A stretch of 64,000 nucleotides of DNA from Gilliamella sp. ESL0441 (lineage in GTDB: Bacteria > Pseudomonadota > Gammaproteobacteria > Enterobacterales > Orbaceae), in the NCBI RefSeq assembly GCF_019469185.1, contig NZ_CP048264.1, positions 2,480,001 through 2,544,000 on the forward strand, given 5' to 3'. Positions within the stretch are counted from its first letter, which is position 1. Every line of letters starts with the position of its first letter. A program made the position numbers and the translations under genes. Under the pieces are notes generated by a model. That model saw only the letters and a program-made list of their open reading frames with translations. It made no database searches and was not told the origin of the DNA. This document shows, piece by piece, positions 1-64,000 of this stretch.

Positions 1-27
1 AAGGCCAGACACCAACCGATTTTTTTG
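1..27 (-). promoter_or_regulatory. Start of L10 (rplJ) mRNA leader, partial
   Basis: On the minus strand, directly downstream of rplA, the sequence reads GGTTGGTGTCTGGCCTT. From memory this resembles the start of the structured leader before rplJ in enterobacteria, where L10(L12)4 binds to repress its own translation. Only the first bases are in the window, so the fold cannot be checked. The operon probably continues to rplJ-rplL outside the window. Confidence 0.45.
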
Positions 28-46
28 TTTAATTAATAATGATTAA

Positions 47-748
47 TTAAACAGATGCATTCAATGTTGTTTGATCGATAGCAACACCAGCGCCCATAGT
101 AGTAGAAAGACTTACTTTCTTCACAAAGACACCTTTAGAAGATGCTGGTTTTGCACGTTTTAACGCAACAAGTAATGCTTCTAAATTTTCTTTAAGTTTA
201 GCTGCATCAAAATCAGCTTTACCGATAGTAGTATGGATAATACCATTTTTATCGTTACGGTAACGGATTTGACCTGCTTTCGCATTTTTTACTGCTTCAG
301 CAACGTTAGGCGTTACAGTACCAACTTTAGGGTTTGGCATTAAACCACGTGGTCCTAAAATTTGACCTAATTGACCAACTACACGCATAGCGTCTGGCGA
401 TGCGATAACGACATCAAAATTCATTTCGCCTTTTTTGATTTGATCCGCAAGATCGTCCATACCAACTAATTCAGCACCCGCTTCTTTAGCTGCTTCTGCA
501 TTTGCACCTTGTGTAAACACAGCTACACGAACGCTACGACCAGTACCATGAGGCAATACAATTGCACCACGAACATTTTGGTCTGATTTACGTGAATCAA
601 TACCTAAATTTACAGCAACATCAACGCTTTCAGTAAATTTAGCAGTCGCAAGCTCTTTTAATAAAGCAATTGCTTCGTTGATTTCATATTGTTTAGTTGC
701 ATTCACTTTTTCGCGGATAAGTTTAGCTTTCTTAGATAATTTAGCCAT
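47..748 (-). CDS. rplA: 50S ribosomal protein L1
   Basis: Component of the large ribosomal subunit that forms the mobile L1 stalk at the E site and binds 23S rRNA; it also represses the L11 operon translationally in E. coli. The 233-residue product matches the usual length of about 234 and begins [10 protein letters not shown]. It carries the family stretch [13 protein letters not shown] near residues 132-144. It lies 3 bp downstream of rplK, so the two are cotranscribed and probably translationally coupled, in the standard rplK-rplA order. Confidence 0.98.
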
Positions 749-751
749 CGA

Positions 752-1180
752 TTAACCCTCCACTTCCAAGCCCATTGAACGAGCAGTTCCTTCAATAGAA
801 CGCATCATTGATTCAATGGTAGCACCATTCATATCTGCAGCTTTTAATTCAGCGATTTCGCGAATTTGAGCACTCGTTACTTTACCTACTTTTTTCTTGT
901 TAGGCTCACCTGAACCAGACTTGATTTTAGCAGCTTTCTTCAATAGTACTGCCGCAGGAGGAGTCTTAGTAACAAAGGTGAATGAACGGTCTGAATAGAC
1001 TGAAATAACAACTGGAATAGGTAGACCTTTTTCCATGCTTTCTGTTTTCGCATTAAATGCTTTACAGAATTCCATGATATTAACACCATGTTGACCAAGT
1101 GCTGGACCAACTGGTGGACTAGGATTTGCTGCACCAGCTGCAACTTGCAACTTGATGTAAGCCTGTACTTTTTTTGCCAT
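752..1180 (-). CDS. rplK: 50S ribosomal protein L11
   Basis: Large-subunit protein at the GTPase-associated centre; it binds 23S rRNA with L10 and is needed for RelA activation. The open frame extends upstream to 1207, but the start is set at the ATG giving [11 protein letters not shown], which yields exactly the standard 142 residues. The proline-rich stretch [15 protein letters not shown] is typical of the N-terminal domain. It is first in the rplK-rplA unit, with a convincing promoter just upstream. Confidence 0.98.
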
Positions 1181-1257
1181 TTTTTGGTTTCCTTCTCTCG
1201 GGTGCAAACGCTTCTATTATATAAATAGACAGCTCCCCTAAGTTAAATGAGGGCAGA

Positions 1258-1286
1258 ATTATCCTACAATTGATATACAAATGCAA
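1258..1286 (-). promoter_or_regulatory. Sigma-70 promoter for rplK-rplA
   Basis: Read on the minus strand: -35 TTGCAT at 1286-1281, a 17-bp spacer, then -10 GATAAT at 1263-1258. The bases after the -10 are GC-rich (TCTGCCCTC), unusual in this AT-rich DNA and typical of stringently controlled ribosomal promoters. It lies about 80 bp upstream of the rplK start. Confidence 0.6.
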
Positions 1287-1304
1287 GATTTATTTTATGA
1301 ACAA

Positions 1305-1340
1305 TTAATACAAAGTAGGAGACTCCCCACTTTGTATTAA
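1305..1340 (-). terminator. Hairpin after fba
   Basis: A perfect 12-bp inverted repeat, TTAATACAAAGT at 1305-1316 and ACTTTGTATTAA at 1329-1340, with a further GG/CC pairing inside. It sits 14 bp beyond the fba stop and before the rplK promoter. There is no long T tract after it on the minus strand, so it may act as a rho-independent terminator or only as a 3'-end stabiliser. Confidence 0.5.
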
Positions 1341-1354
1341 AAATGAAAACGTAA

Positions 1355-2434
<1,080 letters not shown>

Positions 2435-2460
2435 TTTATTACCTATGATTTAATTATTAT

Positions 2461-2497
2461 AAAAAATAAAGGATGAGTAATCATCTCATCCTTTTTA
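2461..2497 (-). terminator. Terminator between pgk and fba
   Basis: AAAGGATGAG (2468-2477) pairs with CTCATCCTTT (2485-2494), and on the minus strand the stem is followed by a T-rich run. It has the form of an intrinsic terminator placed between pgk and fba. Because these genes are normally cotranscribed, it may be partly read through. Confidence 0.65.
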
Positions 2498-2508
2498 CTG
2501 AATCTATA

Positions 2509-3672
2509 TTATGCTTTTGCTCTCGCTTCTAACATTGCAACAGCAGGAAGTTTTTTACCTTCAACAAACTCAAGGAAGGCACCTCCACCAGTTGAGATGT
2601 AAGAAATTTTATCTTCAATTCCAAATAAGTCAATTGCAGCTAACGTATCACCACCACCGGCAATTGAAAAACCTTCACTATCAGCAATTGCTTTAGCAAC
2701 AATTTCAGTCCCACGACGGAAATTAGGGAATTCAAATACACCAACTGGACCATTCCATAATATGGTTTTCGCTTTTTTAATAATATCAGCTAATGCTTCA
2801 GCTGATTTATCACCTAAATCAAGAATTTGTTCATTTTCTTTAACATCAGAAACTGATTTTTCTGTAGCCGTTGCTGTTTCACTGAATTCAGTCGCAACAC
2901 GTACATCAGTTGGAACAGGAATATGGCAGTTAGCCATCAATTTTTTCGCTTCCGGGATTAAATCCGCTTCATATAGTGATTTACCTACATTATAACCTTC
3001 AGCCGCAATGAAAGTATTAGCAATACCGCCACCGACAATAATTTGATCAGCGATTTTTGAAAGCGAATCAAGTACAGTAAGTTTAGTTGATACTTTAGAA
3101 CCCGCAACAATCGCAACCATTGGACGAGCTGGGTTATCAAGTGCTTTTCCTAATGCATCAAGTTCCGCAGCTAATAAAGGACCAGCACATGCGATAGGTG
3201 CAAATTTACCCACACCATGCGTTGAAGCTTGAGCACGGTGAGCTGTTCCAAATGCATCCATTACATAGATATCACAAAGTGCGGCATACTTTTTAGATAA
3301 CGTTTCATCATCTTTACCTTCACCTACATTGAAACGTACATTTTCAAGAACCACTAATTCGCCTTCTTTAACATCTACGCCATCAAGGTAATCTTTAACA
3401 AGACGGACAGGAAATGAAACATGTTCTTTTAAGTAATCAACGACTGGTTGCAATGAGAATTCAGGGTTATATTCTCCCTCTGTTGGACGACCAATGTGAG
3501 AAGTCACCATCACTTTAGCGCCTTTTTTGATTGCTTCTTCAATTGTCGGTAATGATGCCTTGATACGTGCATCAGAAGTGACTTTACCATTTTTGACTGG
3601 TACATTAAGATCTGAACGAATAAATAAACGTTTCCCTTTTAGATCAAGATCTTGCATTCTAATAACAGACAT
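2509..3672 (-). CDS. pgk: Phosphoglycerate kinase
   Basis: Glycolytic enzyme transferring phosphate from 1,3-bisphosphoglycerate to ADP. The start is set at the ATG giving [20 protein letters not shown], preceded by AGAGGAAG; this yields 387 residues, the same as E. coli Pgk. The upstream extension of the open frame is AT-rich and unlike the family. Visible motifs are RSDLNVP, SHIGRPT, the [13 protein letters not shown] segment, and GGGDTLAA near the C terminus. It is divergent from rpsT, so pgk has its own promoter region at about 3673-3835. Confidence 0.98.
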
Positions 3673-3835
3673 GAGACTTCCTCTTAATAAAAAAATATAA
3701 ATAAAAATAAACTTCATGTATTCTAACATAAAAATTCTTTTTAGGTTATAGCGATTATTGTTCAAATAGTAAACGTTTGTCATCAATGTGTAATTTATAA
3801 ATTGCAAATTTTTTATGTAACGGCATTGACAACTG

Positions 3836-3864
3836 GCAGAAAATCAGGCATATTTTGCCGCCTT
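3836..3864 (+). promoter_or_regulatory. Sigma-70 promoter for rpsT
   Basis: A consensus -35 TTGACA at 3836-3841 is followed 17 bp later by CATATT at 3859-3864 (TATTTT, two bases on, is an alternative). A GC-rich discriminator, GCCGCC, follows, as expected of a ribosomal-protein promoter under stringent control. It lies about 40 bp before the rpsT start. Confidence 0.5.
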
Positions 3865-3901
3865 ATTAATATGTAATTTTATTTAAACTTGGGAGTTGAC
3901 T

Positions 3902-4165
3902 TTGGCTAATATCAAATCAGCTAAAAAACGTGCGGTTCAATCCGAAAAACGCCGTAAACATAATGCTAGTAACCGTTCAATGATGCGTACTTATATCAAA
4001 AAAGTTTACGCAGCTGTTGCAGCTGGTGATAAACAAACAGCTGAAGTAGCATTCAAAGACATGCAAGCAGTTGTTGACCGTCAAGCGGCTCGTGGCTTAA
4101 TCCACAAAAATAAAGCTGCACGTCATAAAGCAAATTTAATTAAACAGATTAAAGCATTGGCTTAA
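3902..4165 (+). CDS. rpsT: 30S ribosomal protein S20
   Basis: Small-subunit protein binding 16S rRNA early in assembly. The start is set at TTG 3902, six bases after the GGGAG ribosome-binding site, giving [16 protein letters not shown] and 87 residues exactly as in E. coli. An in-frame TTG two codons upstream overlaps the binding site spacing and is less likely. E. coli rpsT also starts at UUG, a weak start tied to S20 autoregulation, so the rare codon appears conserved. A strong terminator follows at 4205-4230. Confidence 0.97.
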
Positions 4166-4204
4166 TGCCCTCATCTGTTAACTATATATAGTTAAAAAAA
4201 TGCT

Positions 4205-4230
4205 AAAAAGTGGTGTAAGCCACTTTTTTT
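4205..4230 (+). terminator. Rho-independent terminator of rpsT
   Basis: AAAAAGTGG pairs with CCACTTTTT across a six-base loop and the stem runs into a T tract. It lies 40 bp after rpsT and before ftsN. Confidence 0.85.
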
Positions 4231-4286
4231 ATTTGTATACTAATCAGTTATTCCATATCAATAAAAAAAGAACAAGAGAGTATATT

Positions 4287-4868
4287 GTGGTTCAGCGTGA
4301 TTATGTAAGAAGAAAAAGTCGACCGAAAAAAAACAAATCAAGCTTTATGCCAAAATTTATGATATTTATGGCAATTGCCCTTATTGTCTTATTTTCTGCC
4401 ATTCTTTATTTTATTACCAATAATAAACCTAACAAACCCGCTGAACAACCAAAAGTCAAAACGCCTCCACCTGCCGTTACCTTGCCAGAGCAGCCTCAGG
4501 AACGTTGGACATACCTTAAAGCGTTAGAAACGCCCAATGCCAGTTCAAACGCAACATCGAATTCAGTTGCAAGTGAACGACAACAAATTTTAGACAGTTT
4601 TGCGAATAACACCAATACACGATCGAATGCCAATCAAACATCATCGACAACAACAAAATGGACATTACAATGTGGTGCTTTTAAGGAAAAAGCCAATGCA
4701 GACACTCTAAAAGCTCAACTTGCTATGGTAGGTATAAATGGTAATATTTCTTCTGGTCAGTTATATCGTGTTACAGCTGGACCCTATACTAGCAAAAGCG
4801 AAGCTGATAAAGCGTTGAGCTCACTAAAAAATAGTGGGATCAATAATTGTATTCTTTCTAACAAATAG
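4287..4868 (+). CDS. ftsN: Cell division protein FtsN
   Basis: Essential late divisome protein that triggers septal peptidoglycan synthesis and binds denuded glycan strands. Choosing the GTG at 4287 gives MVQRDYVRRKSR, almost the same N terminus as E. coli FtsN (MAQRDYVRR), preceded by AAGAGAG; the frame is open further upstream to 4200 but overlaps the rpsT terminator. At 193 residues it is much shorter than E. coli FtsN (about 319): a basic cytoplasmic tail, one membrane helix at about residues 24-46, a short Pro/Ser/Asn-rich linker and a C-terminal SPOR domain at about residues 122-193 (WTLQCGAF...YRVTAGPY). Confidence 0.88.
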   Translation: MVQRDYVRRKSRPKKNKSSFMPKFMIFMAIALIVLFSAILYFITNNKPNKPAEQPKVKTPPPAVTLPEQPQERWTYLKALETPNASSNATSNSVASERQQILDSFANNTNTRSNANQTSSTTTKWTLQCGAFKEKANADTLKAQLAMVGINGNISSGQLYRVTAGPYTSKSEADKALSSLKNSGINNCILSNK

Positions 4869-4876
4869 AAAAAACC

Positions 4877-5719
4877 ATGAAAACATTTCAGCAGATAACG
4901 TTGTTCTTAAAAATGTTGTGGGCTAAAATCAATCAAGATCAGTTGACCACATCCTCTGCCAGCCTTGCCTATACCACAATACTGGCACTCGTTCCGCTTA
5001 TTACTGTTATTTTTTCATTATTATCCGCTTTTCCAATGTTTGATGAAATTAGCCTATCGCTAAAACAGCTCATTTACAGTAATCTTGTTCCTACCGCAAG
5101 TGATACCATCCAAAATTACTTAGAACAATTCATTGCCAATACGAAGAAGATGACGGTAGTAGGCATAGTGGGATTAATCGTTACCTCATTATTGCTTATT
5201 AACTCAATTAATAGTGCGCTTAATCATATTTGGAGAACGAAACGTAAACGCTCATTTATGTATAATCTAACCATGTACTGGACAATATTGACTTTGGGAC
5301 CTATTTTAGCGGGCTCAAGTGTAGCGGTCAGTTCATATATATTTTCGTTAAACTGGTTATCAACTGGCACAACAGGAAATATTATGCTGAGTAGTTTACC
5401 GTTTATTATTTCTGTCGTTGGATTTTGGCTACTCTACAGTATTATACCTACTGAATCCGTTCCTTTTAAAGAATCATTCATTGGTGCCATTGTTGCAGCA
5501 ATATTGTTTGAAATAGGTAAACGTGCCTTTGCGTTTTATGTAAGTTCATTTCCAACTTATCAGTTAATCTATGGCGTAGTATCTTCCATTCCGATCATGC
5601 TTGTTTGGATTTACTGTTCTTGGTGTATTGTCTTATTTGGCGCTGAATTTGCAGCAACCTTAACCGAATTTAACCGCACTAAAAAACGAATATCGGATAA
5701 CCAAACTCAACCGGAGTAA
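4877..5719 (+). CDS. yihY: YihY/BrkB family inner membrane protein
   Basis: Multi-spanning inner membrane protein of the YihY/BrkB family, once misnamed RNase BN; its function is not established. The 280 residues match the E. coli protein (290) in length and motifs, including [15 protein letters not shown] at about residues 26-40 and the conserved [21 protein letters not shown]. About six membrane helices are visible. It starts 8 bp after ftsN and ends 7 bp before dtd, so the three probably share a transcript; the yihY-dtd pairing also occurs in E. coli. Confidence 0.92.
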
Positions 5720-5726
5720 TATTTTT

Positions 5727-6161
5727 ATGATCGCCTTAATCCAACGTGTTAAACAAGCTTCTGTCACTGTTGAAGATCAGATTATTGGAAAAATTAATCA
5801 TGGTTTGTTGATATTACTCGGTGTCGAGCAAGATGATGATGAACAAAAAGCAATTCGATTATGTGAAAAAGTTCTTGGCTACCGTATTTTCAGTGACAGC
5901 GACGGTAAGATGAACCTTAATGTCAATCAAGCTCAAGGGGAAGTTCTTGTTGTATCCCAATTTACTTTAGTTGCAGATACCCAAAAAGGAATGCGTCCAA
6001 GCTTTACCAAAGGAGCTAAACCAGAAGATGCCAATAGACTGTATCAATTCTTTGTTGAGCAATGCAAAAAAAATATTAAGACGCAAACCGGTCAGTTTGC
6101 AGCAGATATGCAAGTATCATTAATTAATGATGGACCGGTAACCTTCTGGCTTCAGGTTTAG
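5727..6161 (+). CDS. dtd: D-aminoacyl-tRNA deacylase
   Basis: Cytosolic proofreading enzyme that hydrolyses D-aminoacyl-tRNAs (such as D-Tyr-tRNA) and glycyl-tRNA-Ala. The 144 residues match the E. coli length of 145. The DTD signature [17 protein letters not shown] (about residues 77-93) and the cross-subunit Gly-cisPro motif in [11 protein letters not shown] at the C terminus are present. It is the last gene of the ftsN-yihY-dtd run and is convergent with the phytase gene. Confidence 0.96.
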
Positions 6162-6250
6162 TCATTTAACGGATCATAGTCTTATGCAGGAATAGTTTCT
6201 ACTTCACCTAATTCAGCAATACAGTCATTTACAATATGCTCAATCTAAAA

Positions 6251-7630
6251 TCATTTTAATTTTTTAAGCATATCGATATCGGGTTGATTTTCATTTAAAC
6301 CTAATTGATTTAATTTATTGGTATAAAACTGTTTAACATCCTGCCAACGATAATAAGGATATTGTTGGGTGCTAATTGGTAGATGGACTTCTTGTTCATT
6401 TAATAAGATTTTAACTAGTATCGGATGATGTGGTTGTTCACTTTTATAAAAAATCCATTGTATATTGGCGCCCATAGGAATAATTTTTTCTGCATGCCAG
6501 ACAGTCGGATAATCAAATAGCGTCTTGGCAACTTTTGTTGTACCCTCTATTTCCATTAGCGTTGCAAACGGAGAAAGCGTCTCTGCATGAGCAAAACGCA
6601 AATTAGCATCAACATTATTACTGGTAATTGCAATATCGGCAGTCACTAGCATATCCTTTAATAAAGGTGCAGCAATTTTAATTTGAATACCATTGGCATC
6701 AAATGCCGGACCAATTTGTAAATAATTTTTGGCAGTGACAACCGTATTAAACCACGCATTTGCTTCCTCTGAAAAATAATCATCAAAATTAAGTTGATGA
6801 TTAACTAATACCTCTGTGGGTAATGCCTGTAACTCTTGATAGAGTTGATAAACGGCCAGACTAAAATCTTCGGTTTTAATCGAATTATATTCACCAATAT
6901 CCATTCCAACATTTAATTTTTCAATAAAATCAAGGGTAAAAAATTTCATAGCAACTGTTTGACTCAGTGCGATAGTTTTAGGTGAAAATTTAATTTCTTT
7001 TAAAGCATTTTTAACCACTTTACTCTGTTTATATTTATCATAAGCAGGCGAATAAATAAAAAAGCGTAACAACGTTTGTTCATTTTCGAGCTGGGTCGTG
7101 ACTTGAATATGAGGATATTTTGCTTTAAAGGGTTGGACAAAAATTTCAGCCGTCTCTTTAGCCCTAGGCGACGTAGATGAAATCACCGCAATGTTATGTC
7201 CTTTAAAGACCGTTGGATTATTTTTTAACATTCGCTGACTGATGAGACCAATATCTTGACGCCCTAAATCGGTTAACTCTCCATAGTGATTATTATTCAA
7301 CTGTTTAATATACAAAACTTGCTTGAGTAATGATTTTCCTTCATCAGTGAGTTGATTATCTTTGTCGGCTAATAATAATGTTTGATAGGCAATCTCTTCA
7401 TATTTTGATTTACTAATATAGCGAGAACCATGACGACCAATATGATTAATATAAAATGCTTGATAGCCTTTTGGAGCAGGGGTAATGGTTTGCTTAGTGT
7501 CATAATGATAGGCGGTTTTTGAGCCTGCTAGTTGTGGTAATGCAAAACAAAATGAAGAGAAAGCAAGTAACATAATTGCACCTATTCCCCTAAAAGAATG
7601 AATAAACACGTTTTGATTAATTACTACCAT
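6251..7630 (-). CDS. Secreted histidine phosphatase, MINPP-type phytase candidate
   Basis: Branch-2 histidine phosphatase predicted to act outside the cytoplasm on phosphomonoesters such as inositol polyphosphates. Residues 1-30 form a signal peptide (hydrophobic core about 16-28, cleavage likely after CFA). The catalytic motif RHGSRY lies at residues 66-71, and the proton-donor motif is HAE at 348-350 in place of the HD of AppA phytases, the hallmark of the multiple inositol polyphosphate phosphatase group. AGGAG precedes the ATG at good spacing. It stands alone between convergent dtd and divergent dauA. Substrate is inferred, not shown. Confidence 0.75.
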   Translation of the reverse strand: MVVINQNVFIHSFRGIGAIMLLAFSSFCFALPQLAGSKTAYHYDTKQTITPAPKGYQAFYINHIGRHGSRYISKSKYEEIAYQTLLLADKDNQLTDEGKSLLKQVLYIKQLNNNHYGELTDLGRQDIGLISQRMLKNNPTVFKGHNIAVISSTSPRAKETAEIFVQPFKAKYPHIQVTTQLENEQTLLRFFIYSPAYDKYKQSKVVKNALKEIKFSPKTIALSQTVAMKFFTLDFIEKLNVGMDIGEYNSIKTEDFSLAVYQLYQELQALPTEVLVNHQLNFDDYFSEEANAWFNTVVTAKNYLQIGPAFDANGIQIKIAAPLLKDMLVTADIAITSNNVDANLRFAHAETLSPFATLMEIEGTTKVAKTLFDYPTVWHAEKIIPMGANIQWIFYKSEQPHHPILVKILLNEQEVHLPISTQQYPYYRWQDVKQFYTNKLNQLGLNENQPDIDMLKKLK

Positions 7631-7898
7631 ACATTGCTCCTGCTAATCATACCATATCAAGAAAAGCGAATGGGTCTACGACATTATTTTTAAACGATAC
7701 TGGTATCAAATCAATAGAAAAAGCATCTTAGAAACAATTTACAAAATCATTCCTAATAAACTTATTTATACCTCAATTGAAAAAGCCTAACGCAATTAAA
7801 TGACAATATAAATTATTTTAATAACACTCTTTTAATTTTTGTAAAAAAGATTATCTTAGTAAGCATTTCAAAAAACTTCTATTAGTCGAATAAAAATA

Positions 7899-9572
7899 AT
7901 GAAATTATATGGCATAACTGGCACCAAAATTTGTTGCGCTTTTATCGCAGCGTGCATAAAAGATCGTTACACATCTACCCGTTTTTTTAAGGATTTAATT
8001 GCTGGTATTACGGTTGGTATTATTGCTATACCATTAGCCATGGCTTTAGCAATAGCGAGTGGTGTTCCACCACAACATGGGCTTTACACCGCAATAATTG
8101 CAGGTTTTGTCATTGCATTAACCGGAGGTTCACGCTTCAGCGTATCGGGTCCAACAGCGGCATTTGTCGTGATTTTATATCCCGTTTCATTACAATTTGG
8201 TTTATCTGGATTACTTGTTGCGACCTTATTATCCGGTGTCTTTCTAATAATCATGGGAGTAATTCGACTTGGTCGATTAATTGAATATATTCCTTTACCT
8301 GTTGTTTTAGGCTTTACCTCTGGCATTGCGATAACTATCGCCACCATGCAAATCAAAGATTTTTTTGGTTTAACACTTGAACACATGCCGGAAAGCTATA
8401 TTAGCAAAGTAACCGCTTTAGTTAAAACCTTTCCAACTATTAATTTTGCCGATACTTTAGTAGGGATTGTAACACTGATAGTACTGATTGTGTGGCCGAA
8501 ACTTCGAATAAAAATATCCGGGCATTTACCTGCATTAATAACGGGTATTTTGGTCATGTTTATTTTGAATCAATTTGGCTATGAAATTGAAACTATCGGT
8601 TCTCGATTTACCTATATTTTACCTGATAATAGCATCGGTCATGGTATCCCGTCCGTTTTACCCGAATTTATCTTACCTTGGCAGCACGCTGATTTTAAAT
8701 GGGATTGGTCAATGTTATCCGCTCTGCTTCCAATTTCGCTTACAATGGCAATGCTATGCGCGATTGAATCATTATTATGTGCCGTCGTATTAGATGAAAT
8801 GACCCATACAAAACATCACTCAAATAGTGAACTTATCGGACAAGGATTAGGCAATATCATTGCGCCGTTTTTTGGAGGGATTTCAGCAACAGCCGCTATA
8901 GCCCGTTCCGCTGCTAATGTCAAAGCAGGCGCAACATCACCTATTGCTGCCGTGCTGCATTCGATTGTAGTATTGCTTGCACTCATTTGTTTTGCACCAT
9001 TATTATCCTATATCCCTTTATCAGCAATGGCAGCCTTGTTATTGATTGTGGCATGGAATATGAGCGCTGTGCAACGAGTGATATATATAATTAAATGCGC
9101 ACCTAAAGATGATATTTTAATCATGCTTATTTGCATGTCTTTAACCGTATTATTTGATATGGTTATTGCTATAACACTTGGCATAGTCTTAGCTTCAATC
9201 CTATTTATGCGTCGTATTGCACACATGACACGATTGGTTGAACTCAATCGAAGCAGTGAAAAAACATTAGTACTTCGCATTAATGGACCACTATTTTTTG
9301 CCGCCGCTGAACGTACCTTTTCTGAAATCTATCAGAAAATAAATGGCTATGAGCACATCGTATTACAGTGGGATGCGGTGCCTATTCTTGATGCGGGTGG
9401 GCTTAATGCATTACGCCATTTTGTTGATGAATTGCCAGAACAAGTAGATTTATCTATTTGTGAATTACAATTCCAACCATTGAAAACATTAGCCAGAGCC
9501 AAGTTTATACCGATTTCGAATAAATTAATGTTTTATTCAACATTAGACGAAGCACTGAAAGATAAAAATTAA
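7899..9572 (+). CDS. dauA: SulP family C4-dicarboxylate transporter, DauA-like
   Basis: SulP/SLC26 anion transporter; E. coli DauA (YchM) takes up succinate, aspartate and fumarate and works at acidic pH. The 557 residues match DauA (559) closely, including [27 protein letters not shown] and [26 protein letters not shown] segments near the N terminus. About 12 membrane helices are followed by a cytoplasmic STAS domain from about residue 440 ([24 protein letters not shown]). It is transcribed alone, divergent from the phytase gene. Confidence 0.9.
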
Positions 9573-9611
9573 AAGGACAATTAGTTTTATTATATTGATT
9601 AATTATTATAC

Positions 9612-9640
9612 GCAAAGGAAATGGTACGCATTTTCTTTGC
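9612..9640 (+). terminator. Hairpin after dauA
   Basis: GCAAAGGAAATG (9612-9623) pairs with CATTTTCTTTGC (9629-9640) with a single G-U. It lies 40 bp after dauA. The T tract is weak, so terminator function is likely but not certain. Confidence 0.4.
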
Positions 9641-9759
9641 ACATTTAGCATTACCTCCGTCATGCCTTCTTTTCGCTCGCTAAAAACGTCTGGCAAGTTT
9701 GAATTGAAAGGCTATGTTGATTACAACCGAAAGTTAACCATATAAAATAGGAATTTAAT

Positions 9760-10308
9760 ATGATATCTACTGAAAATAATACTCAAGATCTTAAACAAAA
9801 AACAGGCTGGTTTATTTTTATCGGTGTGATTTTAATTATTTTGGGATGCTTAGCATTAGGCTACCAGTTTATTGCAACTGTCTTTTCTGTTTACTTTATC
9901 GGTTCATTACTTTTAATTGCAGGTATTGCGCAAATAATACATGCCTTTAATATTAAAGGTTTTGGTCAAACAGCCTTATGGGCAGTGATGGGGATTTTGT
10001 ATATCTTTATTGGATTAATGGCGTATTTCCAACCTATTGCCGTTTCTTCTGCATTTACATTACTAATTTCACTCTTACTGGTTATCAGTGGGTTTACGCA
10101 AATATTTGCATCATTAAATAACCGAGAAATACCACGTTGGGGATGGATTTTAGCATCGGGGATTATTACGCTAATTTTAGGTTTAATGATTATTGCCGGC
10201 TGGCCATACGATAGCCTATGGGTATTGGGCATGTTTTTAGGAATTGACCTTATTTTCCAAGGTTGGGCGTATGTCGCTATCGGTTTTGCACTAAAAAAAC
10301 GCCAATAG
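9760..10308 (+). CDS. HdeD family (DUF308) membrane protein
   Basis: Small integral membrane protein of 182 residues with six predicted helices arranged as repeated pairs, the layout of E. coli HdeD, which helps acid resistance at high cell density. Gly-rich helix pairs (GVILIILGCLALGY, ASGIITLILGLMIIAGWP) are typical of DUF308. No acid-response partners (hdeA, hdeB, gad genes) are nearby, so the role here is only inferred. It is followed by a strong hairpin. Confidence 0.7.
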   Translation: MISTENNTQDLKQKTGWFIFIGVILIILGCLALGYQFIATVFSVYFIGSLLLIAGIAQIIHAFNIKGFGQTALWAVMGILYIFIGLMAYFQPIAVSSAFTLLISLLLVISGFTQIFASLNNREIPRWGWILASGIITLILGLMIIAGWPYDSLWVLGMFLGIDLIFQGWAYVAIGFALKKRQ

Positions 10309-10326
10309 TTAAAATAGCTAATCTGA

Positions 10327-10366
10327 TTGCTCATAATCATGTGTTTTGAGATTATGAGCAATGTTT
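10327..10366. terminator. Bidirectional terminator between hdeD-like gene and rsgA
   Basis: TTGCTCATAATC (10327-10338) pairs perfectly with GATTATGAGCAA (10350-10361), followed on the plus strand by TGTTTT. It lies between the two convergent genes and could serve both. Confidence 0.7.
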
Positions 10367-10416
10367 TCTAACTCATTCAAGCTCACTATCATTTTCTGAA
10401 CGTATTGAAAAGCAGG

Positions 10417-11445
10417 CTATTTATAGCTTTTATTTGTTTTAGCTTTCACATCCTTCATGGATTGTAAAATACGATGATAATTATCAAGTCTCGATGGTGC
10501 TATTTTTCCTTCTTGTACCGCTTTTTGTAACAAGCACCCTGGCGTATTTAAGTGATTGCAGTCACGGAATTGGCACCCGCCTAAATAATCACCGAACTCT
10601 ATAAAGCCATGAATAACCTGTTCAGGTTCAAGATGCCATAATCCAAATTCACGAATCCCCGGCGAATCAATAATATCGCCACCATTGGGTAAATGATAAA
10701 GCCGTGTAGATGTTGTGGTATGTTGACCAAGACCCGATAATTCAGAGATATCGCCCGTTAAAGCTGATTGTGCCTGTTCAGGCAATAACAGATTAATAAT
10801 GCTTGATTTACCTACACCAGACTGACCAACCAAAATAGACACTTTTCCTTGTAATGCATCTTGCAAAGGGGCCAGCCCTTGTTGATTTTGGCAAGAAACA
10901 AACAATAGCTGATAACCAATATCCCGATAAATTGATAGCTGCTTTTCAATCTCAACACGCTGATCAGGGTTAAGTAAATCAATTTTATTTAACACAATAA
11001 TGGGATGAATATTGGTTGCCTCACAAGCCACTAAATAACGATCAATAATATTCAAGGATAATTCTGGTAAAACTGCTGATATGATAACAATCTGATCAAC
11101 ATTAGCTGCGACAGGTTTTACACCATCATAAAAATCCGGACGTACCAATTCTGAATGTCGAGGGTGTACCGCCTCAATAATACCATTAGTATTGGGTTCC
11201 AAACTCTCTCGCCATATTACTTTATCACCGGTAACCAACGACGGTAAGGTACGGCGAATACTGCAACGATAAATTAGTCCAATATCATCTTCGACGTCAG
11301 CGGATTTACCATAACGACTCACGACGACACCTTCACGCGGCAACGAAAAATTCGACAAGTTGTCATCGTGTCTTGTCTCTAATCGTTGCTGATGTTTAGC
11401 AGCTACACGCCTTTTTTGATTTTGGGATAGTTTATTTTTTGCCAC
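10417..11445 (-). CDS. rsgA: Ribosome small subunit-dependent GTPase RsgA
   Basis: Circularly permuted GTPase that checks late 30S subunit assembly. The start is set at GTG 11445, giving [14 protein letters not shown] as in E. coli RsgA (MSKNKLSKGQ); a TTG eight codons upstream is also open but gives no family match. At 342 residues it has an N-terminal OB fold, then permuted GTPase motifs (NKIDL before GQSGVGKSS), the ornithine-type GLGQHTTT switch segment, and a zinc-binding CX4C...C region ([14 protein letters not shown]). It is divergent from orn, as in E. coli. Confidence 0.95.
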
Positions 11446-11524
11446 AATTAAGAATTTTTTACTATACAATTTGTCAGATATGCTACACTACTCAGCATCA
11501 AAAAGAAAATTTCTACAGCAAATT

Positions 11525-12088
11525 ATGATCACACACACTAAAATTAATAGTAGTAATCTTATTTGGATTGATCTCGAAATGACGGGTCTCGATCCAAAAA
11601 CTGATCGTATCATTGAAATTGCAACCATTGTAACTGATTCTGACCTAAATATTCTTGCTGAAGGTCCAGTTATTGCTGTTCATCAATCAGATGAACAATT
11701 GGCACTCATGGATGAATGGAATCAAAATACCCATGGCAAATCAGGATTAATTGAACGCGTTCGACAAAGTTCTTTCTCAGAACAGCAAGCTGAAGAGATA
11801 ACATTAGCATTTTTACAACAATGGGTACCTGAAAACTGTTCACCAATATGTGGCAATACGATTGGTCAAGATCGTCGTTTTCTTTTTAACTATATGCCGA
11901 AGTTAGAAAAATATTTTCATTATCGTTATTTAGATGTCAGTACTATTAAAGAACTAGCAAAACGTTGGAAACCCGAAATTCTGAAAGGCATTACAAAACA
12001 AGGTACCCATCAAGCACTTGACGATATTCGTGATTCCATTTCAGAACTTGTCTATTATCGTCAGCATTTTTTTAATCTAGATCATTAA
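11525..12088 (+). CDS. orn: Oligoribonuclease
   Basis: DEDDh 3'-5' exoribonuclease that degrades diribonucleotides, the last step of RNA turnover. The start is set at ATG 11525 ([21 protein letters not shown]), giving 187 residues against 181 in E. coli; the frame is open to 11471 but the extra stretch overlaps the rsgA promoter region. DEDDh residues are visible in [21 protein letters not shown] and the HQALDDI motif. The waaA gene follows 5 bp later. Confidence 0.96.
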
Positions 12089-12093
12089 CGTGC

Positions 12094-13365
12094 ATGCAAA
12101 TTATCTATACCCTTTTATTATATCTAATTCAGCCATTTGTTTGGCTAAAACTATTATGGCGCAGTCGTAAAGCGCCAGCCTACCGTCAGCGATGGTTAGA
12201 ACGATATGGTTTTTGCAAAAATAAAGTCAAACCAAATGGTATTTTAGTGCATGCCGTATCCGTAGGTGAAACAATAGCGGCGATTCCGCTAATTAAAGCA
12301 TTGCAACAAAAATATCCACAGTTACCAATCACTGTTACCACCATGACGCCGACAGGTTCTGAGCGAGTAAAAACGTTATTAAAAGACAGTGTCAGTCATG
12401 TTTATCTACCCTATGATCTACCTGGTGCCATAAAACGATTTTTGAAAACCACAAAGCCCAAAATTGTCATTATTATGGAAACTGAACTTTGGCCTAATTT
12501 AATTAGCCAATGTTATAAACAAAAAATTCCTTTAATTATTGCAAATGCCAGATTATCTGAACGATCAGCTGCTCGCTATGGCAAATTAGGTAAAGCGGTC
12601 AAACAACTATTTTCGAAAATTAGTATGGTGGCAGCTCAGAATCAGCATGATGGTGAACGATTTGTTTCACTTGGTTTACCTACAGATCATTTAGCAATTA
12701 CCGGCAGCATCAAGTTTGATATTAACTTATCCAATGAGCAGCGACAGAAAATAAACCAGTTAAAACAACAATGGCAATTAAATAGACCTGTGTTAATTGC
12801 AGCAAGTACCCATAATGGCGAAGATGAAATTATTGTAACTGCATTTAAAAAATTACTGCTTAAACATGCTAATTTATTGTTAATTCTGGTACCACGTCAT
12901 CCTGAACGTTTTAAAACGGTTGAAAAACTCATTAGTGATAATGGTTTTAATTATCTAAAGCGTAGTACAAATCAAATACCTACAGAACAAACTCAAATAG
13001 TTTTGGGCGATACAATGGGCGAACTACTAGAGCTTTATGCGATGGCAGATATCGCTTTTGTTGGTGGCAGCTTAGTAAAACAGGGTGGACATAATCCTTT
13101 AGAGCCTGCACTGCACCGCATTGCTATTATTACCGGTGAATATTTTTTTAATTTCCAAGTGATTTGTGAACAATTGATTGAAGCGCAAGGAATGATTGTT
13201 TGCACAAACTCAGCAGATGATTTATATTCATCAATAGATTGTTTATTAAATGACAATAGTAGCCGAAACCAACTTGGCGAAAATGCCTATCTCGTTTTAA
13301 AACAAAATCAAGGAGCACTAAGTAGACTATTAACAGTCATAAACCACTATCTTTATATCAAATGA
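12094..13365 (+). CDS. waaA: 3-deoxy-D-manno-octulosonic acid (Kdo) transferase
   Basis: Inner-membrane-associated glycosyltransferase adding Kdo residues from CMP-Kdo to lipid IVA, an essential step of lipopolysaccharide core synthesis. The 423 residues match E. coli WaaA (425). It has an N-terminal membrane anchor (MQIIYTLLLYLIQPFVWL), the conserved HAVSVGETIAAIPLI stretch with the catalytic Glu, and the C-terminal FVGGSLVKQGGHNPLEPA motif of GT30 enzymes. It is tightly packed between orn and hemH and probably cotranscribed with both. Confidence 0.95.
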   Translation: MQIIYTLLLYLIQPFVWLKLLWRSRKAPAYRQRWLERYGFCKNKVKPNGILVHAVSVGETIAAIPLIKALQQKYPQLPITVTTMTPTGSERVKTLLKDSVSHVYLPYDLPGAIKRFLKTTKPKIVIIMETELWPNLISQCYKQKIPLIIANARLSERSAARYGKLGKAVKQLFSKISMVAAQNQHDGERFVSLGLPTDHLAITGSIKFDINLSNEQRQKINQLKQQWQLNRPVLIAASTHNGEDEIIVTAFKKLLLKHANLLLILVPRHPERFKTVEKLISDNGFNYLKRSTNQIPTEQTQIVLGDTMGELLELYAMADIAFVGGSLVKQGGHNPLEPALHRIAIITGEYFFNFQVICEQLIEAQGMIVCTNSADDLYSSIDCLLNDNSSRNQLGENAYLVLKQNQGALSRLLTVINHYLYIK

Positions 13366-13374
13366 GGCTTAGCT

Positions 13375-14340
13375 GTGAATAAAAAAAACGGTTTATTATT
13401 AGTTAACTTAGGTACACCAAGCGCAACAACGCCTGAAGCTATAAAACAATATTTAACAGAGTTTTTGCTTGATCGACATGTTGTTGATCTGCCCAGCTTT
13501 ATTTGGTATCCAATTTTAAAATATTTTATTTTACCTAAACGCATTCCGTACATTCTCAAGCATTACCAAAAAATCTGGATAGAGGGTAGTTCCCCCTTGT
13601 TACATTACAGTAAATTGTTACACAAAAAATTGCAGCAACACTTACCCAATATAAAATGTGAGCTTGCCATGACGTATGGTGAACCGAGTCTTCAAGCAGC
13701 CTTAAATAACTTAAAATCCTGTAAGAAAATTACGTTGTTACCCCTATTCCCGCAATATTCTACAACCACAACACTTGCCGTTCTGGATAAAATCAAACAA
13801 TTAAATGATACCAATATTATAAGAAGTAATATTCACTATATTCGAGACTATGCTGATCACCCAAGTTACATTAATGCACTCTATTTACAGATAAAACAGG
13901 CTTTTTTAGAGCAAGGACAACCTGATGTTTTACTCCTTTCTTATCATGGTATGCCTGAACGCTATATTCTTAAACGCCATGATGATTATATCGAGCGATG
14001 TGAACTCACCACCTTATTATTAATTGAAAAGTGTTTAGCGAACGGCGTCACGCTGCCAATACAAATGGCCTATCAATCAAAATTTGGAAAAGGAAAATGG
14101 GTTGAGCCAAACACGAGTGACATACTTAGAAATTTAGCTTTAAATGGCGTGACTCGTGTTCATGTGATGTGCCCAGGATTTTCTGCGGATTGTATTGAAA
14201 CTTGTTATGAAATAGATCAAGAAAATCGAGAAATATTCCTTAATTCAGGAGGAAAACACTTTCATTACATCCCTGCATTAAATGATTCACAACAACATAT
14301 TAATACTATCATCGATCTCATACATCAGACGGAATCTTAA
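13375..14340 (+). CDS. hemH: Ferrochelatase
   Basis: Inserts Fe(II) into protoporphyrin IX, the last step of haem synthesis. The 321 residues match E. coli HemH (320). It starts at GTG 13375 after a GAGG site. N-terminal GLLLVNLGTPSATTPEAIK, the metal-binding SYHGMPERY segment (about residues 189-197) and the C-terminal CPGFSADCIETCYEI motif are typical. It lies 9 bp after waaA; no other haem genes are in the window. Confidence 0.96.
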   Translation: MNKKNGLLLVNLGTPSATTPEAIKQYLTEFLLDRHVVDLPSFIWYPILKYFILPKRIPYILKHYQKIWIEGSSPLLHYSKLLHKKLQQHLPNIKCELAMTYGEPSLQAALNNLKSCKKITLLPLFPQYSTTTTLAVLDKIKQLNDTNIIRSNIHYIRDYADHPSYINALYLQIKQAFLEQGQPDVLLLSYHGMPERYILKRHDDYIERCELTTLLLIEKCLANGVTLPIQMAYQSKFGKGKWVEPNTSDILRNLALNGVTRVHVMCPGFSADCIETCYEIDQENREIFLNSGGKHFHYIPALNDSQQHINTIIDLIHQTES

Positions 14341-14547
14341 GAACCGATCCGACTTTTTTTTCGATTAATTTGATTTAAAATAAGATTAAAACTATATTTG
14401 CAAGTGAAATGTTAAATTTAACACATCATTGTACATTTATTACAATTAAAATGGACAATTATGAATACTTATCGATATGCTTTGTTACTTTACCTTGATC
14501 AATGAGCAGATAAGTGTTCAAAATAGGCGCACAAAGGAGAATAATAG

Positions 14548-15879
14548 ATGAAAATAATCATTATTGGAGCTCAAGCAGCTGGGGCGAGTGCTGCAGCTAA
14601 AGCCAAAAGAATAAACCCTAATGCAACAATTCGTATCTATGAAAAATCGGATATTGTTTCATTCGGTGCGTGTGGCTTACCTTATTATATTGGCAATCAT
14701 TTTACTGATGCTAATGAAATGATATCCCGAACACCTGAACAATTTCAAAAAGATGGTATTGAAATAAAAACACGACATGAAGTGATATCTGTTGATGTTA
14801 AACAAAAAAAATTACTTATTAAAGATTTAAGTAACGGTGAAAACATTGAAGATAGCTATGACAAATTGCTATTTGCTGTAGGTGCAAGTCCAATTATTCC
14901 AACACTGGCGAATGATCAGCTGGAAAATATTTTTACGTTACGCAATCTTTATGATGGATTAGCAATCAAAGAAGCGCTGTCAAAACCGGAATGCAAAAAT
15001 ATTATTATTGTTGGAGCTGGTTATATTGGATTGGAAATAGCCGAATCACTGGCTGCATTAAAAAAGAAAGTAAAATTAATTCAATTAGATAATCGAGTCT
15101 TAGTCGAAGCATTTGATGAGCAACTCACTGACATTATTCAGGAAAATCTTGAGCAACATTGTGACTTACATCTACAAGAAAGTGTCCAAGGTTTTGTTGG
15201 TCAAGATAAAGTGACGCAGGTTATTACAAATAAAGGACAATATCCTGCCGATCTTGTCATTATCGCTACCGGCGTTAGACCAAATAGTCAAATCTACAAA
15301 AACATTGGCATTAATACCCTAAATAATGGTGCCATTATTACCGATGATTTAGGTAGAACAAATATCACTGATATTTATGCCGCTGGAGATTGTGCCACGC
15401 TGTTCCATAAAGTCAGCCAAACTAAAGTCTATATTCCATTAGCAACTGGCGCAAACAAATTGGGGAAAATTGTAGGTGAAAACATTGCAGGTGGCAATTG
15501 TCAATTTCCTGGTACGTTAGGCACATCAGCGCTCAGAGTTTTTAATATTGAAGCAGGACGAACAGGAATAACTGAAAATGAAGCCATCAAATTAGGTATC
15601 CCCTATAAAACGGTTTTAGTAAACGACAAAAACCACAGTAATTATGTCGAAGGTCAATCACCCGTTACGGCTAAACTTATTTATCATGCTGAAACACGCA
15701 AGATTTTAGGGGGGCAATTAGTCGGCGGCAGTGGTTCTGCACTGAGAATAAATGTATTAGCAACAGCAATATGGTCACAAATGAAGATTGACGAACTTAC
15801 AATGTTAGATTTTCTGTATGCACCACCTTTTTCACGGCCTTGGGATATTTTAAATATTGCAGGTTCCATTGCCAAATAG
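14548..15879 (+). CDS. CoA-disulfide reductase / NADH oxidase family flavoprotein
   Basis: FAD- and NAD(P)H-dependent pyridine nucleotide-disulfide oxidoreductase with a single redox-active cysteine. FAD-binding GAQAAGASAAAKAK opens the protein, the SFGACGLPYY motif puts the redox Cys at residue 42, a second Rossmann motif GAGYIGLE lies at about residues 157-164, and AAGDCATL binds FAD near residue 279. The 443 residues suit the CoADR, NADH peroxidase and water-forming NADH oxidase branch; sequence alone does not say which. AAAGGAG precedes the ATG. The next gene downstream, after 183 bp, is a cystine-type symporter, which favours a disulfide-reduction role. Confidence 0.8.
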   Translation: MKIIIIGAQAAGASAAAKAKRINPNATIRIYEKSDIVSFGACGLPYYIGNHFTDANEMISRTPEQFQKDGIEIKTRHEVISVDVKQKKLLIKDLSNGENIEDSYDKLLFAVGASPIIPTLANDQLENIFTLRNLYDGLAIKEALSKPECKNIIIVGAGYIGLEIAESLAALKKKVKLIQLDNRVLVEAFDEQLTDIIQENLEQHCDLHLQESVQGFVGQDKVTQVITNKGQYPADLVIIATGVRPNSQIYKNIGINTLNNGAIITDDLGRTNITDIYAAGDCATLFHKVSQTKVYIPLATGANKLGKIVGENIAGGNCQFPGTLGTSALRVFNIEAGRTGITENEAIKLGIPYKTVLVNDKNHSNYVEGQSPVTAKLIYHAETRKILGGQLVGGSGSALRINVLATAIWSQMKIDELTMLDFLYAPPFSRPWDILNIAGSIAK

Positions 15880-16062
15880 AGATGATGAAAAGGGTGTTTA
15901 CTAATCACTCAAAAATAGTCAATAAAAAATTAAATTTGTTAATCAATTGCTTCAGTATTAAAACAAACTTTTAAAGCACTTAACAAATTGATTAATAGAT
16001 AAAATTAAAGCATTATTGATAATTATTTAATTATATACCCCCTAAAAGGGCGAGGATCGATT

Positions 16063-17484
16063 ATGTCAGATGCCATTTTTCACGGGATTTTTTTTGAAAA
16101 ATTCCTATCCATTACTCATTACCAAACATTAATTGGTCTTGGGCTATTACTTATTTGTTTTTTTGTCATAATGAAACCATTACAAGACAAAAAAGTTAAT
16201 TTTTCAATTCGCATGTTAGTTGGCTTGATACTTGGGGCAGTTCTTGGTCTGGGAATCCAATGGTCGGCAGGTTTTCCTAAAAGTTCGACGGTTTGGATGC
16301 AAGAGATTGCAACATGGTATGGTCTTTTTGGGCGTGCCTTTATTGCCTTTATACGTATGCTAGTGATTCCACTGGTATTTGTCTCAATAGTTAAAGTTAT
16401 TATTGATTTTTCGGGAAAAAAGAATTTACCTCAAATTGCATTCCGTGGAATTTTTTGGTTACTTTTTACAACAGCAATCGCTTGTATAGTCGGCATTGTT
16501 TTAGCTAACGTTTTTGAACTCGGTGAAATAAGCTCAACATCATTACACCAAGCTCAAGCTAAACATTATACCAATATTATTGATACCTTCGTTAATCTGA
16601 TTCCTAGCAATATTATCGGTGCCATGGCAAAAGAAAATATTGTAGGATTAGTTATCTTTTCAGCATTAATGGGGCTTGCCGCCAATAGAATGGAAAAGAA
16701 AAACCCTCAACCAATTGCCTTGTTTAAAACATTTATTGAAGCGCTATATAAAATTGTTATGTCAATTGCAATGACCGTAATTAAATATATGCCGTATGCC
16801 GTCATTGCGTTACTCGCCCGTACAATTATATCTAATGGTATTCCTGCAATTGTTGAAGTATCAAGTTTTGTTGCAGCGGTTTATATTGCAACTCTCGTTA
16901 TGCTTGTTGTACATGTATTAATTGTCTTAATTCATGGTATTTCACCAGTAATGTTTATCAAAAAAGCATTAGGAACATGGCTATTAGCTTTCACTAGCCG
17001 CTCGTCAGTGGGTACCTTACCGATGACTATTTCAACATTAACCGTCAGAATGGGCGTCAACACCGGTACAGCAAACTTAGTTGGCTCACTTGGCAGCACC
17101 ATGGGTATGAATGGTTGTGCTGGATTTTTTCCTGCGTTATTAGCGGTAATGGTCGCCCATATGGTTGGGATAGATACCAATATTCAATTTTATATTATGC
17201 TTGTGATAGTCGTGGTCATAGGATCAATAGGAATCGCAGGTATTCCAGGAACAGCAACCGTTGCTGCGACGGTGGTTTTATCTGGCATGGGAATGGTTGA
17301 ATACTTCCCATTAATTGGTATGGTACTCGCTGTCGATCCAATTATTGATATGGCTCGAACTTTAGCTAACGTATCGGGTGCAATGACCGCAGCGGTTGCC
17401 ACAGATCGTGAAGTAGGATTGATGAATATGAATGTCTTTAACGATCCGAATCTCACTCTGGATAATGACAACACCGAAGCTTAA
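16063..17484 (+). CDS. Cation symporter of the dicarboxylate/amino acid family, TcyP-like cystine carrier
   Basis: DAACS-family secondary transporter of 473 residues with about eight to nine membrane helices and re-entrant loops. The C-terminal half (FTSRSSVGTLPMTI, MNGCAGFFPALLAVM, DPIIDMARTLANVSGAMTAA) resembles E. coli TcyP (YdjN), a cystine carrier; the substrate is inferred from this likeness. It starts with MSDAIFHG after an AGGGCGAGGA site. Together with the upstream disulfide reductase it could form a cystine import and reduction pair. A convergent terminator shared with galU follows. Confidence 0.72.
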   Translation: MSDAIFHGIFFEKFLSITHYQTLIGLGLLLICFFVIMKPLQDKKVNFSIRMLVGLILGAVLGLGIQWSAGFPKSSTVWMQEIATWYGLFGRAFIAFIRMLVIPLVFVSIVKVIIDFSGKKNLPQIAFRGIFWLLFTTAIACIVGIVLANVFELGEISSTSLHQAQAKHYTNIIDTFVNLIPSNIIGAMAKENIVGLVIFSALMGLAANRMEKKNPQPIALFKTFIEALYKIVMSIAMTVIKYMPYAVIALLARTIISNGIPAIVEVSSFVAAVYIATLVMLVVHVLIVLIHGISPVMFIKKALGTWLLAFTSRSSVGTLPMTISTLTVRMGVNTGTANLVGSLGSTMGMNGCAGFFPALLAVMVAHMVGIDTNIQFYIMLVIVVVIGSIGIAGIPGTATVAATVVLSGMGMVEYFPLIGMVLAVDPIIDMARTLANVSGAMTAAVATDREVGLMNMNVFNDPNLTLDNDNTEA

Positions 17485-17509
17485 GTAACAACAATATATA
17501 TTCAATGAT

Positions 17510-17537
17510 AAAAAGGACGCAATTAAGCGTCCTTTTT
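17510..17537. terminator. Bidirectional terminator between symporter gene and galU
   Basis: AAAAAGGACGC pairs with GCGTCCTTTTT over a six-base AATTAA loop, with A and T tracts on both sides. It serves both convergent genes. Confidence 0.9.
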
Positions 17538-17562
17538 AGGTTAATAAAACAACTTAAACCAA

Positions 17563-18477
17563 TTAAAGTGTTTTCAACCAATCAGAAACATCTTTACCTA
17601 ATGTTTTATGACGCATAGCATATTGAACAAAAGTCTGTACATATCCAAGTTTATTGCCACAGTCATGACTTTGTCCTTTAATACAATAGGCATCAACCGG
17701 CTCTTCTTCAAGTAACATTGCAATAGCATCGGTCAATTGAATTTCACCGCCAGCACCTAATGGCGTTTTAGCAAGTAATGGCCAAATTTTCTCAGATAAT
17801 ACATAACGCCCTACCACGGATTGATTTGAGGGCGCATCCTCAACCGACGGTTTTTCGACCACACTATACATTTGTACTACATTTCCTGCTGACAGCTCCT
17901 CTCCACGGCAATCAACAATACCATATGAAGAAACTAATTCTTTAGGCACAGGTTCAACCATAATTTGACTATGTTTAGATTCTTGGTAATTATGAATCAT
18001 GGCTGCCAAATTGTCACAAGTCAAATCACTTTCATATTCATCAATAATCACATCTGGTAATACCACAGCAAAAGGTTCATCACCCACTAAAGGATAGGCA
18101 CATAAAACTGCGTGACCAAGCCCTTTGGCTAAACCTTGACGAACACTTGTAATTGTTACATGTTTAGGAAGTATACTTTGTACTTCTTGCAACAATTGAC
18201 GCTTCACTCGTGCTTCTAACATCGCTTCCAATTCAAAGCTGGTATCAAAATGGTTTTCAATTGAATTTTTTGATGAGTGTGTGACAAAAATAATTTCAGT
18301 GATACCTGCTGCAATACACTCTTTAACGACATATTGAATAAGCGGTTTATCGACAACTGGCAACATTTCTTTAGGAATTGCTTTCGTTGCTGGTAACATG
18401 CGAGTTCCTAGACCAGCAACAGGGATAACCGCTTTTTTTACTTTACCCTTTAGGGAATTTTCAAAATTAAATGACAT
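17563..18477 (-). CDS. galU: UTP-glucose-1-phosphate uridylyltransferase
   Basis: Makes UDP-glucose from UTP and glucose 1-phosphate for cell-envelope sugars. The start is set at ATG 18477 because AAGGA lies six bases before it; an ATG two codons upstream abuts that site. The 304 residues are close to E. coli GalU (302) with the nucleotide-binding signature [19 protein letters not shown] at about residues 18-36 and the sugar-binding GLGHAVLCA and ILSD-equivalent LPDVIIDEY segments. It follows the DUF2569-like gene by 18 bp. Confidence 0.97.
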
Positions 18478-18495
18478 AATCATTCCTTAAAAAAT

Positions 18496-19059
18496 TTAAC
18501 GGCTAATACTATCATAATTTGCATCCGTTGGACGACCATTAATAAAGGTATTTTTAACTCTTTCAGACTTTAACATATAAGGTATCCAAATACCTGCATG
18601 AATTAATGCTCTAAATAGATCTTTTAGATCACTAGATCCAAAAAATTGAGCTAATAGTTTTTGGTATAAAATTTGATCGAATACTATAATAATAATATTG
18701 AAAATCTCTAAAAAAATAAATGTGTTAACAAATTTATAATCTTTTTTGAAAAATAAGTAAGTTAGATAGATATTTACAATAATTAACAGCGTATTCCCAA
18801 TTAGTTCAAATAAAAACAATTTATCAATATACGGAATATAATAATCTGAATTTATATTAATAAATTCCTCCAGAGTACCACTAAAAAACATCATATCTAA
18901 TAAATCATAAATTTGACGACCAACCAAAAAAAAAGTTACAAACAAACCTATAGCGACTACAATTAACCAGCCACCTAATCCTTCCAATTTTTTTGTATTT
19001 GTATTTGTATTTGTATTTGTATTTGTATTTGTATTTGTATTTGTATTTGTATTTGTCAT
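18496..19059 (-). CDS. DUF2569-like membrane protein with N-terminal Asn-Thr repeat
   Basis: Predicted 187-residue inner membrane protein. After Met-Thr come ten Asn-Thr dipeptides encoded by a hexanucleotide repeat, then KKLEGLGGWLIVVAIGL, a start typical of DUF2569 proteins, and four hydrophobic helices. No function is known for the family. The gene is especially AT-rich with long Ile/Phe/Leu runs. It sits 18 bp before galU but has no functional link I can see. The repeat lies fully inside the frame, so unit loss or gain changes length without a frameshift. Confidence 0.6.
   Translation of the reverse strand: MTNTNTNTNTNTNTNTNTNTNTKKLEGLGGWLIVVAIGLFVTFFLVGRQIYDLLDMMFFSGTLEEFININSDYYIPYIDKLFLFELIGNTLLIIVNIYLTYLFFKKDYKFVNTFIFLEIFNIIIIVFDQILYQKLLAQFFGSSDLKDLFRALIHAGIWIPYMLKSERVKNTFINGRPTDANYDSISR
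18992..19056. repeat. Hexanucleotide microsatellite, about 10.8 units of TTTGTA
   Basis: An uninterrupted tandem array of the hexamer TTTGTA (plus strand; ACAAAT in coding sense) begins next to the start codon of the DUF2569-like gene. All copies are identical. Such tracts are prone to slipped-strand length change. Confidence 0.98.
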
Positions 19060-19179
19060 TGTATTAGCCTATCCCAAATTAATAAATTGTTTTTGCGAAA
19101 ATATTCATTTCAAACTGAGAAAAAATCTAAGATCCAACGTAATATGAATCACTGAATATTGTTAAATGTTATCCTGATT

Positions 19180-19216
19180 AAAGGCACAGCTCGTCAACTT
19201 GACGAACTATGCCTTT
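19180..19216 (-). terminator. Long inverted repeat after entericidin-like gene
   Basis: An 18-bp stem (19180-19197 with 19199-19216) pairs with two G-U type mismatches, starting AAAGGCA and ending TGCCTTT. It lies 70 bp downstream of the small lipoprotein gene and 120 bp upstream of the DUF2569-like start, so it likely separates the two transcripts. The T tract on the minus strand is short. Confidence 0.5.
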
Positions 19217-19287
19217 ATCAAAAAATAGATTAATTTTTGAAGTAAATGTAGATAATAAATTAGTTATATTTCGACTCAACGCTCCAT

Positions 19288-19437
19288 TTATAATTTATCA
19301 CTTACTTCATCAGCCGTATGAGTAATTGCTTTACCACCAGATTGAACATCTTTACCCACACCACTGACCGTATTACAACCCACAACAAATGTTGCCATAA
19401 CTAACCCTAGCATTAACATTAACATTTTTCGGAACAT
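19288..19437 (-). CDS. Entericidin A/B family small lipoprotein
   Basis: A 49-residue reading frame on the minus strand, preceded by AGAGGAG at good spacing. It encodes a short signal peptide ending in a lipobox (VVGC), so Cys21 would be lipidated, followed by NTVSGVGKDVQSGGKAITHTA, the conserved pattern of the EcnA/EcnB entericidins, small stress-responsive lipoproteins. Only one member is present rather than the antidote-toxin pair, so it need not be toxic; the family is widespread as a single copy. It lies between tyrB and the DUF2569-like gene. Confidence 0.85.
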   Translation of the reverse strand: MFRKMLMLMLGLVMATFVVGCNTVSGVGKDVQSGGKAITHTADEVSDKL

Positions 19438-19466
19438 ATTAAATACTCCTCTTATTAATTACATGG

Positions 19467-20660
19467 TTATTTTAATGTAGCAAACGCTTCCGCTACTCGA
19501 TGGATATTATGGTGATTTAAACCCGCCACACACATCCGTCCACTGCCCACCAAATAAACAGCAAAGTTATTTTTTAAATGTGCGACTTGTTCTTGAGAAA
19601 ACCCAGTATAACTAAACATGCCTTGCTGTTTGATTAAATAATCAAAATTACTTTCAGGTACTGCCTTATTCAATAATTCTACTAGTTTAGTTCGCATTGA
19701 GATAATACGTTCACGCATTACTGTAACTTCGTCAACCCATTGGGCTTTGAGTTCAACATTATTCAAAACATGACTAACAATATGAGCACCATAGGCCGCA
19801 GGACTTGAATAATTTCGACGTACGGTTGCTTGAAGCTGACCAAGTACACGATTTGCCACTTCACTGTTATCACATAAAACGGATAAACCACCCACCCTTT
19901 CACCATATAACGAAAATGTTTTTGAAAAAGAGTTACACACAAAACCACATATTCCTAACTCTGCCACTCGTCTAATTGCATATGCATCATCTTCGATACT
20001 CTTACCAAATCCCTGATAAGCAATATCCATGAAGGGAATAAGATCGCGTGTTTTTAATATATCAATAACCTGATCCCACTGTGCATGTGTTAAATCGGCA
20101 CCGGTTGGATTATGACAACAAGGGTGTAGCAAAACGATAGTTTTAGCCGGTAATTGATGTAGTGTCTCAAGCATTGCATCAAACTTAACACCACAAGTTT
20201 GTGAATCAAAATACGGATATTTATTTACCTTAAATCCAGCACCATGAAAAATGTCTATATGATTTTCCCATGTTGGATCACTGACCCAAACTTCTGATTT
20301 CGGAAAATAGCGAAACAAAAAATCAGCACCTATTTTTAATGCACCTGAACCACCTAAAGTTTGAATGGTTGCAATGCGTTTATCTTTAAACGCGCTGTGT
20401 GCTTCACCAAATAGCAAACATTGAATAGCTCGACAATACTCAGGTAATCCACTCATCGGTAAATAAAGTGATGCAGTTTTATCATTCTGATAGATAAAAT
20501 CACGTACAGCTTTTACACATGCTAATTGAGGTACAATACTGTTTTCATCATAATAATAACCGATACTTAAATTTGTTTTATTCATCCGGTTATCCTGATT
20601 AAACTCAGCAACTAATGATAAAATAGGATCCCCTGCGTACGACTCAACTTTTTCAAACAT
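19467..20660 (-). CDS. tyrB: Aromatic-amino-acid aminotransferase TyrB
   Basis: Pyridoxal-phosphate aminotransferase acting on tyrosine, phenylalanine, aspartate and leucine. The 397 residues equal E. coli TyrB, with near-identical stretches such as [33 protein letters not shown] and the PLP-lysine motif [16 protein letters not shown] (Lys near residue 247). It is distinct from the AspC paralogue at 42 kb: TyrB-type residues here match TyrB rather than AspC. A TyrR-box-like sequence lies 130 bp upstream. Confidence 0.94.
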
Positions 20661-20766
20661 ATTTGCAACCTAATTACACGGCAACTAATAATAAATAATT
20701 GTAGATTATTGCATCAACTCCATCGGCAATCAATCATTAAATAGAAGTTTACACGTTCTGGATATG

Positions 20767-20809
20767 ATTAATCATTTACTTGAATGATTAATGTAAAAAA
20801 AGATAAACA
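20767..20809. promoter_or_regulatory. Inverted repeat and TyrR-box-like site upstream of tyrB
   Basis: A perfect 10-bp inverted repeat (ATTAATCATT and AATGATTAAT, 20767-20792) runs into TGTAAA-N6-TAAACA at 20792-20809. The latter matches the TyrR consensus TGTAAA-N6-TTTACA in 10 of 12 positions, and TyrR represses tyrB in E. coli. The rest of the 414-bp gap 20661-21074 holds the ridA terminator and no gene I can support. Confidence 0.35.
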
Positions 20810-20940
20810 TGGCAAGGCTTAAACGATAATTTATTAGATATTGCGGATAATAAAAGATGTTAGCCCCCCTAGACAAGTATAACTACCACTTTATAGGATT
20901 ATCTAAAAAAGCAGAAATGTAGGGCAAAATTTGATGCAAT

Positions 20941-20965
20941 TAAAAAGTAGTCACCAAGTGACTAC
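20941..20965 (-). terminator. Rho-independent terminator of ridA
   Basis: GTAGTCAC pairs with GTGACTAC over a three-base loop (20947-20965), and on the minus strand the stem runs into TTTTTA. It lies about 110 bp after ridA. Confidence 0.65.
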
Positions 20966-21074
20966 ACTAATTCAATTTGATGCAATAGGCATAAGTCTAA
21001 AATCTTTAATGGTAAAGGATCTATTGAGCTTAAAACTTTAAACTTTTAAAGTAAATCATTGTTAAATATTGCGT

Positions 21075-21458
21075 TTACTTTACAGCAATGACTTCAATTT
21101 CAACCTTAGCATCTTTGGGGATTCTGGCGACTTGTACGCAAGAACGAGCAGGAAACCCAGCATGATGTTCTGTAAAAAAGGCTTCATAAATTGCATTAAC
21201 GGCCGCAAAATCATTCATATCAGCTAAAAAAATGGTGGTTTTAACGATATCACTAACTTGATAACCCGCTGCCGTGATAATAGCTTTTACATTTGCTAAA
21301 CTTTGTTTAGCTTGTTCTTTGACACAATCTGACATTTTACCAGTAACCGGATCTAACGGTATTTGTCCTGATGCAAATAACATATTACCCAAATCAACGC
21401 CTTGTACATAAGGGCCTATTGCAGCGGGTGCGTTCTCTGTATTAATGATTTTTTTCAT
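21075..21458 (-). CDS. ridA: RidA family 2-iminobutanoate/2-iminopropanoate deaminase
   Basis: Homotrimeric cytosolic enzyme that hydrolyses reactive enamine/imine intermediates such as 2-aminoacrylate released by PLP enzymes. The start is set at the ATG giving MKKIINTENAPAAIGPY, with AGGAG eight bases upstream, yielding 127 residues against 128 in E. coli. The ligand-binding Arg in PARSCVQVARIPKDAKVEIE (near residue 104) and the terminal EVIAV are conserved. Monocistronic by its flanks. Confidence 0.95.
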   Translation of the reverse strand: MKKIINTENAPAAIGPYVQGVDLGNMLFASGQIPLDPVTGKMSDCVKEQAKQSLANVKAIITAAGYQVSDIVKTTIFLADMNDFAAVNAIYEAFFTEHHAGFPARSCVQVARIPKDAKVEIEVIAVK

Positions 21459-21644
21459 CTCAATATCTCCTGTATTCATCTTCCCTAGCTAAAAAATAAT
21501 AAGGGGGAATATTATGCAAAGTTAATTTTCAACATTTGAACAGGAACACTATTTGGTGTCAAGTAAGAACAAAATTATGATCATGGGACTTCTTAAGATT
21601 TTCTGTTATGATAATCACAATTTTTTTGTTTATTGAGAGTTAAT

Positions 21645-23012
21645 ATGTTTGAGAATTTAACCGACCGTTTATCGCAGACATTTCGTAATATCAGTGGTCG
21701 AGGGCGACTGTCTGAAGATAATATTAAAGAAGCACTACGTGATGTACGTATGGCTTTACTTGAAGCCGACGTAGCACTTCCTGTTGTACGTGAATTTATT
21801 AATCAAGTAAAAGAGAAAGCCGTTGGTCTGGACGTTTCTAAAAGCTTAACACCAGGTCAAGAATTTATCAAAATAGTGCAGGCTGAACTCACATCAGCTA
21901 TGGGTGAAGTTAATAGCACCCTCAATCTGGCAACACAGCCCCCCGCTGTTATTTTGATGGCTGGTTTGCAAGGGGCAGGTAAAACCACCAGCGTCGCTAA
22001 ATTAGCTAAATTTTTAAAAGAAAAGCAAAAAAAGAAAGTGCTGGTTGTGTCTGCTGACGTCTATCGTCCGGCTGCAATTAAACAATTAGAAACGCTTGCA
22101 AAAGCCATTGATGTGGAATTTTTCCCATCGGATATTCACGAAAAACCAGTGAATATTGTTAATAAAGCCATTTCTCATGCCAAACTTCAGTTCTTCGATG
22201 TGTTAATTGTCGATACAGCGGGACGCTTACATATTGATAGCAACATGATGGATGAAATCAAAGAACTGCATCAGGCTATCAACCCAATCGAAACGTTATT
22301 TGTTGTTGATGCAATGACAGGGCAAGATGCCGCCAATACTGCAAAAGCCTTCAATGATGCCTTGCCACTTACCGGTGTGATTTTAACCAAAGTTGATGGT
22401 GATGCCCGTGGTGGTGCGGCGTTATCGATTCGTCATATTACTGGCAAGCCTATTAAATTCTTAGGAATGGGAGAAAAAACAGATGCTTTAGAGCCATTCT
22501 TCCCAGATCGTATTGCTTCACGAATATTAGGTATGGGAGATGTCATTTCCTTAATCGAAGAGTTGCAACAAAATGTTGATCGTGAAAAAGCAGAAAAAAT
22601 TGCCAAAAAGTTAAAAAAAGGTGACAAGTTCGATTTTAATGATTTCCAAGATCAACTTCAACAGATGCGAAATATGGGTGGGATGGGAGCAATGTTGGCA
22701 AAACTACCCGGTGCAGGGCAACTACCTGAACACATTAAAGCACAAATGGATGATAAAATCACCGTTAAAATGGAAGCGATTATAAGTTCAATGACGTTAA
22801 AAGAAAGAGCCAATCCTGAAATCATCAAAGGATCTCGAAAACGTCGAATTGCGAATGGTTCAGGTACTCAAGTACAAGACGTCAACAAACTACTTAAACA
22901 GTTTGAAGATATGCAAAAAATGATGAAAAAAATGAAAGGCGGTGGCATGATGAAAATGATGCGCCAAATGAAAGGACTAATGGGTGGCGGTATGGGCTTC
23001 CCTCATCGTTAA
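21645..23012 (+). CDS. ffh: Signal recognition particle protein Ffh
   Basis: SRP54-type GTPase that binds 4.5S RNA and signal sequences and delivers ribosomes to FtsY at the membrane. The start is the ATG giving MFENLTDRLSQ, 455 residues against 453 in E. coli. N domain, then G domain with GLQGAGKTT (about residues 104-112), DTAGR and TKVDGDARGG, then the Met-rich M domain ending in MMKKMKGGGMMKMMRQMKG. A 13-bp hairpin follows. The usual downstream rpsP is not present. Confidence 0.98.
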   Translation: MFENLTDRLSQTFRNISGRGRLSEDNIKEALRDVRMALLEADVALPVVREFINQVKEKAVGLDVSKSLTPGQEFIKIVQAELTSAMGEVNSTLNLATQPPAVILMAGLQGAGKTTSVAKLAKFLKEKQKKKVLVVSADVYRPAAIKQLETLAKAIDVEFFPSDIHEKPVNIVNKAISHAKLQFFDVLIVDTAGRLHIDSNMMDEIKELHQAINPIETLFVVDAMTGQDAANTAKAFNDALPLTGVILTKVDGDARGGAALSIRHITGKPIKFLGMGEKTDALEPFFPDRIASRILGMGDVISLIEELQQNVDREKAEKIAKKLKKGDKFDFNDFQDQLQQMRNMGGMGAMLAKLPGAGQLPEHIKAQMDDKITVKMEAIISSMTLKERANPEIIKGSRKRRIANGSGTQVQDVNKLLKQFEDMQKMMKKMKGGGMMKMMRQMKGLMGGGMGFPHR

Positions 23013-23030
23013 TAAGATACAATCAATCAG

Positions 23031-23073
23031 CTTGTTATGCATTATTGTTATACTTTGAACAATGCATAACAAG
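23031..23073. terminator. Hairpin between ffh and rhtA-like gene
   Basis: CTTGTTATGCATT (23031-23043) and AATGCATAACAAG (23061-23073) form a perfect 13-bp stem with a 17-base loop. It lies between convergent genes. The T tract is weak on both strands. Confidence 0.5.
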
Positions 23074-23122
23074 CGACATTTATATAAGTATTACATTTAT
23101 TTGCGTAATACAGTCAAGCAAG

Positions 23123-23989
23123 TTATGGGTTAACCGATTTTATTTTAGTTGGTCGGCTCATTGTCAATACCGTACCGATTGATGAAACAATAATAAATGT
23201 AATCGCCAACCATTGATAACGTGTTAATTGCTCTTGTAAAACTATGAAGCCAGACAATGCAGCAAAAACCGGCGACAAACTCATTAAAGTACTAAATGTT
23301 TGAGCGGGTAATCTTGGTAACGCTATCATATCTAATCCATAAGGAATGGCCGACGCCAATAATGAAACCACAAACACTAAAGGAAGAAGTTCCAAAGAAA
23401 ACATAGCACTCCCACTATCCCACACACCAATAGGAAATACAAATAAAGATGCTATTAAAGACCCTATCGCAACACTTGATGAACCATATAATGCCCCTGC
23501 TTTACGCCCAAAGACAATATAACATGCCCAACCTGAACCGGCTAATAAAGCCATCAAAATGCCAACGGGATCTAAATCACCAGAAGCTTGATGAATCGGT
23601 AAAAGTATCGCAAGCCCGATAACCGCAACGCCTAACCAAATAAAATCAACTAACCGACGCGAATAACACATTGCGACAACTATCGGCCCAGTAAGTTCTA
23701 TCGCCACAGTAATACCAAGCGGGATTCTGGCGATGGCACTATAAAAAGCCAAATTCATGCAACCGGTAGCTACGCCATATAAAAACACATACTTAAAAGC
23801 TTGTTTAGTAATGGGTTTACGCCATGGTTTGAAAATAATGATAAGCATCAAGGATGAAAAAGTTAATCGCCAAGCGGTCATCCCTTCAGGGCCTAATACC
23901 GGAAAAAGATATTTGGCCATAGATGCACTTGATTGTAACGAAATCATAGAAATAAAAATAATAAAGACCGGCCAAGATCGTTTAAACAT
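23123..23989 (-). CDS. rhtA: EamA-family exporter, RhtA-like
   Basis: Inner membrane drug/metabolite-superfamily transporter with ten predicted helices in two EamA repeats. The 288 residues parallel E. coli RhtA (295), a threonine/homoserine exporter, with matching segments: FFKPW-like IIFKPWRKP, PLGITVAIELTGP, the VDFIWLGVAVIGL helix and AIPYGLDMIALPRLP. The symbol reflects this likeness; substrate range is inferred. It lies alone between convergent ffh and codirectional ispB. Confidence 0.75.
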   Translation of the reverse strand: MFKRSWPVFIIFISMISLQSSASMAKYLFPVLGPEGMTAWRLTFSSLMLIIIFKPWRKPITKQAFKYVFLYGVATGCMNLAFYSAIARIPLGITVAIELTGPIVVAMCYSRRLVDFIWLGVAVIGLAILLPIHQASGDLDPVGILMALLAGSGWACYIVFGRKAGALYGSSSVAIGSLIASLFVFPIGVWDSGSAMFSLELLPLVFVVSLLASAIPYGLDMIALPRLPAQTFSTLMSLSPVFAALSGFIVLQEQLTRYQWLAITFIIVSSIGTVLTMSRPTKIKSVNP

Positions 23990-24157
23990 GCCTAATTACC
24001 TTGTTAATATAATCAGAAAAAATTGCTCGTCATTTCACAACATACGATGAAATATAAAGAAATCAATTTTTGATCATTGCTAATGATGATTTAATATAAA
24101 ATGTCCATATAAGTACGAGTAGGAATGTTTTCAATCCATACTTTGATTTAACTCCTG

Positions 24158-25129
24158 TCAATTTTCTCTTTTTACTGAGAGCAATGCGAGATCTTGCAAT
24201 GCTTTTTTATAGGGAGAGTCCGGCAGGATAGCAATCACATCAAAAGCCTTTTGGGCTTCTTGCTGTGCTATTTGTAAAGTATATTCAAGTGAACCACACT
24301 CATTCATGATCTGCAAAATACGATCTAACAAATGTCGCCCATTCCCTTGCTCGATAGCTTGACGAATCAACTTAGCTTCCTCAGCATTTTGACAATGACG
24401 CATCGCATGTAATAAAGGTAAAGTTGGTTTGCCTTCATTAAGATCATCACCCAAATTCTTACCTAAGGTTTGGTTACTATCAGCACTATAATCTAATAAA
24501 TCATCAATAATTTGGAAGGCCGTACCTAAATATTTTCCATATTCTTGTAAGGCAAATTCTTGCTCTGCATTGGCGCCGGCTAACACCGCTGCCGAATGCG
24601 AAGTTGCTTCAAATAAACGAGCGGTTTTACGATAAATGACTTCTAAATACTGTTCATTAGTAATATCGGGATCATTACAATTGATTAATTGTTGCACTTC
24701 ACCTTCAGCAATCACATTTGTTGCTGCCGACATAATAGTTAAAACTTTGAAAGATTCAGTCCGTACCATCATTTGAAAAGAACGCGTATAAATATAATCG
24801 CCAACTAAAACACTTGCCGCATTACCAAATAATGCATTAGCCGTTGATTTACCACGCCTGAGATCAGATTCATCAACAACATCGTCATGTAATAATGTAG
24901 CTGTATGAATAAATTCAATAAACGCAGCAGCAATGATGTGCTTATCACCTTGATAATTAAGGGCTTTGGCAACTAGCAATGCAATAATAGGACGAATTCG
25001 CTTACCGCCACTACTAATAATATAATTACCTAATTGATTAATTAGCACAACATCCGAGCTAAGCTCCGCCTGAATTGCCTCATTGACTTTAACTAAGTCA
25101 TCTTTTACAAGATTAAGAATTTGACTCAT
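24158..25129 (-). CDS. ispB: Octaprenyl diphosphate synthase
   Basis: Trans-prenyltransferase building the long isoprenoid tail of ubiquinone and menaquinone from farnesyl and isopentenyl diphosphates. The frame is open to 25210, but the start at ATG 25129 (MSQILNLVKDDL) gives 323 residues exactly as in E. coli IspB. The two Mg-binding Asp-rich motifs are HDDVVDESD near residue 84 and IDDLLDY near residue 211, with the GGKRIRP allylic-binding stretch near residue 43. It is divergent from tonB rather than from rplU-rpmA. Confidence 0.96.
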   Translation of the reverse strand: MSQILNLVKDDLVKVNEAIQAELSSDVVLINQLGNYIISSGGKRIRPIIALLVAKALNYQGDKHIIAAAFIEFIHTATLLHDDVVDESDLRRGKSTANALFGNAASVLVGDYIYTRSFQMMVRTESFKVLTIMSAATNVIAEGEVQQLINCNDPDITNEQYLEVIYRKTARLFEATSHSAAVLAGANAEQEFALQEYGKYLGTAFQIIDDLLDYSADSNQTLGKNLGDDLNEGKPTLPLLHAMRHCQNAEEAKLIRQAIEQGNGRHLLDRILQIMNECGSLEYTLQIAQQEAQKAFDVIAILPDSPYKKALQDLALLSVKREN

Positions 25130-25244
25130 TGAAGGATTTTTCATCATCCAAACCACTAAAAATAACAGATAGTTGCCTGCTATTATCTGATAAATATTGC
25201 CATGCAACAAGATATTGAATTAGCTTATTTCAAAAAAAACTACA

Positions 25245-25263
25245 AATGATAAGCATTTTCATT
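25245..25263. promoter_or_regulatory. Fur box upstream of tonB
   Basis: The core TGATAAGCATTTTCA (25247-25261) matches the Fur core TGATAATCATTATCA at 13 of 15 positions. It fits between a weak -35 and a TAGAAT -10 (25264-25269), where a bound repressor would block transcription, so iron repression of tonB is likely. Confidence 0.7.
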
Positions 25264-25287
25264 TAGAATATTCACCTTAAGTTAAAA

Positions 25288-26115
25288 ATGATAATTGTTA
25301 TGAAAATCAATTTTGATATAGACATTAGTAACGAAAAAGAACCTCAATCGCCAATACTTATCAAACAAGAGAGTGATTATATTTCAACTTCACTTTCGAT
25401 CATATCACACCTATTTTTATTGGCTTTACTTTTCAGTCCAATGATCTTGGCTAAAAATGTTGTCGTTAACGAAGGTGATAACTCAATTAAGGCAATCATG
25501 ATTGATGTAACACAAATAGCAGCGCCTGAACAATCATTAGTTGAAAATGCGCCTGATATCAAAGGTGTTAAAGAAAGTGATATTATTGAAAATAATCCAA
25601 TAGATGAACCAATAGTTGAGCCTGTTACTGAAACCCAAATCATTCCTGAAAAAAAACCAGAGATCATTCCTGAAAATAAACTTGTCATAGAGCAAAAACA
25701 GAAACCAAAGCCGAAACCCAAACCTAAAACGAAGCAAAAACCAATTCAAAAAGAGTCACGTCAGCAAGTCAGACAAGAAGTGATCACGGATAACTTTGCC
25801 AAAACAGCCGTCGCATCTTCCATTTCTGATAGCCGTCAACATTCGGGTAATCCCTCGCCAATTAGTCGTAATCAACCTGAATACCCTCGTCGAGCGCTTG
25901 ATATGCGCTTAGAAGGTCATGTCGTTGCACTTTTTGATATCAACAGTAATGGACGTGTCGAGAATATTCGCATTATTGAAACTAAACCGAACAATATTTT
26001 TAATCGTTCAGTTATCACAGCGATGAAAACATGGAAATATGAACGTAAAATAGCAAAAGATTTAAAAATAAAAATAATTTTTAATCGTGATAAATCAATA
26101 AGTTTAGATAATTAA
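25288..26115 (+). CDS. tonB: TonB energy transducer
   Basis: Periplasm-spanning protein that transmits proton-motive force from ExbBD to outer-membrane receptors for iron chelates and similar ligands. The 275 residues have one N-terminal membrane helix at about residues 37-55, a Glu/Pro then Lys/Pro-rich spacer (KQKPKPKPKPKTKQKP), and a C-terminal TonB domain with YPRRALDMRLEGHVVALFDIN and a terminal hydrophobic strand. ATG 25288 is used; ATG 25300 is possible. exbB and exbD are not in the window. Two Fur-like sites, one overlapping the start, imply iron repression. Confidence 0.9.
   Translation: MIIVMKINFDIDISNEKEPQSPILIKQESDYISTSLSIISHLFLLALLFSPMILAKNVVVNEGDNSIKAIMIDVTQIAAPEQSLVENAPDIKGVKESDIIENNPIDEPIVEPVTETQIIPEKKPEIIPENKLVIEQKQKPKPKPKPKTKQKPIQKESRQQVRQEVITDNFAKTAVASSISDSRQHSGNPSPISRNQPEYPRRALDMRLEGHVVALFDINSNGRVENIRIIETKPNNIFNRSVITAMKTWKYERKIAKDLKIKIIFNRDKSISLDN
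25289..25303. promoter_or_regulatory. Second Fur-like box over the tonB start
   Basis: TGATAATTGTTATGA matches the 15-bp Fur core at 12 positions and overlaps the first codons of tonB, 27 bp from the end of the upstream box. It may be a downstream repression site or chance in AT-rich DNA. Confidence 0.4.
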
Positions 26116-26176
26116 TTATCCTAATAATTTCTCAACACATTAGAACAATATTGCTTTATCCATAATAACAATAAAA

Positions 26177-26204
26177 GCAATAATCTCAATAAGAAGATTA
26201 TTGC
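26177..26204 (-). terminator. Rho-independent terminator of pepP
   Basis: GCAATAATCT (26177-26186) pairs with AGATTATTGC (26195-26204); on the minus strand the stem runs into TTTTATTGTT. It lies just after pepP, between convergent tonB and pepP. Confidence 0.75.
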
Positions 26205-26217
26205 CTTATCGAAAAGA

Positions 26218-27531
26218 TTAACGAGTCAGTAACATTAATTTTTCAATTTGCTCTGGTTCTTTAGGCACATCACTGGTCAATACTTCATTACCCGATGCTG
26301 TGATTAAAATATTATCTTCAATACGAATACCAATACCTTTATAACACTCAGGCACATCAGCATCTTGATTGATGTAAAGCCCTGGCTCAACAGTCAATAC
26401 CATACCCGGCTCTAAAATACGATCCCTACCACTCCCCACATCATGTACATCAATACCGAGCCAATGCCCTAAACCATGCATATAAAATGCGGTATAAGCT
26501 TTATCAGCAATGAGCGAATCGACATCCCCTTGCATAATGCTTAATTTAACTAAGCCCGTCACCATAGTTTTCACAACATGATCATTTACTTCCATAATCG
26601 ATGTTCCAGGTTTTAACAGATCAATTGCTTGATATTGAGCAGCTAAAACAATGTTATAAATATCGCGCTGTGCTTGGCTAAATTGACCATTGATAGGAAA
26701 AGTCCTTGTTATATCCCCTGCATAATATTGATATTCGCAGCCAGCATCGATTAACACCAAATCACCGTCTTTTAAAAGCGCACTGTTATTTTCATAATGT
26801 AATATACAACCATTGTTACCGGCTCCTACAATCGTATTATAGGAAGGAGAACGAGCACCCTGCCAGGCAAATTCATGTAAAATTTCTGCCTCTAACTGAT
26901 ATTCATACATCGAAGGTTTACAGCTACGCATGGCTCGACAATGGGCTTGGGCACTAATTTTGCACGCATGACGTAAAATGTCTATTTCAAAATTAGATTT
27001 AAACATCCGCATTTCATGCACAATAGGACGCCAATCAATCACACTACTGGGTGCTGAAAGTTTAAATCTTGCACCTTGTTTTAAAATCGTAAGGGCTTTT
27101 TTAACAATCGTGTCAGCATAATCATATTGCAGATCAGCATGATAAATTGCCTGCTTACCATTCAACAACTCAGGCAAAATAGTATCAATTTTATCAAAAG
27201 GATGCGCTTCATCAACGCCAAGGGTTTCTAACGCAGCTTGCTGCCCTAAACGATAGCCTGTCCATGTTTCAGCCAGAGGATCTTTTTTACGATTAAACAG
27301 CACATATCGAACATGATTATCTTGTTGTTTAATCATCACTAATACGGCTTCGGGTTCATCAAAACAGGTAAAATACCAAAAATCACTATTTTGCCGATAA
27401 GGATAATGCGTGTCATTGCTTCTGACGACTTCGGGTGAGGCAAAAAAAAGTGCGACGCTGTTAGGTTGCATCTGCGAAAGAAGCTTTTCTCGACGAGAAA
27501 AAAGCTCTTTTTTGGTATCGATATTTAGCAT
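26218..27531 (-). CDS. pepP: Xaa-Pro aminopeptidase P
   Basis: Dinuclear-manganese aminopeptidase removing N-terminal residues before proline. The 437 residues match E. coli PepP (441). The pita-bread domain ligands are visible: Asp in LIDAGCEYQYYAGDITRTF, His in HGLGHWLGIDVHD, Glu in TVEPGLY and Glu in GIRIEDN. It follows ygfB by 29 bp, as in the E. coli ygfB-pepP-ubiH operon, though ubiH is missing downstream, where a terminator closes the unit. Confidence 0.96.
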   Translation of the reverse strand: MLNIDTKKELFSRREKLLSQMQPNSVALFFASPEVVRSNDTHYPYRQNSDFWYFTCFDEPEAVLVMIKQQDNHVRYVLFNRKKDPLAETWTGYRLGQQAALETLGVDEAHPFDKIDTILPELLNGKQAIYHADLQYDYADTIVKKALTILKQGARFKLSAPSSVIDWRPIVHEMRMFKSNFEIDILRHACKISAQAHCRAMRSCKPSMYEYQLEAEILHEFAWQGARSPSYNTIVGAGNNGCILHYENNSALLKDGDLVLIDAGCEYQYYAGDITRTFPINGQFSQAQRDIYNIVLAAQYQAIDLLKPGTSIMEVNDHVVKTMVTGLVKLSIMQGDVDSLIADKAYTAFYMHGLGHWLGIDVHDVGSGRDRILEPGMVLTVEPGLYINQDADVPECYKGIGIRIEDNILITASGNEVLTSDVPKEPEQIEKLMLLTR

Positions 27532-27560
27532 AGTGATAACCTTTTAAAAACAAGTTAATA

Positions 27561-28103
27561 TTAATGAATGGTTGGTGCGATATCAGCCTCATTAAATTCA
27601 TCAAAACAGAGAATCGAAGTCATGCGAACATACTCTTTAATTTCTTCAAATGCGAATCCTAACTCTTGCTCATCTTCGTTTTCATCGTAGCCTAGCTTCG
27701 CAATTTGTCTCAAATCATAAATTGCTTCACCCACATCGCCTTTAATATGATTTAATTTTGGTTGAACCAATCCAATACCTAATAAAAAATGGTTAACCCA
27801 ACCGACTAAATCATCAATTTGAGAAAAAAGATCATGTTCGTTAAGTAACAATTGGAATTCAAAATCATCATCCAAAAATTGTTGCTTGGTAATACAATAA
27901 AGCTCAACCATTTTCTTATTTAGAGATTCTGGGATTTTTTGCCCATTATTGAGCATATCTTCAACTAAAGGGCGCCAACTTTCATCATGATTGCCTCCGG
28001 CTAAAATACCCGAAATAAAACCATGTAATTCAGCAGCTGTAATACCCATTTTATTTAAGTTTAATTCATGATTAAGTTCATCATAATTTACAGTTTTGGT
28101 CAT
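27561..28103 (-). CDS. ygfB: UPF0149 family protein YgfB
   Basis: Small acidic cytoplasmic protein of the YgfB/YecA family, 180 residues with the start at ATG 28103 after an AGGGTGA site (a GTG three codons earlier is also open). The patterns HGFISGILAGG near residue 26 and FSQIDDLVGWVNHFLLGIG are family features. Its biochemical role is not firmly known. First gene of the ygfB-pepP operon. Confidence 0.9.
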   Translation of the reverse strand: MTKTVNYDELNHELNLNKMGITAAELHGFISGILAGGNHDESWRPLVEDMLNNGQKIPESLNKKMVELYCITKQQFLDDDFEFQLLLNEHDLFSQIDDLVGWVNHFLLGIGLVQPKLNHIKGDVGEAIYDLRQIAKLGYDENEDEQELGFAFEEIKEYVRMTSILCFDEFNEADIAPTIH

Positions 28104-28226
28104 TAATGTCACCCTGATTTTGTCATATCAATAAAAAGCACTCTGCACTTTCATTAATTATTAGTATATAATCCACAGCTAGCTATAAATAATAAACAGG
28201 TTACTGGGCTTTATAAAGGAATTATT

Positions 28227-28571
28227 TTGAATATTGTAAGATTTGTGGTGAAATTTTCCCTTCTCATTTTAGCTTTTGTTGTATCATTAACTGCTTGTAG
28301 TTCATGGTTCTCTAACAAAGGTATCATTATTCTCGATGTACAAAATAAAAACCAAACTTTTGTAACAAGCCAAGACTTGCCGCATTACTATAAACTAGGT
28401 AATGGTGAACACGAACTTCAACAATTTGAAACATTTTGTAGTGAAGAAATACAAAAATCACAACTTGATGGCAGCGAAGAAATTGTCTTTGAAAACATAA
28501 AGCGTGGTATACATGGAGAAGTAGAGTTTAAAAAATGTAGTGATAGAATCACTCGAATTTATCGTTATTAA
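28227..28571 (+). CDS. Small hypothetical lipoprotein
   Basis: Unrecognised 114-residue protein starting at TTG 28227 after AAAGGA. A signal peptide with hydrophobic core at residues 8-22 ends in the lipobox LTAC, so Cys24 would be lipidated. The mature part is a mixed-charge domain with two further cysteines (FCSEE and KKCSD) that could form a disulfide in the periplasm. It stands alone between ygfB and ptsH; function unknown. Confidence 0.65.
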   Translation: MNIVRFVVKFSLLILAFVVSLTACSSWFSNKGIIILDVQNKNQTFVTSQDLPHYYKLGNGEHELQQFETFCSEEIQKSQLDGSEEIVFENIKRGIHGEVEFKKCSDRITRIYRY

Positions 28572-28709
28572 TAAATATGGACATAACTATATATTGATAT
28601 ATAAAAAGTTTAACTAATTCCAAAGATCGATTAAATGTTACTAGCCATTCAGGCGGTTTTTATTTATATTGGTCGCGTAAATGAAAATTTTTTTAGGAGT
28701 AGAATTATT

Positions 28710-28967
28710 ATGTATAAACAAGATGTAACCATTACCGCACCGAATGGTCTCCATACCCGCCCTGCCGCACAATTTGTAAAAGAAGCTAAAAATTTTAATG
28801 CTGAAATTACTGTAACTTCTAACGGAAAAAGTGCTAGTGCTAAAAGTCTATTCAAATTACAAACACTTGGTCTAACACAAGGTACTACCATTACCATTTC
28901 AGCTGAAGGCGAAGATGAAAAAGAAGCAGTAAATCATTTGGTTAAATTAATCCCTGAGTTGGAATAA
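28710..28967 (+). CDS. ptsH: PTS phosphocarrier protein HPr
   Basis: Cytosolic carrier passing phosphate from enzyme I to sugar-specific EIIA proteins. The start is ATG 28710 after TTAGGAG, giving 85 residues as in E. coli. His15 lies in the [16 protein letters not shown] active site, and Ser46 lies in [15 protein letters not shown]. First gene of ptsH-ptsI-crr. Confidence 0.98.
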
Positions 28968-29022
28968 TTAGATTCAAAATGCGATAAAGAACAGATTTAA
29001 AATTGAATAAGGATTAAATGTT

Positions 29023-30750
29023 ATGGTATCAGGTATACTTGTTTCCCCCGGTATCGCTTTTGCAAAAGCGCTATTATTAAAAGAAGAACCTATTGTTGTT
29101 AACAGTAGACCAATTCTTGATAACAAAATTGATGCTGAAATTGCACGTTTTAAGGACGCTCGTCAAAAATCCAGCGAGCAATTAAATGCGATAATGGAAC
29201 GAGCAAAATCCACATTAGGCGAAGATAAAGCTGCTATCTTTGAAGGGCATATCATGCTTTTAGAAGATGAGGATTTAGAACAAGAAGTTATCTCTCGTAT
29301 ACAAAGCAAGCATTCAACCGCTGATGCCGCTGTCCAATCAGTATTTGAAACTCAAGCTAAAGAACTTGAAAACTTAGACGATGAATACTTAAAAGAGCGT
29401 GCTGCTGATATTCGTGATATTGGCAAACGTTTACTTAAAAATATTTTAGGGATTGAAATCGTTGATTTAAGTGCAATTAACCAACCTTGTATTTTAGTTG
29501 CAACAGATCTTACTCCATCTGAAACAGCACAATTAAATCTAGATATGGTATTAGGTTTTATCACAGATGCTGGTGGTCGTACATCTCACACCTCAATTAT
29601 GGCTCGTTCACTAGAAATTCCAGCTATTGTTGGTACATCAAACGCAACGCAAGCAATAAAACAAGGTGATTTTGTTATTTTAGATGCCATAAATAATGCC
29701 ATTTATATCAATCCAGATCACGCTACTCAAGAGAAACTCAAACAGGTTCAAGCTAAATATATTGCCGATAAAGAAGAGTTGGCAAAATTAAAAGACTTAC
29801 CAGCCGTCACGCTTGATGGTCACCAAGTTGAAATTTGTGCAAATATTGGTACGGTACGTGATATCGCTGGTGCGGATCGCAACGGTTATGAAGGTGTCGG
29901 TCTTTATCGTACTGAATTTTTATTTATGGATCGTGATGCCTATCCTAACGAAGATGAACAATTCAAAGCTTACAAAGAGGTAGCCGAATCAACGAATGGT
30001 TTATCTGTTATTGTCAGAACAATGGATATTGGCGGCGATAAAGATGTACCTTACATGCATTTACCGAAAGAAGAAAACCCATTCTTAGGTTGGCGTGCAA
30101 TTCGTATCTGTTTAGATCGCAAAGAAATACTCCATGCACAATTACGCGCAATATTACGCGCATCAGCATTTGGTAAATTACGTATCATGTTCCCGATGAT
30201 CATATCGGTTGAAGAAATCCGTATCTTAAAATCTGAAATTAATATTCTTAAAGAACAGCTTACTGCCGAAGGTAAAGCGTTTGATAAAAACATCGAAGTT
30301 GGTGTAATGATTGAAACGCCTGCTGCTGCCGTCATTGCTCATCATTTAGCGAAAGAAGTTGATTTCTTTAGTATTGGAACCAACGATCTAACACAATACA
30401 CATTAGCGGTTGATCGTGGTAACGAATTAATTTCTCATCTTTATAACCCACTTTCACCATCTGTTTTAACACTCATTAAGAAAGTCATTGATGCTTCTCA
30501 CAAAGAAGGGAAATGGACAGGAATGTGTGGTGAGCTTGCTGGTGATGAACGAGCAACGATTTTATTACTAGGTATGGGACTTGATGAATTCAGCATGAGT
30601 GCGGTATCAATTCCTAAAATCAAAAAATTAATTCGTAATACACATTTTGAAGAAGCGAAAAAACTTGCCGACAGTGCGCTTGAAAAAGCAACTTCTAAAG
30701 AAATTATGGATTTAATCGAAAAATATAACGCTGAAAAGCAAATTTGTTAG
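29023..30750 (+). CDS. ptsI: PTS enzyme I
   Basis: Phosphoenolpyruvate-protein phosphotransferase that starts the sugar phosphotransferase cascade. The 575 residues equal E. coli enzyme I. The phosphorylated His189 lies in [16 protein letters not shown]-binding motifs include [12 protein letters not shown] near residue 292 and the MIETPAAA and [14 protein letters not shown] segments; the active-site Cys is in GMCGELAGD. It is 55 bp after ptsH and 9 bp before crr. Confidence 0.99.
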
Positions 30751-30759
30751 GAGAAAATA

Positions 30760-31278
30760 ATGGGGTTATTCGATAAATTGAAGCAATTCATGAAGCAATT
30801 CATCAAATCTGATGATAGCCATGATAGCATCGAAATTATTGCACCTCTGAGTGGCGAAATCGTTAAAATCGAAGATGTGCCAGATGTCGTTTTTGCAGAG
30901 AAAGTCGTTGGTGATGGTATTGCAATTAAACCTGCTGGTAATAAAATTGTTGCGCCATTAAACGGTAGAATTGGCAAAATTTTTGAAACTAATCATGCAT
31001 TTGCTATTGAATCAGATGATGGTATTGAGCTATTTGTACACTTTGGAATTGACACTGTTGAATTAAAAGGCGAAGGTTTTACCCGTATTGCTGAAGAAGG
31101 TCAACAAGTAAAAGTTGGTGATACTATTATTGAATTTGATTTACCACTACTTGAAAGTAAAGCAAAATCAGTGTTAACACCTGTTGTCATTTCTAATATG
31201 GATAGTATTGTCGAGCTGACAAAACTATCTGGTACCGTAGAAGCAGGTAAAACACCTGTTATGCGCGTGAAAAAATAA
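30760..31278 (+). CDS. crr: PTS glucose-specific enzyme IIA
   Basis: Soluble EIIA-Glc that phosphorylates EIIB-Glc and controls inducer exclusion and adenylate cyclase. 172 residues (E. coli 169). The two active-site histidines lie in NHAFAIES and [13 protein letters not shown]. An insertion of three residues near the N terminus (repeated FMKQFIK) explains the extra length. It closes the pts operon before a strong terminator. Confidence 0.98.
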
Positions 31279-31285
31279 TCATAAA

Positions 31286-31314
31286 AAAAACCTTCAGTTT
31301 TACTGAAGGTTTTT
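31286..31314 (+). terminator. Rho-independent terminator of the pts operon
   Basis: AAAAACCTTCAG pairs with CTGAAGGTTTTT over a short loop. It lies between convergent crr and pgi and may also serve pgi. Confidence 0.9.
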
Positions 31315-31347
31315 CTGCTCAATTCATTAACTGTCTAGTTTAATCTA

Positions 31348-32997
31348 CTAACGCCACTTTTTATATTGATTAATCAAATTATTTGTAGAATCATCATGTG
31401 AAGTTACTGGCGTATCACTCGCTAATTCAGGTAGAATTCGACCCGCTAATTGCTTACCTAACTCAACACCCCATTGGTCAAAACTGAATATATTCAGAAT
31501 AATACCTTGAGTAAAGATTTTATGCTCATACATCGCAACTAATGCACCCAAGCTATACGGGGTAATTTTCTTAACTAAAATTGAATTGGTCGGTTTATTT
31601 CCTTCAAACACTTTAAACGGAACAATTGCTTTAACTTCATCAAGCGTTTTTCCAGCAGCCATAAATTCTTGTTCAACTTGTTCTTTAGTTTTACCAAATG
31701 CTAATGCCTCAGTTTGAGCAAAAAAGTTAGATAATAATTTAGGATGATGATCACCAACTGGATTATGGCTAATTGCTGGCGCAATAAAATCACACGGAAT
31801 AAGTTTAGTACCTTGATGAATTAATTGATAAAATGCATGTTGACCATTGGTACCCGGTTCACCCCAAATGATTGGGCCAGTAGTATAAGTTGTTTTATGA
31901 CCATTACGATCGACACTCTTACCGTTTGATTCCATATTGCCTTGTTGAAAATAGGCAGCAAATCGATGCATATACTGGTCATAAGGTAAAATGGCTTCTG
32001 TCTCAGCACCATAAAAATTATTATACCAAATCCCAATTAAGGCTAATAATGCAGGAATATTTTTATCAATTGGTGTATTTTGGAAGTGTTTATCCATTGC
32101 ATGGCCACCAGCCAAAAATTGTTTAAAATTATCAAATCCAATAGATAAAACGATCGATAAACCTATCGCAGACCAAGAAGAGTAACGACCACCTACCCAA
32201 TCCCAAAATTCAAACATATTCGCTGTATCAATACCAAATTTTTCAACTTCTTTGGCATTAGTGGATAACGCAACAAAATGCAAAGCAACAGCTTTATCAT
32301 CTTTAGCCGCATCAAGTAACCAAGAACGAGCCGTTTGTGCATTAGTCATGGTTTCTTGTGTGGTAAACGTTTTTGATGCTACTAAAAACAGGGTTGTTTC
32401 AGGATTTAAGCCTTTTAATGCTTCAACAATATGAGTACCGTCAACATTTGAAACAAAATGCATGTTTAAATGATTTTTATAAGGACGCAACGCTTCGGTA
32501 ATCATGACAGGTCCAAGATCTGAACCTCCAATTCCGATATTTACCACATCACTTATTGCTTTACCGGTATACCCTTTCCACTCACCGCTAATAACTTTAT
32601 TACTGAATGATTCCATTTTTGCTAATACCGCATTGACATCATCCATCACATTTTTGCCATCAACATAAATAGGGGTATTCGATACATTTCGTAAAGCAAC
32701 ATGCAAAACAGCACGATTTTCGGTGCGATTAATTTTTTCACCGCTATACATAGCTGAAATTGCACCTTTAAGATCACATTCATCAGCAAGCTTATGAAGT
32801 ATTGCTAAAGTCTCTTGCGTAATACGATTTTTAGAAAGATCAACCAAAAACTCATCCTCAAACGGAATACTGAGTTTTTCAACTCGTTTTGGCTCTTCTT
32901 TTAAAATCTGGGCAATGGTCTTATTGTGATGCTTTTGATAACTTGCTTGAAGGGATTTCCAAGATGAAGTGGTAGTTGGATCAATTGATTTTAACAT
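31348..32997 (-). CDS. pgi: Glucose-6-phosphate isomerase
   Basis: Interconverts glucose 6-phosphate and fructose 6-phosphate. The 549 residues equal E. coli Pgi. Signature stretches are [11 protein letters not shown] near residue 153, [12 protein letters not shown] near residue 271, and the base Glu in [10 protein letters not shown] near residue 357. Placed next to the pts operon, it makes a compact glucose-entry block, but it is convergent with it and separately transcribed. Confidence 0.98.
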
Positions 32998-33240
32998 AAC
33001 TCATTCCTTAAATAATAAAGCACTCTATCCATAATATAACTATGCCTAAAATGATGCAAGATAAGGATCTTTTATCTTTTTCTTAAATAAAGTAAGTAGT
33101 ATAGATAAGCTTACTAATTCATAAACTGTGGTGTTATAGGCGTGAATAAGGAGACACCATATATAAAATTCAGTTTTGATAATAAGCATTAGCCTATTTT
33201 CTATTTTTTTGATAATTGAAATATCGTTTCTCTGTTTTAT

Positions 33241-34173
33241 TTAATCATCAATTGTTAAATTACGCGTCGTTAAATCAAATGGTGTTAATTGATAGACATA
33301 ATAGTTAAGCCAATTGCTGAACAATAAATAAGCGTGACTACGCCATGTGGCTTTAGGGGTTAAATCTGGATTATTATGAGGAAAATAATTTTCTGGGATA
33401 GTTGGCTGAATACCAGCTTTAAGATCACGAAAATATTCGTTGGCTAAAGTAAATGAGTCATATTCAGGATGCCCGGTAACAAATGCCATCCGTTTATCTG
33501 CTGTTGCCATTAAATAAGGGCCGGTAATATCAGAATCTGCCAGTATTGAAAGATCGGTATAATTTTTTATTTTTTCAATCGGAAAATCTGCATACCTTGA
33601 ATGCGGTGCTAAAAAAGAGTCATCGAATCCTCGGGTTAAAATGGCATTAGGTTGTAAAATCTGATGCTGATAAACCCCAGATAATTTATGTGATCGTGTA
33701 AATTTTGGTAAATCATATAATACATTCAATGCGGCTTGTACTGCCCAACACACAAACATGGTTGAGGTGACATGTTCTTTTGCCCATGTGATAATTTCAA
33801 CTAATTTTGACCAATAGACTACATCCGTAAAGGCCACTTTTCCTAACGGTGCGCCAGTGATAATAAGCCCATCAAAATTTTGTTCACGTATATCGTCAAA
33901 ATCACAATAGAAACTATTTAAATGTTCTACTGGCGTATTTTTCGATTCACGCTGATCAATACGTAATAGTTGAATATCGACTTGTAATGAGGAGTTGGAA
34001 AGCAGTCGTAAAAATTGGTTTTCTGTCTCTATTTTTTTAGGCATAAGATTAAGAAAGAGCAGTTTTAGCGGACGAATTTCTTGTGTATTTGCACGAGAAG
34101 ATGTCATGATAAAAATATTTTCTTTACGAAGTACATCAACGGCTGGTAATGAATCAGGAATACAAATAGGCAT
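33241..34173 (-). CDS. metA: Homoserine O-succinyltransferase
   Basis: First committed step of methionine synthesis, acylating homoserine. The 310 residues match E. coli MetA. The catalytic Cys142 (FVCWAVQAA), His235 and Glu237 (TGHPEYDS) are at the standard positions. Residue 111 is Gly (GAPLGKVAF), the state associated with succinyl-CoA rather than acetyl-CoA use. It stands alone with a three-unit MetJ operator upstream. The gap 33001-33240 before pgi shows no gene. Confidence 0.97.
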
Positions 34174-34216
34174 AGCAAAAACTCCTAATAATCAACAATC
34201 TTTTAAAACTTAAAAT

Positions 34217-34240
34217 AGACGTCTAGAAATCTGTATAGCT
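34217..34240. promoter_or_regulatory. MetJ operator upstream of metA
   Basis: Three adjacent 8-bp met boxes: AGACGTCT, a perfect consensus, then AGAAATCT and GTATAGCT. MetJ with S-adenosylmethionine binds tandem boxes cooperatively. The site lies about 45 bp upstream of metA, in the promoter zone. Confidence 0.8.
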
Positions 34241-34394
34241 AAATATAAGATGTTTTAGATTATTTGTCGAGGTTTTTATTTTGATTAGCTAAATCCAATA
34301 TCTCAAAGAAAATCATGATACTACTATATACGAATAACGTTAAATTCGCATTGGTCTTTTTTAGATTGGATAATTGACAACAGTAAGGGAAGAG

Positions 34395-35207
34395 TTAAAA
34401 AGCCCGTGTATCGGTGCGCCATGAGTCAGCGGTTAACGCTTCGCCAAAATAGCTATTAACGAGTTTTTGCGTGATATCACTAAGTGGCGAGGCTAACACT
34501 TCGGCGGTATTCCCGTATTCAACAAGTTCGCCTTTGTGCATCACTAAGATTTGATCACTAATATGCTTCATCATCCCTATATCTTGAGTCACATAAATAT
34601 AAGAGATGTTATGCTCGGCTTGTAATGACAACATCAAATTAACAATCTGTGAACGCATCGAGATATCTAATGCGGCTAACGCTTCGTCTAAAATAATAAC
34701 TTTAGGTTTTAGAATTAATGCTCTCGCTAGGGCGACCCGTTGTTTTTGCCCCGATGCCATCACCGCTGGATAATAAGAAGCATGTTCAGGCAGTAACCCA
34801 ACTTGCTTTAATACGTCGCTTATCATTTTTTCACGTTCAAACGCATCGTAATGTGTATTGTGTTTGAGTGGAATTTCAAGCAATTGACCAATGCGAAGTC
34901 TTGGATCAAAAGAGCTTTCTACATGTTGAAAAATCATGCGAATAAGTTGACAACGGTAACTATAATCGCCATATTCGACTTTTGTGCCATCAATCCAAAT
35001 ATCACCACTATCCGGTTTGACCATTCCAACTAACATTTTAGCTAATGTTGATTTGCCCGATCCATTCTGACCAATAATTGCCAAGGTTTTTCCTTCATTG
35101 ATCGAAAAAGATATTGGTTTAACAGCATCAATGTATAGATGCCCCAAAAATCCTTTAGGAATTTTAAATTGCTTTGACAAATTACGCACTTTTAAAATTG
35201 GGTTCAT
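34395..35207 (-). CDS. sapF: SapF, ATPase of the Sap peptide/putrescine ABC transporter
   Basis: Cytoplasmic ABC ATPase of the SapBCDF complex; in E. coli the BCDF proteins export putrescine, and in Salmonella Sap aids antimicrobial-peptide resistance. 270 residues with Walker A GQNGSGKST near residue 48, a degenerate signature MASGQKQRVALARAL, and Walker B VIILDEALAALD. It follows sapD by 24 bp and is the last gene of the operon. Confidence 0.93.
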   Translation of the reverse strand: MNPILKVRNLSKQFKIPKGFLGHLYIDAVKPISFSINEGKTLAIIGQNGSGKSTLAKMLVGMVKPDSGDIWIDGTKVEYGDYSYRCQLIRMIFQHVESSFDPRLRIGQLLEIPLKHNTHYDAFEREKMISDVLKQVGLLPEHASYYPAVMASGQKQRVALARALILKPKVIILDEALAALDISMRSQIVNLMLSLQAEHNISYIYVTQDIGMMKHISDQILVMHKGELVEYGNTAEVLASPLSDITQKLVNSYFGEALTADSWRTDTRAF

Positions 35208-35231
35208 GGTTTAGTCCTGGTATTGATAATT

Positions 35232-36221
35232 TTACTCATCAGTATTTAAAGGAAAATGACAAGCAACAAAGTGATCTTTAATTTGGATTAATTCGGGTGC
35301 TTGAATACATTTTTTTTGTGCATAAGGACAACGTGGGCCCAATCGACAGCCAATAGGTAAATGTTCAAGTGACGGAATAACACCCGGTAAAGTATTTAAC
35401 GGGCTTTTATGTGGCATTGCCTTACCAAAATCTGGAATGGCGTAAATGAGCGCCTGTGTATAAGGGTGATAAGGCGATTTTATTAAATCTTCGCTATCCG
35501 CCACTTCAACCGTCTGTCCACAATACAATACATTAATTCGATCTGTCCACCTTGTAATCATTTGCAAATCATGGCTGATAAGTAAAATCGTGGTGCCCAT
35601 ATTTTGATTCATGCTAGCCAGTAGCCTAAAAATTTGGGCTTCTGTCGTGGCTTCCATGGCATTAGTCGGCTCATCGGCAATGAGTAATTTAGGTTGATTG
35701 GCCAATGCAATGGCTATCATGACTTTTTGACATTCACCTTCTGTCAGTTCAAACGGATAAGACTTTAATATTTCTTTATGCTCTTTGATTCCAACCCGAT
35801 GCAATAGTTCAATCGCACGATTTTTACGCCAAAATAGCCGTTGCCACCAATGACCTTTAAAGGTGCGTCTAGGTATTGCATCGATCAGTTGTTGCCCAAT
35901 TTTCATTGATGGATCTAAACATGATTGTGGTTCTTGGAATATCATGGAAATATTCGCACTAATAACTTTACGGCGTTGTTTAGGCGTAAGTTTTAATAAA
36001 TCAATATTATTAAAATGAAAGCGATCTGCCGAAATTTTCCAATTGTGATTGGTGATTCCTAAAATCGCTTTGGCAATTAAGCTTTTACCAGAACCGGATT
36101 CGCCTACTAATCCTCGAATTTCACCTTCTGATAATCTAAGGTTAACCCGGTCGATAGCACGTAACAGACCGTCAGGAGTAATAAACTCAATCGTTAAATT
36201 ACGAATATCTAACAATGCCAT
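35232..36221 (-). CDS. sapD: SapD, ATPase of the Sap ABC transporter
   Basis: Dipeptide-family ABC ATPase paired with SapF. 329 residues; Walker [10 protein letters not shown] near residue 40, the unusual signature [15 protein letters not shown] that is shared with E. coli SapD in place of LSGGQ, Walker B LLIADEPT, and a C-terminal oligopeptide-type Cys motif region ([18 protein letters not shown]). In E. coli SapD also supports potassium uptake by Trk. Starts 2 bp after sapC. Confidence 0.93.
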
Positions 36222-36223
36222 GA

Positions 36224-37084
36224 TTAATGCCCTGCTCGTCGACCATTTAATCCAAAGTTTAATAAATAAACAAAGATAATGGTAGCTGAAACCGCAATTC
36301 CGGGGGATAAAAAGGCCAAGTAATTGGTACCAATAATGTCTTTCATTTTAAACATCATCATCCCTAAATCGGGTCTGGAGGTATCGTTAGCAAATCCTAA
36401 AAAGGTGATGCTGGTAATGGCTAAGATAATTGAACTAAATAACGATACAATTTCAGTTAAATAGACCGGCAGAATATTAGGCAAAATATAGTGATTTAAA
36501 ATCGTTATTTTGGATAAACCATCAAGCCGATAAGCCGTGATATAAGTTTTATTCCACTCCTTAATCACTCGTTGATGGATATTGTATATAAATCGTGGTG
36601 AATAAGATAACCCAATGATTAACAACATATTGGTTATATCATCTTCAAATAACATACTGACAACGATAACCCCCAATAAAGGTGGTACGACCATAAAAAA
36701 TCGGAAAATCAATAAAATAAAAGATCGTAGAAATGGGATAAAGAACATTAAATAATTAATTAATCCTGCAATCACAACAACATAAAATACCGCTTTTAGT
36801 GTCATCGATAAGGTTGAGCGATAACCAATTAATAAGTAATCAAAAATATCTTGTCCTTTAGCATTGGTGCCTAAAATGTGATTAATATCGCCATTCATAA
36901 ACCATGCTGGCGGTAAGGAACTTGCATAAATAGGATCTAAATGAGCATGAAAAAACCACTTTGTTGAAACAGCAACAAAGACAATTGCCATAATGCCATA
37001 AAAGCCAACAATTGAATAAAGATTACTATGTAGCTTATTAAAACATAATGCCACACTATTTAATAACCTTGTTACCTTAGACAT
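36224..37084 (-). CDS. sapC: SapC, permease of the Sap ABC transporter
   Basis: Inner membrane permease of the oligopeptide/dipeptide type, 286 residues against 296 in E. coli, with about six helices and the cytoplasmic EAA-like coupling loop ([21 protein letters not shown]). The [19 protein letters not shown] stretch near residue 68 is typical of DppC/SapC. It overlaps sapB by 8 bp, indicating translational coupling. Confidence 0.92.
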
Positions 37085-38006
37085 GATGTTCCTTATGACG
37101 TAATGGATAAATAGCCACAGCGGTAATTTCGCCCAATAGTGTTAAAAAGCTTATCACCGTTCCACAAGCAAAAATAGCAATTGAAATAATAAAATAATTA
37201 TGATGATGATAAGCACCCATGACCCATTGCCCTAATCCAACACGGTTAAATAATATTCCGACAATCATTGTTGAAAACAACAATGTAGTCGTATTATAAG
37301 TCAATTGAGGAATAGTTGCCGGAATGGTATTGGGCAATAAATGTCGTCGTAAAATTTTTAAAGGTGACCTTTCTCGAATTGCAGCCATTTTTATGTAGTT
37401 CTGGCGTGAGGTATTTTTGACATTTTGGCTAATAAGCTGAATAGTCATAATGCTAGGCTGTATCGCAAGAATGATTATCGGAAGTTTCAGATATTGAAAC
37501 TGCTCAATCAATAAATCTATTTTATTCTGTTTGTCAGACAGTAAAATCTCTAATAACGATGTACCAATAGCGGAGGAAGAGGTATCAAAATGTATTGATA
37601 CAGACCAATTTGGAGAGACCCAAAACATAACAATCACAATTAGCATCACAATAGGACATGAATATAGTAATAAGCACCCTAACCGAATCGTGCTATTTAA
37701 CCAATTAATATTACTTAGCCCTAAAAAGATACCTAATGGTAAACCAACAATTAGTGCTACCGCTAAGGCTAGAATACACAGTTCAATCGTCGCGGATAAA
37801 GTATAAAGAAACGAGACCTTTTCCCCTGAGGTTAATGTGAATTGTCCTTGCAATAATTGCCTAAAGAAAGAACTGTAAGCATCAACAATATGAAGATGAT
37901 TAAACATAGAATGGGGCGAAAAATAGACAAGGCAAAAGCTGATCTGAGCCAAAATGCAGATAATTAATACAAAAGTGACTATTTTTTTCAAAATATAAAT
38001 AATCAT
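37077..38006 (-). CDS. sapB: SapB, permease of the Sap ABC transporter
   Basis: Partner permease of SapC, 309 residues against 321 in E. coli, with an N-terminal helix then five more and an EAA-like loop (IKMAAIRERSPLKILRRHLLPNTIP). It is now the first gene of the cluster: no sapA for the periplasmic binding protein lies upstream, where rne ends 85 bp away instead. Confidence 0.9.
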   Translation of the reverse strand: MIIYILKKIVTFVLIICILAQISFCLVYFSPHSMFNHLHIVDAYSSFFRQLLQGQFTLTSGEKVSFLYTLSATIELCILALAVALIVGLPLGIFLGLSNINWLNSTIRLGCLLLYSCPIVMLIVIVMFWVSPNWSVSIHFDTSSSAIGTSLLEILLSDKQNKIDLLIEQFQYLKLPIIILAIQPSIMTIQLISQNVKNTSRQNYIKMAAIRERSPLKILRRHLLPNTIPATIPQLTYNTTTLLFSTMIVGILFNRVGLGQWVMGAYHHHNYFIISIAIFACGTVISFLTLLGEITAVAIYPLRHKEHHV

Positions 38007-38040
38007 GTTTATCTTATCGCTTTTATTTGTCTAAGTAGGA

Positions 38041-38067
38041 ACAGAAGTGGTCTGATGACCACTCTGT
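38041..38067. terminator. Hairpin between rne and sapB
   Basis: ACAGAAGTGGTC and GACCACTCTGT form a stem of about 11 bp with one mismatch and a TGAT loop. It lies 25 bp after rne. The flanking T content is modest, so it may end rne transcripts or only protect their 3' ends. Confidence 0.5.
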
Positions 38068-38091
38068 TTATAAATATCAGTTTTGAAACTA

Positions 38092-40782
38092 TTATTCTGA
38101 AGGATAGGAAGGTTTACTTGCTTTAGCAAAGGCATGGTTTTGAGAGCTTAAACCGCCCGCTTCTCCTTTCCCTTCAAAGTGATAGTCTGATTCTTCCCGT
38201 AGTTTGAAACCAATTTCAGAATCTACATACTCTGGTGCAGGGGCTTTAGTCATTACTGACGAAGCGTGACCCGTAGCTTGAGACACATCAGTATTCACAT
38301 CGCTATCATGACTTTCTTGTTCACTGTCTTTTGCAGCATCATGATCTTGAGTTGATTCAGAATTGATGGATACATCATTCAAATCAGCTGTGTGAATTGT
38401 CGGTTCAGAACGGGCTTCTGTCACTTCATTTTTAACGATAACAGGTAATAAAAGTGAAGGAATAACAGGAACCACATTACTTGGTTCATCTTGTGTGATT
38501 TGACTATAATCAATCGCAACCCGACCTAATGCCAATTCAAGAGATGCAGCAGCAAATTGTAACGGCATAGGTGATTTTTTAAGATCGCCACTTCGTACCC
38601 GTCGTTTATTACGTTGTCCATTCATACGTAGATGTCTGGAAGTGCGTCGTTGACGTTTTGGTTGTGACTCTAAAACAGGTGTTGTCTCAGCCTGTTCAGG
38701 CACTATCACCGGTAATAATAACGATGGAATAACAACACGCTCTTCATTGACTTGAATCGGTGCTTCACTATTTTTTACACGTACGCTTTTTGTCAATGAA
38801 CGTTGTTGACGTCTTGGTTTCACTTCTTTTTGTTTCGGTGTGACCACTTCATTACTATTCGCTGTTTTTTCAGCTTTAGTCGCGTTTACCGCATTCGCCG
38901 AATGACTATTATTTTGCTTAGTACGACGACTGTTACTACGAGTTGTCTCTTTCACATCTTCTGTTGCTGCGCTGCTATTAGCATTTGCACCATTGCTATT
39001 ACGACTATTACGCTGACGGCGACTATTCGATCGATTATTTTCACGTCTTTTAGTCGGTTTTGGTTTAACTTCTGGTTCAGGTTCACTTTTTTCAGCAACA
39101 AATAATTTGCGTAATTTACTAAATAATCCACTGAACAAGCCCCCAGATTTTTCAACTTTAGGCTCGCTCTTTTCTTTCGATGTCGTGTTCGCTTCGACTT
39201 TTGGCCCTGATAATACCGCTTGTTCAACGATGATTTCAGCCGCTGCGTCTTCTTCCTCTTCTTCCAGTTCTCGGATTAATTTCGGTAAGTTATAACTCAG
39301 TACATCAGTCTCTTCGCCAACACGTTTACGAATCACTTTATAAAGTGGCGTTTCCATCTCTTCATCACCCACAATGACAATTTTTACATCAGGGTGCATT
39401 CTTTCAATATTATTAATCGCGCGACGTTTTTCATTTAATAAATAGCTGGCAATTGGCACTGGCACGATAACATCAATTTGGACTGTGTTATCTTTCATCG
39501 CTTCTTCTTGAATTAATCGAAGAATAGAAAGCGATAATGAATTATTATCACGAATCGTTCCCGTTCCTTGACAACGTGGACAAATGTGATGAGTCGCTTC
39601 ACGCAAAGACGGACTTAATCGTTGGCGTGACATTTCAAGCAGACCAAATCGAGAAATTCGTGTTGTTTGAATACGTGCTCGGTCTGTTTTCATCGCCTCT
39701 TTTAAGCGATTTTCAACTTCACGTTGGTTACGAATTGGTGTCATATCGATAAAATCGATAACAATTAGACCACCTAAGTCACGTAAACGTAGTTGACGAG
39801 CAATTTCTTCAGCTGCCTCAAGATTAGTGTTAAAGGCCGTTTCTTCAATGTCACTGCCCCGTATCGATTTAGCGGAGTTAATATCGATTGCTGTTAATGC
39901 TTCGGTTGCATCAATTACAATAGAACCGCCGGAAGGTAAACGCACTTCACGTTGAAACGCAGATTCAATTTGACCTTCAATTTGAAAATGGTTGAATAGA
40001 GGTACATCCCCCTCATAAAGTTTTAGTCGATTAACGTATTCAACACGCCCCAAATCAACTAATCGTTTTTTAGCGATCTCAAGGACTTTCGGATTATCGA
40101 TTAATATATCACCCACATCATCACGTAAATAATCACGAAATGCTCGGGTAATAATATCACTTTCCTTGTGGATTAAACTTGGTGCTGGATGATTCTTAGC
40201 TTCATTTTGAATCGCTGCCCAATAATTGACTAACGCATCTAAATCTTGTTGTAACTCTTCTTGGCTTTTACCAACACCTGCCGTTCTGGCAATTACGCCC
40301 ATGCCTTTAGGCTTTTCAATGGCGTCAATAATACGTTTTAAATCTGCACGATCTTCACCTTCAATTCGGCGAGACACACCACCAGCACGTGGATCATTGG
40401 GCATTAAAACTAAATAACTACCGGCAAGACTAATATAAGTCGTTAACGCAGCACCTTTTTTGCCTCGAATCTCTTTTTCAATTTGAATGAGAACTTCTTG
40501 ACCTTCTTCAAGATGTTTAATGGTGCGACGACCGGTCATATTGGATGGAAAATAACTATCGGCAATCTCTTTTAATGGTAAAAAACCATCTCGCTCTCCA
40601 CCATATGAAACAAAAGCCGCCTCTAAACTTGGATTGATTTTAGTAATTTTACCTTTATAGATATTGGCCTTTTTCTGCTCATGCCCAAGACTTTCGATAT
40701 CTAAATCATATAAGCGTTGGCCATCAACAAGCGCAACTCGCAGCTCTTCTTGCTGGGTTGCATTGATTAGCATTCTTTTCAT
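38092..40782 (-). CDS. rne: Ribonuclease E
   Basis: Essential endoribonuclease and scaffold of the RNA degradosome. 896 residues, shorter than E. coli (1061). The catalytic half is strongly conserved: S1 domain, the DNase I-like domain with Asp residues in IVIDATEALTAIDINS and IVIDFIDMTP, and the zinc-link CPRCQGTG near residue 404. The C-terminal half keeps the membrane-anchor helix (GLFSGLFSKLRKLF), Arg-rich RNA-binding segment (SRHLRMNGQRNKRR) and the terminal FEGKGEAGG PNPase-binding stretch, but the linkers are compressed. Long upstream leader suggests autoregulation. Confidence 0.96.
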   Translation of the reverse strand: MKRMLINATQQEELRVALVDGQRLYDLDIESLGHEQKKANIYKGKITKINPSLEAAFVSYGGERDGFLPLKEIADSYFPSNMTGRRTIKHLEEGQEVLIQIEKEIRGKKGAALTTYISLAGSYLVLMPNDPRAGGVSRRIEGEDRADLKRIIDAIEKPKGMGVIARTAGVGKSQEELQQDLDALVNYWAAIQNEAKNHPAPSLIHKESDIITRAFRDYLRDDVGDILIDNPKVLEIAKKRLVDLGRVEYVNRLKLYEGDVPLFNHFQIEGQIESAFQREVRLPSGGSIVIDATEALTAIDINSAKSIRGSDIEETAFNTNLEAAEEIARQLRLRDLGGLIVIDFIDMTPIRNQREVENRLKEAMKTDRARIQTTRISRFGLLEMSRQRLSPSLREATHHICPRCQGTGTIRDNNSLSLSILRLIQEEAMKDNTVQIDVIVPVPIASYLLNEKRRAINNIERMHPDVKIVIVGDEEMETPLYKVIRKRVGEETDVLSYNLPKLIRELEEEEEDAAAEIIVEQAVLSGPKVEANTTSKEKSEPKVEKSGGLFSGLFSKLRKLFVAEKSEPEPEVKPKPTKRRENNRSNSRRQRNSRNSNGANANSSAATEDVKETTRSNSRRTKQNNSHSANAVNATKAEKTANSNEVVTPKQKEVKPRRQQRSLTKSVRVKNSEAPIQVNEERVVIPSLLLPVIVPEQAETTPVLESQPKRQRRTSRHLRMNGQRNKRRVRSGDLKKSPMPLQFAAASLELALGRVAIDYSQITQDEPSNVVPVIPSLLLPVIVKNEVTEARSEPTIHTADLNDVSINSESTQDHDAAKDSEQESHDSDVNTDVSQATGHASSVMTKAPAPEYVDSEIGFKLREESDYHFEGKGEAGGLSSQNHAFAKASKPSYPSE

Positions 40783-41522
40783 TATTCTACACTCTTCATT
40801 AATCTTAATTAATTGTAGGTAGAATCGTATTATTGATAAATGCTTATTTTAACAATGATAAAAAAAGTACTTAATTCGATATTTCTATACAGTGTTCATT
40901 ATTTTATTTGTGTTATTTTTGTTATTATTTTATGTGACACCGATTTCACATTGACTACATTAAAATAATATTTTAGGGGGATAACCGCTAAATTCAAAAG
41001 TACAAATGACACGCCGAATTATTCCTAAATATATAATTTATTGATATTATTTCAATGGTTAATTTGCAAACCTTCATTTTATTGGTTCTAGCAAATAAAC
41101 TAAATCTTTATATGATTGTTTAAAATAAACATATTATCTAATTATCTTGATTCTACTTACGCTATTTTGTTTTGACAAACTGTAATGTCTAACGCCATTG
41201 CTGCATTACAAGGATAAAAATATCCCCCCTTATTATTCACGTTTCGGCAAAGGATAGCAAGAAAATTAAACTTCATATTTCATCGATAGTTAGATTAATA
41301 TTTTGAGTTATTTACAAATAATATTTATCATTTCAATAAAATCATATTAGATATATTAAAAATTTATATTAACCACACTAAAAAGCAAAAATTGCTTTAC
41401 AATTTTTTCTCATTTTTAGAAAACAAAAAATGGGCACTTACTTAGTAGTACCTAAAGTAAGTTAATTTGTATAATAATGGACGAAATATAAAATAAATTC
41501 AAAAAAGAGACTTAACTTATTT
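40783..41522 (-). promoter_or_regulatory. Long intergenic region with rne 5' leader
   Basis: 740 bp without a gene between divergent rne and syd. On the minus strand it includes a hairpin at 41181-41210 resembling the rne autoregulatory leader, and other small stems such as GGATA/TATCC near 41212-41225. A TGTGA-N8-TCACA inverted repeat lies at 40933-40950. The rest is AT-rich and shows no coding signal; the syd-proximal part must hold the syd promoter. Confidence 0.5.
41181..41210 (-). promoter_or_regulatory. rne5-like hairpin in the RNase E leader
   Basis: TGTAATG and CATTACA form a stem around a loop containing CAGCAATGGCGTTAGA. From memory, the E. coli rne leader contains GCAGCAATGGCGTAAGACG in the hairpin RNase E uses to trim its own mRNA. 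The match in otherwise unconserved AT-rich DNA about 400 bp before rne supports a conserved autoregulatory element. Confidence 0.55.
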
Positions 41523-42050
41523 ATGAAATCACCCGAAAAAACAGCCTTACTTGATTTTACTTCTCGTTGGATGACTCAATTTGATTATGCCCCTAAAAGT
41601 GAAGAATTACATGCCATTCCTTCACCTTGTATACTAAAAACAGCGCAACTTGCAGTATATTGGCAACCTTTTTTATTAGAGCCGGCAAGAGATCTAACTA
41701 TTGTAGAACAAGTCGTTAACATCAATCTGTGTCAAAGTGCTCATGTTTTTTATGGCACACAATATGCCGGAAATATAAACGCAAACTTTGCTGATACTCA
41801 TTTAGTATTACTACAAGCATGGAATGATGACGATTTCTCAAATTTAGAGCAGAACTTAATTGCCCATTTGTCGCAACAAAAAAGATTAAAACGAATACCA
41901 ACTATTTTTATTGCCTCTACCGATGAAAGTACCGAAATTATCGCCATAAATAATTTAACTGGCGAAGTGGTTAAAGAAGATCTCATTAGTGGAGAACTGA
42001 CGATATTAGCTGAAAATTTAACATCATTTTTTAATAATCTTTCAATTTAA
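41523..42050 (+). CDS. syd: SecY-interacting protein Syd
   Basis: Cytosolic-face peripheral protein that binds SecY and checks SecY-SecE assembly in E. coli. 175 residues (E. coli 181). Conserved patterns are SEELHAIPSPCI near residue 22, VYWQPF, VFYGTQYAGNINANFAD, LLQAWNDDDF and ENLIAHLSQQKRLKRIPTIFIA. It is transcribed alone, 136 bp before aspC. Confidence 0.93.
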   Translation: MKSPEKTALLDFTSRWMTQFDYAPKSEELHAIPSPCILKTAQLAVYWQPFLLEPARDLTIVEQVVNINLCQSAHVFYGTQYAGNINANFADTHLVLLQAWNDDDFSNLEQNLIAHLSQQKRLKRIPTIFIASTDESTEIIAINNLTGEVVKEDLISGELTILAENLTSFFNNLSI

Positions 42051-42186
42051 TGTAAAAAAATAATTCATAAAAATTAACAAGATTATCGTCTAAACATTTA
42101 TTCACAAATTGTCTGTATCGAAATTGTGTATTATAAAATATTATGTATATAATGCGATGAAAGTGATTAGACGAAATAGGTGAATT

Positions 42187-43362
42187 ATGTTTGAAAGTTT
42201 AACAGCAGCACCGGCCGACCCGATACTTGGATTAGCCGATCTTTATAATAAAGATGAACGCACCAGTAAGATTAATTTAAGTGTCGGTGTCTATAAAGAT
42301 GAAACCACCCAAACACCTATTTTAGAAAGCGTCAAAAAAGCCGAACAATTTTTATTAAATAACGAAACCACAAAAAGTTACTTATCCATTGACGGAATCA
42401 AAGAATTTAATATCGCTACACAAATCTTATTATTTGGTAACGAAAATGAACGAGCCAGAACGGCACAAGCACCTGGAGGCACAGGCGCTTTACGAATCAT
42501 GGCCGATTTTTTAGCTCGCCGAACCAAAGTAAAACGTATTTGGGTCAGTAATCCTTCATGGCCAAATCATCGAAGTGTCTTCCAAACTGCTGGTCTTGAA
42601 GTGCGAGAATACCGTTATTATGATGCACAAACCCATAGCTTGGACTTTGATGGACTGATGCAAGATTTAAGTAAAATTGTAGCAGGTGAGGCGGTACTTT
42701 TTCACGGTTGCTGTCACAATCCAACCGGTATCGATCCAACTCCTGAACAATGGCAAGCCATTTCAGATTTAGCCTTAAAAAATGGTTGGTTACCGTTGTT
42801 TGACTTAGCTTATCAAGGATTTGGACAAGGTATAGAAGAAGATGTGTATGGATTACGACTATTCACCGATCATCACCCAGAATTATTAATTGCTAGCTCA
42901 TACTCTAAAAACTTTGGGCTATATAATGAACGAGTTGGTGCTTTTACCTTAATCGCTGCTGATACGGAGATTGCGGATCGGGCTTTTAGCCAAGTTAAAA
43001 CCATTATTCGTGCCAATTATTCTAATCCACCCGCTCACGGCGCCAAAATTGTATCTTATATTTTAAATAACAAGGAATTAAAAGAAGAGTGGATCGATGA
43101 ATTGACAAGTATGCGTCAACGTATTCATCGTATGCGCCAATTATTTGTCAAAACATTACAAGATAAAGGTGCAAATCAAGATTTTAGCTTCATCGCTAAA
43201 CAAAACGGCATGTTCTCTTTCAGTGGATTAACAGAACAACAAGTACTGAAACTGCGTAACGACTACGGTATTTACATCGTGAATTCGGGACGAATCAATG
43301 TCGCTGGCATGACCCTTGATAATATGTCACGCCTGTGTGAATCGATAGTTGAAGTGTTATAA
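42187..43362 (+). CDS. aspC: Aspartate aminotransferase AspC
   Basis: PLP-dependent transaminase linking aspartate/2-oxoglutarate with oxaloacetate/glutamate; also accepts aromatic amino acids. 391 residues (E. coli 396), starting [19 protein letters not shown]. Typical motifs are [31 protein letters not shown], the PLP lysine in [17 protein letters not shown] near residue 240, and [13 protein letters not shown]. It is the AspC rather than TyrB paralogue. A 14-bp hairpin follows before the convergent MFS gene. Confidence 0.95.
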
Positions 43363-43430
43363 GCCTATTTTATGAAGTCAATTTTTAGGCATTATTGTTG
43401 ATTAACTGTTGTGTTAGTTTGATAAAGACA

Positions 43431-43460
43431 GCATGAGGGATTGATTATCAATCCCTCTGC
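43431..43460. terminator. Hairpin between aspC and MFS gene
   Basis: GAGGGATTGAT pairs with ATCAATCCCTC around a single T, with outer GCA/TGC pairing. It separates two convergent genes. No clear T tract on either strand. Confidence 0.5.
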
Positions 43461-43479
43461 ATATTAAGGATATCACGAC

Positions 43480-44616
43480 TTATCTGGTAAATTTTTTAAA
43501 TAATAAACAGGCAAATACAATATCTAACACACACAGTGAAATCAGCACTAAAAACGAGCCTAAAACACCGCTTGAATCTAATCCTAAACTAAACAGATAC
43601 GGATAGCCAAATACGCCAATAAAGTAGCTTAAACTAAAAATAGTTAAATAGATACTTCGCTTTTCAGCATCGATGTCTTTAACCATTTGAGTTTGAATTA
43701 ACGGATAAACCAAACCATAACTTATGCCTAATAATGACGACGGTACAATATAAAAAATATTATTTGTCGTAACCAAAAACAGACACAAAGCGATCAACAT
43801 AATGAATAACAAGCCGATCATGGCTAACTGCTGTGACAGTTTTAAAATAAATTTAGCCAGATAGAATCGGGCAAATAATAATGAAAAAGTATAAGAAATA
43901 TAAAATATCGAAAAGTTTAAATTCTTCTCTTTCGCAAACACAAATTGAAAGTTCATCATTGAAATGTAAATACAGGCGCCTAAAAAAACCATTATTAACG
44001 GAATGACCGCATTTGAAGTAACAATGGTTTTCATTACTGGCAAAATCGATAATTTACTGCTATTTTGCTTATTGGATAAGGTTACATTAAAAAATAACCC
44101 ACCGGCTAACAAACTCAACAACACAGCAAACATAAACATATATTCAATAGCAATATTATAATCGAGCAGTGTTTTGACTATCACTGGCGATAATCCGGCG
44201 CCTAACATATTAAATGCCGAAATAAACATAAAATGACGACTTAATTCGGCAGTATTACTGGTTGACGACACCATAATCGGCCCCAACGTATAAATAATCC
44301 CCCACCCTGCACCAAGCAACAAACCTGCAATATAAAGAAAAACACCACCTGTATACAAAATCAATGCGATAGCAAAGGCATAAATTAACGCCCCCATTGC
44401 AGCAATAACATTAGTAGAAACAGATTTCAACACATAAGGAATCGACAAAATCGACGCCACTACCCCAATGATCCCCATTGAAATAATTTCACTCGACATC
44501 ACTAACGAAAGCTTTAAAGTGTCGGTTAAAAATAACGGCAGCGTTAACATCACGCCATAGGCAAAAGAGGTTAAAAAAGAGCCTAAGCAGACTAATTTAA
44601 ATAATTTGTTATTCAT
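43480..44616 (-). CDS. Major facilitator superfamily transporter
   Basis: Inner membrane transporter of about 378 residues with 12 predicted helices; substrate unknown. An AAGGA site precedes the ATG at 44616 (a GTG immediately before is also possible). Charged MFS loop motifs are weak, so it falls outside the sugar-porter group; the pattern suggests a small-molecule efflux or uptake carrier. It is divergent from the lyase operon across 300 bp, so it may be coregulated with it, for example moving the cluster's substrate or product, but this is inference. Confidence 0.7.
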   Translation of the reverse strand: MNNKLFKLVCLGSFLTSFAYGVMLTLPLFLTDTLKLSLVMSSEIISMGIIGVVASILSIPYVLKSVSTNVIAAMGALIYAFAIALILYTGGVFLYIAGLLLGAGWGIIYTLGPIMVSSTSNTAELSRHFMFISAFNMLGAGLSPVIVKTLLDYNIAIEYMFMFAVLLSLLAGGLFFNVTLSNKQNSSKLSILPVMKTIVTSNAVIPLIMVFLGACIYISMMNFQFVFAKEKNLNFSIFYISYTFSLLFARFYLAKFILKLSQQLAMIGLLFIMLIALCLFLVTTNNIFYIVPSSLLGISYGLVYPLIQTQMVKDIDAEKRSIYLTIFSLSYFIGVFGYPYLFSLGLDSSGVLGSFLVLISLCVLDIVFACLLFKKFTR

Positions 44617-44862
44617 CACTATTTATTCCTTTTTATTAAGCAGGCTCACGTTGTCCCCACGATGATAACATCAAAGAGATCAAGTATCGTGCATAATACG
44701 AATAAAAAATAAGAAATTTTGAAAAAATTCCCCTATTTGAGTCTATTCATCAAAACAAAATAAACATTCAACAATCAACTTCCTCAATCGCCCGTGATCA
44801 AATCCCAACAAGCTTAATTCTTTTTAGTTATATCCATAGTCCAAGAGGATATTAGACGCTGT

Positions 44863-44891
44863 TTGAATAATCTTTAATAATTGAATAATAA
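44863..44891 (+). promoter_or_regulatory. Candidate promoter of the lyase-transporter operon
   Basis: TTGAAT at 44863-44868, a 17-bp spacer, then TAATAA at 44886-44891, 30 bp before the GTG start. The spacing is ideal but in AT-rich DNA such matches are common. The remaining 44620-44862 holds no gene that I can see. Confidence 0.35.
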
Positions 44892-44920
44892 AACATTAAT
44901 TAATCTTTGAGGATATTTCG

Positions 44921-46282
44921 GTGGCGTCACATGTTATTGATTATTTGATTTTAGGTAATAATTTTAGTACCAGTGAAATGCGAGCGATATGGTCAGAACA
45001 AAATCGCTTAGAAAAGCAAGTTGCTGTAGAAGTCGCACTAGCAAAAGTACAAGGTGAACTAGGTGTCATTCCTTGCGATGCCGCTGATGCAATCGTTGCT
45101 AAGGCCGATGCTTCGAAACTGTCCATTGAACAAATTGCCAAACAAGCTGCAAAAGCCAAGCACTCTTTAATGTCAACGATCAATGCGCTACAAGATCAAG
45201 TTGGCGATGCCGGTCAATTTATTCATTATGGCGCAACCACGCAAGATATTGTCGATACGGCAACCGTTTTACAACTTAAGCAATCATTTGCCATTATTGA
45301 ACGTGACACCAAACTGGTGGCATGTGAATTAAAAAAGTTAGCCAAACAGTATCAATATTTACCTATGGTTGGACGCACTCATGGTATGCAGGCACTTCCT
45401 ACTACTTTTGGGTTTAAACTTGCCGTTTGGTTAGATGAGTTTGTTCGCCATTTACAGCGGTTAAGTGAAATTAAACAGCGGGTTTTAGTGGGTAATATCA
45501 GTGGTGCAATTTGTACTTATGCCGCCATGGGCGAATTAGGGGTACAAGTTGAAGCCAGAACATTAACTTTATTAGACCTCAATACACCCAACATTGGTTG
45601 GCAAGCTGCACGTGATCGGTTTTCCGAATATGCATCCGTCATTGCATTAATCAGTGGAACACTGGGTAAAATGGGTAATGAGTTTTATAACTTAATGCGC
45701 ACTGAAATTAACGAAGTTGAAGAGCCCTTTTCTGACGGAAAAATCGGTTCAACCACTATGCCTCATAAACGAAATCCCGCCGCATTAGAAGGCTTAGCTA
45801 GCTTAACCGCACCATTATTAAAAAGTGTCGCTTTAATTCATGAATCCATGAAAGTTGAACATGAGCGAGACGCCATGAGTTGGCGAGCCGAGTGGATAGC
45901 TCTTCCTGAAATTAATCTCTACCTTTCTTCACAACTACAAACGGCATTAGCTGTACTACAAGGGTTAAAAGTCAATGCTGAACGCATGTTAACTAACTTA
46001 ACCTTACAAAATGGTTTACTGCTGTCTGAAAAAGTGATGTTTGAAATAGGCAAGCGATTAGGCAAACAGACCGCTCATCGTTTGGTTTATCAAAGCGCAA
46101 TGCAAGCTTTTGAGCAAAATAAAACCTTTAAAGCAGTGTTATTAGCTGATTCTATCTTGAATAAAGAGTTTACCGAAGATGAACTCGATAGTTGGTTAGA
46201 ACCCGTTAATTATGTTGGTTTAGCGCCTGAAAAAGTGGAACAAGTAATCCGGTATGCTGATCAAAGTGGAGTCTTAGTATGA
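44921..46282 (+). CDS. Fumarase/aspartase-superfamily lyase, candidate S-(2-succino) lyase
   Basis: Homotetrameric-type C-X lyase of 453 residues in the adenylosuccinate lyase/carboxymuconate cycloisomerase branch; members release fumarate by beta-elimination. Conserved regions: GATTQD at 104-109, GRTHG at 151-155, and the signature loop GSTTMPHKRNP at 276-286 carrying the catalytic Ser. It is not purB itself, judging by divergence and operon partners. It starts at GTG 44921 after GAGGAT and overlaps the GNAT gene by 4 bp. The neighbours (GNAT, cystine-type importer, MmgE/PrpD) match yxe-type clusters in which a 2-succino lyase acts on N-acetyl-S-(2-succino)cysteine. Confidence 0.7.
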   Translation: MASHVIDYLILGNNFSTSEMRAIWSEQNRLEKQVAVEVALAKVQGELGVIPCDAADAIVAKADASKLSIEQIAKQAAKAKHSLMSTINALQDQVGDAGQFIHYGATTQDIVDTATVLQLKQSFAIIERDTKLVACELKKLAKQYQYLPMVGRTHGMQALPTTFGFKLAVWLDEFVRHLQRLSEIKQRVLVGNISGAICTYAAMGELGVQVEARTLTLLDLNTPNIGWQAARDRFSEYASVIALISGTLGKMGNEFYNLMRTEINEVEEPFSDGKIGSTTMPHKRNPAALEGLASLTAPLLKSVALIHESMKVEHERDAMSWRAEWIALPEINLYLSSQLQTALAVLQGLKVNAERMLTNLTLQNGLLLSEKVMFEIGKRLGKQTAHRLVYQSAMQAFEQNKTFKAVLLADSILNKEFTEDELDSWLEPVNYVGLAPEKVEQVIRYADQSGVLV

Positions 46283-46803
46283 CGTTCCGCCTAATGACGC
46301 AAAATGATATCCCAGCTTATCAAACGCTATTGCATAATGCTTATCAAGCAACCCTACAACTTGGTATTCATTTTGCTGCTGCGACAGTTAATCAAAAACA
46401 AATTGCCGATCATATTGAATCAAATGCTGTTTATCTCTATGAAAAACAGGGTAAATTAATTTCAACATTAACGATTCGTTTTCCATGGGGCAATAATCCC
46501 GGGCCTTATGGATTACCGCATTTAGGTTGGTTTGCCACTGACCCACAATATAAAGGTCAAGGCTACGGTCATGCATTATGGGATTTTGTTGAACAACAAA
46601 TTTTAATTAAACAATTAAGACTTCCTGCGGCGACATTAGGAACAGCCGCAAATCATCCATGGTTAGCCACACTTTACATCAACAAAGGTTATAAACCTAT
46701 TGGGCAAGCCGATTTAACCCCTGATCACACCACACTCTATTTTGAAAAAATTTTTAATTATAAAAACTACACTGAATGGAAAAAAAGGAATCACAAACAA
46801 TGA
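46279..46803 (+). CDS. GNAT N-acetyltransferase, YxeL-like
   Basis: Acetyl-CoA-dependent acetyltransferase of 174 residues. The acetyl-CoA pyrophosphate loop appears as DPQYKGQGYGHALWDFVE at about residues 88-105 (Q/RxxGxG/A pattern). Start and stop codons overlap neighbours by 4 bp on both sides, so translation is coupled with the lyase and the binding protein. In the Bacillus yxe operon YxeL N-acetylates S-(2-succino)cysteine before cleavage; the same job is inferred here. Other small amine substrates cannot be excluded. Confidence 0.72.
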   Translation: MTFRLMTQNDIPAYQTLLHNAYQATLQLGIHFAAATVNQKQIADHIESNAVYLYEKQGKLISTLTIRFPWGNNPGPYGLPHLGWFATDPQYKGQGYGHALWDFVEQQILIKQLRLPAATLGTAANHPWLATLYINKGYKPIGQADLTPDHTTLYFEKIFNYKNYTEWKKRNHKQ

Positions 46804-47585
46804 AAACAATCAGAACTATTTTCTCTGCGATACTACTCGCCAGTTTAACATTATTATTCGGATGCGATACAAATAGCCAAGATTCGACCACAAAGCAGCC
46901 GATCATAAGAGTCGGTTCAACCGGTCAAAGTTATCCAAATGGTTATAAACAACAAGATAAATTAATCGGATTTGATGTTGAACTGACAGCAGCCATTGCC
47001 AATGAACTGGGTTATCAAGTCGAATGGGTGGTCGCTGATTTTGGCGGCTTAATGGGACAGTTTGATTCAGGACGTTTAGATACCATTGCCAATGCCGTTG
47101 CAATCACACCTGCTCGCCAAGATAAGTATGATTTTTCTCAGCCATATAGTTTTTATGGTAGTCAGATTGTTACCCATCAAGAAAATAACGATATAAATAC
47201 GTTATCTGATTTTAAAGGTAAAACCATTGCTGGCGTGTTAGGTTCAAATCATATCAATAATTTGAAAAAAGCCTTTCCAAATAATGAAGTGACGATTAAA
47301 ACTTATGAAACCCGTGACGGAGCCATGTATGATACCGAATATCAACGGGTTGAAGGTTATGTTAATTCAAAACCCATCTTACTGGCTGAAATCAAACGTA
47401 AAAATCTTCCATTTAAATTAGTAGGCGAGCCAATAACGATTGAGCAAGTTGCTTTTCCATTTAGTAAAGATGAAAAAGGTCAAGCATTACGTGAAAAGTT
47501 TAATCAAGCTTTGGACAAGTTACGCAACAACGGCACGTTAAAAAATCTTTCGATTAAATATTTTGGTGAAGATATTACCTCATGA
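46800..47585 (+). CDS. Amino acid ABC transporter binding lipoprotein, cystine-like (YxeM-like)
   Basis: Type-3 solute-binding protein of 261 residues starting at ATG 46800 (MKTIRTIFSAILLASL) after AAAAGGAAT. Signal peptide with lipobox LLFGC makes Cys21 or so the lipidated residue. GFDVELTAAIANELGY and the LDTIANAVAITPARQDKYDFSQPY segment, placed where the alpha-amino and carboxylate groups of an amino acid are held, resemble cystine and sulfur-compound binding proteins. It overlaps both neighbours by 4 bp. Ligand inferred as S-(2-succino)cysteine or a related bulky cysteine derivative. Confidence 0.82.
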   Translation: MKTIRTIFSAILLASLTLLFGCDTNSQDSTTKQPIIRVGSTGQSYPNGYKQQDKLIGFDVELTAAIANELGYQVEWVVADFGGLMGQFDSGRLDTIANAVAITPARQDKYDFSQPYSFYGSQIVTHQENNDINTLSDFKGKTIAGVLGSNHINNLKKAFPNNEVTIKTYETRDGAMYDTEYQRVEGYVNSKPILLAEIKRKNLPFKLVGEPITIEQVAFPFSKDEKGQALREKFNQALDKLRNNGTLKNLSIKYFGEDITS

Positions 47586-48253
47586 ACTTTAATGTAAACT
47601 ATTTTTTAAGTGTGTTTCCTCAGATATTACCGTATCTACCGGTCACACTTTTTATTGCAGTGGTGTCAATTTTATTTGCTATGGTGTTAGGTCTGACTAT
47701 CGCATTGTTACGTAATAATAAAATCATCATTGTTGACGCAATTTTTTCGCTGTTTATTTCGCTATTTCGTGGGATTCCCTCGGTCGTATTGCTCTTTATT
47801 ATTTATTACGGTTTACCGCAGATCTTTCCTGTATTAAAGCACATGGGAGCAACAACCGCCGCTATTGTCTGCTTTAGCTTAAAATATTCTGCTTATCTAG
47901 CCGAAATTTTCCGTGCTGGTCTGGCGTCAGTCGACCCAGGACAAAAAGAGGCAGGACTAACCTCGGGACTAAGCACGATTCAGGTTTACCGAAACATTAT
48001 TTTGCCACAAGCATTGGTCAATGCTTTGCCTAATACCGGTAACATGTTTATTTCATTACTCAAAGACTCGTCTGTCGCTTTTTTTGTTGGCGTACAAGAA
48101 CTGCTAGCAGCAGGCAAAATGCTAACGGCGAGCTCCTTTCTCTATTTTGAAACCTATTTAGCGGTCGGCATTGTTTATTGGCTAACGGTTGTTGCTTATT
48201 CATGGCTACAAAAACAGTTAGAACGTAAATTAAGCAAACCGTATTACCGTTAA
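47582..48253 (+). CDS. Amino acid ABC transporter permease (YxeN-like)
   Basis: HisM/GlnP-type permease, 223 residues with five predicted helices. The typical N-terminal PYLPVTLFIAVVSILFAMVLGL, FRGIPSVVLLFIIYYGLPQ and the EAA coupling loop EAGLTSGLSTIQVYRNIILPQAL are all present. Start overlaps the binding-protein stop, and the ATPase follows 11 bp later. A single permease implies a homodimer in the membrane. Confidence 0.92.
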   Translation: MNFNVNYFLSVFPQILPYLPVTLFIAVVSILFAMVLGLTIALLRNNKIIIVDAIFSLFISLFRGIPSVVLLFIIYYGLPQIFPVLKHMGATTAAIVCFSLKYSAYLAEIFRAGLASVDPGQKEAGLTSGLSTIQVYRNIILPQALVNALPNTGNMFISLLKDSSVAFFVGVQELLAAGKMLTASSFLYFETYLAVGIVYWLTVVAYSWLQKQLERKLSKPYYR

Positions 48254-48264
48254 GGAGCAAGCTC

Positions 48265-49017
48265 ATGATTTCTGTATCACATCTGTCTAAACGGTTTGGT
48301 CATCATCAAGTATTAAAAGAGATAAACCTTTATGTAAAACAAGGTGAAGTTGTCGCCATTATTGGGCCTTCAGGCTCAGGTAAATCCACGTTATTACGTT
48401 GTCTGAATTTATTAGAAAAACCCAATACGGGTACAATTCGAATAGGTGATGTCATTCTGGATAGAGAACATTATCGTCATAAAGAAGAAGTACAATTACG
48501 CAAACAATCAGCGATGGTATTTCAACACTATAATTTATTTAAAAACAAAACGGCGTTAGAGAACATTACTTATCCTTTGATTCTGGGTAAAAAAATCAAT
48601 AAAAGCGAAGCCAAACAACAAGGATTAATGCTATTAAAGCGGGTGGGCATGTTACCTTATGCAGACCAATATCCAATAACATTATCCGGCGGGCAACAAC
48701 AACGGGTGGCTATTGCCAGAGCATTAGCGGTTAGACCTAAAGTTCTATTATTTGATGAACCGACATCGGCACTCGATCCAGAGCGTGTACACGAGGTGCT
48801 GCAAGTCATGTTACAGCTTGCTAAAGAAAATATCACGATGATCATTGTTACTCACGAAATGGAATTTGCTAAATATGTTGCTGACCGAATTATCTTTATG
48901 GCAAATGGCGTCATTGTAGAAGAAGGCTATGCTAAAACTCTTATCGATCATCCACAAAACGAGTTAACTCAACGTTTTTTGCGTCAGCTAACCGATGATA
49001 TTAATTTCGAAATTTAA
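48265..49017 (+). CDS. Amino acid ABC transporter ATPase (YxeO-like)
   Basis: GlnQ/HisP-type polar amino acid ATPase, 250 residues. Walker A GPSGSGKST near residue 33, Q-loop VFQHYNLF, signature LSGGQQQRVAIARAL near residue 136, Walker B VLLFDEPTSALDPE, and the switch His in TMIIVTHEMEFAKYVADR. A GAGCA site precedes ATG. It ends the lyase-GNAT-importer operon; a weak GGGGA/TCCCC stem at 49069-49089 lies between it and the convergent MmgE/PrpD gene. Confidence 0.93.
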   Translation: MISVSHLSKRFGHHQVLKEINLYVKQGEVVAIIGPSGSGKSTLLRCLNLLEKPNTGTIRIGDVILDREHYRHKEEVQLRKQSAMVFQHYNLFKNKTALENITYPLILGKKINKSEAKQQGLMLLKRVGMLPYADQYPITLSGGQQQRVAIARALAVRPKVLLFDEPTSALDPERVHEVLQVMLQLAKENITMIIVTHEMEFAKYVADRIIFMANGVIVEEGYAKTLIDHPQNELTQRFLRQLTDDINFEI

Positions 49018-49172
49018 TAAAGAAAAAATTGTTCGCTCACTGAGTGCTTATATTGAGACAAGAAATTGGGGGGATTTTACATCGTCCCCTATTTAGAATT
49101 CACGTAATAGTAAATATCACCTTATTAACAAACTTTAATTTTTATTCTTTTAAGTGAATCAAGATTTTTCAA

Positions 49173-50534
49173 CTATAACTTAACTATATAACGCTTTATA
49201 AAATCGCTGACATCTAACCCTTTTGCAAATGCTTGAATATCTTGGCTTAGCGCTATTGCAGTTGGCTGATCATCAATAGCGTTTACGAGTTTTGCTGTCA
49301 TTTCATTTTGGCTGTAAGGATTCTTTGGTGAGCCTTTGGGAAGGTCGATGCGTTGGCTGATTTTTTGACCGTTATTTAGTAATATCTCAACCACCACATA
49401 ACGACCATTATAGGCTTGAGGATGTGGTGCTAAGGTGATGTGATAACTGCGATGCATTTTTTGCATCAGTTGTTGAATGTTGTCAGCGATTGGCGTTGCC
49501 GAAAATGCCTTAAAATCAGTGGGTAAACCTAATAAAATTAAGGCCAAAATATATTCAGCTGAAAAGCGCCCTTGCTCAGCAAGGGTTGGCTGTTGATAAA
49601 TTAATGCCGCATCACTCTTAGGTGGCGCAAAGTAAAGGGTAATGTTAGCCACATTCTCAACACGAAATTGCGGATGTTGAGAAAGTAATTGTCCGGCATC
49701 CGCGATATAGGCTCCAGCGGAACAAAAACTATAAGTTTTAAACCACAATCCAGGGTCAATTATCTTCCAAGGCTTTGCCCAACTGGTTAAATTCAACCCC
49801 GTATTCCCTTGTCCATACATGGCGAGAAATCCTAAATTTTCATCTAAAAAATTTTGATCTGCTTGTAGTCCTGCTCTTAACCAATCAACAGTTTGGATGG
49901 CATGTTGCGCAGCCAGTCCTGCATGTAAAAATTTTATGGGTGTGCCCATTAACAAGCGCATACCCGAAGCTTGGGTTGCTGCAAGTGCTAATGCTTGCGA
50001 TAAAAAAGGTTCATTATACAAATAACAAATTGCGGCTGTGGCTGCTATACCACCAAGCGTAATAGTGGCATGCCATCCTTTTTCATAATGTTGTGGATTG
50101 ACGCTTTTACCCAGCAACGCCATGACTTCAATACCAATAACATAAGCCGTTAAAAATCGCCGTCCATCAATCTGGAATGGCATATGATCTAATCGAATAC
50201 TGGCAAACAGTGCCGATAAAATCACCGCTGAAGGATGGCCTCGTATATCTGAATGAACATCATCATAATCTAAACAGTGGGCTTGAAAACCATTGAATAA
50301 TGCCGCTTGACGTGGTGTAGCTAACTTTTTTTGACCAATCAGCCAAGACCGCTCATGCCCCCCTTCTTCTTTTATCCAAGCGAGTAATCTTTGAACATTC
50401 ATATCCTGACGAGCTTGTAAACAACATGCAAAATAATCGACGATGCCATTTATCGCATTATTAATAACGCAGGAATCATTAAGAACAGGGGTATTTTTAA
50501 TTAACAAGCATAATTGTTGGTTTAAGTTCATCAT
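49173..50534 (-). CDS. MmgE/PrpD family protein, YxeQ-like or iminodisuccinate-epimerase-like
   Basis: Cytosolic member of the 2-methylcitrate dehydratase/iminodisuccinate epimerase family. With start ATG 50534 it has 453 residues; ATG 50546 and a TTG further up are alternatives. The N-terminal helical domain carries LDYDDVHSDIRGHPSAVI, the family active-site region, and the C-terminal lid domain follows from about residue 260. No prpBC methylcitrate genes are near, which argues against propionate metabolism. Its convergent position next to the lyase-GNAT-importer operon matches YxeQ of Bacillus, whose role is unsettled. Confidence 0.8.
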   Translation of the reverse strand: MMNLNQQLCLLIKNTPVLNDSCVINNAINGIVDYFACCLQARQDMNVQRLLAWIKEEGGHERSWLIGQKKLATPRQAALFNGFQAHCLDYDDVHSDIRGHPSAVILSALFASIRLDHMPFQIDGRRFLTAYVIGIEVMALLGKSVNPQHYEKGWHATITLGGIAATAAICYLYNEPFLSQALALAATQASGMRLLMGTPIKFLHAGLAAQHAIQTVDWLRAGLQADQNFLDENLGFLAMYGQGNTGLNLTSWAKPWKIIDPGLWFKTYSFCSAGAYIADAGQLLSQHPQFRVENVANITLYFAPPKSDAALIYQQPTLAEQGRFSAEYILALILLGLPTDFKAFSATPIADNIQQLMQKMHRSYHITLAPHPQAYNGRYVVVEILLNNGQKISQRIDLPKGSPKNPYSQNEMTAKLVNAIDDQPTAIALSQDIQAFAKGLDVSDFIKRYIVKL

Positions 50535-50747
50535 ATATTCACTCATCAAACTATCATAAATAGACTTGACCAAAATAGCGTAAAATCAGCGTTAAGTTAA
50601 AGATTATCTAGTTATATTTTAATAACTAAACTTAATACTATTGCATCAAGCAGTCGTCTTTTTCCCTTCATATAACTATTTTTGACTCATCATTAGTATG
50701 CTAATATAGATGACAAATGATTAACCTAAACTTTCACTTATCTAATT

Positions 50748-51233
50748 ATGTCAACTTGTTATATTGCGTTAGGAAGTAACCTTGACGATCCTTTTGCTCA
50801 AGCAAATCGAGCAATAGCCGCTTTAACTCAATTGCCTCATACTCAACTGGTTAAAGTCTCGCCTTTTTACCGCAGTAAACCTTTAGGGCCACAAGATCAA
50901 AATGATTATCTCAATGCAGTGATTAAGTTAATAACCAGCCTTTCACCAATTGAATTATTAGATGCCTTACAATCGATTGAAAAATCACAAGGGCGAGTTC
51001 GCAAAGATAATCGTTGGGGGGCAAGAACTTTAGATTTGGATATTCTTTTATATGATGATTTGATTATCAATAGTGAACGATTAACCATACCGCATTACCA
51101 CATGAAAAACCGAGAGTTTGTCCTTTATCCACTCTTTGATATTGAGCCAGAACTCGTCTTTCCCGATAATGACAAATTGTCAGATCTTGTTGCTAAGTGT
51201 CCTAAAAATGACATGAAACAGTGGATAGCATAA
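50748..51233 (+). CDS. folK: 6-hydroxymethyl-7,8-dihydropterin pyrophosphokinase
   Basis: Transfers pyrophosphate from ATP to 6-hydroxymethyl-7,8-dihydropterin in folate synthesis. 161 residues (E. coli 159). The family begins CYIALGSNLDDP; Mg- and ATP-binding residues lie in RVRKDNRWGARTLDLDILLYDD at about residues 83-104, including the paired Asp of the DLDILLYD motif. In E. coli it follows pcnB; here pcnB is absent and dksA follows 134 bp later. Confidence 0.96.
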   Translation: MSTCYIALGSNLDDPFAQANRAIAALTQLPHTQLVKVSPFYRSKPLGPQDQNDYLNAVIKLITSLSPIELLDALQSIEKSQGRVRKDNRWGARTLDLDILLYDDLIINSERLTIPHYHMKNREFVLYPLFDIEPELVFPDNDKLSDLVAKCPKNDMKQWIA

Positions 51234-51301
51234 TTATATACATTAATACATATAGTTATGTTAATTTGCTCTAATTATGTAAAAAAAATCATAAAAAAAT
51301 T

Positions 51302-51329
51302 TTGCCAATGGCTAATTTATTGCTATAGT
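51302..51329 (+). promoter_or_regulatory. Promoter of dksA
   Basis: TTGCCA at 51302-51307, a 16-bp spacer and TATAGT at 51324-51329, about 40 bp before the GTG start. Confidence 0.45.
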
Positions 51330-51367
51330 TTAGCGCTTGCAAATAATCTGTACTTAAGGGGATTGCT

Positions 51368-51823
51368 GTGAAAAAGGAACAAAAAGTTAATACATCTTCT
51401 CTTAGCCTGCTTTCAATTGCTGGGCTTGAGCCTTATAAAGAGGCGAAAGGCGAGGAGTATATGAACCCTAAGCAATTGAAACATTTCAAACTTATCTTAG
51501 AAGCATGGCTTGCGCAATTACAAGGCGAAATGGGCAAAACAGTCTCGCACATGCAAGATGAGGCTGCAAATTTTCCAGATCCAGCTGACCGAGCAACTCA
51601 AGAAGAGGAGTTCAGTCTAGAGTTAAGAGCACGCGATAGAGAACGTAAACTGATCAAAAAAATTGAAAAGACATTAAAGAAAATTGAAACTGATGATTTT
51701 GGTTTTTGTGAATCTTGTGGCGTTGAGATTGGTATTCGTCGCCTTGAAGCTAGACCTACGGCGGATCTATGTATCGATTGTAAAACGTTAGCGGAACTTC
51801 GCGAAAAACAAATGGGAATGTAA
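51368..51823 (+). CDS. dksA: RNA polymerase-binding transcription factor DksA
   Basis: Secondary-channel factor that works with ppGpp in the stringent response. 151 residues, as in E. coli, starting at GTG 51368. The coiled-coil tip residues DPADRA (Asp-x-x-Asp) lie at about residues 71-76 and the zinc finger is [25 protein letters not shown] (Cys at about 114, 117, 135, 138). Followed by gluQ 42 bp later, the standard dksA-gluQ pairing. Confidence 0.98.
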
Positions 51824-51865
51824 TTTTAATTACTTTCCTCAAACATTACACTACCAGATAAGCCC

Positions 51866-52756
51866 ATGTGCTATATTGGTCGTTTTGCTCCCTCACCATC
51901 CGGACCATTACATTTTGGTTCGTTGGTGACGGCTCTCGGTAGCTATTTACAAGCTAAAGCTTATCAAGGTAAATGGTTAGTCCGTATTGAAGATATCGAT
52001 CCACCACGCGAAGTCAAAGGTGCATCCTCACTCATTTTAAAAACATTAGAAATATTCAATCTGTTTTGGGATGATGATGTTCTATACCAATCAACATGTA
52101 GTGAACGTTATCAATCGGTATTGCAATCATTACTATCCAAACAGCAAGCCTACTATTGCGACTGTTCAAGACAACGAATCCATCATCTTACCAATCATAT
52201 TTATGATGGCTTTTGCCGTCAGCGAAATTTAACCCCGAACCACCAGCAGCATTTAGCCATTCGGTTAAAGCAAACCCATCCAATCTTTGAATTTGAAGAT
52301 AACATTCTTGGATTACAAACAGTTGAACCAGCAAGTGCGCAAGAAGATTTTATTATTCACCGAAAAGATGGACTATTTGCTTATAATTTGGTCGTCGTTC
52401 TGGATGATCATCAGCAAGGCATTACCGAAATTGTTCGTGGCGCTGATTTGCTACCGGTTACCGCAAAACAGATATCACTTTATCAACAGTTAGGCTTTAC
52501 CGTTCCAACCTATTGCCATTTACCACTGGTCTTAGATCATAATGGTAATAAGCTGTCGAAACAAAATCATGCTAAACCAATCGAATTGGATAATCCAACC
52601 TCGCTAACCATTCAAGCTCTGCAATTTTTAGGACAACAGATACCACAAGATTGGCAAGATGCAACCCAACAACAATTGTTAGATTGGGCAATAGCACATT
52701 GGCAGCTTTCAACTATCCCGAAACAAAATGCAGTATTAACCACCAATGTAAGATAA
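51866..52756 (+). CDS. gluQ: Glutamyl-Q tRNA(Asp) synthetase
   Basis: Truncated GluRS paralogue that attaches glutamate to the queuosine base of tRNA-Asp. 296 residues, lacking the anticodon-binding domain. The nucleotide-binding motif reads PSGPLHFGSL near residue 11 (HIGH variant), a zinc site is formed by YYCDCS and the downstream Tyr/Cys of IYDGFCRQR, and the KLSKQN motif near residue 231 replaces KMSKS. Its 3' end overlaps the moaA 3' end by 21 bp. Confidence 0.95.
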   Translation: MCYIGRFAPSPSGPLHFGSLVTALGSYLQAKAYQGKWLVRIEDIDPPREVKGASSLILKTLEIFNLFWDDDVLYQSTCSERYQSVLQSLLSKQQAYYCDCSRQRIHHLTNHIYDGFCRQRNLTPNHQQHLAIRLKQTHPIFEFEDNILGLQTVEPASAQEDFIIHRKDGLFAYNLVVVLDDHQQGITEIVRGADLLPVTAKQISLYQQLGFTVPTYCHLPLVLDHNGNKLSKQNHAKPIELDNPTSLTIQALQFLGQQIPQDWQDATQQQLLDWAIAHWQLSTIPKQNAVLTTNVR

Positions 52757-53710
52757 GTTAGGCATCATACCCACTAGATTATCGTGTAATCGATGTTTTT
52801 CTGGTTTGACTACCAATGAAGCAAGAATGCGTGATTTAAGTTGTGCTTTTTGGTCTGCACTGACCAGTAAATCACGTAAATCAATCGCCGAATCACCAAA
52901 CAGACAATAGTGTAACTGCCCAATTGATGACACTCGCAATCGATTGCAACTTTTACAAAAATCTTTTGAATATGGCATGATAAGACCAATTTTACCTTGA
53001 TAATCATCATGCGCATAAACTTTTGCCGGCCCTGATAGAGCTTGCTTCGGTTGTAACTGCCAACCTTGCTCAATTAATTGACGTTCAATTGATTGACCAG
53101 CTAAGTGATAACGATGAAATAGATTACGGCTTTCATTGGTTTCCATAAGCTCGATAAAACGCAACTCAACTGGTCTGTATTTAATCCAAGATAAATAGTC
53201 TGATAAATGGCTATTGAGATCTTTCATTAAAACAGTATTAATCTTCACTTTCGGTATGCCAATTTCTAACGTTTTTTCAACGCCTGCAATCAGCTCTTTC
53301 AGCTTATCTTGACCTGTGATCAGTTTAAATATATGAGGAGAAAAACTATCTATACTAATGTTGATTGAATTTAGACCAGCTTGATGCCAATGGTTGATAT
53401 TTTTTAATAACCGTGTGCCATTGGTCGTGATTGCAAGCTCACGAATACAGGGATAAGCCGAAATAACCGACAAAATTTCGGTAAAATCTCGACGTAATGT
53501 CGGTTCACCACCTGTAAGTCGAATTTTATGAACACCAAGCTCAGCAAATGTTGACACAATATTATCAATTTCATTAAGCGATAAAAAATGGTGAAGCTTA
53601 TTCGGATGATAACCATTGGGTAAACAATACTGACATTTAAAATTACATAGTTCGGTAATCGACAAGCGCAGATATTGAAATCGACGCTGATAATTATCCA
53701 CTAATTGCAT
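52736..53710 (-). CDS. moaA: GTP 3',8-cyclase MoaA
   Basis: Radical-SAM enzyme for the first step of molybdenum cofactor synthesis, forming 3',8-cyclo-H2-GTP from GTP. 324 residues. The SAM cluster motif CNFKCQYC gives Cys22, Cys26 and Cys29; the second cluster is in CKSCNRLRVSS and the later C of LHYCLFG; the C-terminal Gly-Gly is present. moaB, moaC, moaD and moaE are not adjacent, so the gene is separated from its usual operon. A structured leader precedes it. Confidence 0.95.
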   Translation of the reverse strand: MQLVDNYQRRFQYLRLSITELCNFKCQYCLPNGYHPNKLHHFLSLNEIDNIVSTFAELGVHKIRLTGGEPTLRRDFTEILSVISAYPCIRELAITTNGTRLLKNINHWHQAGLNSINISIDSFSPHIFKLITGQDKLKELIAGVEKTLEIGIPKVKINTVLMKDLNSHLSDYLSWIKYRPVELRFIELMETNESRNLFHRYHLAGQSIERQLIEQGWQLQPKQALSGPAKVYAHDDYQGKIGLIMPYSKDFCKSCNRLRVSSIGQLHYCLFGDSAIDLRDLLVSADQKAQLKSRILASLVVKPEKHRLHDNLVGMMPNLSYIGG

Positions 53711-53820
53711 ATAAAAAAAACACCTTATCCAAATCGGGAAGCATAGCCATTTCTGCGCTATACCGCGGCTAATTCACCATATGAAACAGGCCAAGGCAAC
53801 ACTTAGGTGAAAAAGCTTCA
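53711..53820 (-). promoter_or_regulatory. Structured moaA leader, possible Moco riboswitch
   Basis: Just upstream of moaA lies a GC-rich island with nested stems: TTCACC/GGTGAA at 53773-53778 and 53806-53811, and TAGCC/GGCTA at 53744-53748 and 53767-53771, the second close to the ribosome-binding region. Gammaproteobacterial moaA leaders often carry a molybdenum-cofactor riboswitch. I cannot confirm the consensus by eye. The remaining gap, 53821-54209, is AT-rich and holds only the ppnN promoter region. Confidence 0.42.
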
Positions 53821-54221
53821 GAGTTTGGTTTAGTCTAACATAGACAATATTTTTTGACTATAATCAATTAATCAATTCGAACATTCTGAATAAAATTCTA
53901 AGGTTAAGTTGATTCATCACTGTTTTCACCATTCTCAACTATTTAGAATAACAATTACTGCTTTCTCAACGATTATTCGCTTTAAATTAATCATTTAGCA
54001 CAACAATATTAATTGATTTATTCACATTCAAATAAAGTCAGAGGTATATTAATATCAAATAAATTTAATTATGATAAATCAATCCTTTTGCTGTATTTCA
54101 ATTATTCAATAGGATAATTACGATAAAATTGAAAAAAGTTCATTTTATAAACTTTACTTATTCAATCTGTTTGAGTATATAATAACTCCTTTGTCGATAA
54201 AACCGTCAAATGGAGGTTGTG

Positions 54222-55601
54222 ATGATTACCACCCATATAAGTCCATTAGGATCTATGGATTTACTCGCTCAAGCTGAAGTGGATATTCTAAAGAGATCAG
54301 CAAATAGTGAATTATATCAATTATTTCGAAATTGCTCATTGGCAACACTGAATGCGGGTAGTAAAACCGATAATACGAAAGAGCTATTAGATAGGTTTCA
54401 ATCGTTCGAAATTAATGTGATTAGTAAAGAACGAGGCGTTAAGCTAGAGCTCATCGATGCGCCGGAAAGTGCTTTTGTGGATAAACGTATTATCCGTTCA
54501 ATTCAAGCTAACCTTTTTGCAGTGTTGCGCGATATTCTTTTTTTAAATAGTCAAATCAGTGCTGTTAAGCAATTAGTGTCGAATGTCAACCTTGATAAAG
54601 ATCATTCCTATTATATTACTAATTTGGTTTTTTCGATTTTACGTAATGCTAATGCGCTACATGTCGGCGAAGAGCCTAATCTTGTGGTTTGCTGGGGTGG
54701 TCACTCAATTAATGAAAACGAATATTATTATGCCCGTCAAGTCGGCATGCAGTTAGGGCTACGTGAGCTTAATATCTGCACTGGCTGTGGCCCCGGCATT
54801 ATGGAAGCTCCCATGAAAGGCGCTGCTGTTGGTCATGCTCAGCAACGCTATAAAGATAGCCGTTTTATTGGGATGACTGAACCTTCAATTATTGCCGCTG
54901 AACCACCTAATGCCTTGGTCAATGAGCTTATCATCATGCCAGATATTGAAAAACGGCTTGAAGCTTTTGTCCGTATGGCACACGGTATTATTATCTTCCC
55001 TGGTGGTCCGGGTACTGCTGAGGAACTGCTCTATATTTTAGGCATTATGTTAAACCCAGCAAATAAAGATCAGACATTACCACTTATCTTAACTGGCCCT
55101 AAAGAATGCGAAGGCTATTTTGCTGCCATTGATGACTTTATTCGTCAAACCTTAGGCGAAGAAGCCACCAAGCTTTATCAAATTATTATTGATTCCCCAG
55201 AACAAGTTGCGCGTATTATGAAAAAAGGGGTTAAACATGTTAAATCCTCACGCTTAAAAACAGGTGATGCTTACGGTTTTAACTGGCTCCTTAAAATTGA
55301 TGGTTCATTACAACAACCTTTTGAACCCATTCATGAAAATATGGCTTCATTGAATTTACACAAAGATCAGCCTGTGGAATTATTAGCCGCTGATTTACGT
55401 CGGGCATTTTCGGGAATTGTTGCTGGTAATGTGAAGGAGTTTGGTATGAAACAAATTGCTGAACGAGGCCCTTATAAGTTACAAGGCGATAAGGAAATAA
55501 TGAAACAGTTGGATGATTTATTACGTAGCTTTGTTAAACAAGATCGGATGAAATTACCGGGTGGAACGGCTTATCAACCTTGTTATGAGATCTGTTATTA
55601 A
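54222..55601 (+). CDS. ppnN: Nucleotide 5'-monophosphate nucleosidase PpnN
   Basis: LOG-family nucleosidase cleaving purine and pyrimidine nucleotide monophosphates into base and ribose 5-phosphate; in E. coli PpnN (YgdH) is activated by (p)ppGpp. 459 residues; ATG 54222 is chosen because GGAGG precedes it, although a further ATG lies at 54210. The Rossmann [23 protein letters not shown] and [15 protein letters not shown] (LOG motif) are near-identical to E. coli, and the terminal PCYEIC is conserved. Confidence 0.95.
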
Positions 55602-55628
55602 CACATCATCTAAAATAGCTTATTTAAC

Positions 55629-55665
55629 TGTTATTTTGCCGGTATTTTTTGTCGGCAAAATAACA
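55629..55665. terminator. Bidirectional terminator between ppnN and radA
   Basis: TGTTATTTTGCCG (55629-55641) pairs perfectly with CGGCAAAATAACA (55653-55665). It lies between convergent ppnN and radA. Confidence 0.8.
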
Positions 55666-55683
55666 GACGCATCGACCAATTAG

Positions 55684-57063
55684 CTATAAATCATTCAAAA
55701 TATCTAAAGCTTCAGAAACTTTTTTGACACCAAAAACTTGCATATTTTCAGGTCTCTTTTTCGGCATATTGGCAATCGGTACGATCGCTTTTTTAAAGCC
55801 ATGTTTTGCCGCTTCAGAAATCCGCTCTTGACCACTTGGCACAGGGCGAATCTCGCCACCTAAGCCAATCTCGCCAAAAATAACCACATCTTGTGGCAGT
55901 GGACGATTTCGAAAACTTGATACTAAGGCGGCAATCAAAGCTAAATCGGCACTGGTTTCAGTAACTTTTACACCACCGACGACATTAACGAAAATGTCTT
56001 GGTCAGCCATTTGTAATCCACCATGCCGATGCAAGACCGCCAGTAAAAGGGCTAATCGATTCTGATCAAGCCCAACTGTTACGCGTCTTGGATTCCCATA
56101 CATTGAATGGTCTACCAGCGCTTGAATCTCAACCAATAATGGACGTGTCCCTTCCCATAACACCATCACCGAGCTACCGGGTAGCATTTCATCCCCACGA
56201 CTTAAAAAAATCGCTGATGGATTACTGACTTCTTTCAATCCTTGCTCGGTCATGGCAAAAACGCCTAATTCATTCACTGCACCAAACCGGTTTTTATGGC
56301 TACGCAACGTCCTAAATCTGGAATCCGCATCACCATCTAATAAAATTGAACAATCGATACAGTGTTCAAGGACTTTAGGACCGGCAAGTGACCCATCTTT
56401 AGTAACATGTCCAACCATAATAATGGCTATGCCTTTGGTTTTAGCAAAACGAGTTAAATAAGCAGCGGTTTCCCGCACTTGAGCGACACTCCCCGGCGAT
56501 GATTGAATATCAGCAAGATGCATAACTTGAATGGAATCAATAACCATGAGTTTAGGTTGTGATTGTTCAGCCAGCAAACAGATCTGCTCAATACTGGTTT
56601 CTGACAGCATATTAATATTATCGGTTGGTAGTCCTAAACGATGAGCACGCATAGCTACTTGCTGTAAGGACTCTTCGCCCGTCACATAAAGGGTGTTCAT
56701 TTGCGTTGAAAGCTTACTCATGGTTTGTAATAACAGGGTACTTTTACCGGCACCTGGATTACCCCCAATAAGAATTGCACTACCAGGGACAACACCGCCC
56801 CCTAACACTCGGTCAAATTCGGAAAAGCCGGTAGAAAATCTAGGCAACGCTTCTAAACTGATTTCAGACAGTTTTTGAATTTTTGCCTGTCCAACGTTAC
56901 TACCTGCATAACCGGTTAACCGATCATTGCGTGATGATGCACTTGCCAGCCTAACTTCGGTAATGGTATTCCAAGCATGACATGCACTACATTGACCTTG
57001 CCAACGAGGATAATCTGCACCACAATCATTACAAACAAAAGCACGTTTAACGGTTTTTGCCAA
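55684..57063 (-). CDS. radA: DNA repair protein RadA
   Basis: Hexameric RecA-like helicase that extends D-loops and processes recombination intermediates. 459 residues, as in E. coli. N-terminal zinc finger with Cys11, Cys14, Cys25 and Cys28, Walker A GGNPGAGKST at 100-109, the RadA-specific KNRFG motif at 257-261, and a C-terminal Lon-like domain (QDIFVNVVGGVKVTE, FGEIGLGGEIRPV). It follows serB by 9 bp, the standard pair. Confidence 0.97.
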   Translation of the reverse strand: MAKTVKRAFVCNDCGADYPRWQGQCSACHAWNTITEVRLASASSRNDRLTGYAGSNVGQAKIQKLSEISLEALPRFSTGFSEFDRVLGGGVVPGSAILIGGNPGAGKSTLLLQTMSKLSTQMNTLYVTGEESLQQVAMRAHRLGLPTDNINMLSETSIEQICLLAEQSQPKLMVIDSIQVMHLADIQSSPGSVAQVRETAAYLTRFAKTKGIAIIMVGHVTKDGSLAGPKVLEHCIDCSILLDGDADSRFRTLRSHKNRFGAVNELGVFAMTEQGLKEVSNPSAIFLSRGDEMLPGSSVMVLWEGTRPLLVEIQALVDHSMYGNPRRVTVGLDQNRLALLLAVLHRHGGLQMADQDIFVNVVGGVKVTETSADLALIAALVSSFRNRPLPQDVVIFGEIGLGGEIRPVPSGQERISEAAKHGFKKAIVPIANMPKKRPENMQVFGVKKVSEALDILNDL

Positions 57064-57072
57064 CTTAATCTC

Positions 57073-58047
57073 CTAACCTTCACTTAATAAACTGGTCGAT
57101 AAGATACACCATAATCCAGTTAAATCCGCATAATTAATGCTAATTCGTGCCTTTTCAACCACTTTAGGTTTACCATGATAAGCCACGCCAAGACCTGCAA
57201 TTCGAATCATCATTAAATCATTCGCACCATCGCCAATAGCAACCGTTTGTTCAATGGGTATATCTAACGATGCAGCTAAATTCTGTAATGTTCGAGCTTT
57301 AAATTTGGCATCGACTATTTGACCCGTCACTTTACCGGTTAATTTATCATTTTTGATTTCTAACTCATTTGCATAAGCATCGACCAATTTTAATTTTTGT
57401 TTTAAATGGTCGGCAAAATAGGTAAATCCCCCTGATGCGATAGCGACATACCAATTTCTTTTTTGTAATTCTTTAACTAGATAAGTCAGTCCCGATGTCA
57501 ATGGTAATTCATTTTTTACTTGCTGTAAGAGTTCTTGAGGAGCGCCTTTCAAGGTTGCAACTCGCTTACGTAAGCTGGTTGCAAAGTCTAACTCGCCCCG
57601 CATAGCTTGCTCAGTGACAGCCGCGACTTGATGCCCAACACCATATAATTTGGCAAGTTCATCGATGCATTCAATTTTAATCGCCGTGGAATCCATATCC
57701 ATAACAAGCAAACCCGGTGAGTGTAAGGTTGGTAAATTATCAATAGGTGATACATCAATGCCTAATGCTAGGGAAATAGATTTTGCCTTTTTAGGCATAA
57801 CGCCAGCAATCCGGACAATTTGGTAAGTTTTAATTTTCCAAGAAGAAACTATCACCATTGGCATCGCCAACTGATTTTGGAATTTTGACAGTATCGTTTT
57901 ATTTAATTTTTTACCATAGATGATCCAACCTGTTTTACCTGCATTATAGTCAAGCGGAACCACTTCACAACCATTCAAAGATAATGGTAAACCTTGCCAG
58001 TTTTGAATATTTTCGGGGAGATCACTATAGGTGAGAGTATAAGCCAT
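57073..58047 (-). CDS. serB: Phosphoserine phosphatase
   Basis: HAD-family hydrolase releasing serine from phosphoserine, the last step of serine synthesis. 324 residues (E. coli 322). N-terminal ACT-like regulatory region, catalytic DMDST with nucleophile Asp117 and general acid Asp119, the SGGFTYF motif II near residue 210 and GDGANDLMM near residue 275. Divergent from the oxidoreductase gene across 154 bp. Confidence 0.96.
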   Translation of the reverse strand: MAYTLTYSDLPENIQNWQGLPLSLNGCEVVPLDYNAGKTGWIIYGKKLNKTILSKFQNQLAMPMVIVSSWKIKTYQIVRIAGVMPKKAKSISLALGIDVSPIDNLPTLHSPGLLVMDMDSTAIKIECIDELAKLYGVGHQVAAVTEQAMRGELDFATSLRKRVATLKGAPQELLQQVKNELPLTSGLTYLVKELQKRNWYVAIASGGFTYFADHLKQKLKLVDAYANELEIKNDKLTGKVTGQIVDAKFKARTLQNLAASLDIPIEQTVAIGDGANDLMMIRIAGLGVAYHGKPKVVEKARISINYADLTGLWCILSTSLLSEG

Positions 58048-58201
58048 TACAAATATCTTTATAACACAAAATAAACCGAGAATTTACCACATCTACTAAA
58101 AATTGTCCAAGTGAGCAATAATTATCCTATAATTTAATTTTATACTAGTATATAGTATTGAATAACGTGCATTTTATTAACTAAAAGGAAAGGAAATTAC
58201 T

Positions 58202-58729
58202 ATGACATTAATGATTTTAGGCCATCCCAATATGGCGCAATCCATTGCTAACAAAACAATTATTGAGACATTACAGCAAACTGTTACCGATCTTGAAATC
58301 CGAAATATACATCAACTTTACCCTAATTATCAAATCGATGTAGAACAAGAACAAGCCGCATTATTGAGACATGATCTTATTATTCTTCAATATCCTATGT
58401 ATTGGTTTAATATGCCAGCTATATTAAAGTTATGGTTTGATGAAGTGTTGACTTACCAATTTGCTTATGGCTCACAAGGTGATAAATTAAAAGGTAAAAA
58501 GTTATTGCAGAGTTTAACAATAGGGCAAAAAAGTTACCAAGAATACGGTGAAAATTTAATTGACCACTTTCTTGAATCAGTAAAATTTTCGTCTCTGTAT
58601 ATACAAATGGAATATCTTCCACCGGCTTTATTATATGGTGTATCACCATTTGATGATAAAACAGAAATAAGAACCAAAGCCTTAAAACATGGACAGGAAT
58701 TAGCTGAATTGATAAAAAGTTACTGCTAA
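58202..58729 (+). CDS. NAD(P)H-dependent oxidoreductase, flavodoxin fold
   Basis: FMN-binding quinone reductase type protein of 175 residues, of the NQO1/KefF/modulator of drug activity family. The motif ILQYPMYWFNMPAILKLWFDEVL near residue 60 holds the flavin and substrate surface. AAGGAAAGGAAATTACT precedes the ATG. KefF-type members regulate KefC, but no kefC is adjacent, so a free-standing quinone or electrophile reductase is more likely. Upstream is a TATACTAGTATA palindrome that may bind a regulator. Confidence 0.75.
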   Translation: MTLMILGHPNMAQSIANKTIIETLQQTVTDLEIRNIHQLYPNYQIDVEQEQAALLRHDLIILQYPMYWFNMPAILKLWFDEVLTYQFAYGSQGDKLKGKKLLQSLTIGQKSYQEYGENLIDHFLESVKFSSLYIQMEYLPPALLYGVSPFDDKTEIRTKALKHGQELAELIKSYC

Positions 58730-58783
58730 TGACAAAATGTGATGATATAGCGTGAGACAGACATCATCACATTAAACGTTCTG

Positions 58784-60076
58784 TTAGCTATGTTTGGTTA
58801 AAACCGCATAAAAAAACCCATCACCGCCGTTGTCGGTAGGTAAAAACTGTTTAACCTCGCCTTGCAATTTTGCATCACTATTTTCATGTAAAAAACGCTC
58901 AATTTGCAATCTATTCTCTTCTGGAAGAATTGAACAAGTCGCATAGACTAAAGTACCACCTGTTTTTAAATAAGGCCAAATATACGTTAAGATCGCATGT
59001 TGTAACTCAGTGAGTTGGGCTATATCACTATCACGACGTAACCATTTTATATCTGGATGACGCCGAATAACGCCCGTAGCTGAACATGGGGCATCAAGTA
59101 AAATCCGGTCAAATTGACGCCCTGCGCACCATTTTTCTGGCGTTAATCCATCACCAACTTTCACTTCAGCACATTGTTTTAAACGCGTTAAATTATCATT
59201 AATCCGTTTAGCACGACTCGCATCAACATCAACCGCTAGTACTTGAGCATTTGGGGCGACTTCTAAAATATGTGTAGTTTTACCACCAGGTGCGGCACAC
59301 ATATCTAAAATTTGCTCGCCATTTTGCGGGGCAAGTAGATAAGCCGCATATTGTGCAGACAAGTCTTGTACGGTCACCGCACCTTCAGAAAAATAGGGCA
59401 ATTTGGTCACATTAACGGGCTGTAATAACCTAATGGCAGAAGGTATAGCTGTACAAGCTTGTGATTCAATGCCTGCTTCGGTAAGCATTTGTTGGTACTC
59501 ACTCACTGAATAGTGATTAAGATTCACTCGCAACCACATCGGAGGTTTTTGATTATTCGCCACTACAATTGCTTGCCACTGCTGTGGATAGGCTTGCTTA
59601 AGACGAGTTAGTAACCACGTCGGATGGAGAGTTCGGGCTGTATCTTGTTTACAGTCTTGCGAAAATTTGTTTGTCAAAACAGCTTGTTGACGCAAAAATT
59701 CCCGCAACACACCATTAATTAATCCTTTGAGAGCGATTTTTTTTAATTCCTTAACCGCGTTAACTGTTTCTCCTACTGCTGCATGCTCCGGAATACGGGT
59801 ATAGAGAACTTGGTAAACACCCACTAACAATAAATAGTGTAAAACTCTATTTTTACCAGTAAGCACTTTGTTCATCAAGCTATGAATATAGAAATTCAGT
59901 TCGGGTAATACCCGCATTACCCCGAAACAGATTTCTTGAACTAACGCTTTATCTTTATCGGCAATTTTAGGATTTAAAGTCATCAATGCAGAGCTGAGCG
60001 ATTGCCCTTCTTCCAACACATTAAAAATAGCCTGAGCACAAACCGCACGGATATTTTGATATAACTTGTTATTCAT
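58784..60076 (-). CDS. rsmB: 16S rRNA (cytosine(967)-C5)-methyltransferase
   Basis: Methylates C967 of 16S rRNA. About 430 residues from ATG 60076 (a TTG two codons up is open). The N-terminal NusB-like RNA-binding domain is followed by a Rossmann methyltransferase: SAM motif [15 protein letters not shown] near residue 253, motif [22 protein letters not shown] and motif [14 protein letters not shown] with the catalytic Cys. The usual fmt and trkA neighbours are missing; the antiporter gene lies 27 bp upstream. Confidence 0.95.
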
Positions 60077-60103
60077 AAGCAATGACAGCCTTAATTGATG
60101 TTA

Positions 60104-61447
60104 TTACAGAATTAACGATCCAACCCAACCCGCAATAAATAAAGGGATATTAAAATGGGTGAATGTTGGAATAACACTATCACGAATATGATCATGCTGA
60201 CCATCACTATTAAGCCCAGCCGACGTTGCTAAAATAGTATCAGAAGGCGGAGAACCAGCATCACCAATCGCCCCAGAAGCACCAATTAAACAAACTGTTG
60301 CAATAGGTGAAAAGCCAAGCTGAATACAAAGTGGGACATAGATTGCCGCAATAATAGGCACCGTCGAGAATGACGAACCGATACCTAACGTGATCACCAA
60401 TCCGACTAACATCATCATAAATGAAGCAATAACTTTATTACCCGCGAATAAAGCAGCACTGTTAATCACTAACGGTTCAATATCATTTGTTTGTTTTAGC
60501 ACTTCGGCAAAGCCTTGGGCAGAAATCATAACAAAACCAATCATGGCCATCATTTTAATACCATCAGTAAAAACGCCGTCTGCTTCACCCCATTTAATGG
60601 TTCCCGAAACAATAAAGCAAATAAAACCAATTAGCGCCCCTAAAATCATTGAACCTGTGTAAAGTTGGATAGCAAAAGAGAGAACAATTGCCAATAGAGA
60701 CACAATAAGTGAACGCTTATTTACACTATTTACCGTTTCTAAATTCGTCTCTTCACGAATAATTTTATATTCTCTTGGTTTACGGTAACTGACAAAAATT
60801 GCCCAAAGTAGCCCAACAAACATCCCTAGCGCTGGTATCGCCATAGCATGCATTACATTCACATGACTAACATCCATGCCGGATGCAGTGATATTTTTTA
60901 ATAAAATTTGATTTAAAAAGATATTACCAAAACCAACCGGTAAGAACATATAAGGTGTAATGAGTCCAAATGTCATTATACAGGCAATCATTCGTCTATC
61001 TAACTGTAATCGAGACATCACATATAATAGTGGTGGGATTAACAGTGGAATAAAAGCAATATGGATAGGTATGATATTTTGTGAAGAAATACTGACCAAA
61101 GCAATAATAATAATTAATAACCATTTTATGCGTTTTTTAGCACTGCTCGTTGTCAACTGTTTAACCGCTTTATCAGCTAATAATTCAGGCAATCCCGATT
61201 TTGAAATTGCAACGGCAAAAGCACCAAGCATAGCATAAGAAAGAGCGATATTTGCACCATTGCTAATACCTGTATTGAATGCATCAATTGTTTGTTTTAA
61301 CGTTAAATGGCTAAATAAACCACCAACAAAGGCACCAATAATTAAGCTAATTACCACATGAACACGGCAAAGAGATAAAATTAACATACAAATTACCGCA
61401 ATAACCACAGCGTTTATTGACGATAAAAGCTCAAAAACTGTATTCAT
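60104..61447 (-). CDS. NhaC-superfamily antiporter/permease
   Basis: Inner membrane protein of 447 residues with about 11-12 helices in the Na+/H+ antiporter (NhaC/YuiF-like) family. Typical stretches are SYAMLGAFAVAISKSGLPELLA near residue 70, GSSFSTVPIIAAIYVP and GASGAIGDAGSPPSDTILATSAGLN near the C terminus, with conserved Asp residues. Some relatives exchange or import amino acids, so the substrate is open. It is divergent from the TIM-barrel-ydiB-aroD operon across 413 bp, making transport of that pathway's substrate possible but unproven. Confidence 0.75.
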   Translation of the reverse strand: MNTVFELLSSINAVVIAVICMLILSLCRVHVVISLIIGAFVGGLFSHLTLKQTIDAFNTGISNGANIALSYAMLGAFAVAISKSGLPELLADKAVKQLTTSSAKKRIKWLLIIIIALVSISSQNIIPIHIAFIPLLIPPLLYVMSRLQLDRRMIACIMTFGLITPYMFLPVGFGNIFLNQILLKNITASGMDVSHVNVMHAMAIPALGMFVGLLWAIFVSYRKPREYKIIREETNLETVNSVNKRSLIVSLLAIVLSFAIQLYTGSMILGALIGFICFIVSGTIKWGEADGVFTDGIKMMAMIGFVMISAQGFAEVLKQTNDIEPLVINSAALFAGNKVIASFMMMLVGLVITLGIGSSFSTVPIIAAIYVPLCIQLGFSPIATVCLIGASGAIGDAGSPPSDTILATSAGLNSDGQHDHIRDSVIPTFTHFNIPLFIAGWVGSLIL

Positions 61448-61860
61448 AGATATATTCTCTTAAATAAACAAAGTTAATTATTTTAGTGGATGACTATAGA
61501 AAGTGCAATTGATAGTAAATGCTGACTTTTAACCATGATTATTCTAAAAATAGTTGACGTCTAAATGGATTTTAAGTGACAGATTAAAATAAAAAGCAAA
61601 ATCAACACATTGCTCAATAAACTCCCCATATTTTTTATAACTGTCTGATTAATTTTTTATTGATAAAGATCTCATTTTGATAAAAATCCTTTTTTTATCC
61701 TTGCTAATTACAGAATAAATGGCTATTTTAAATAATAGATATTTTTAATAGAAATCATTATATTTATAGAAATATAATAATGAATCATAATGTGGCTTAT
61801 TTAAAAATTACACTAATTTTATGCTTTAGATGAATTAAATTTTTAATTAAGGAGAAAGAT
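61448..61860. other. AT-rich divergent intergenic region
   Basis: 413 bp between the antiporter gene and the TIM-barrel gene. I see no gene, RNA or convincing operator. It must hold both promoters; an AAGGAG site lies at 61850-61855 for the downstream gene. Confidence 0.5.
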
Positions 61861-62682
61861 ATGTCTAACCGTCCAATTGGATTGGCAGCGTTAACTGTCT
61901 TAGATGTTTCACCTGCTAACCAAGTCCTTGTTGCAGCAGAAGCGGGTTATACTCATGTCGGTTTGAGGCTTATACCGGCTACGCCAACTGAACCGGTATA
62001 TGCGACCGTCGGCGATACGCCATTGGTTCGAGAAATTGAACGCCGTTTAAAAGAGACAGGAATTAAGGTATTAGATATAGAAATCTTCCGTTTAAAACCC
62101 GATACCCGTGTCATTAACTTTTTACCCGTACTGGAAACGGGCGCAAGATTAGGTGCCAGTCAGGTACTTTTGGCGGGTAACGATCCCGATCAAAATCGAC
62201 TAGCCGATAATTTTGCCCAGCTTTGTGACATTGCCGCTCCCCTTGGCATTGCCATCAATATCGAACCGATGCCATGGACAAACATCCCTGGCGTCAATGC
62301 CGGTGTTGAACTGCTAAAAAAAGCGAATCAAAACAATCAAGGTATGATAATTGATCCCCTGCATTTTGATCGAGGTCCAAATACCCTTGACGATTTGAAA
62401 AAAGTACCTAAAGATTGTTGGCGTTATATGCAACTGTGTGATGGTACTAAAGAAAAACCTCAAGACACAGAAGGACTACTTTATCAAGCTCGTAACTATC
62501 GTTTATCCCCGGGGCGTGGTGGGATTGACCTTGTATCTTTGTTGAAAGCTTTACCTGAAATGCCGATTTCAATTGAATGTTGTAATGACGAATTAGCTTT
62601 ATCTAAATCCCCAATTGAACGCGCTAAAATGTATATTGAAGATACACGTGCATTATTAAAACGTGTTGCTGAACAATCTTAA
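61861..62682 (+). CDS. TIM-barrel sugar phosphate isomerase/epimerase-like protein, candidate 3-dehydroshikimate dehydratase
   Basis: Xylose isomerase-like TIM-barrel enzyme of 273 residues. Predicted metal ligands form the usual set: Glu135 (INIEPMPW), Asp165 and His168 (IDPLHFDR) and Glu239 (ISIECCND), with an Arg-Gly-Gly turn at 219-221. The family includes epimerases and the 3-dehydroshikimate dehydratases (AsbF type). Position 45 bp before ydiB and in line with aroD suggests a role on dehydroquinate or dehydroshikimate, but an isomerase on another cyclitol is also possible. A good AAGGAG site precedes the ATG. Confidence 0.65.
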   Translation: MSNRPIGLAALTVLDVSPANQVLVAAEAGYTHVGLRLIPATPTEPVYATVGDTPLVREIERRLKETGIKVLDIEIFRLKPDTRVINFLPVLETGARLGASQVLLAGNDPDQNRLADNFAQLCDIAAPLGIAINIEPMPWTNIPGVNAGVELLKKANQNNQGMIIDPLHFDRGPNTLDDLKKVPKDCWRYMQLCDGTKEKPQDTEGLLYQARNYRLSPGRGGIDLVSLLKALPEMPISIECCNDELALSKSPIERAKMYIEDTRALLKRVAEQS

Positions 62683-62727
62683 TTGTTAACGCTTTATTGA
62701 AAAAAAGCGTGTAGTGGAGAATTTTTA

Positions 62728-63600
62728 ATGAGAAATAATATTGACGGCCATTATTTATTGATTGGTTTAATGGCTTATCCAATACGTCACAGTTTATCAC
62801 CGCAAATGCAAAACACTATTTATTCAAAACTAAATATTCCTTATGTTTATTTGGCTTTTGAAGTTGATCAAGAAAAATTACCCGATGCAATAAAAGGTCT
62901 TCGTGCCTTAGGTTTGCGAGGTAGTGCGGTATCGATGCCCAATAAACAATTGGTTTGCCAATATCTTGATAAGTTAACACCTGCGGTTGAAATGAGTGGG
63001 GCTTGCAATACAATTTCGAATGATAACGGCATATTAACCGGTTATAACACCGACGGCATTGGCTATATGCGCATGTTGAAAGAAGCAGGCATTGATGTCA
63101 TAGGTAAAAAAATGACGATTCTTGGCGCAGGCGGTGCAGCAACAGCTATTGTAGTACAAGCTGCGCTTGATGGTGTGAAAGAGATCGCCATCTTCAATCA
63201 GAAAGATGACTGCTATGCAAAAATTGAAGCAATTGCAAAAAAATTAAATGAAAACACACCATGTAAAGTCAGTGTGACCGACCTTGCTGATAAAGAGCAA
63301 CTCCGTCAAGCCATTGCCACCAGTGAAGTACTTTGTAACGCTACAGGTGTTGGAATGAAACCATTAGAAGGGCAAAGTTTAATTACCGATCCAACGATGT
63401 TAAGACCGGATCTTGTCGTAACAGACTGTATTTATAGCCCACGTAAGACCAAATTGCTTGAAATCGCAGAACAGCAAGGTTGTAAAACCTTAAATGGGAT
63501 TGGCATGATGCTTTGGCAAGGTGCAGCGCAAATCAAAATTTGGACGGGTGAAGATGCACCTATTGAGTATGTAAAAGAAAAAATGGGATTTAATGATTAG
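62728..63600 (+). CDS. ydiB: Quinate/shikimate dehydrogenase YdiB
   Basis: NAD(P)-dependent dehydrogenase that interconverts quinate with dehydroquinate and shikimate with dehydroshikimate. 290 residues (E. coli YdiB 288). Substrate-binding Ser22 and Ser24 (RHSLSPQ), catalytic Lys73 (MPNKQ) and Asp109 (YNTDG), and dinucleotide motif GAGGAA at 133-138. The segment LIGLMAYPIRHSLSP is YdiB-like rather than AroE-like. It precedes aroD, as in E. coli. Confidence 0.9.
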   Translation: MRNNIDGHYLLIGLMAYPIRHSLSPQMQNTIYSKLNIPYVYLAFEVDQEKLPDAIKGLRALGLRGSAVSMPNKQLVCQYLDKLTPAVEMSGACNTISNDNGILTGYNTDGIGYMRMLKEAGIDVIGKKMTILGAGGAATAIVVQAALDGVKEIAIFNQKDDCYAKIEAIAKKLNENTPCKVSVTDLADKEQLRQAIATSEVLCNATGVGMKPLEGQSLITDPTMLRPDLVVTDCIYSPRKTKLLEIAEQQGCKTLNGIGMMLWQGAAQIKIWTGEDAPIEYVKEKMGFND

Positions 63601-63734
63601 TCGATAGGTAATCTTTTTACCTAATAATCCAATTAAAAATAAGTTAACAGATTATTTTATGTTATTGTCTGATTTGAATCACACAATATAAGATTAATCA
63701 TTATCAATATAATCTTTTACCAACAGGATATAAA

Positions 63735-64000
63735 ATGAAAACAGTTACAACCAAAAATCTAGTTATAGGATCGGGTGCGCCGAAAATTATTGTCCCAATT
63801 GTGGGGAAAACTGAAACCGAACTACTTGATGAAGTGACATTTTTACAATCGATAGATTTTGACGTTTTGGAGTGGCGAGTAGATCACTTCACCCAAGTTG
63901 ATAATATTGATGCTGTGAAAACTGTTGCTAAAAAAATTGCAACCTTATTACCGAGCAAACCTATTTTATTTACCTTTCGTACCGCTAATGAAGGTGGAGT
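63735..64000 (+). CDS. aroD: Type I 3-dehydroquinate dehydratase, partial
   Basis: Schiff-base enzyme converting 3-dehydroquinate to 3-dehydroshikimate. The first 88 codons are present before the window ends. MKTVTTKNLVIGSGAPKIIV and LEWRVDHF (Glu46, Arg48, Asp50) match E. coli AroD; the Schiff-base Lys lies beyond the edge. GGATAT precedes the ATG. Downstream of ydiB by 134 bp, likely in the same operon. Confidence 0.95.
   Translation, partial: MKTVTTKNLVIGSGAPKIIVPIVGKTETELLDEVTFLQSIDFDVLEWRVDHFTQVDNIDAVKTVAKKIATLLPSKPILFTFRTANEGG

Follow-up and report, generated by a model that had tools for sequence, protein, structure and literature searches.

The window analysed here, a 64,000-nucleotide stretch of a complete Gilliamella-type genome (Gilliamella sp. 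ESL0441), carries six neighbouring genes, coding for a lyase, a GNAT acetyltransferase, the substrate-binding lipoprotein (SBP), permease and ATPase of an ABC importer, and an MmgE/PrpD protein (Table 1). A sequence-only reading of the window had described the first five as an overlapping operon and the sixth as convergent to it; all six genes were confirmed at the positions it gave, and Pfam and NCBIfam profiles agree with the families it named. The five genes are tightly packed: the lyase and GNAT genes overlap by 4 bp, as do the SBP and permease genes, the GNAT/SBP overlap is 28 bp as listed and 4 bp from the likelier SBP start, and 11 bp lie between the permease and ATPase genes. The window cluster contains no M20 (YxeP-type) gene. 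Between positions 40000 and 54000 no RNA element was found near the operon, the only hit being a Moco riboswitch elsewhere, and the promoter scan gave 16 matches versus 20.5 in shuffles. An upstream MFS gene was considered as part of the system and rejected, as it is present in only one of 81 scanned loci (L108).

Table 1. Genes of the cluster, in window coordinates
Feature	Position	Strand	Remarks
S-(2-succino) lyase (2SL) candidate	44921-46282	+	453 aa, GTG start
GNAT N-acetyltransferase, putative YxeL (ScmL) role	46279-46803	+	Pfam PF00583/PF13508
Substrate-binding lipoprotein (SBP_bac_3), YxeM role	46776-47585, likely start 46800	+	PF00497, lipobox LLFGC
ABC permease, YxeN role	47582-48253	+	PF00528
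ABC ATPase, YxeO role	48265-49017	+	PF00005
MmgE/PrpD protein, YxeQ role	49173-50573, likely start ATG at 50534	-	PF03972+PF19305

The lyase has the signature loop GSTTMPHKRNP at residue 276, which fits the loop type of the fumarase/aspartase superfamily (presumably GSSxMPxKxN). In this superfamily, sequence is not a safe guide to what an enzyme does. In the phylogenetic tree, which took in Dickeya genus-mates and left out proven PcaB, EDDS lyase and the E. italicus 2SL, the window lyase and 35 other GNAT-adjoining lyases form a single clade (n=36, support 97/98). This clade excludes both PurB types, ArgH and other lyases (labels checked), and four PcaB-like lyases also fall outside it. The sequence-only reading had named firm grouping with PurB, a cycloisomerase or another characterised lyase as evidence against itself; the lyase instead groups with Dickeya and other GNAT-linked lyases, outside PurB and ArgH. 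Twenty positions are invariant across 35 or more of the 36 clade rows and common to at most 2 of the 24 other rows. Each of the nine Dickeya genomes examined has one copy with 73-74% identity to the window lyase, and Pectobacterium orthologs with the same gene order have 75%. On shared clade, gene order and degree of identity, we judge the window lyase orthologous to the Dickeya lyase. The comparison with characterised 2SLs that the sequence-only reading had called for was made through these Dickeya genus-mates, in place of the assayed proteins E0SKP1 and E6LDH5 themselves. D. dadantii is named in no row among the matches listed, and the E. italicus 2SL is neither among the 79 contig-scan loci listed nor among the best 120 of 7968 protein-search rows.

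NCBI names relatives of the lyase 'adenylosuccinate lyase', and several of those from the Dickeya search are labelled 3-carboxy-cis,cis-muconate cycloisomerase instead. The PurB name is probably due to the lyase passing NCBIfam TIGR00928 purB (385.9 versus a cut-off of 326.2). This model also accepts lyases that belong to neither the PurB nor the 2SL group, at 355-361 bits, against 468-599 for true PurBs. The host genome has its own full PurB elsewhere (788 bits, cut-off 446) as well as a separate ArgH (858 bits, cut-off 657). PurB identity was rejected on the tree, the genome's own PurB and the model scores; PcaB identity was rejected on model scores only, both below cut-off (388 vs 595 and 271 vs 356), as the tree held PcaB-like lyases but no proven PcaB.

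Conservation of the gene arrangement was examined by a contig scan across genomes, covering 79 loci from the best 80 of 127 candidates. Neighbours were counted within a span from 2.5 kb ahead of the lyase start to 7.5 kb past it, leaving out importer matches below 45% identity and minus-strand ATPases. The lyase is of a close kind, 57-98% identical to that of the window, in 69 of the 79 loci listed. Among these 69, the GNAT gene adjoins the lyase in every case, the importer genes then follow in 59, and MmgE lies within the cluster in 43. Beside lyases of a distant kind (42-46% identity), GNAT, importer and MmgE genes were found in none of the 10 loci listed, three of whose contigs leave little flank. 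The gene arrangement is not due to chance.

The order lyase-GNAT-SBP-permease-ATPase is shared with the 2SL-type scm/yxe locus of Dickeya, the genus of the assayed D. dadantii 2SL (E0SKP1, PMC9706529). All eight Dickeya loci and D. oryzae show this order followed by M20; the Dickeya loci seen end in M20 and have no MmgE in the cluster, whereas in the window MmgE is present and M20 is not. Relative to a Dickeya cluster (L180), the GNAT protein is 46%, the SBP 64% and the lyase 73% identical, and relative to Dickeya and Pectobacterium counterparts the permease is 61-65% and the ATPase 67-70% identical. The best NCBIfam matches of the importer, all below cut-off, are the cystine SBP, the cystine permease and TcyN for the ATPase. 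With the B. subtilis scm operon (yxeKLMNOPQ) the window shares the acetyltransferase, the importer and a YxeQ-like MmgE/PrpD protein, and the strategy of acetylating, breaking and deacetylating the substrate would be common to both; an oxygen-independent lyase takes the place of the YxeK monooxygenase, and YxeP is missing from the cluster. In four Pasteurellaceae loci (L104, L112, L128 and L129: Pasteurella langaaensis, a MAG, Haemophilus seminalis and A. actinomycetemcomitans), lyase-GNAT-SBP-permease-ATPase-MmgE run in one direction, with a lyase 73-74% identical to that of the window. These clusters carry M20 after MmgE, whereas the Gilliamella MmgE gene is inverted.

With 2SL-type lyase, YxeL-like, YxeMNO-like and YxeQ-like genes all present, the locus is very probably a 2SL-type scm/yxe cluster for the uptake and lysis of S-(2-succino)cysteine (2SC). 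The system is already known from other bacteria, and the window lyase is a further member. Earlier work demonstrated that the D. dadantii and E. italicus 2SLs complement B. subtilis yxeK and split the N-acetyl adduct of 2SC, 2SNAC (PMC9706529), and the yxe/2SL literature had been stated correctly in the sequence-only reading. Its proposal of a lyase-variant 2SC locus appears right in substance, supported by the well-supported clade, the Dickeya gene order and the lyase, SBP and GNAT identities. In the predicted pathway, the ABC importer would take up 2SC and the GNAT protein would N-acetylate it to 2SNAC, which the lyase would split by beta-elimination into fumarate and N-acetylcysteine. Deacetylation by an amidohydrolase from another part of the genome would then release cysteine, and the MmgE/PrpD protein may epimerise the succinyl C2 of 2SC or 2SNAC, making both diastereomers formed non-enzymatically usable.

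As for the deacetylase, a YxeP-type enzyme for N-acetylcysteine is a usual though not a compulsory part of such loci. Telling against the pathway, M20 was in the cluster in none of the 21 Orbaceae loci among those listed. The host genome encodes M20 proteins near 560, 900 and 1509 kb, and its M20 relatives outside the cluster are at 37-48% identity. The best of them (L059) is 48% identical to the Pectobacterium cluster M20, scores 339.5 bits against YxeP of B. subtilis (1YSJ), and adjoins a MetNIQ-like importer. We surveyed 44 Orbaceae genomes, five of them less than 90% complete: copies of this M20 with at least 75% identity occur in 15 of the 30 genomes that have a lyase match and in 6 of the 14 that have none, and other genomes have relatives at about 35-41%. 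It was rejected as a coupled partner, since its distribution does not track the lyase. Another M20 protein (L038), which we take to be ArgE-like, is a possible deacetylase.

The MmgE/PrpD gene belongs to a unit with the lyase operon. In the same survey it is present in 29 of the 30 lyase-positive and in none of the 14 lyase-negative genomes, the one exception having only a broken piece of the lyase; in genome G042 a stop interrupts the MmgE gene and the lyase is whole. The protein scores 325 bits to PDB 7BRA, 151 to iminodisuccinate (IDS) epimerase and 74 to cis-aconitate decarboxylase, on which a closest relationship to decarboxylases was rejected. We take 7BRA to be YxeQ, judging from its 445 residues and the one other such protein of B. 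subtilis (MmgE). The window protein has H99, D102, R111, H113, Y163, H168, K214 and K279. Residues H85, D88, H99, Y145, H150, K198 and K266 of IDS epimerase are all kept (as window H99, D102, H113, Y163, H168, K214 and K279). The catalytic residues printed for the epimerases of this family (IDS epimerase and (S)-(R)-methylsuccinate isomerase), including the His and Tyr bases, are all in place in this comparison with the IDS epimerase sequence, to which the similarity is only 151 bits; the substrate here would be 2SC or 2SNAC. The Tyr at this base position is reported to be absent in mammalian IRG1.

The literature describes the part played by YxeQ in the breakdown of 2SC as unknown. YxeQ-like genes accompany either breaker, YxeK in the published B. 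subtilis yxe operon and 2SL in the 43 listed loci above; the products of the two breakers differ, so that the substrate of YxeQ should be shared, and no four-carbon dicarboxylates other than 2SC and 2SNAC occur in both routes. Together with the residue pattern, this leads us to propose, tentatively and at slightly less than an even chance, that YxeQ-type proteins epimerise 2SC or 2SNAC at the succinyl C2 and so link an adduct that forms as a mixture of diastereomers to a breaker that is stereospecific (2SL or YxeK). MmgE is absent from the cluster in 26 of the 69 listed close-kind loci, including all Pectobacterium and Dickeya seen, which implies that the epimerase is unneeded there or encoded elsewhere. 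A function of the window protein apart from 2SC, as cis-aconitate decarboxylase ('IRG1') or 2-methylcitrate dehydratase, is unlikely: 7BRA was indeed published as B. subtilis IRG1 (PMC7347537), but PMC12290011 places it outside the decarboxylase clusters and states that its activity lacks evidence, and the window protein shares the His/Tyr pair with the epimerases and shows the cluster association described above.

Salvage of another adduct, an S-alkylated cysteine derived for example from itaconate or maleate, with MmgE acting on it or on an unsaturated C4-C5 diacid, would accord with the acceptance of several small thiols by 2SL enzymes (PMC9706529) and with the membership of both cis-aconitate decarboxylases and methylsuccinate isomerase in the MmgE/PrpD family (PMC12290011). 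The close orthology of lyase, SBP and GNAT to a genus with an assayed 2SL, and the higher score of the window MmgE to IDS epimerase than to decarboxylases, make it rather improbable. The published equilibrium strongly favours adduct synthesis over cleavage (PMC9706529), and this, with the missing deacetylase in the cluster, could suggest a mainly synthetic lyase through which fumarate caps small thiols for storage or excretion in an anoxic gut. We consider this very improbable, as the presence of an importer and an acetyltransferase indicates uptake and breakdown, and the preference for acetylated substrates has been explained as a brake on synthesis (PMC9706529). An identity of the lyase as 3-carboxymuconate cycloisomerase or as a second adenylosuccinate lyase, with incidental neighbours, as the public names and TIGR00928 would have it, is scarcely credible in view of the tree, the scores, the separate PurB and the GNAT gene adjoining all 69 close relatives listed.

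The distribution of 2SL orthologs was called unclear in 2022 (PMC9706529). These orthologs are hard to separate from PurB by annotation, and the clade, synteny and 20 positions provide a means of recognition. The residue pattern provides a testable function for YxeQ, the pathway gene that still lacks an explanation; if the proposal is true, YxeQ would be the counterpart of the IDS epimerase that works ahead of a C-N lyase. PF01507, which we take to cover CysD/CysH, had no match in the complete host genome (14 of 14 controls positive), and without such a gene organic-sulfur salvage would matter to the host, whose habitat is presumably the bee gut. The Gilliamella case would thus place 2SC salvage in a bee-gut symbiont without the PF01507 sulfate-assimilation gene and, if the epimerase assignment is true, the epimerase would be part of a Gilliamella sulfur-salvage route that replaces the missing sulfate assimilation.

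All six genes that the sequence-only reading had claimed appear where it placed them in the gene listing of this complete 2.75 Mb genome (99.98%-complete), of which the window spans bases 2480001-2544000. The five plus-strand genes are separated by overlaps of 4, 28 and 4 bp and one 11 bp gap; a binding-protein start at 46800 is likelier and would reduce the overlap with the acetyltransferase (GNAT) gene from 28 to 4 bp. The MmgE/PrpD gene is convergent to the operon, 155 bp away, and the importer proteins find their best model matches, below cut-off, in a cystine importer. An MFS transporter gene divergent from the operon is probably a local insertion, since among the 81 loci scanned only L108, the closest relative, has it. 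A molybdenum cofactor (Moco) riboswitch above the Rfam gathering score lies ahead of moaA, itself above the TIGR02666 cut-off.

Features, with window positions unless a locus or contig is named; families are Pfam/NCBIfam
Feature	Coordinates	Strand	Families
Lyase		+	Lyase_1 + ADSL_C
Acetyltransferase		+	GNAT
Binding protein		+	SBP_bac_3; lipobox LLFGC
Permease		+	BPD_transp_1
ATPase		+	ABC_tran
MmgE/PrpD		-	MmgE_PrpD N+C
MFS transporter	43480-44619	-	
Moco riboswitch	53705-53835	-	
moaA	52736-53710		
DcuC-containing cluster, genome G208	L053:6844-12187		
Lyase relative, Pectobacterium	L186:6532-10416		
M20 and importer locus L059, own genome	G000:C1:557571-561486		
M20 protein, own genome	G000:C1:560350-561486		

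In the portion available of Hillmann et al. 2022 (PMC9706529), yxe loci are described in which an S-(2-succino) lyase (2SL) substitutes for yxeK. Two such enzymes, D. dadantii E0SKP1 and E. italicus E6LDH5, complement B. subtilis yxeK and convert N-acetyl-S-(2-succino)cysteine (2SNAC) to fumarate and N-acetylcysteine, with preference for the acetylated substrate and an equilibrium towards synthesis. Our comparisons make it very probable that the window's cluster is a 2SL-type system for the uptake and lysis, and so the salvage, of S-(2-succino)cysteine (2SC). The earlier lyase-variant reading thus holds in substance, given the GNAT neighbours, the Dickeya orthologs and the lyase clade.

The window lyase is 98% identical to an NCBI-listed protein of Gilliamella sp. 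wkB308. Scanning of genome contigs gave 79 distinct loci among the matches listed, of 127 candidates: 69 of a close kind, whose lyase shares 57-98% identity with that of the window, and ten of a distant kind (42-46%). In the close kind the GNAT gene adjoins the lyase in all 69 listed loci, the three importer genes come next, pointing the same way, in 59, and the cluster includes an M20 (YxeP-type deacetylase family) gene in 47 and MmgE in 43. No GNAT, importer (counted from 45% identity upwards), M20 or MmgE gene was found in any of the ten distant loci, three of which have little flank. Each of nine Dickeya genomes carries one lyase 73-74% identical to the window's, and the order lyase-GNAT-SBP-permease-ATPase-M20, SBP being the binding protein, recurs in the D. 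oryzae locus and in all eight other Dickeya loci read. The window SBP shares 64% identity, and the GNAT 46%, with the counterparts in one Dickeya cluster (L180). Two of the nine have in addition a 37% lyase whose neighbours are a GntR-like regulator and a transporter; this is a different gene.

Lyase relatives at 37-39% also occur in L186 (Pectobacterium), L184, L185 and L187; they are PcaB-like by score, yet below cut-off. In L186, where families were scanned, the relative is accompanied by a regulator of the GntR/UTRA type and a DASS anion symporter, and its Dickeya and G208 counterparts have look-alike neighbours. Nine enterobacterial 2SL-type loci (L086, L091, L092, L109, L111, L116, L117, L119 and L123) are arranged lyase-GNAT-M20-MmgE and lack the amino-acid importer; near each of them, on the opposite strand, lies an ABC system of a different type, with the ATPase at 47-49% and the permease at 27-30% to the window's. 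Decaying clusters were seen in Candidatus Symbiopectobacterium, with the SBP split in L077, and the permease, ATPase and M20 split in L078; the clusters of G025 (lyase broken) and G042 (MmgE interrupted) are likewise decaying.

Relatives of the lyase are publicly named 'adenylosuccinate lyase', which probably stems from TIGR00928. The window lyase passes this model (385.9 versus a cut-off of 326.2), and certain lyases belonging to neither the PurB nor the 2SL group pass it too (355-361), while true PurBs score 468-599; its own genome has a separate PurB (788 bits; cut-off 446) and ArgH. The tree check foreseen by the sequence-only reading, on 60 lyases taken without proven PcaB, EDDS lyase or the E. 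italicus 2SL, sets the window lyase apart from both PurB types and ArgH. All 36 GNAT-adjoining lyases, including those of Dickeya, Bacillota and the window, form one clade (97/98; recovered in 99% of 200 bootstrap trees), with the alphaproteobacterial and Chloroflexi lyases and four PcaB-like ones also outside it; some long branches were flagged, the window's not among them, and support is weak for deeper forks beyond the clade. At twenty positions, including N14, A73, F165, M259, T296, P298, M319 and Q338, at least 35 of 36 clade rows have the same residue, which no more than two of 24 other rows share.

The window's 2SC cluster lacks its own deacetylase gene. M20 genes were found in none of the 21 Orbaceae loci among the 69 (19 with MmgE inverted, 2 in line), nor in Orbaceae loci L054-L058, L060 and L061, whose genomes partly overlap these. 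In B. subtilis, N-acetylcysteine is deacetylated by the mutually redundant ScmP (YxeP), YhaA and YtnL, according to the part available of a 2025 paper (PMC12757645). The window's genome encodes eight M20 proteins. The tabulated one shares 48% identity with the M20 of the Pectobacterium cluster and reaches 339.5 bits against B. subtilis YxeP (PDB 1YSJ). Copies of at least 75% occur in 21 of the 44 Orbaceae genomes, namely 15 of the 30 that have the lyase and 6 of the 14 that lack it; the protein therefore has no tie to the 2SC pathway and was rejected as a coupled partner. Two further M20 proteins match at 37-40%. At L059 the 48% M20, which is YxeP-like, neighbours a MetNIQ-like importer with a MetI above its cut-off; this is perhaps an N-acetyl-amino-acid salvage unit of its own, patchy in Orbaceae.

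The MmgE gene is part of the 2SC unit, since Gilliamella loci have it inverted, whereas in Zophobihabitans and further Orbaceae loci beyond the main Gilliamella group it runs in the operon's direction. It occurs in 29 of the 30 Orbaceae genomes that show a lyase match and in none of the 14 that show none; the exception, G025, has no more of the lyase than a stop-containing piece of ~195 residues, G032 has a partial lyase match, and a stop interrupts the MmgE gene of G042. Among solved relatives, the window protein scores 325 bits to 7BRA ('B. subtilis IRG1') and 321 to 7E9D, versus 151 to iminodisuccinate epimerase and 74 to cis-aconitate decarboxylases. The complete epimerase residue set is present (H99, D102, R111, H113, Y163, H168, K214 and K279; columns versus 2HP3). 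In an alignment of 45 rows (the window, 43 of the 69 listed loci and the outside locus L053), 43 have the Tyr, one is all gap and L053 has H.

L053, from the same taxonomic order as the window's genome, is a different cluster. It combines a DcuC C4-dicarboxylate carrier, a PLP enzyme (cystathionine beta-lyase-like, below cut-off), a class-I lyase that shares 44% identity with that of the window, and an MmgE/PrpD without the epimerase Tyr and Arg. Speculatively, the cluster might process a sulfur-succinyl compound without acetylation, for instance with a beta-lyase yielding mercaptosuccinate, then fumarate and sulfide.

In the parts available of the sources, the 7BRA active site fully matches that of iminodisuccinate epimerase, H99 and Y145 included (PMC7347537), and a different member of the MmgE/PrpD family converts (S)- into (R)-methylsuccinate, a four-carbon 1,4-dicarboxylate being common to all known substrates (PMC12290011). 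YxeQ is entered as of 'unknown function' (PMC9706529) and the B. subtilis MmgE/PrpD protein as undetermined (PMC12290011, where a word search found neither yxe nor succinocysteine). YxeQ-like genes accompany both YxeK (product oxaloacetate) and 2SL (product fumarate), and because these products are unlike, the shared dicarboxylate would be the adduct itself. Thiol addition to fumarate creates a new stereocentre, and elimination in this lyase superfamily is stereospecific, so an epimerase would widen the usable pool. We propose that the window's YxeQ-type protein may be an epimerase of 2SC or 2SNAC, acting on the adduct so that a larger share would become usable by the lyase. Against this role count the 26 of 69 listed loci without MmgE in the cluster and a word search of the available text of PMC9706529 that returned no stereochemistry terms. 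No paper linking YxeQ, an epimerase and 2SC was found in the literature on YxeQ, 2SC and succination, covered partly by titles.

The genome belongs to a Gilliamella-type Orbaceae symbiont whose habitat we take to be the bee gut. PF01507 has no match in it (14/14 controls positive), so the CysDNCH route of sulfate reduction looks absent and organic or reduced sulfur would be needed. An oxygen-independent lyase suits gut life; the available part of PMC9706529 treats the oxygen aspect in general terms. Literature searches found no paper combining Gilliamella and succinocysteine. The epimerase function of the YxeQ-type protein is now a testable proposal, and 2SL-type 2SC salvage would extend to a host group without mention in the available parts of the 2SL papers.
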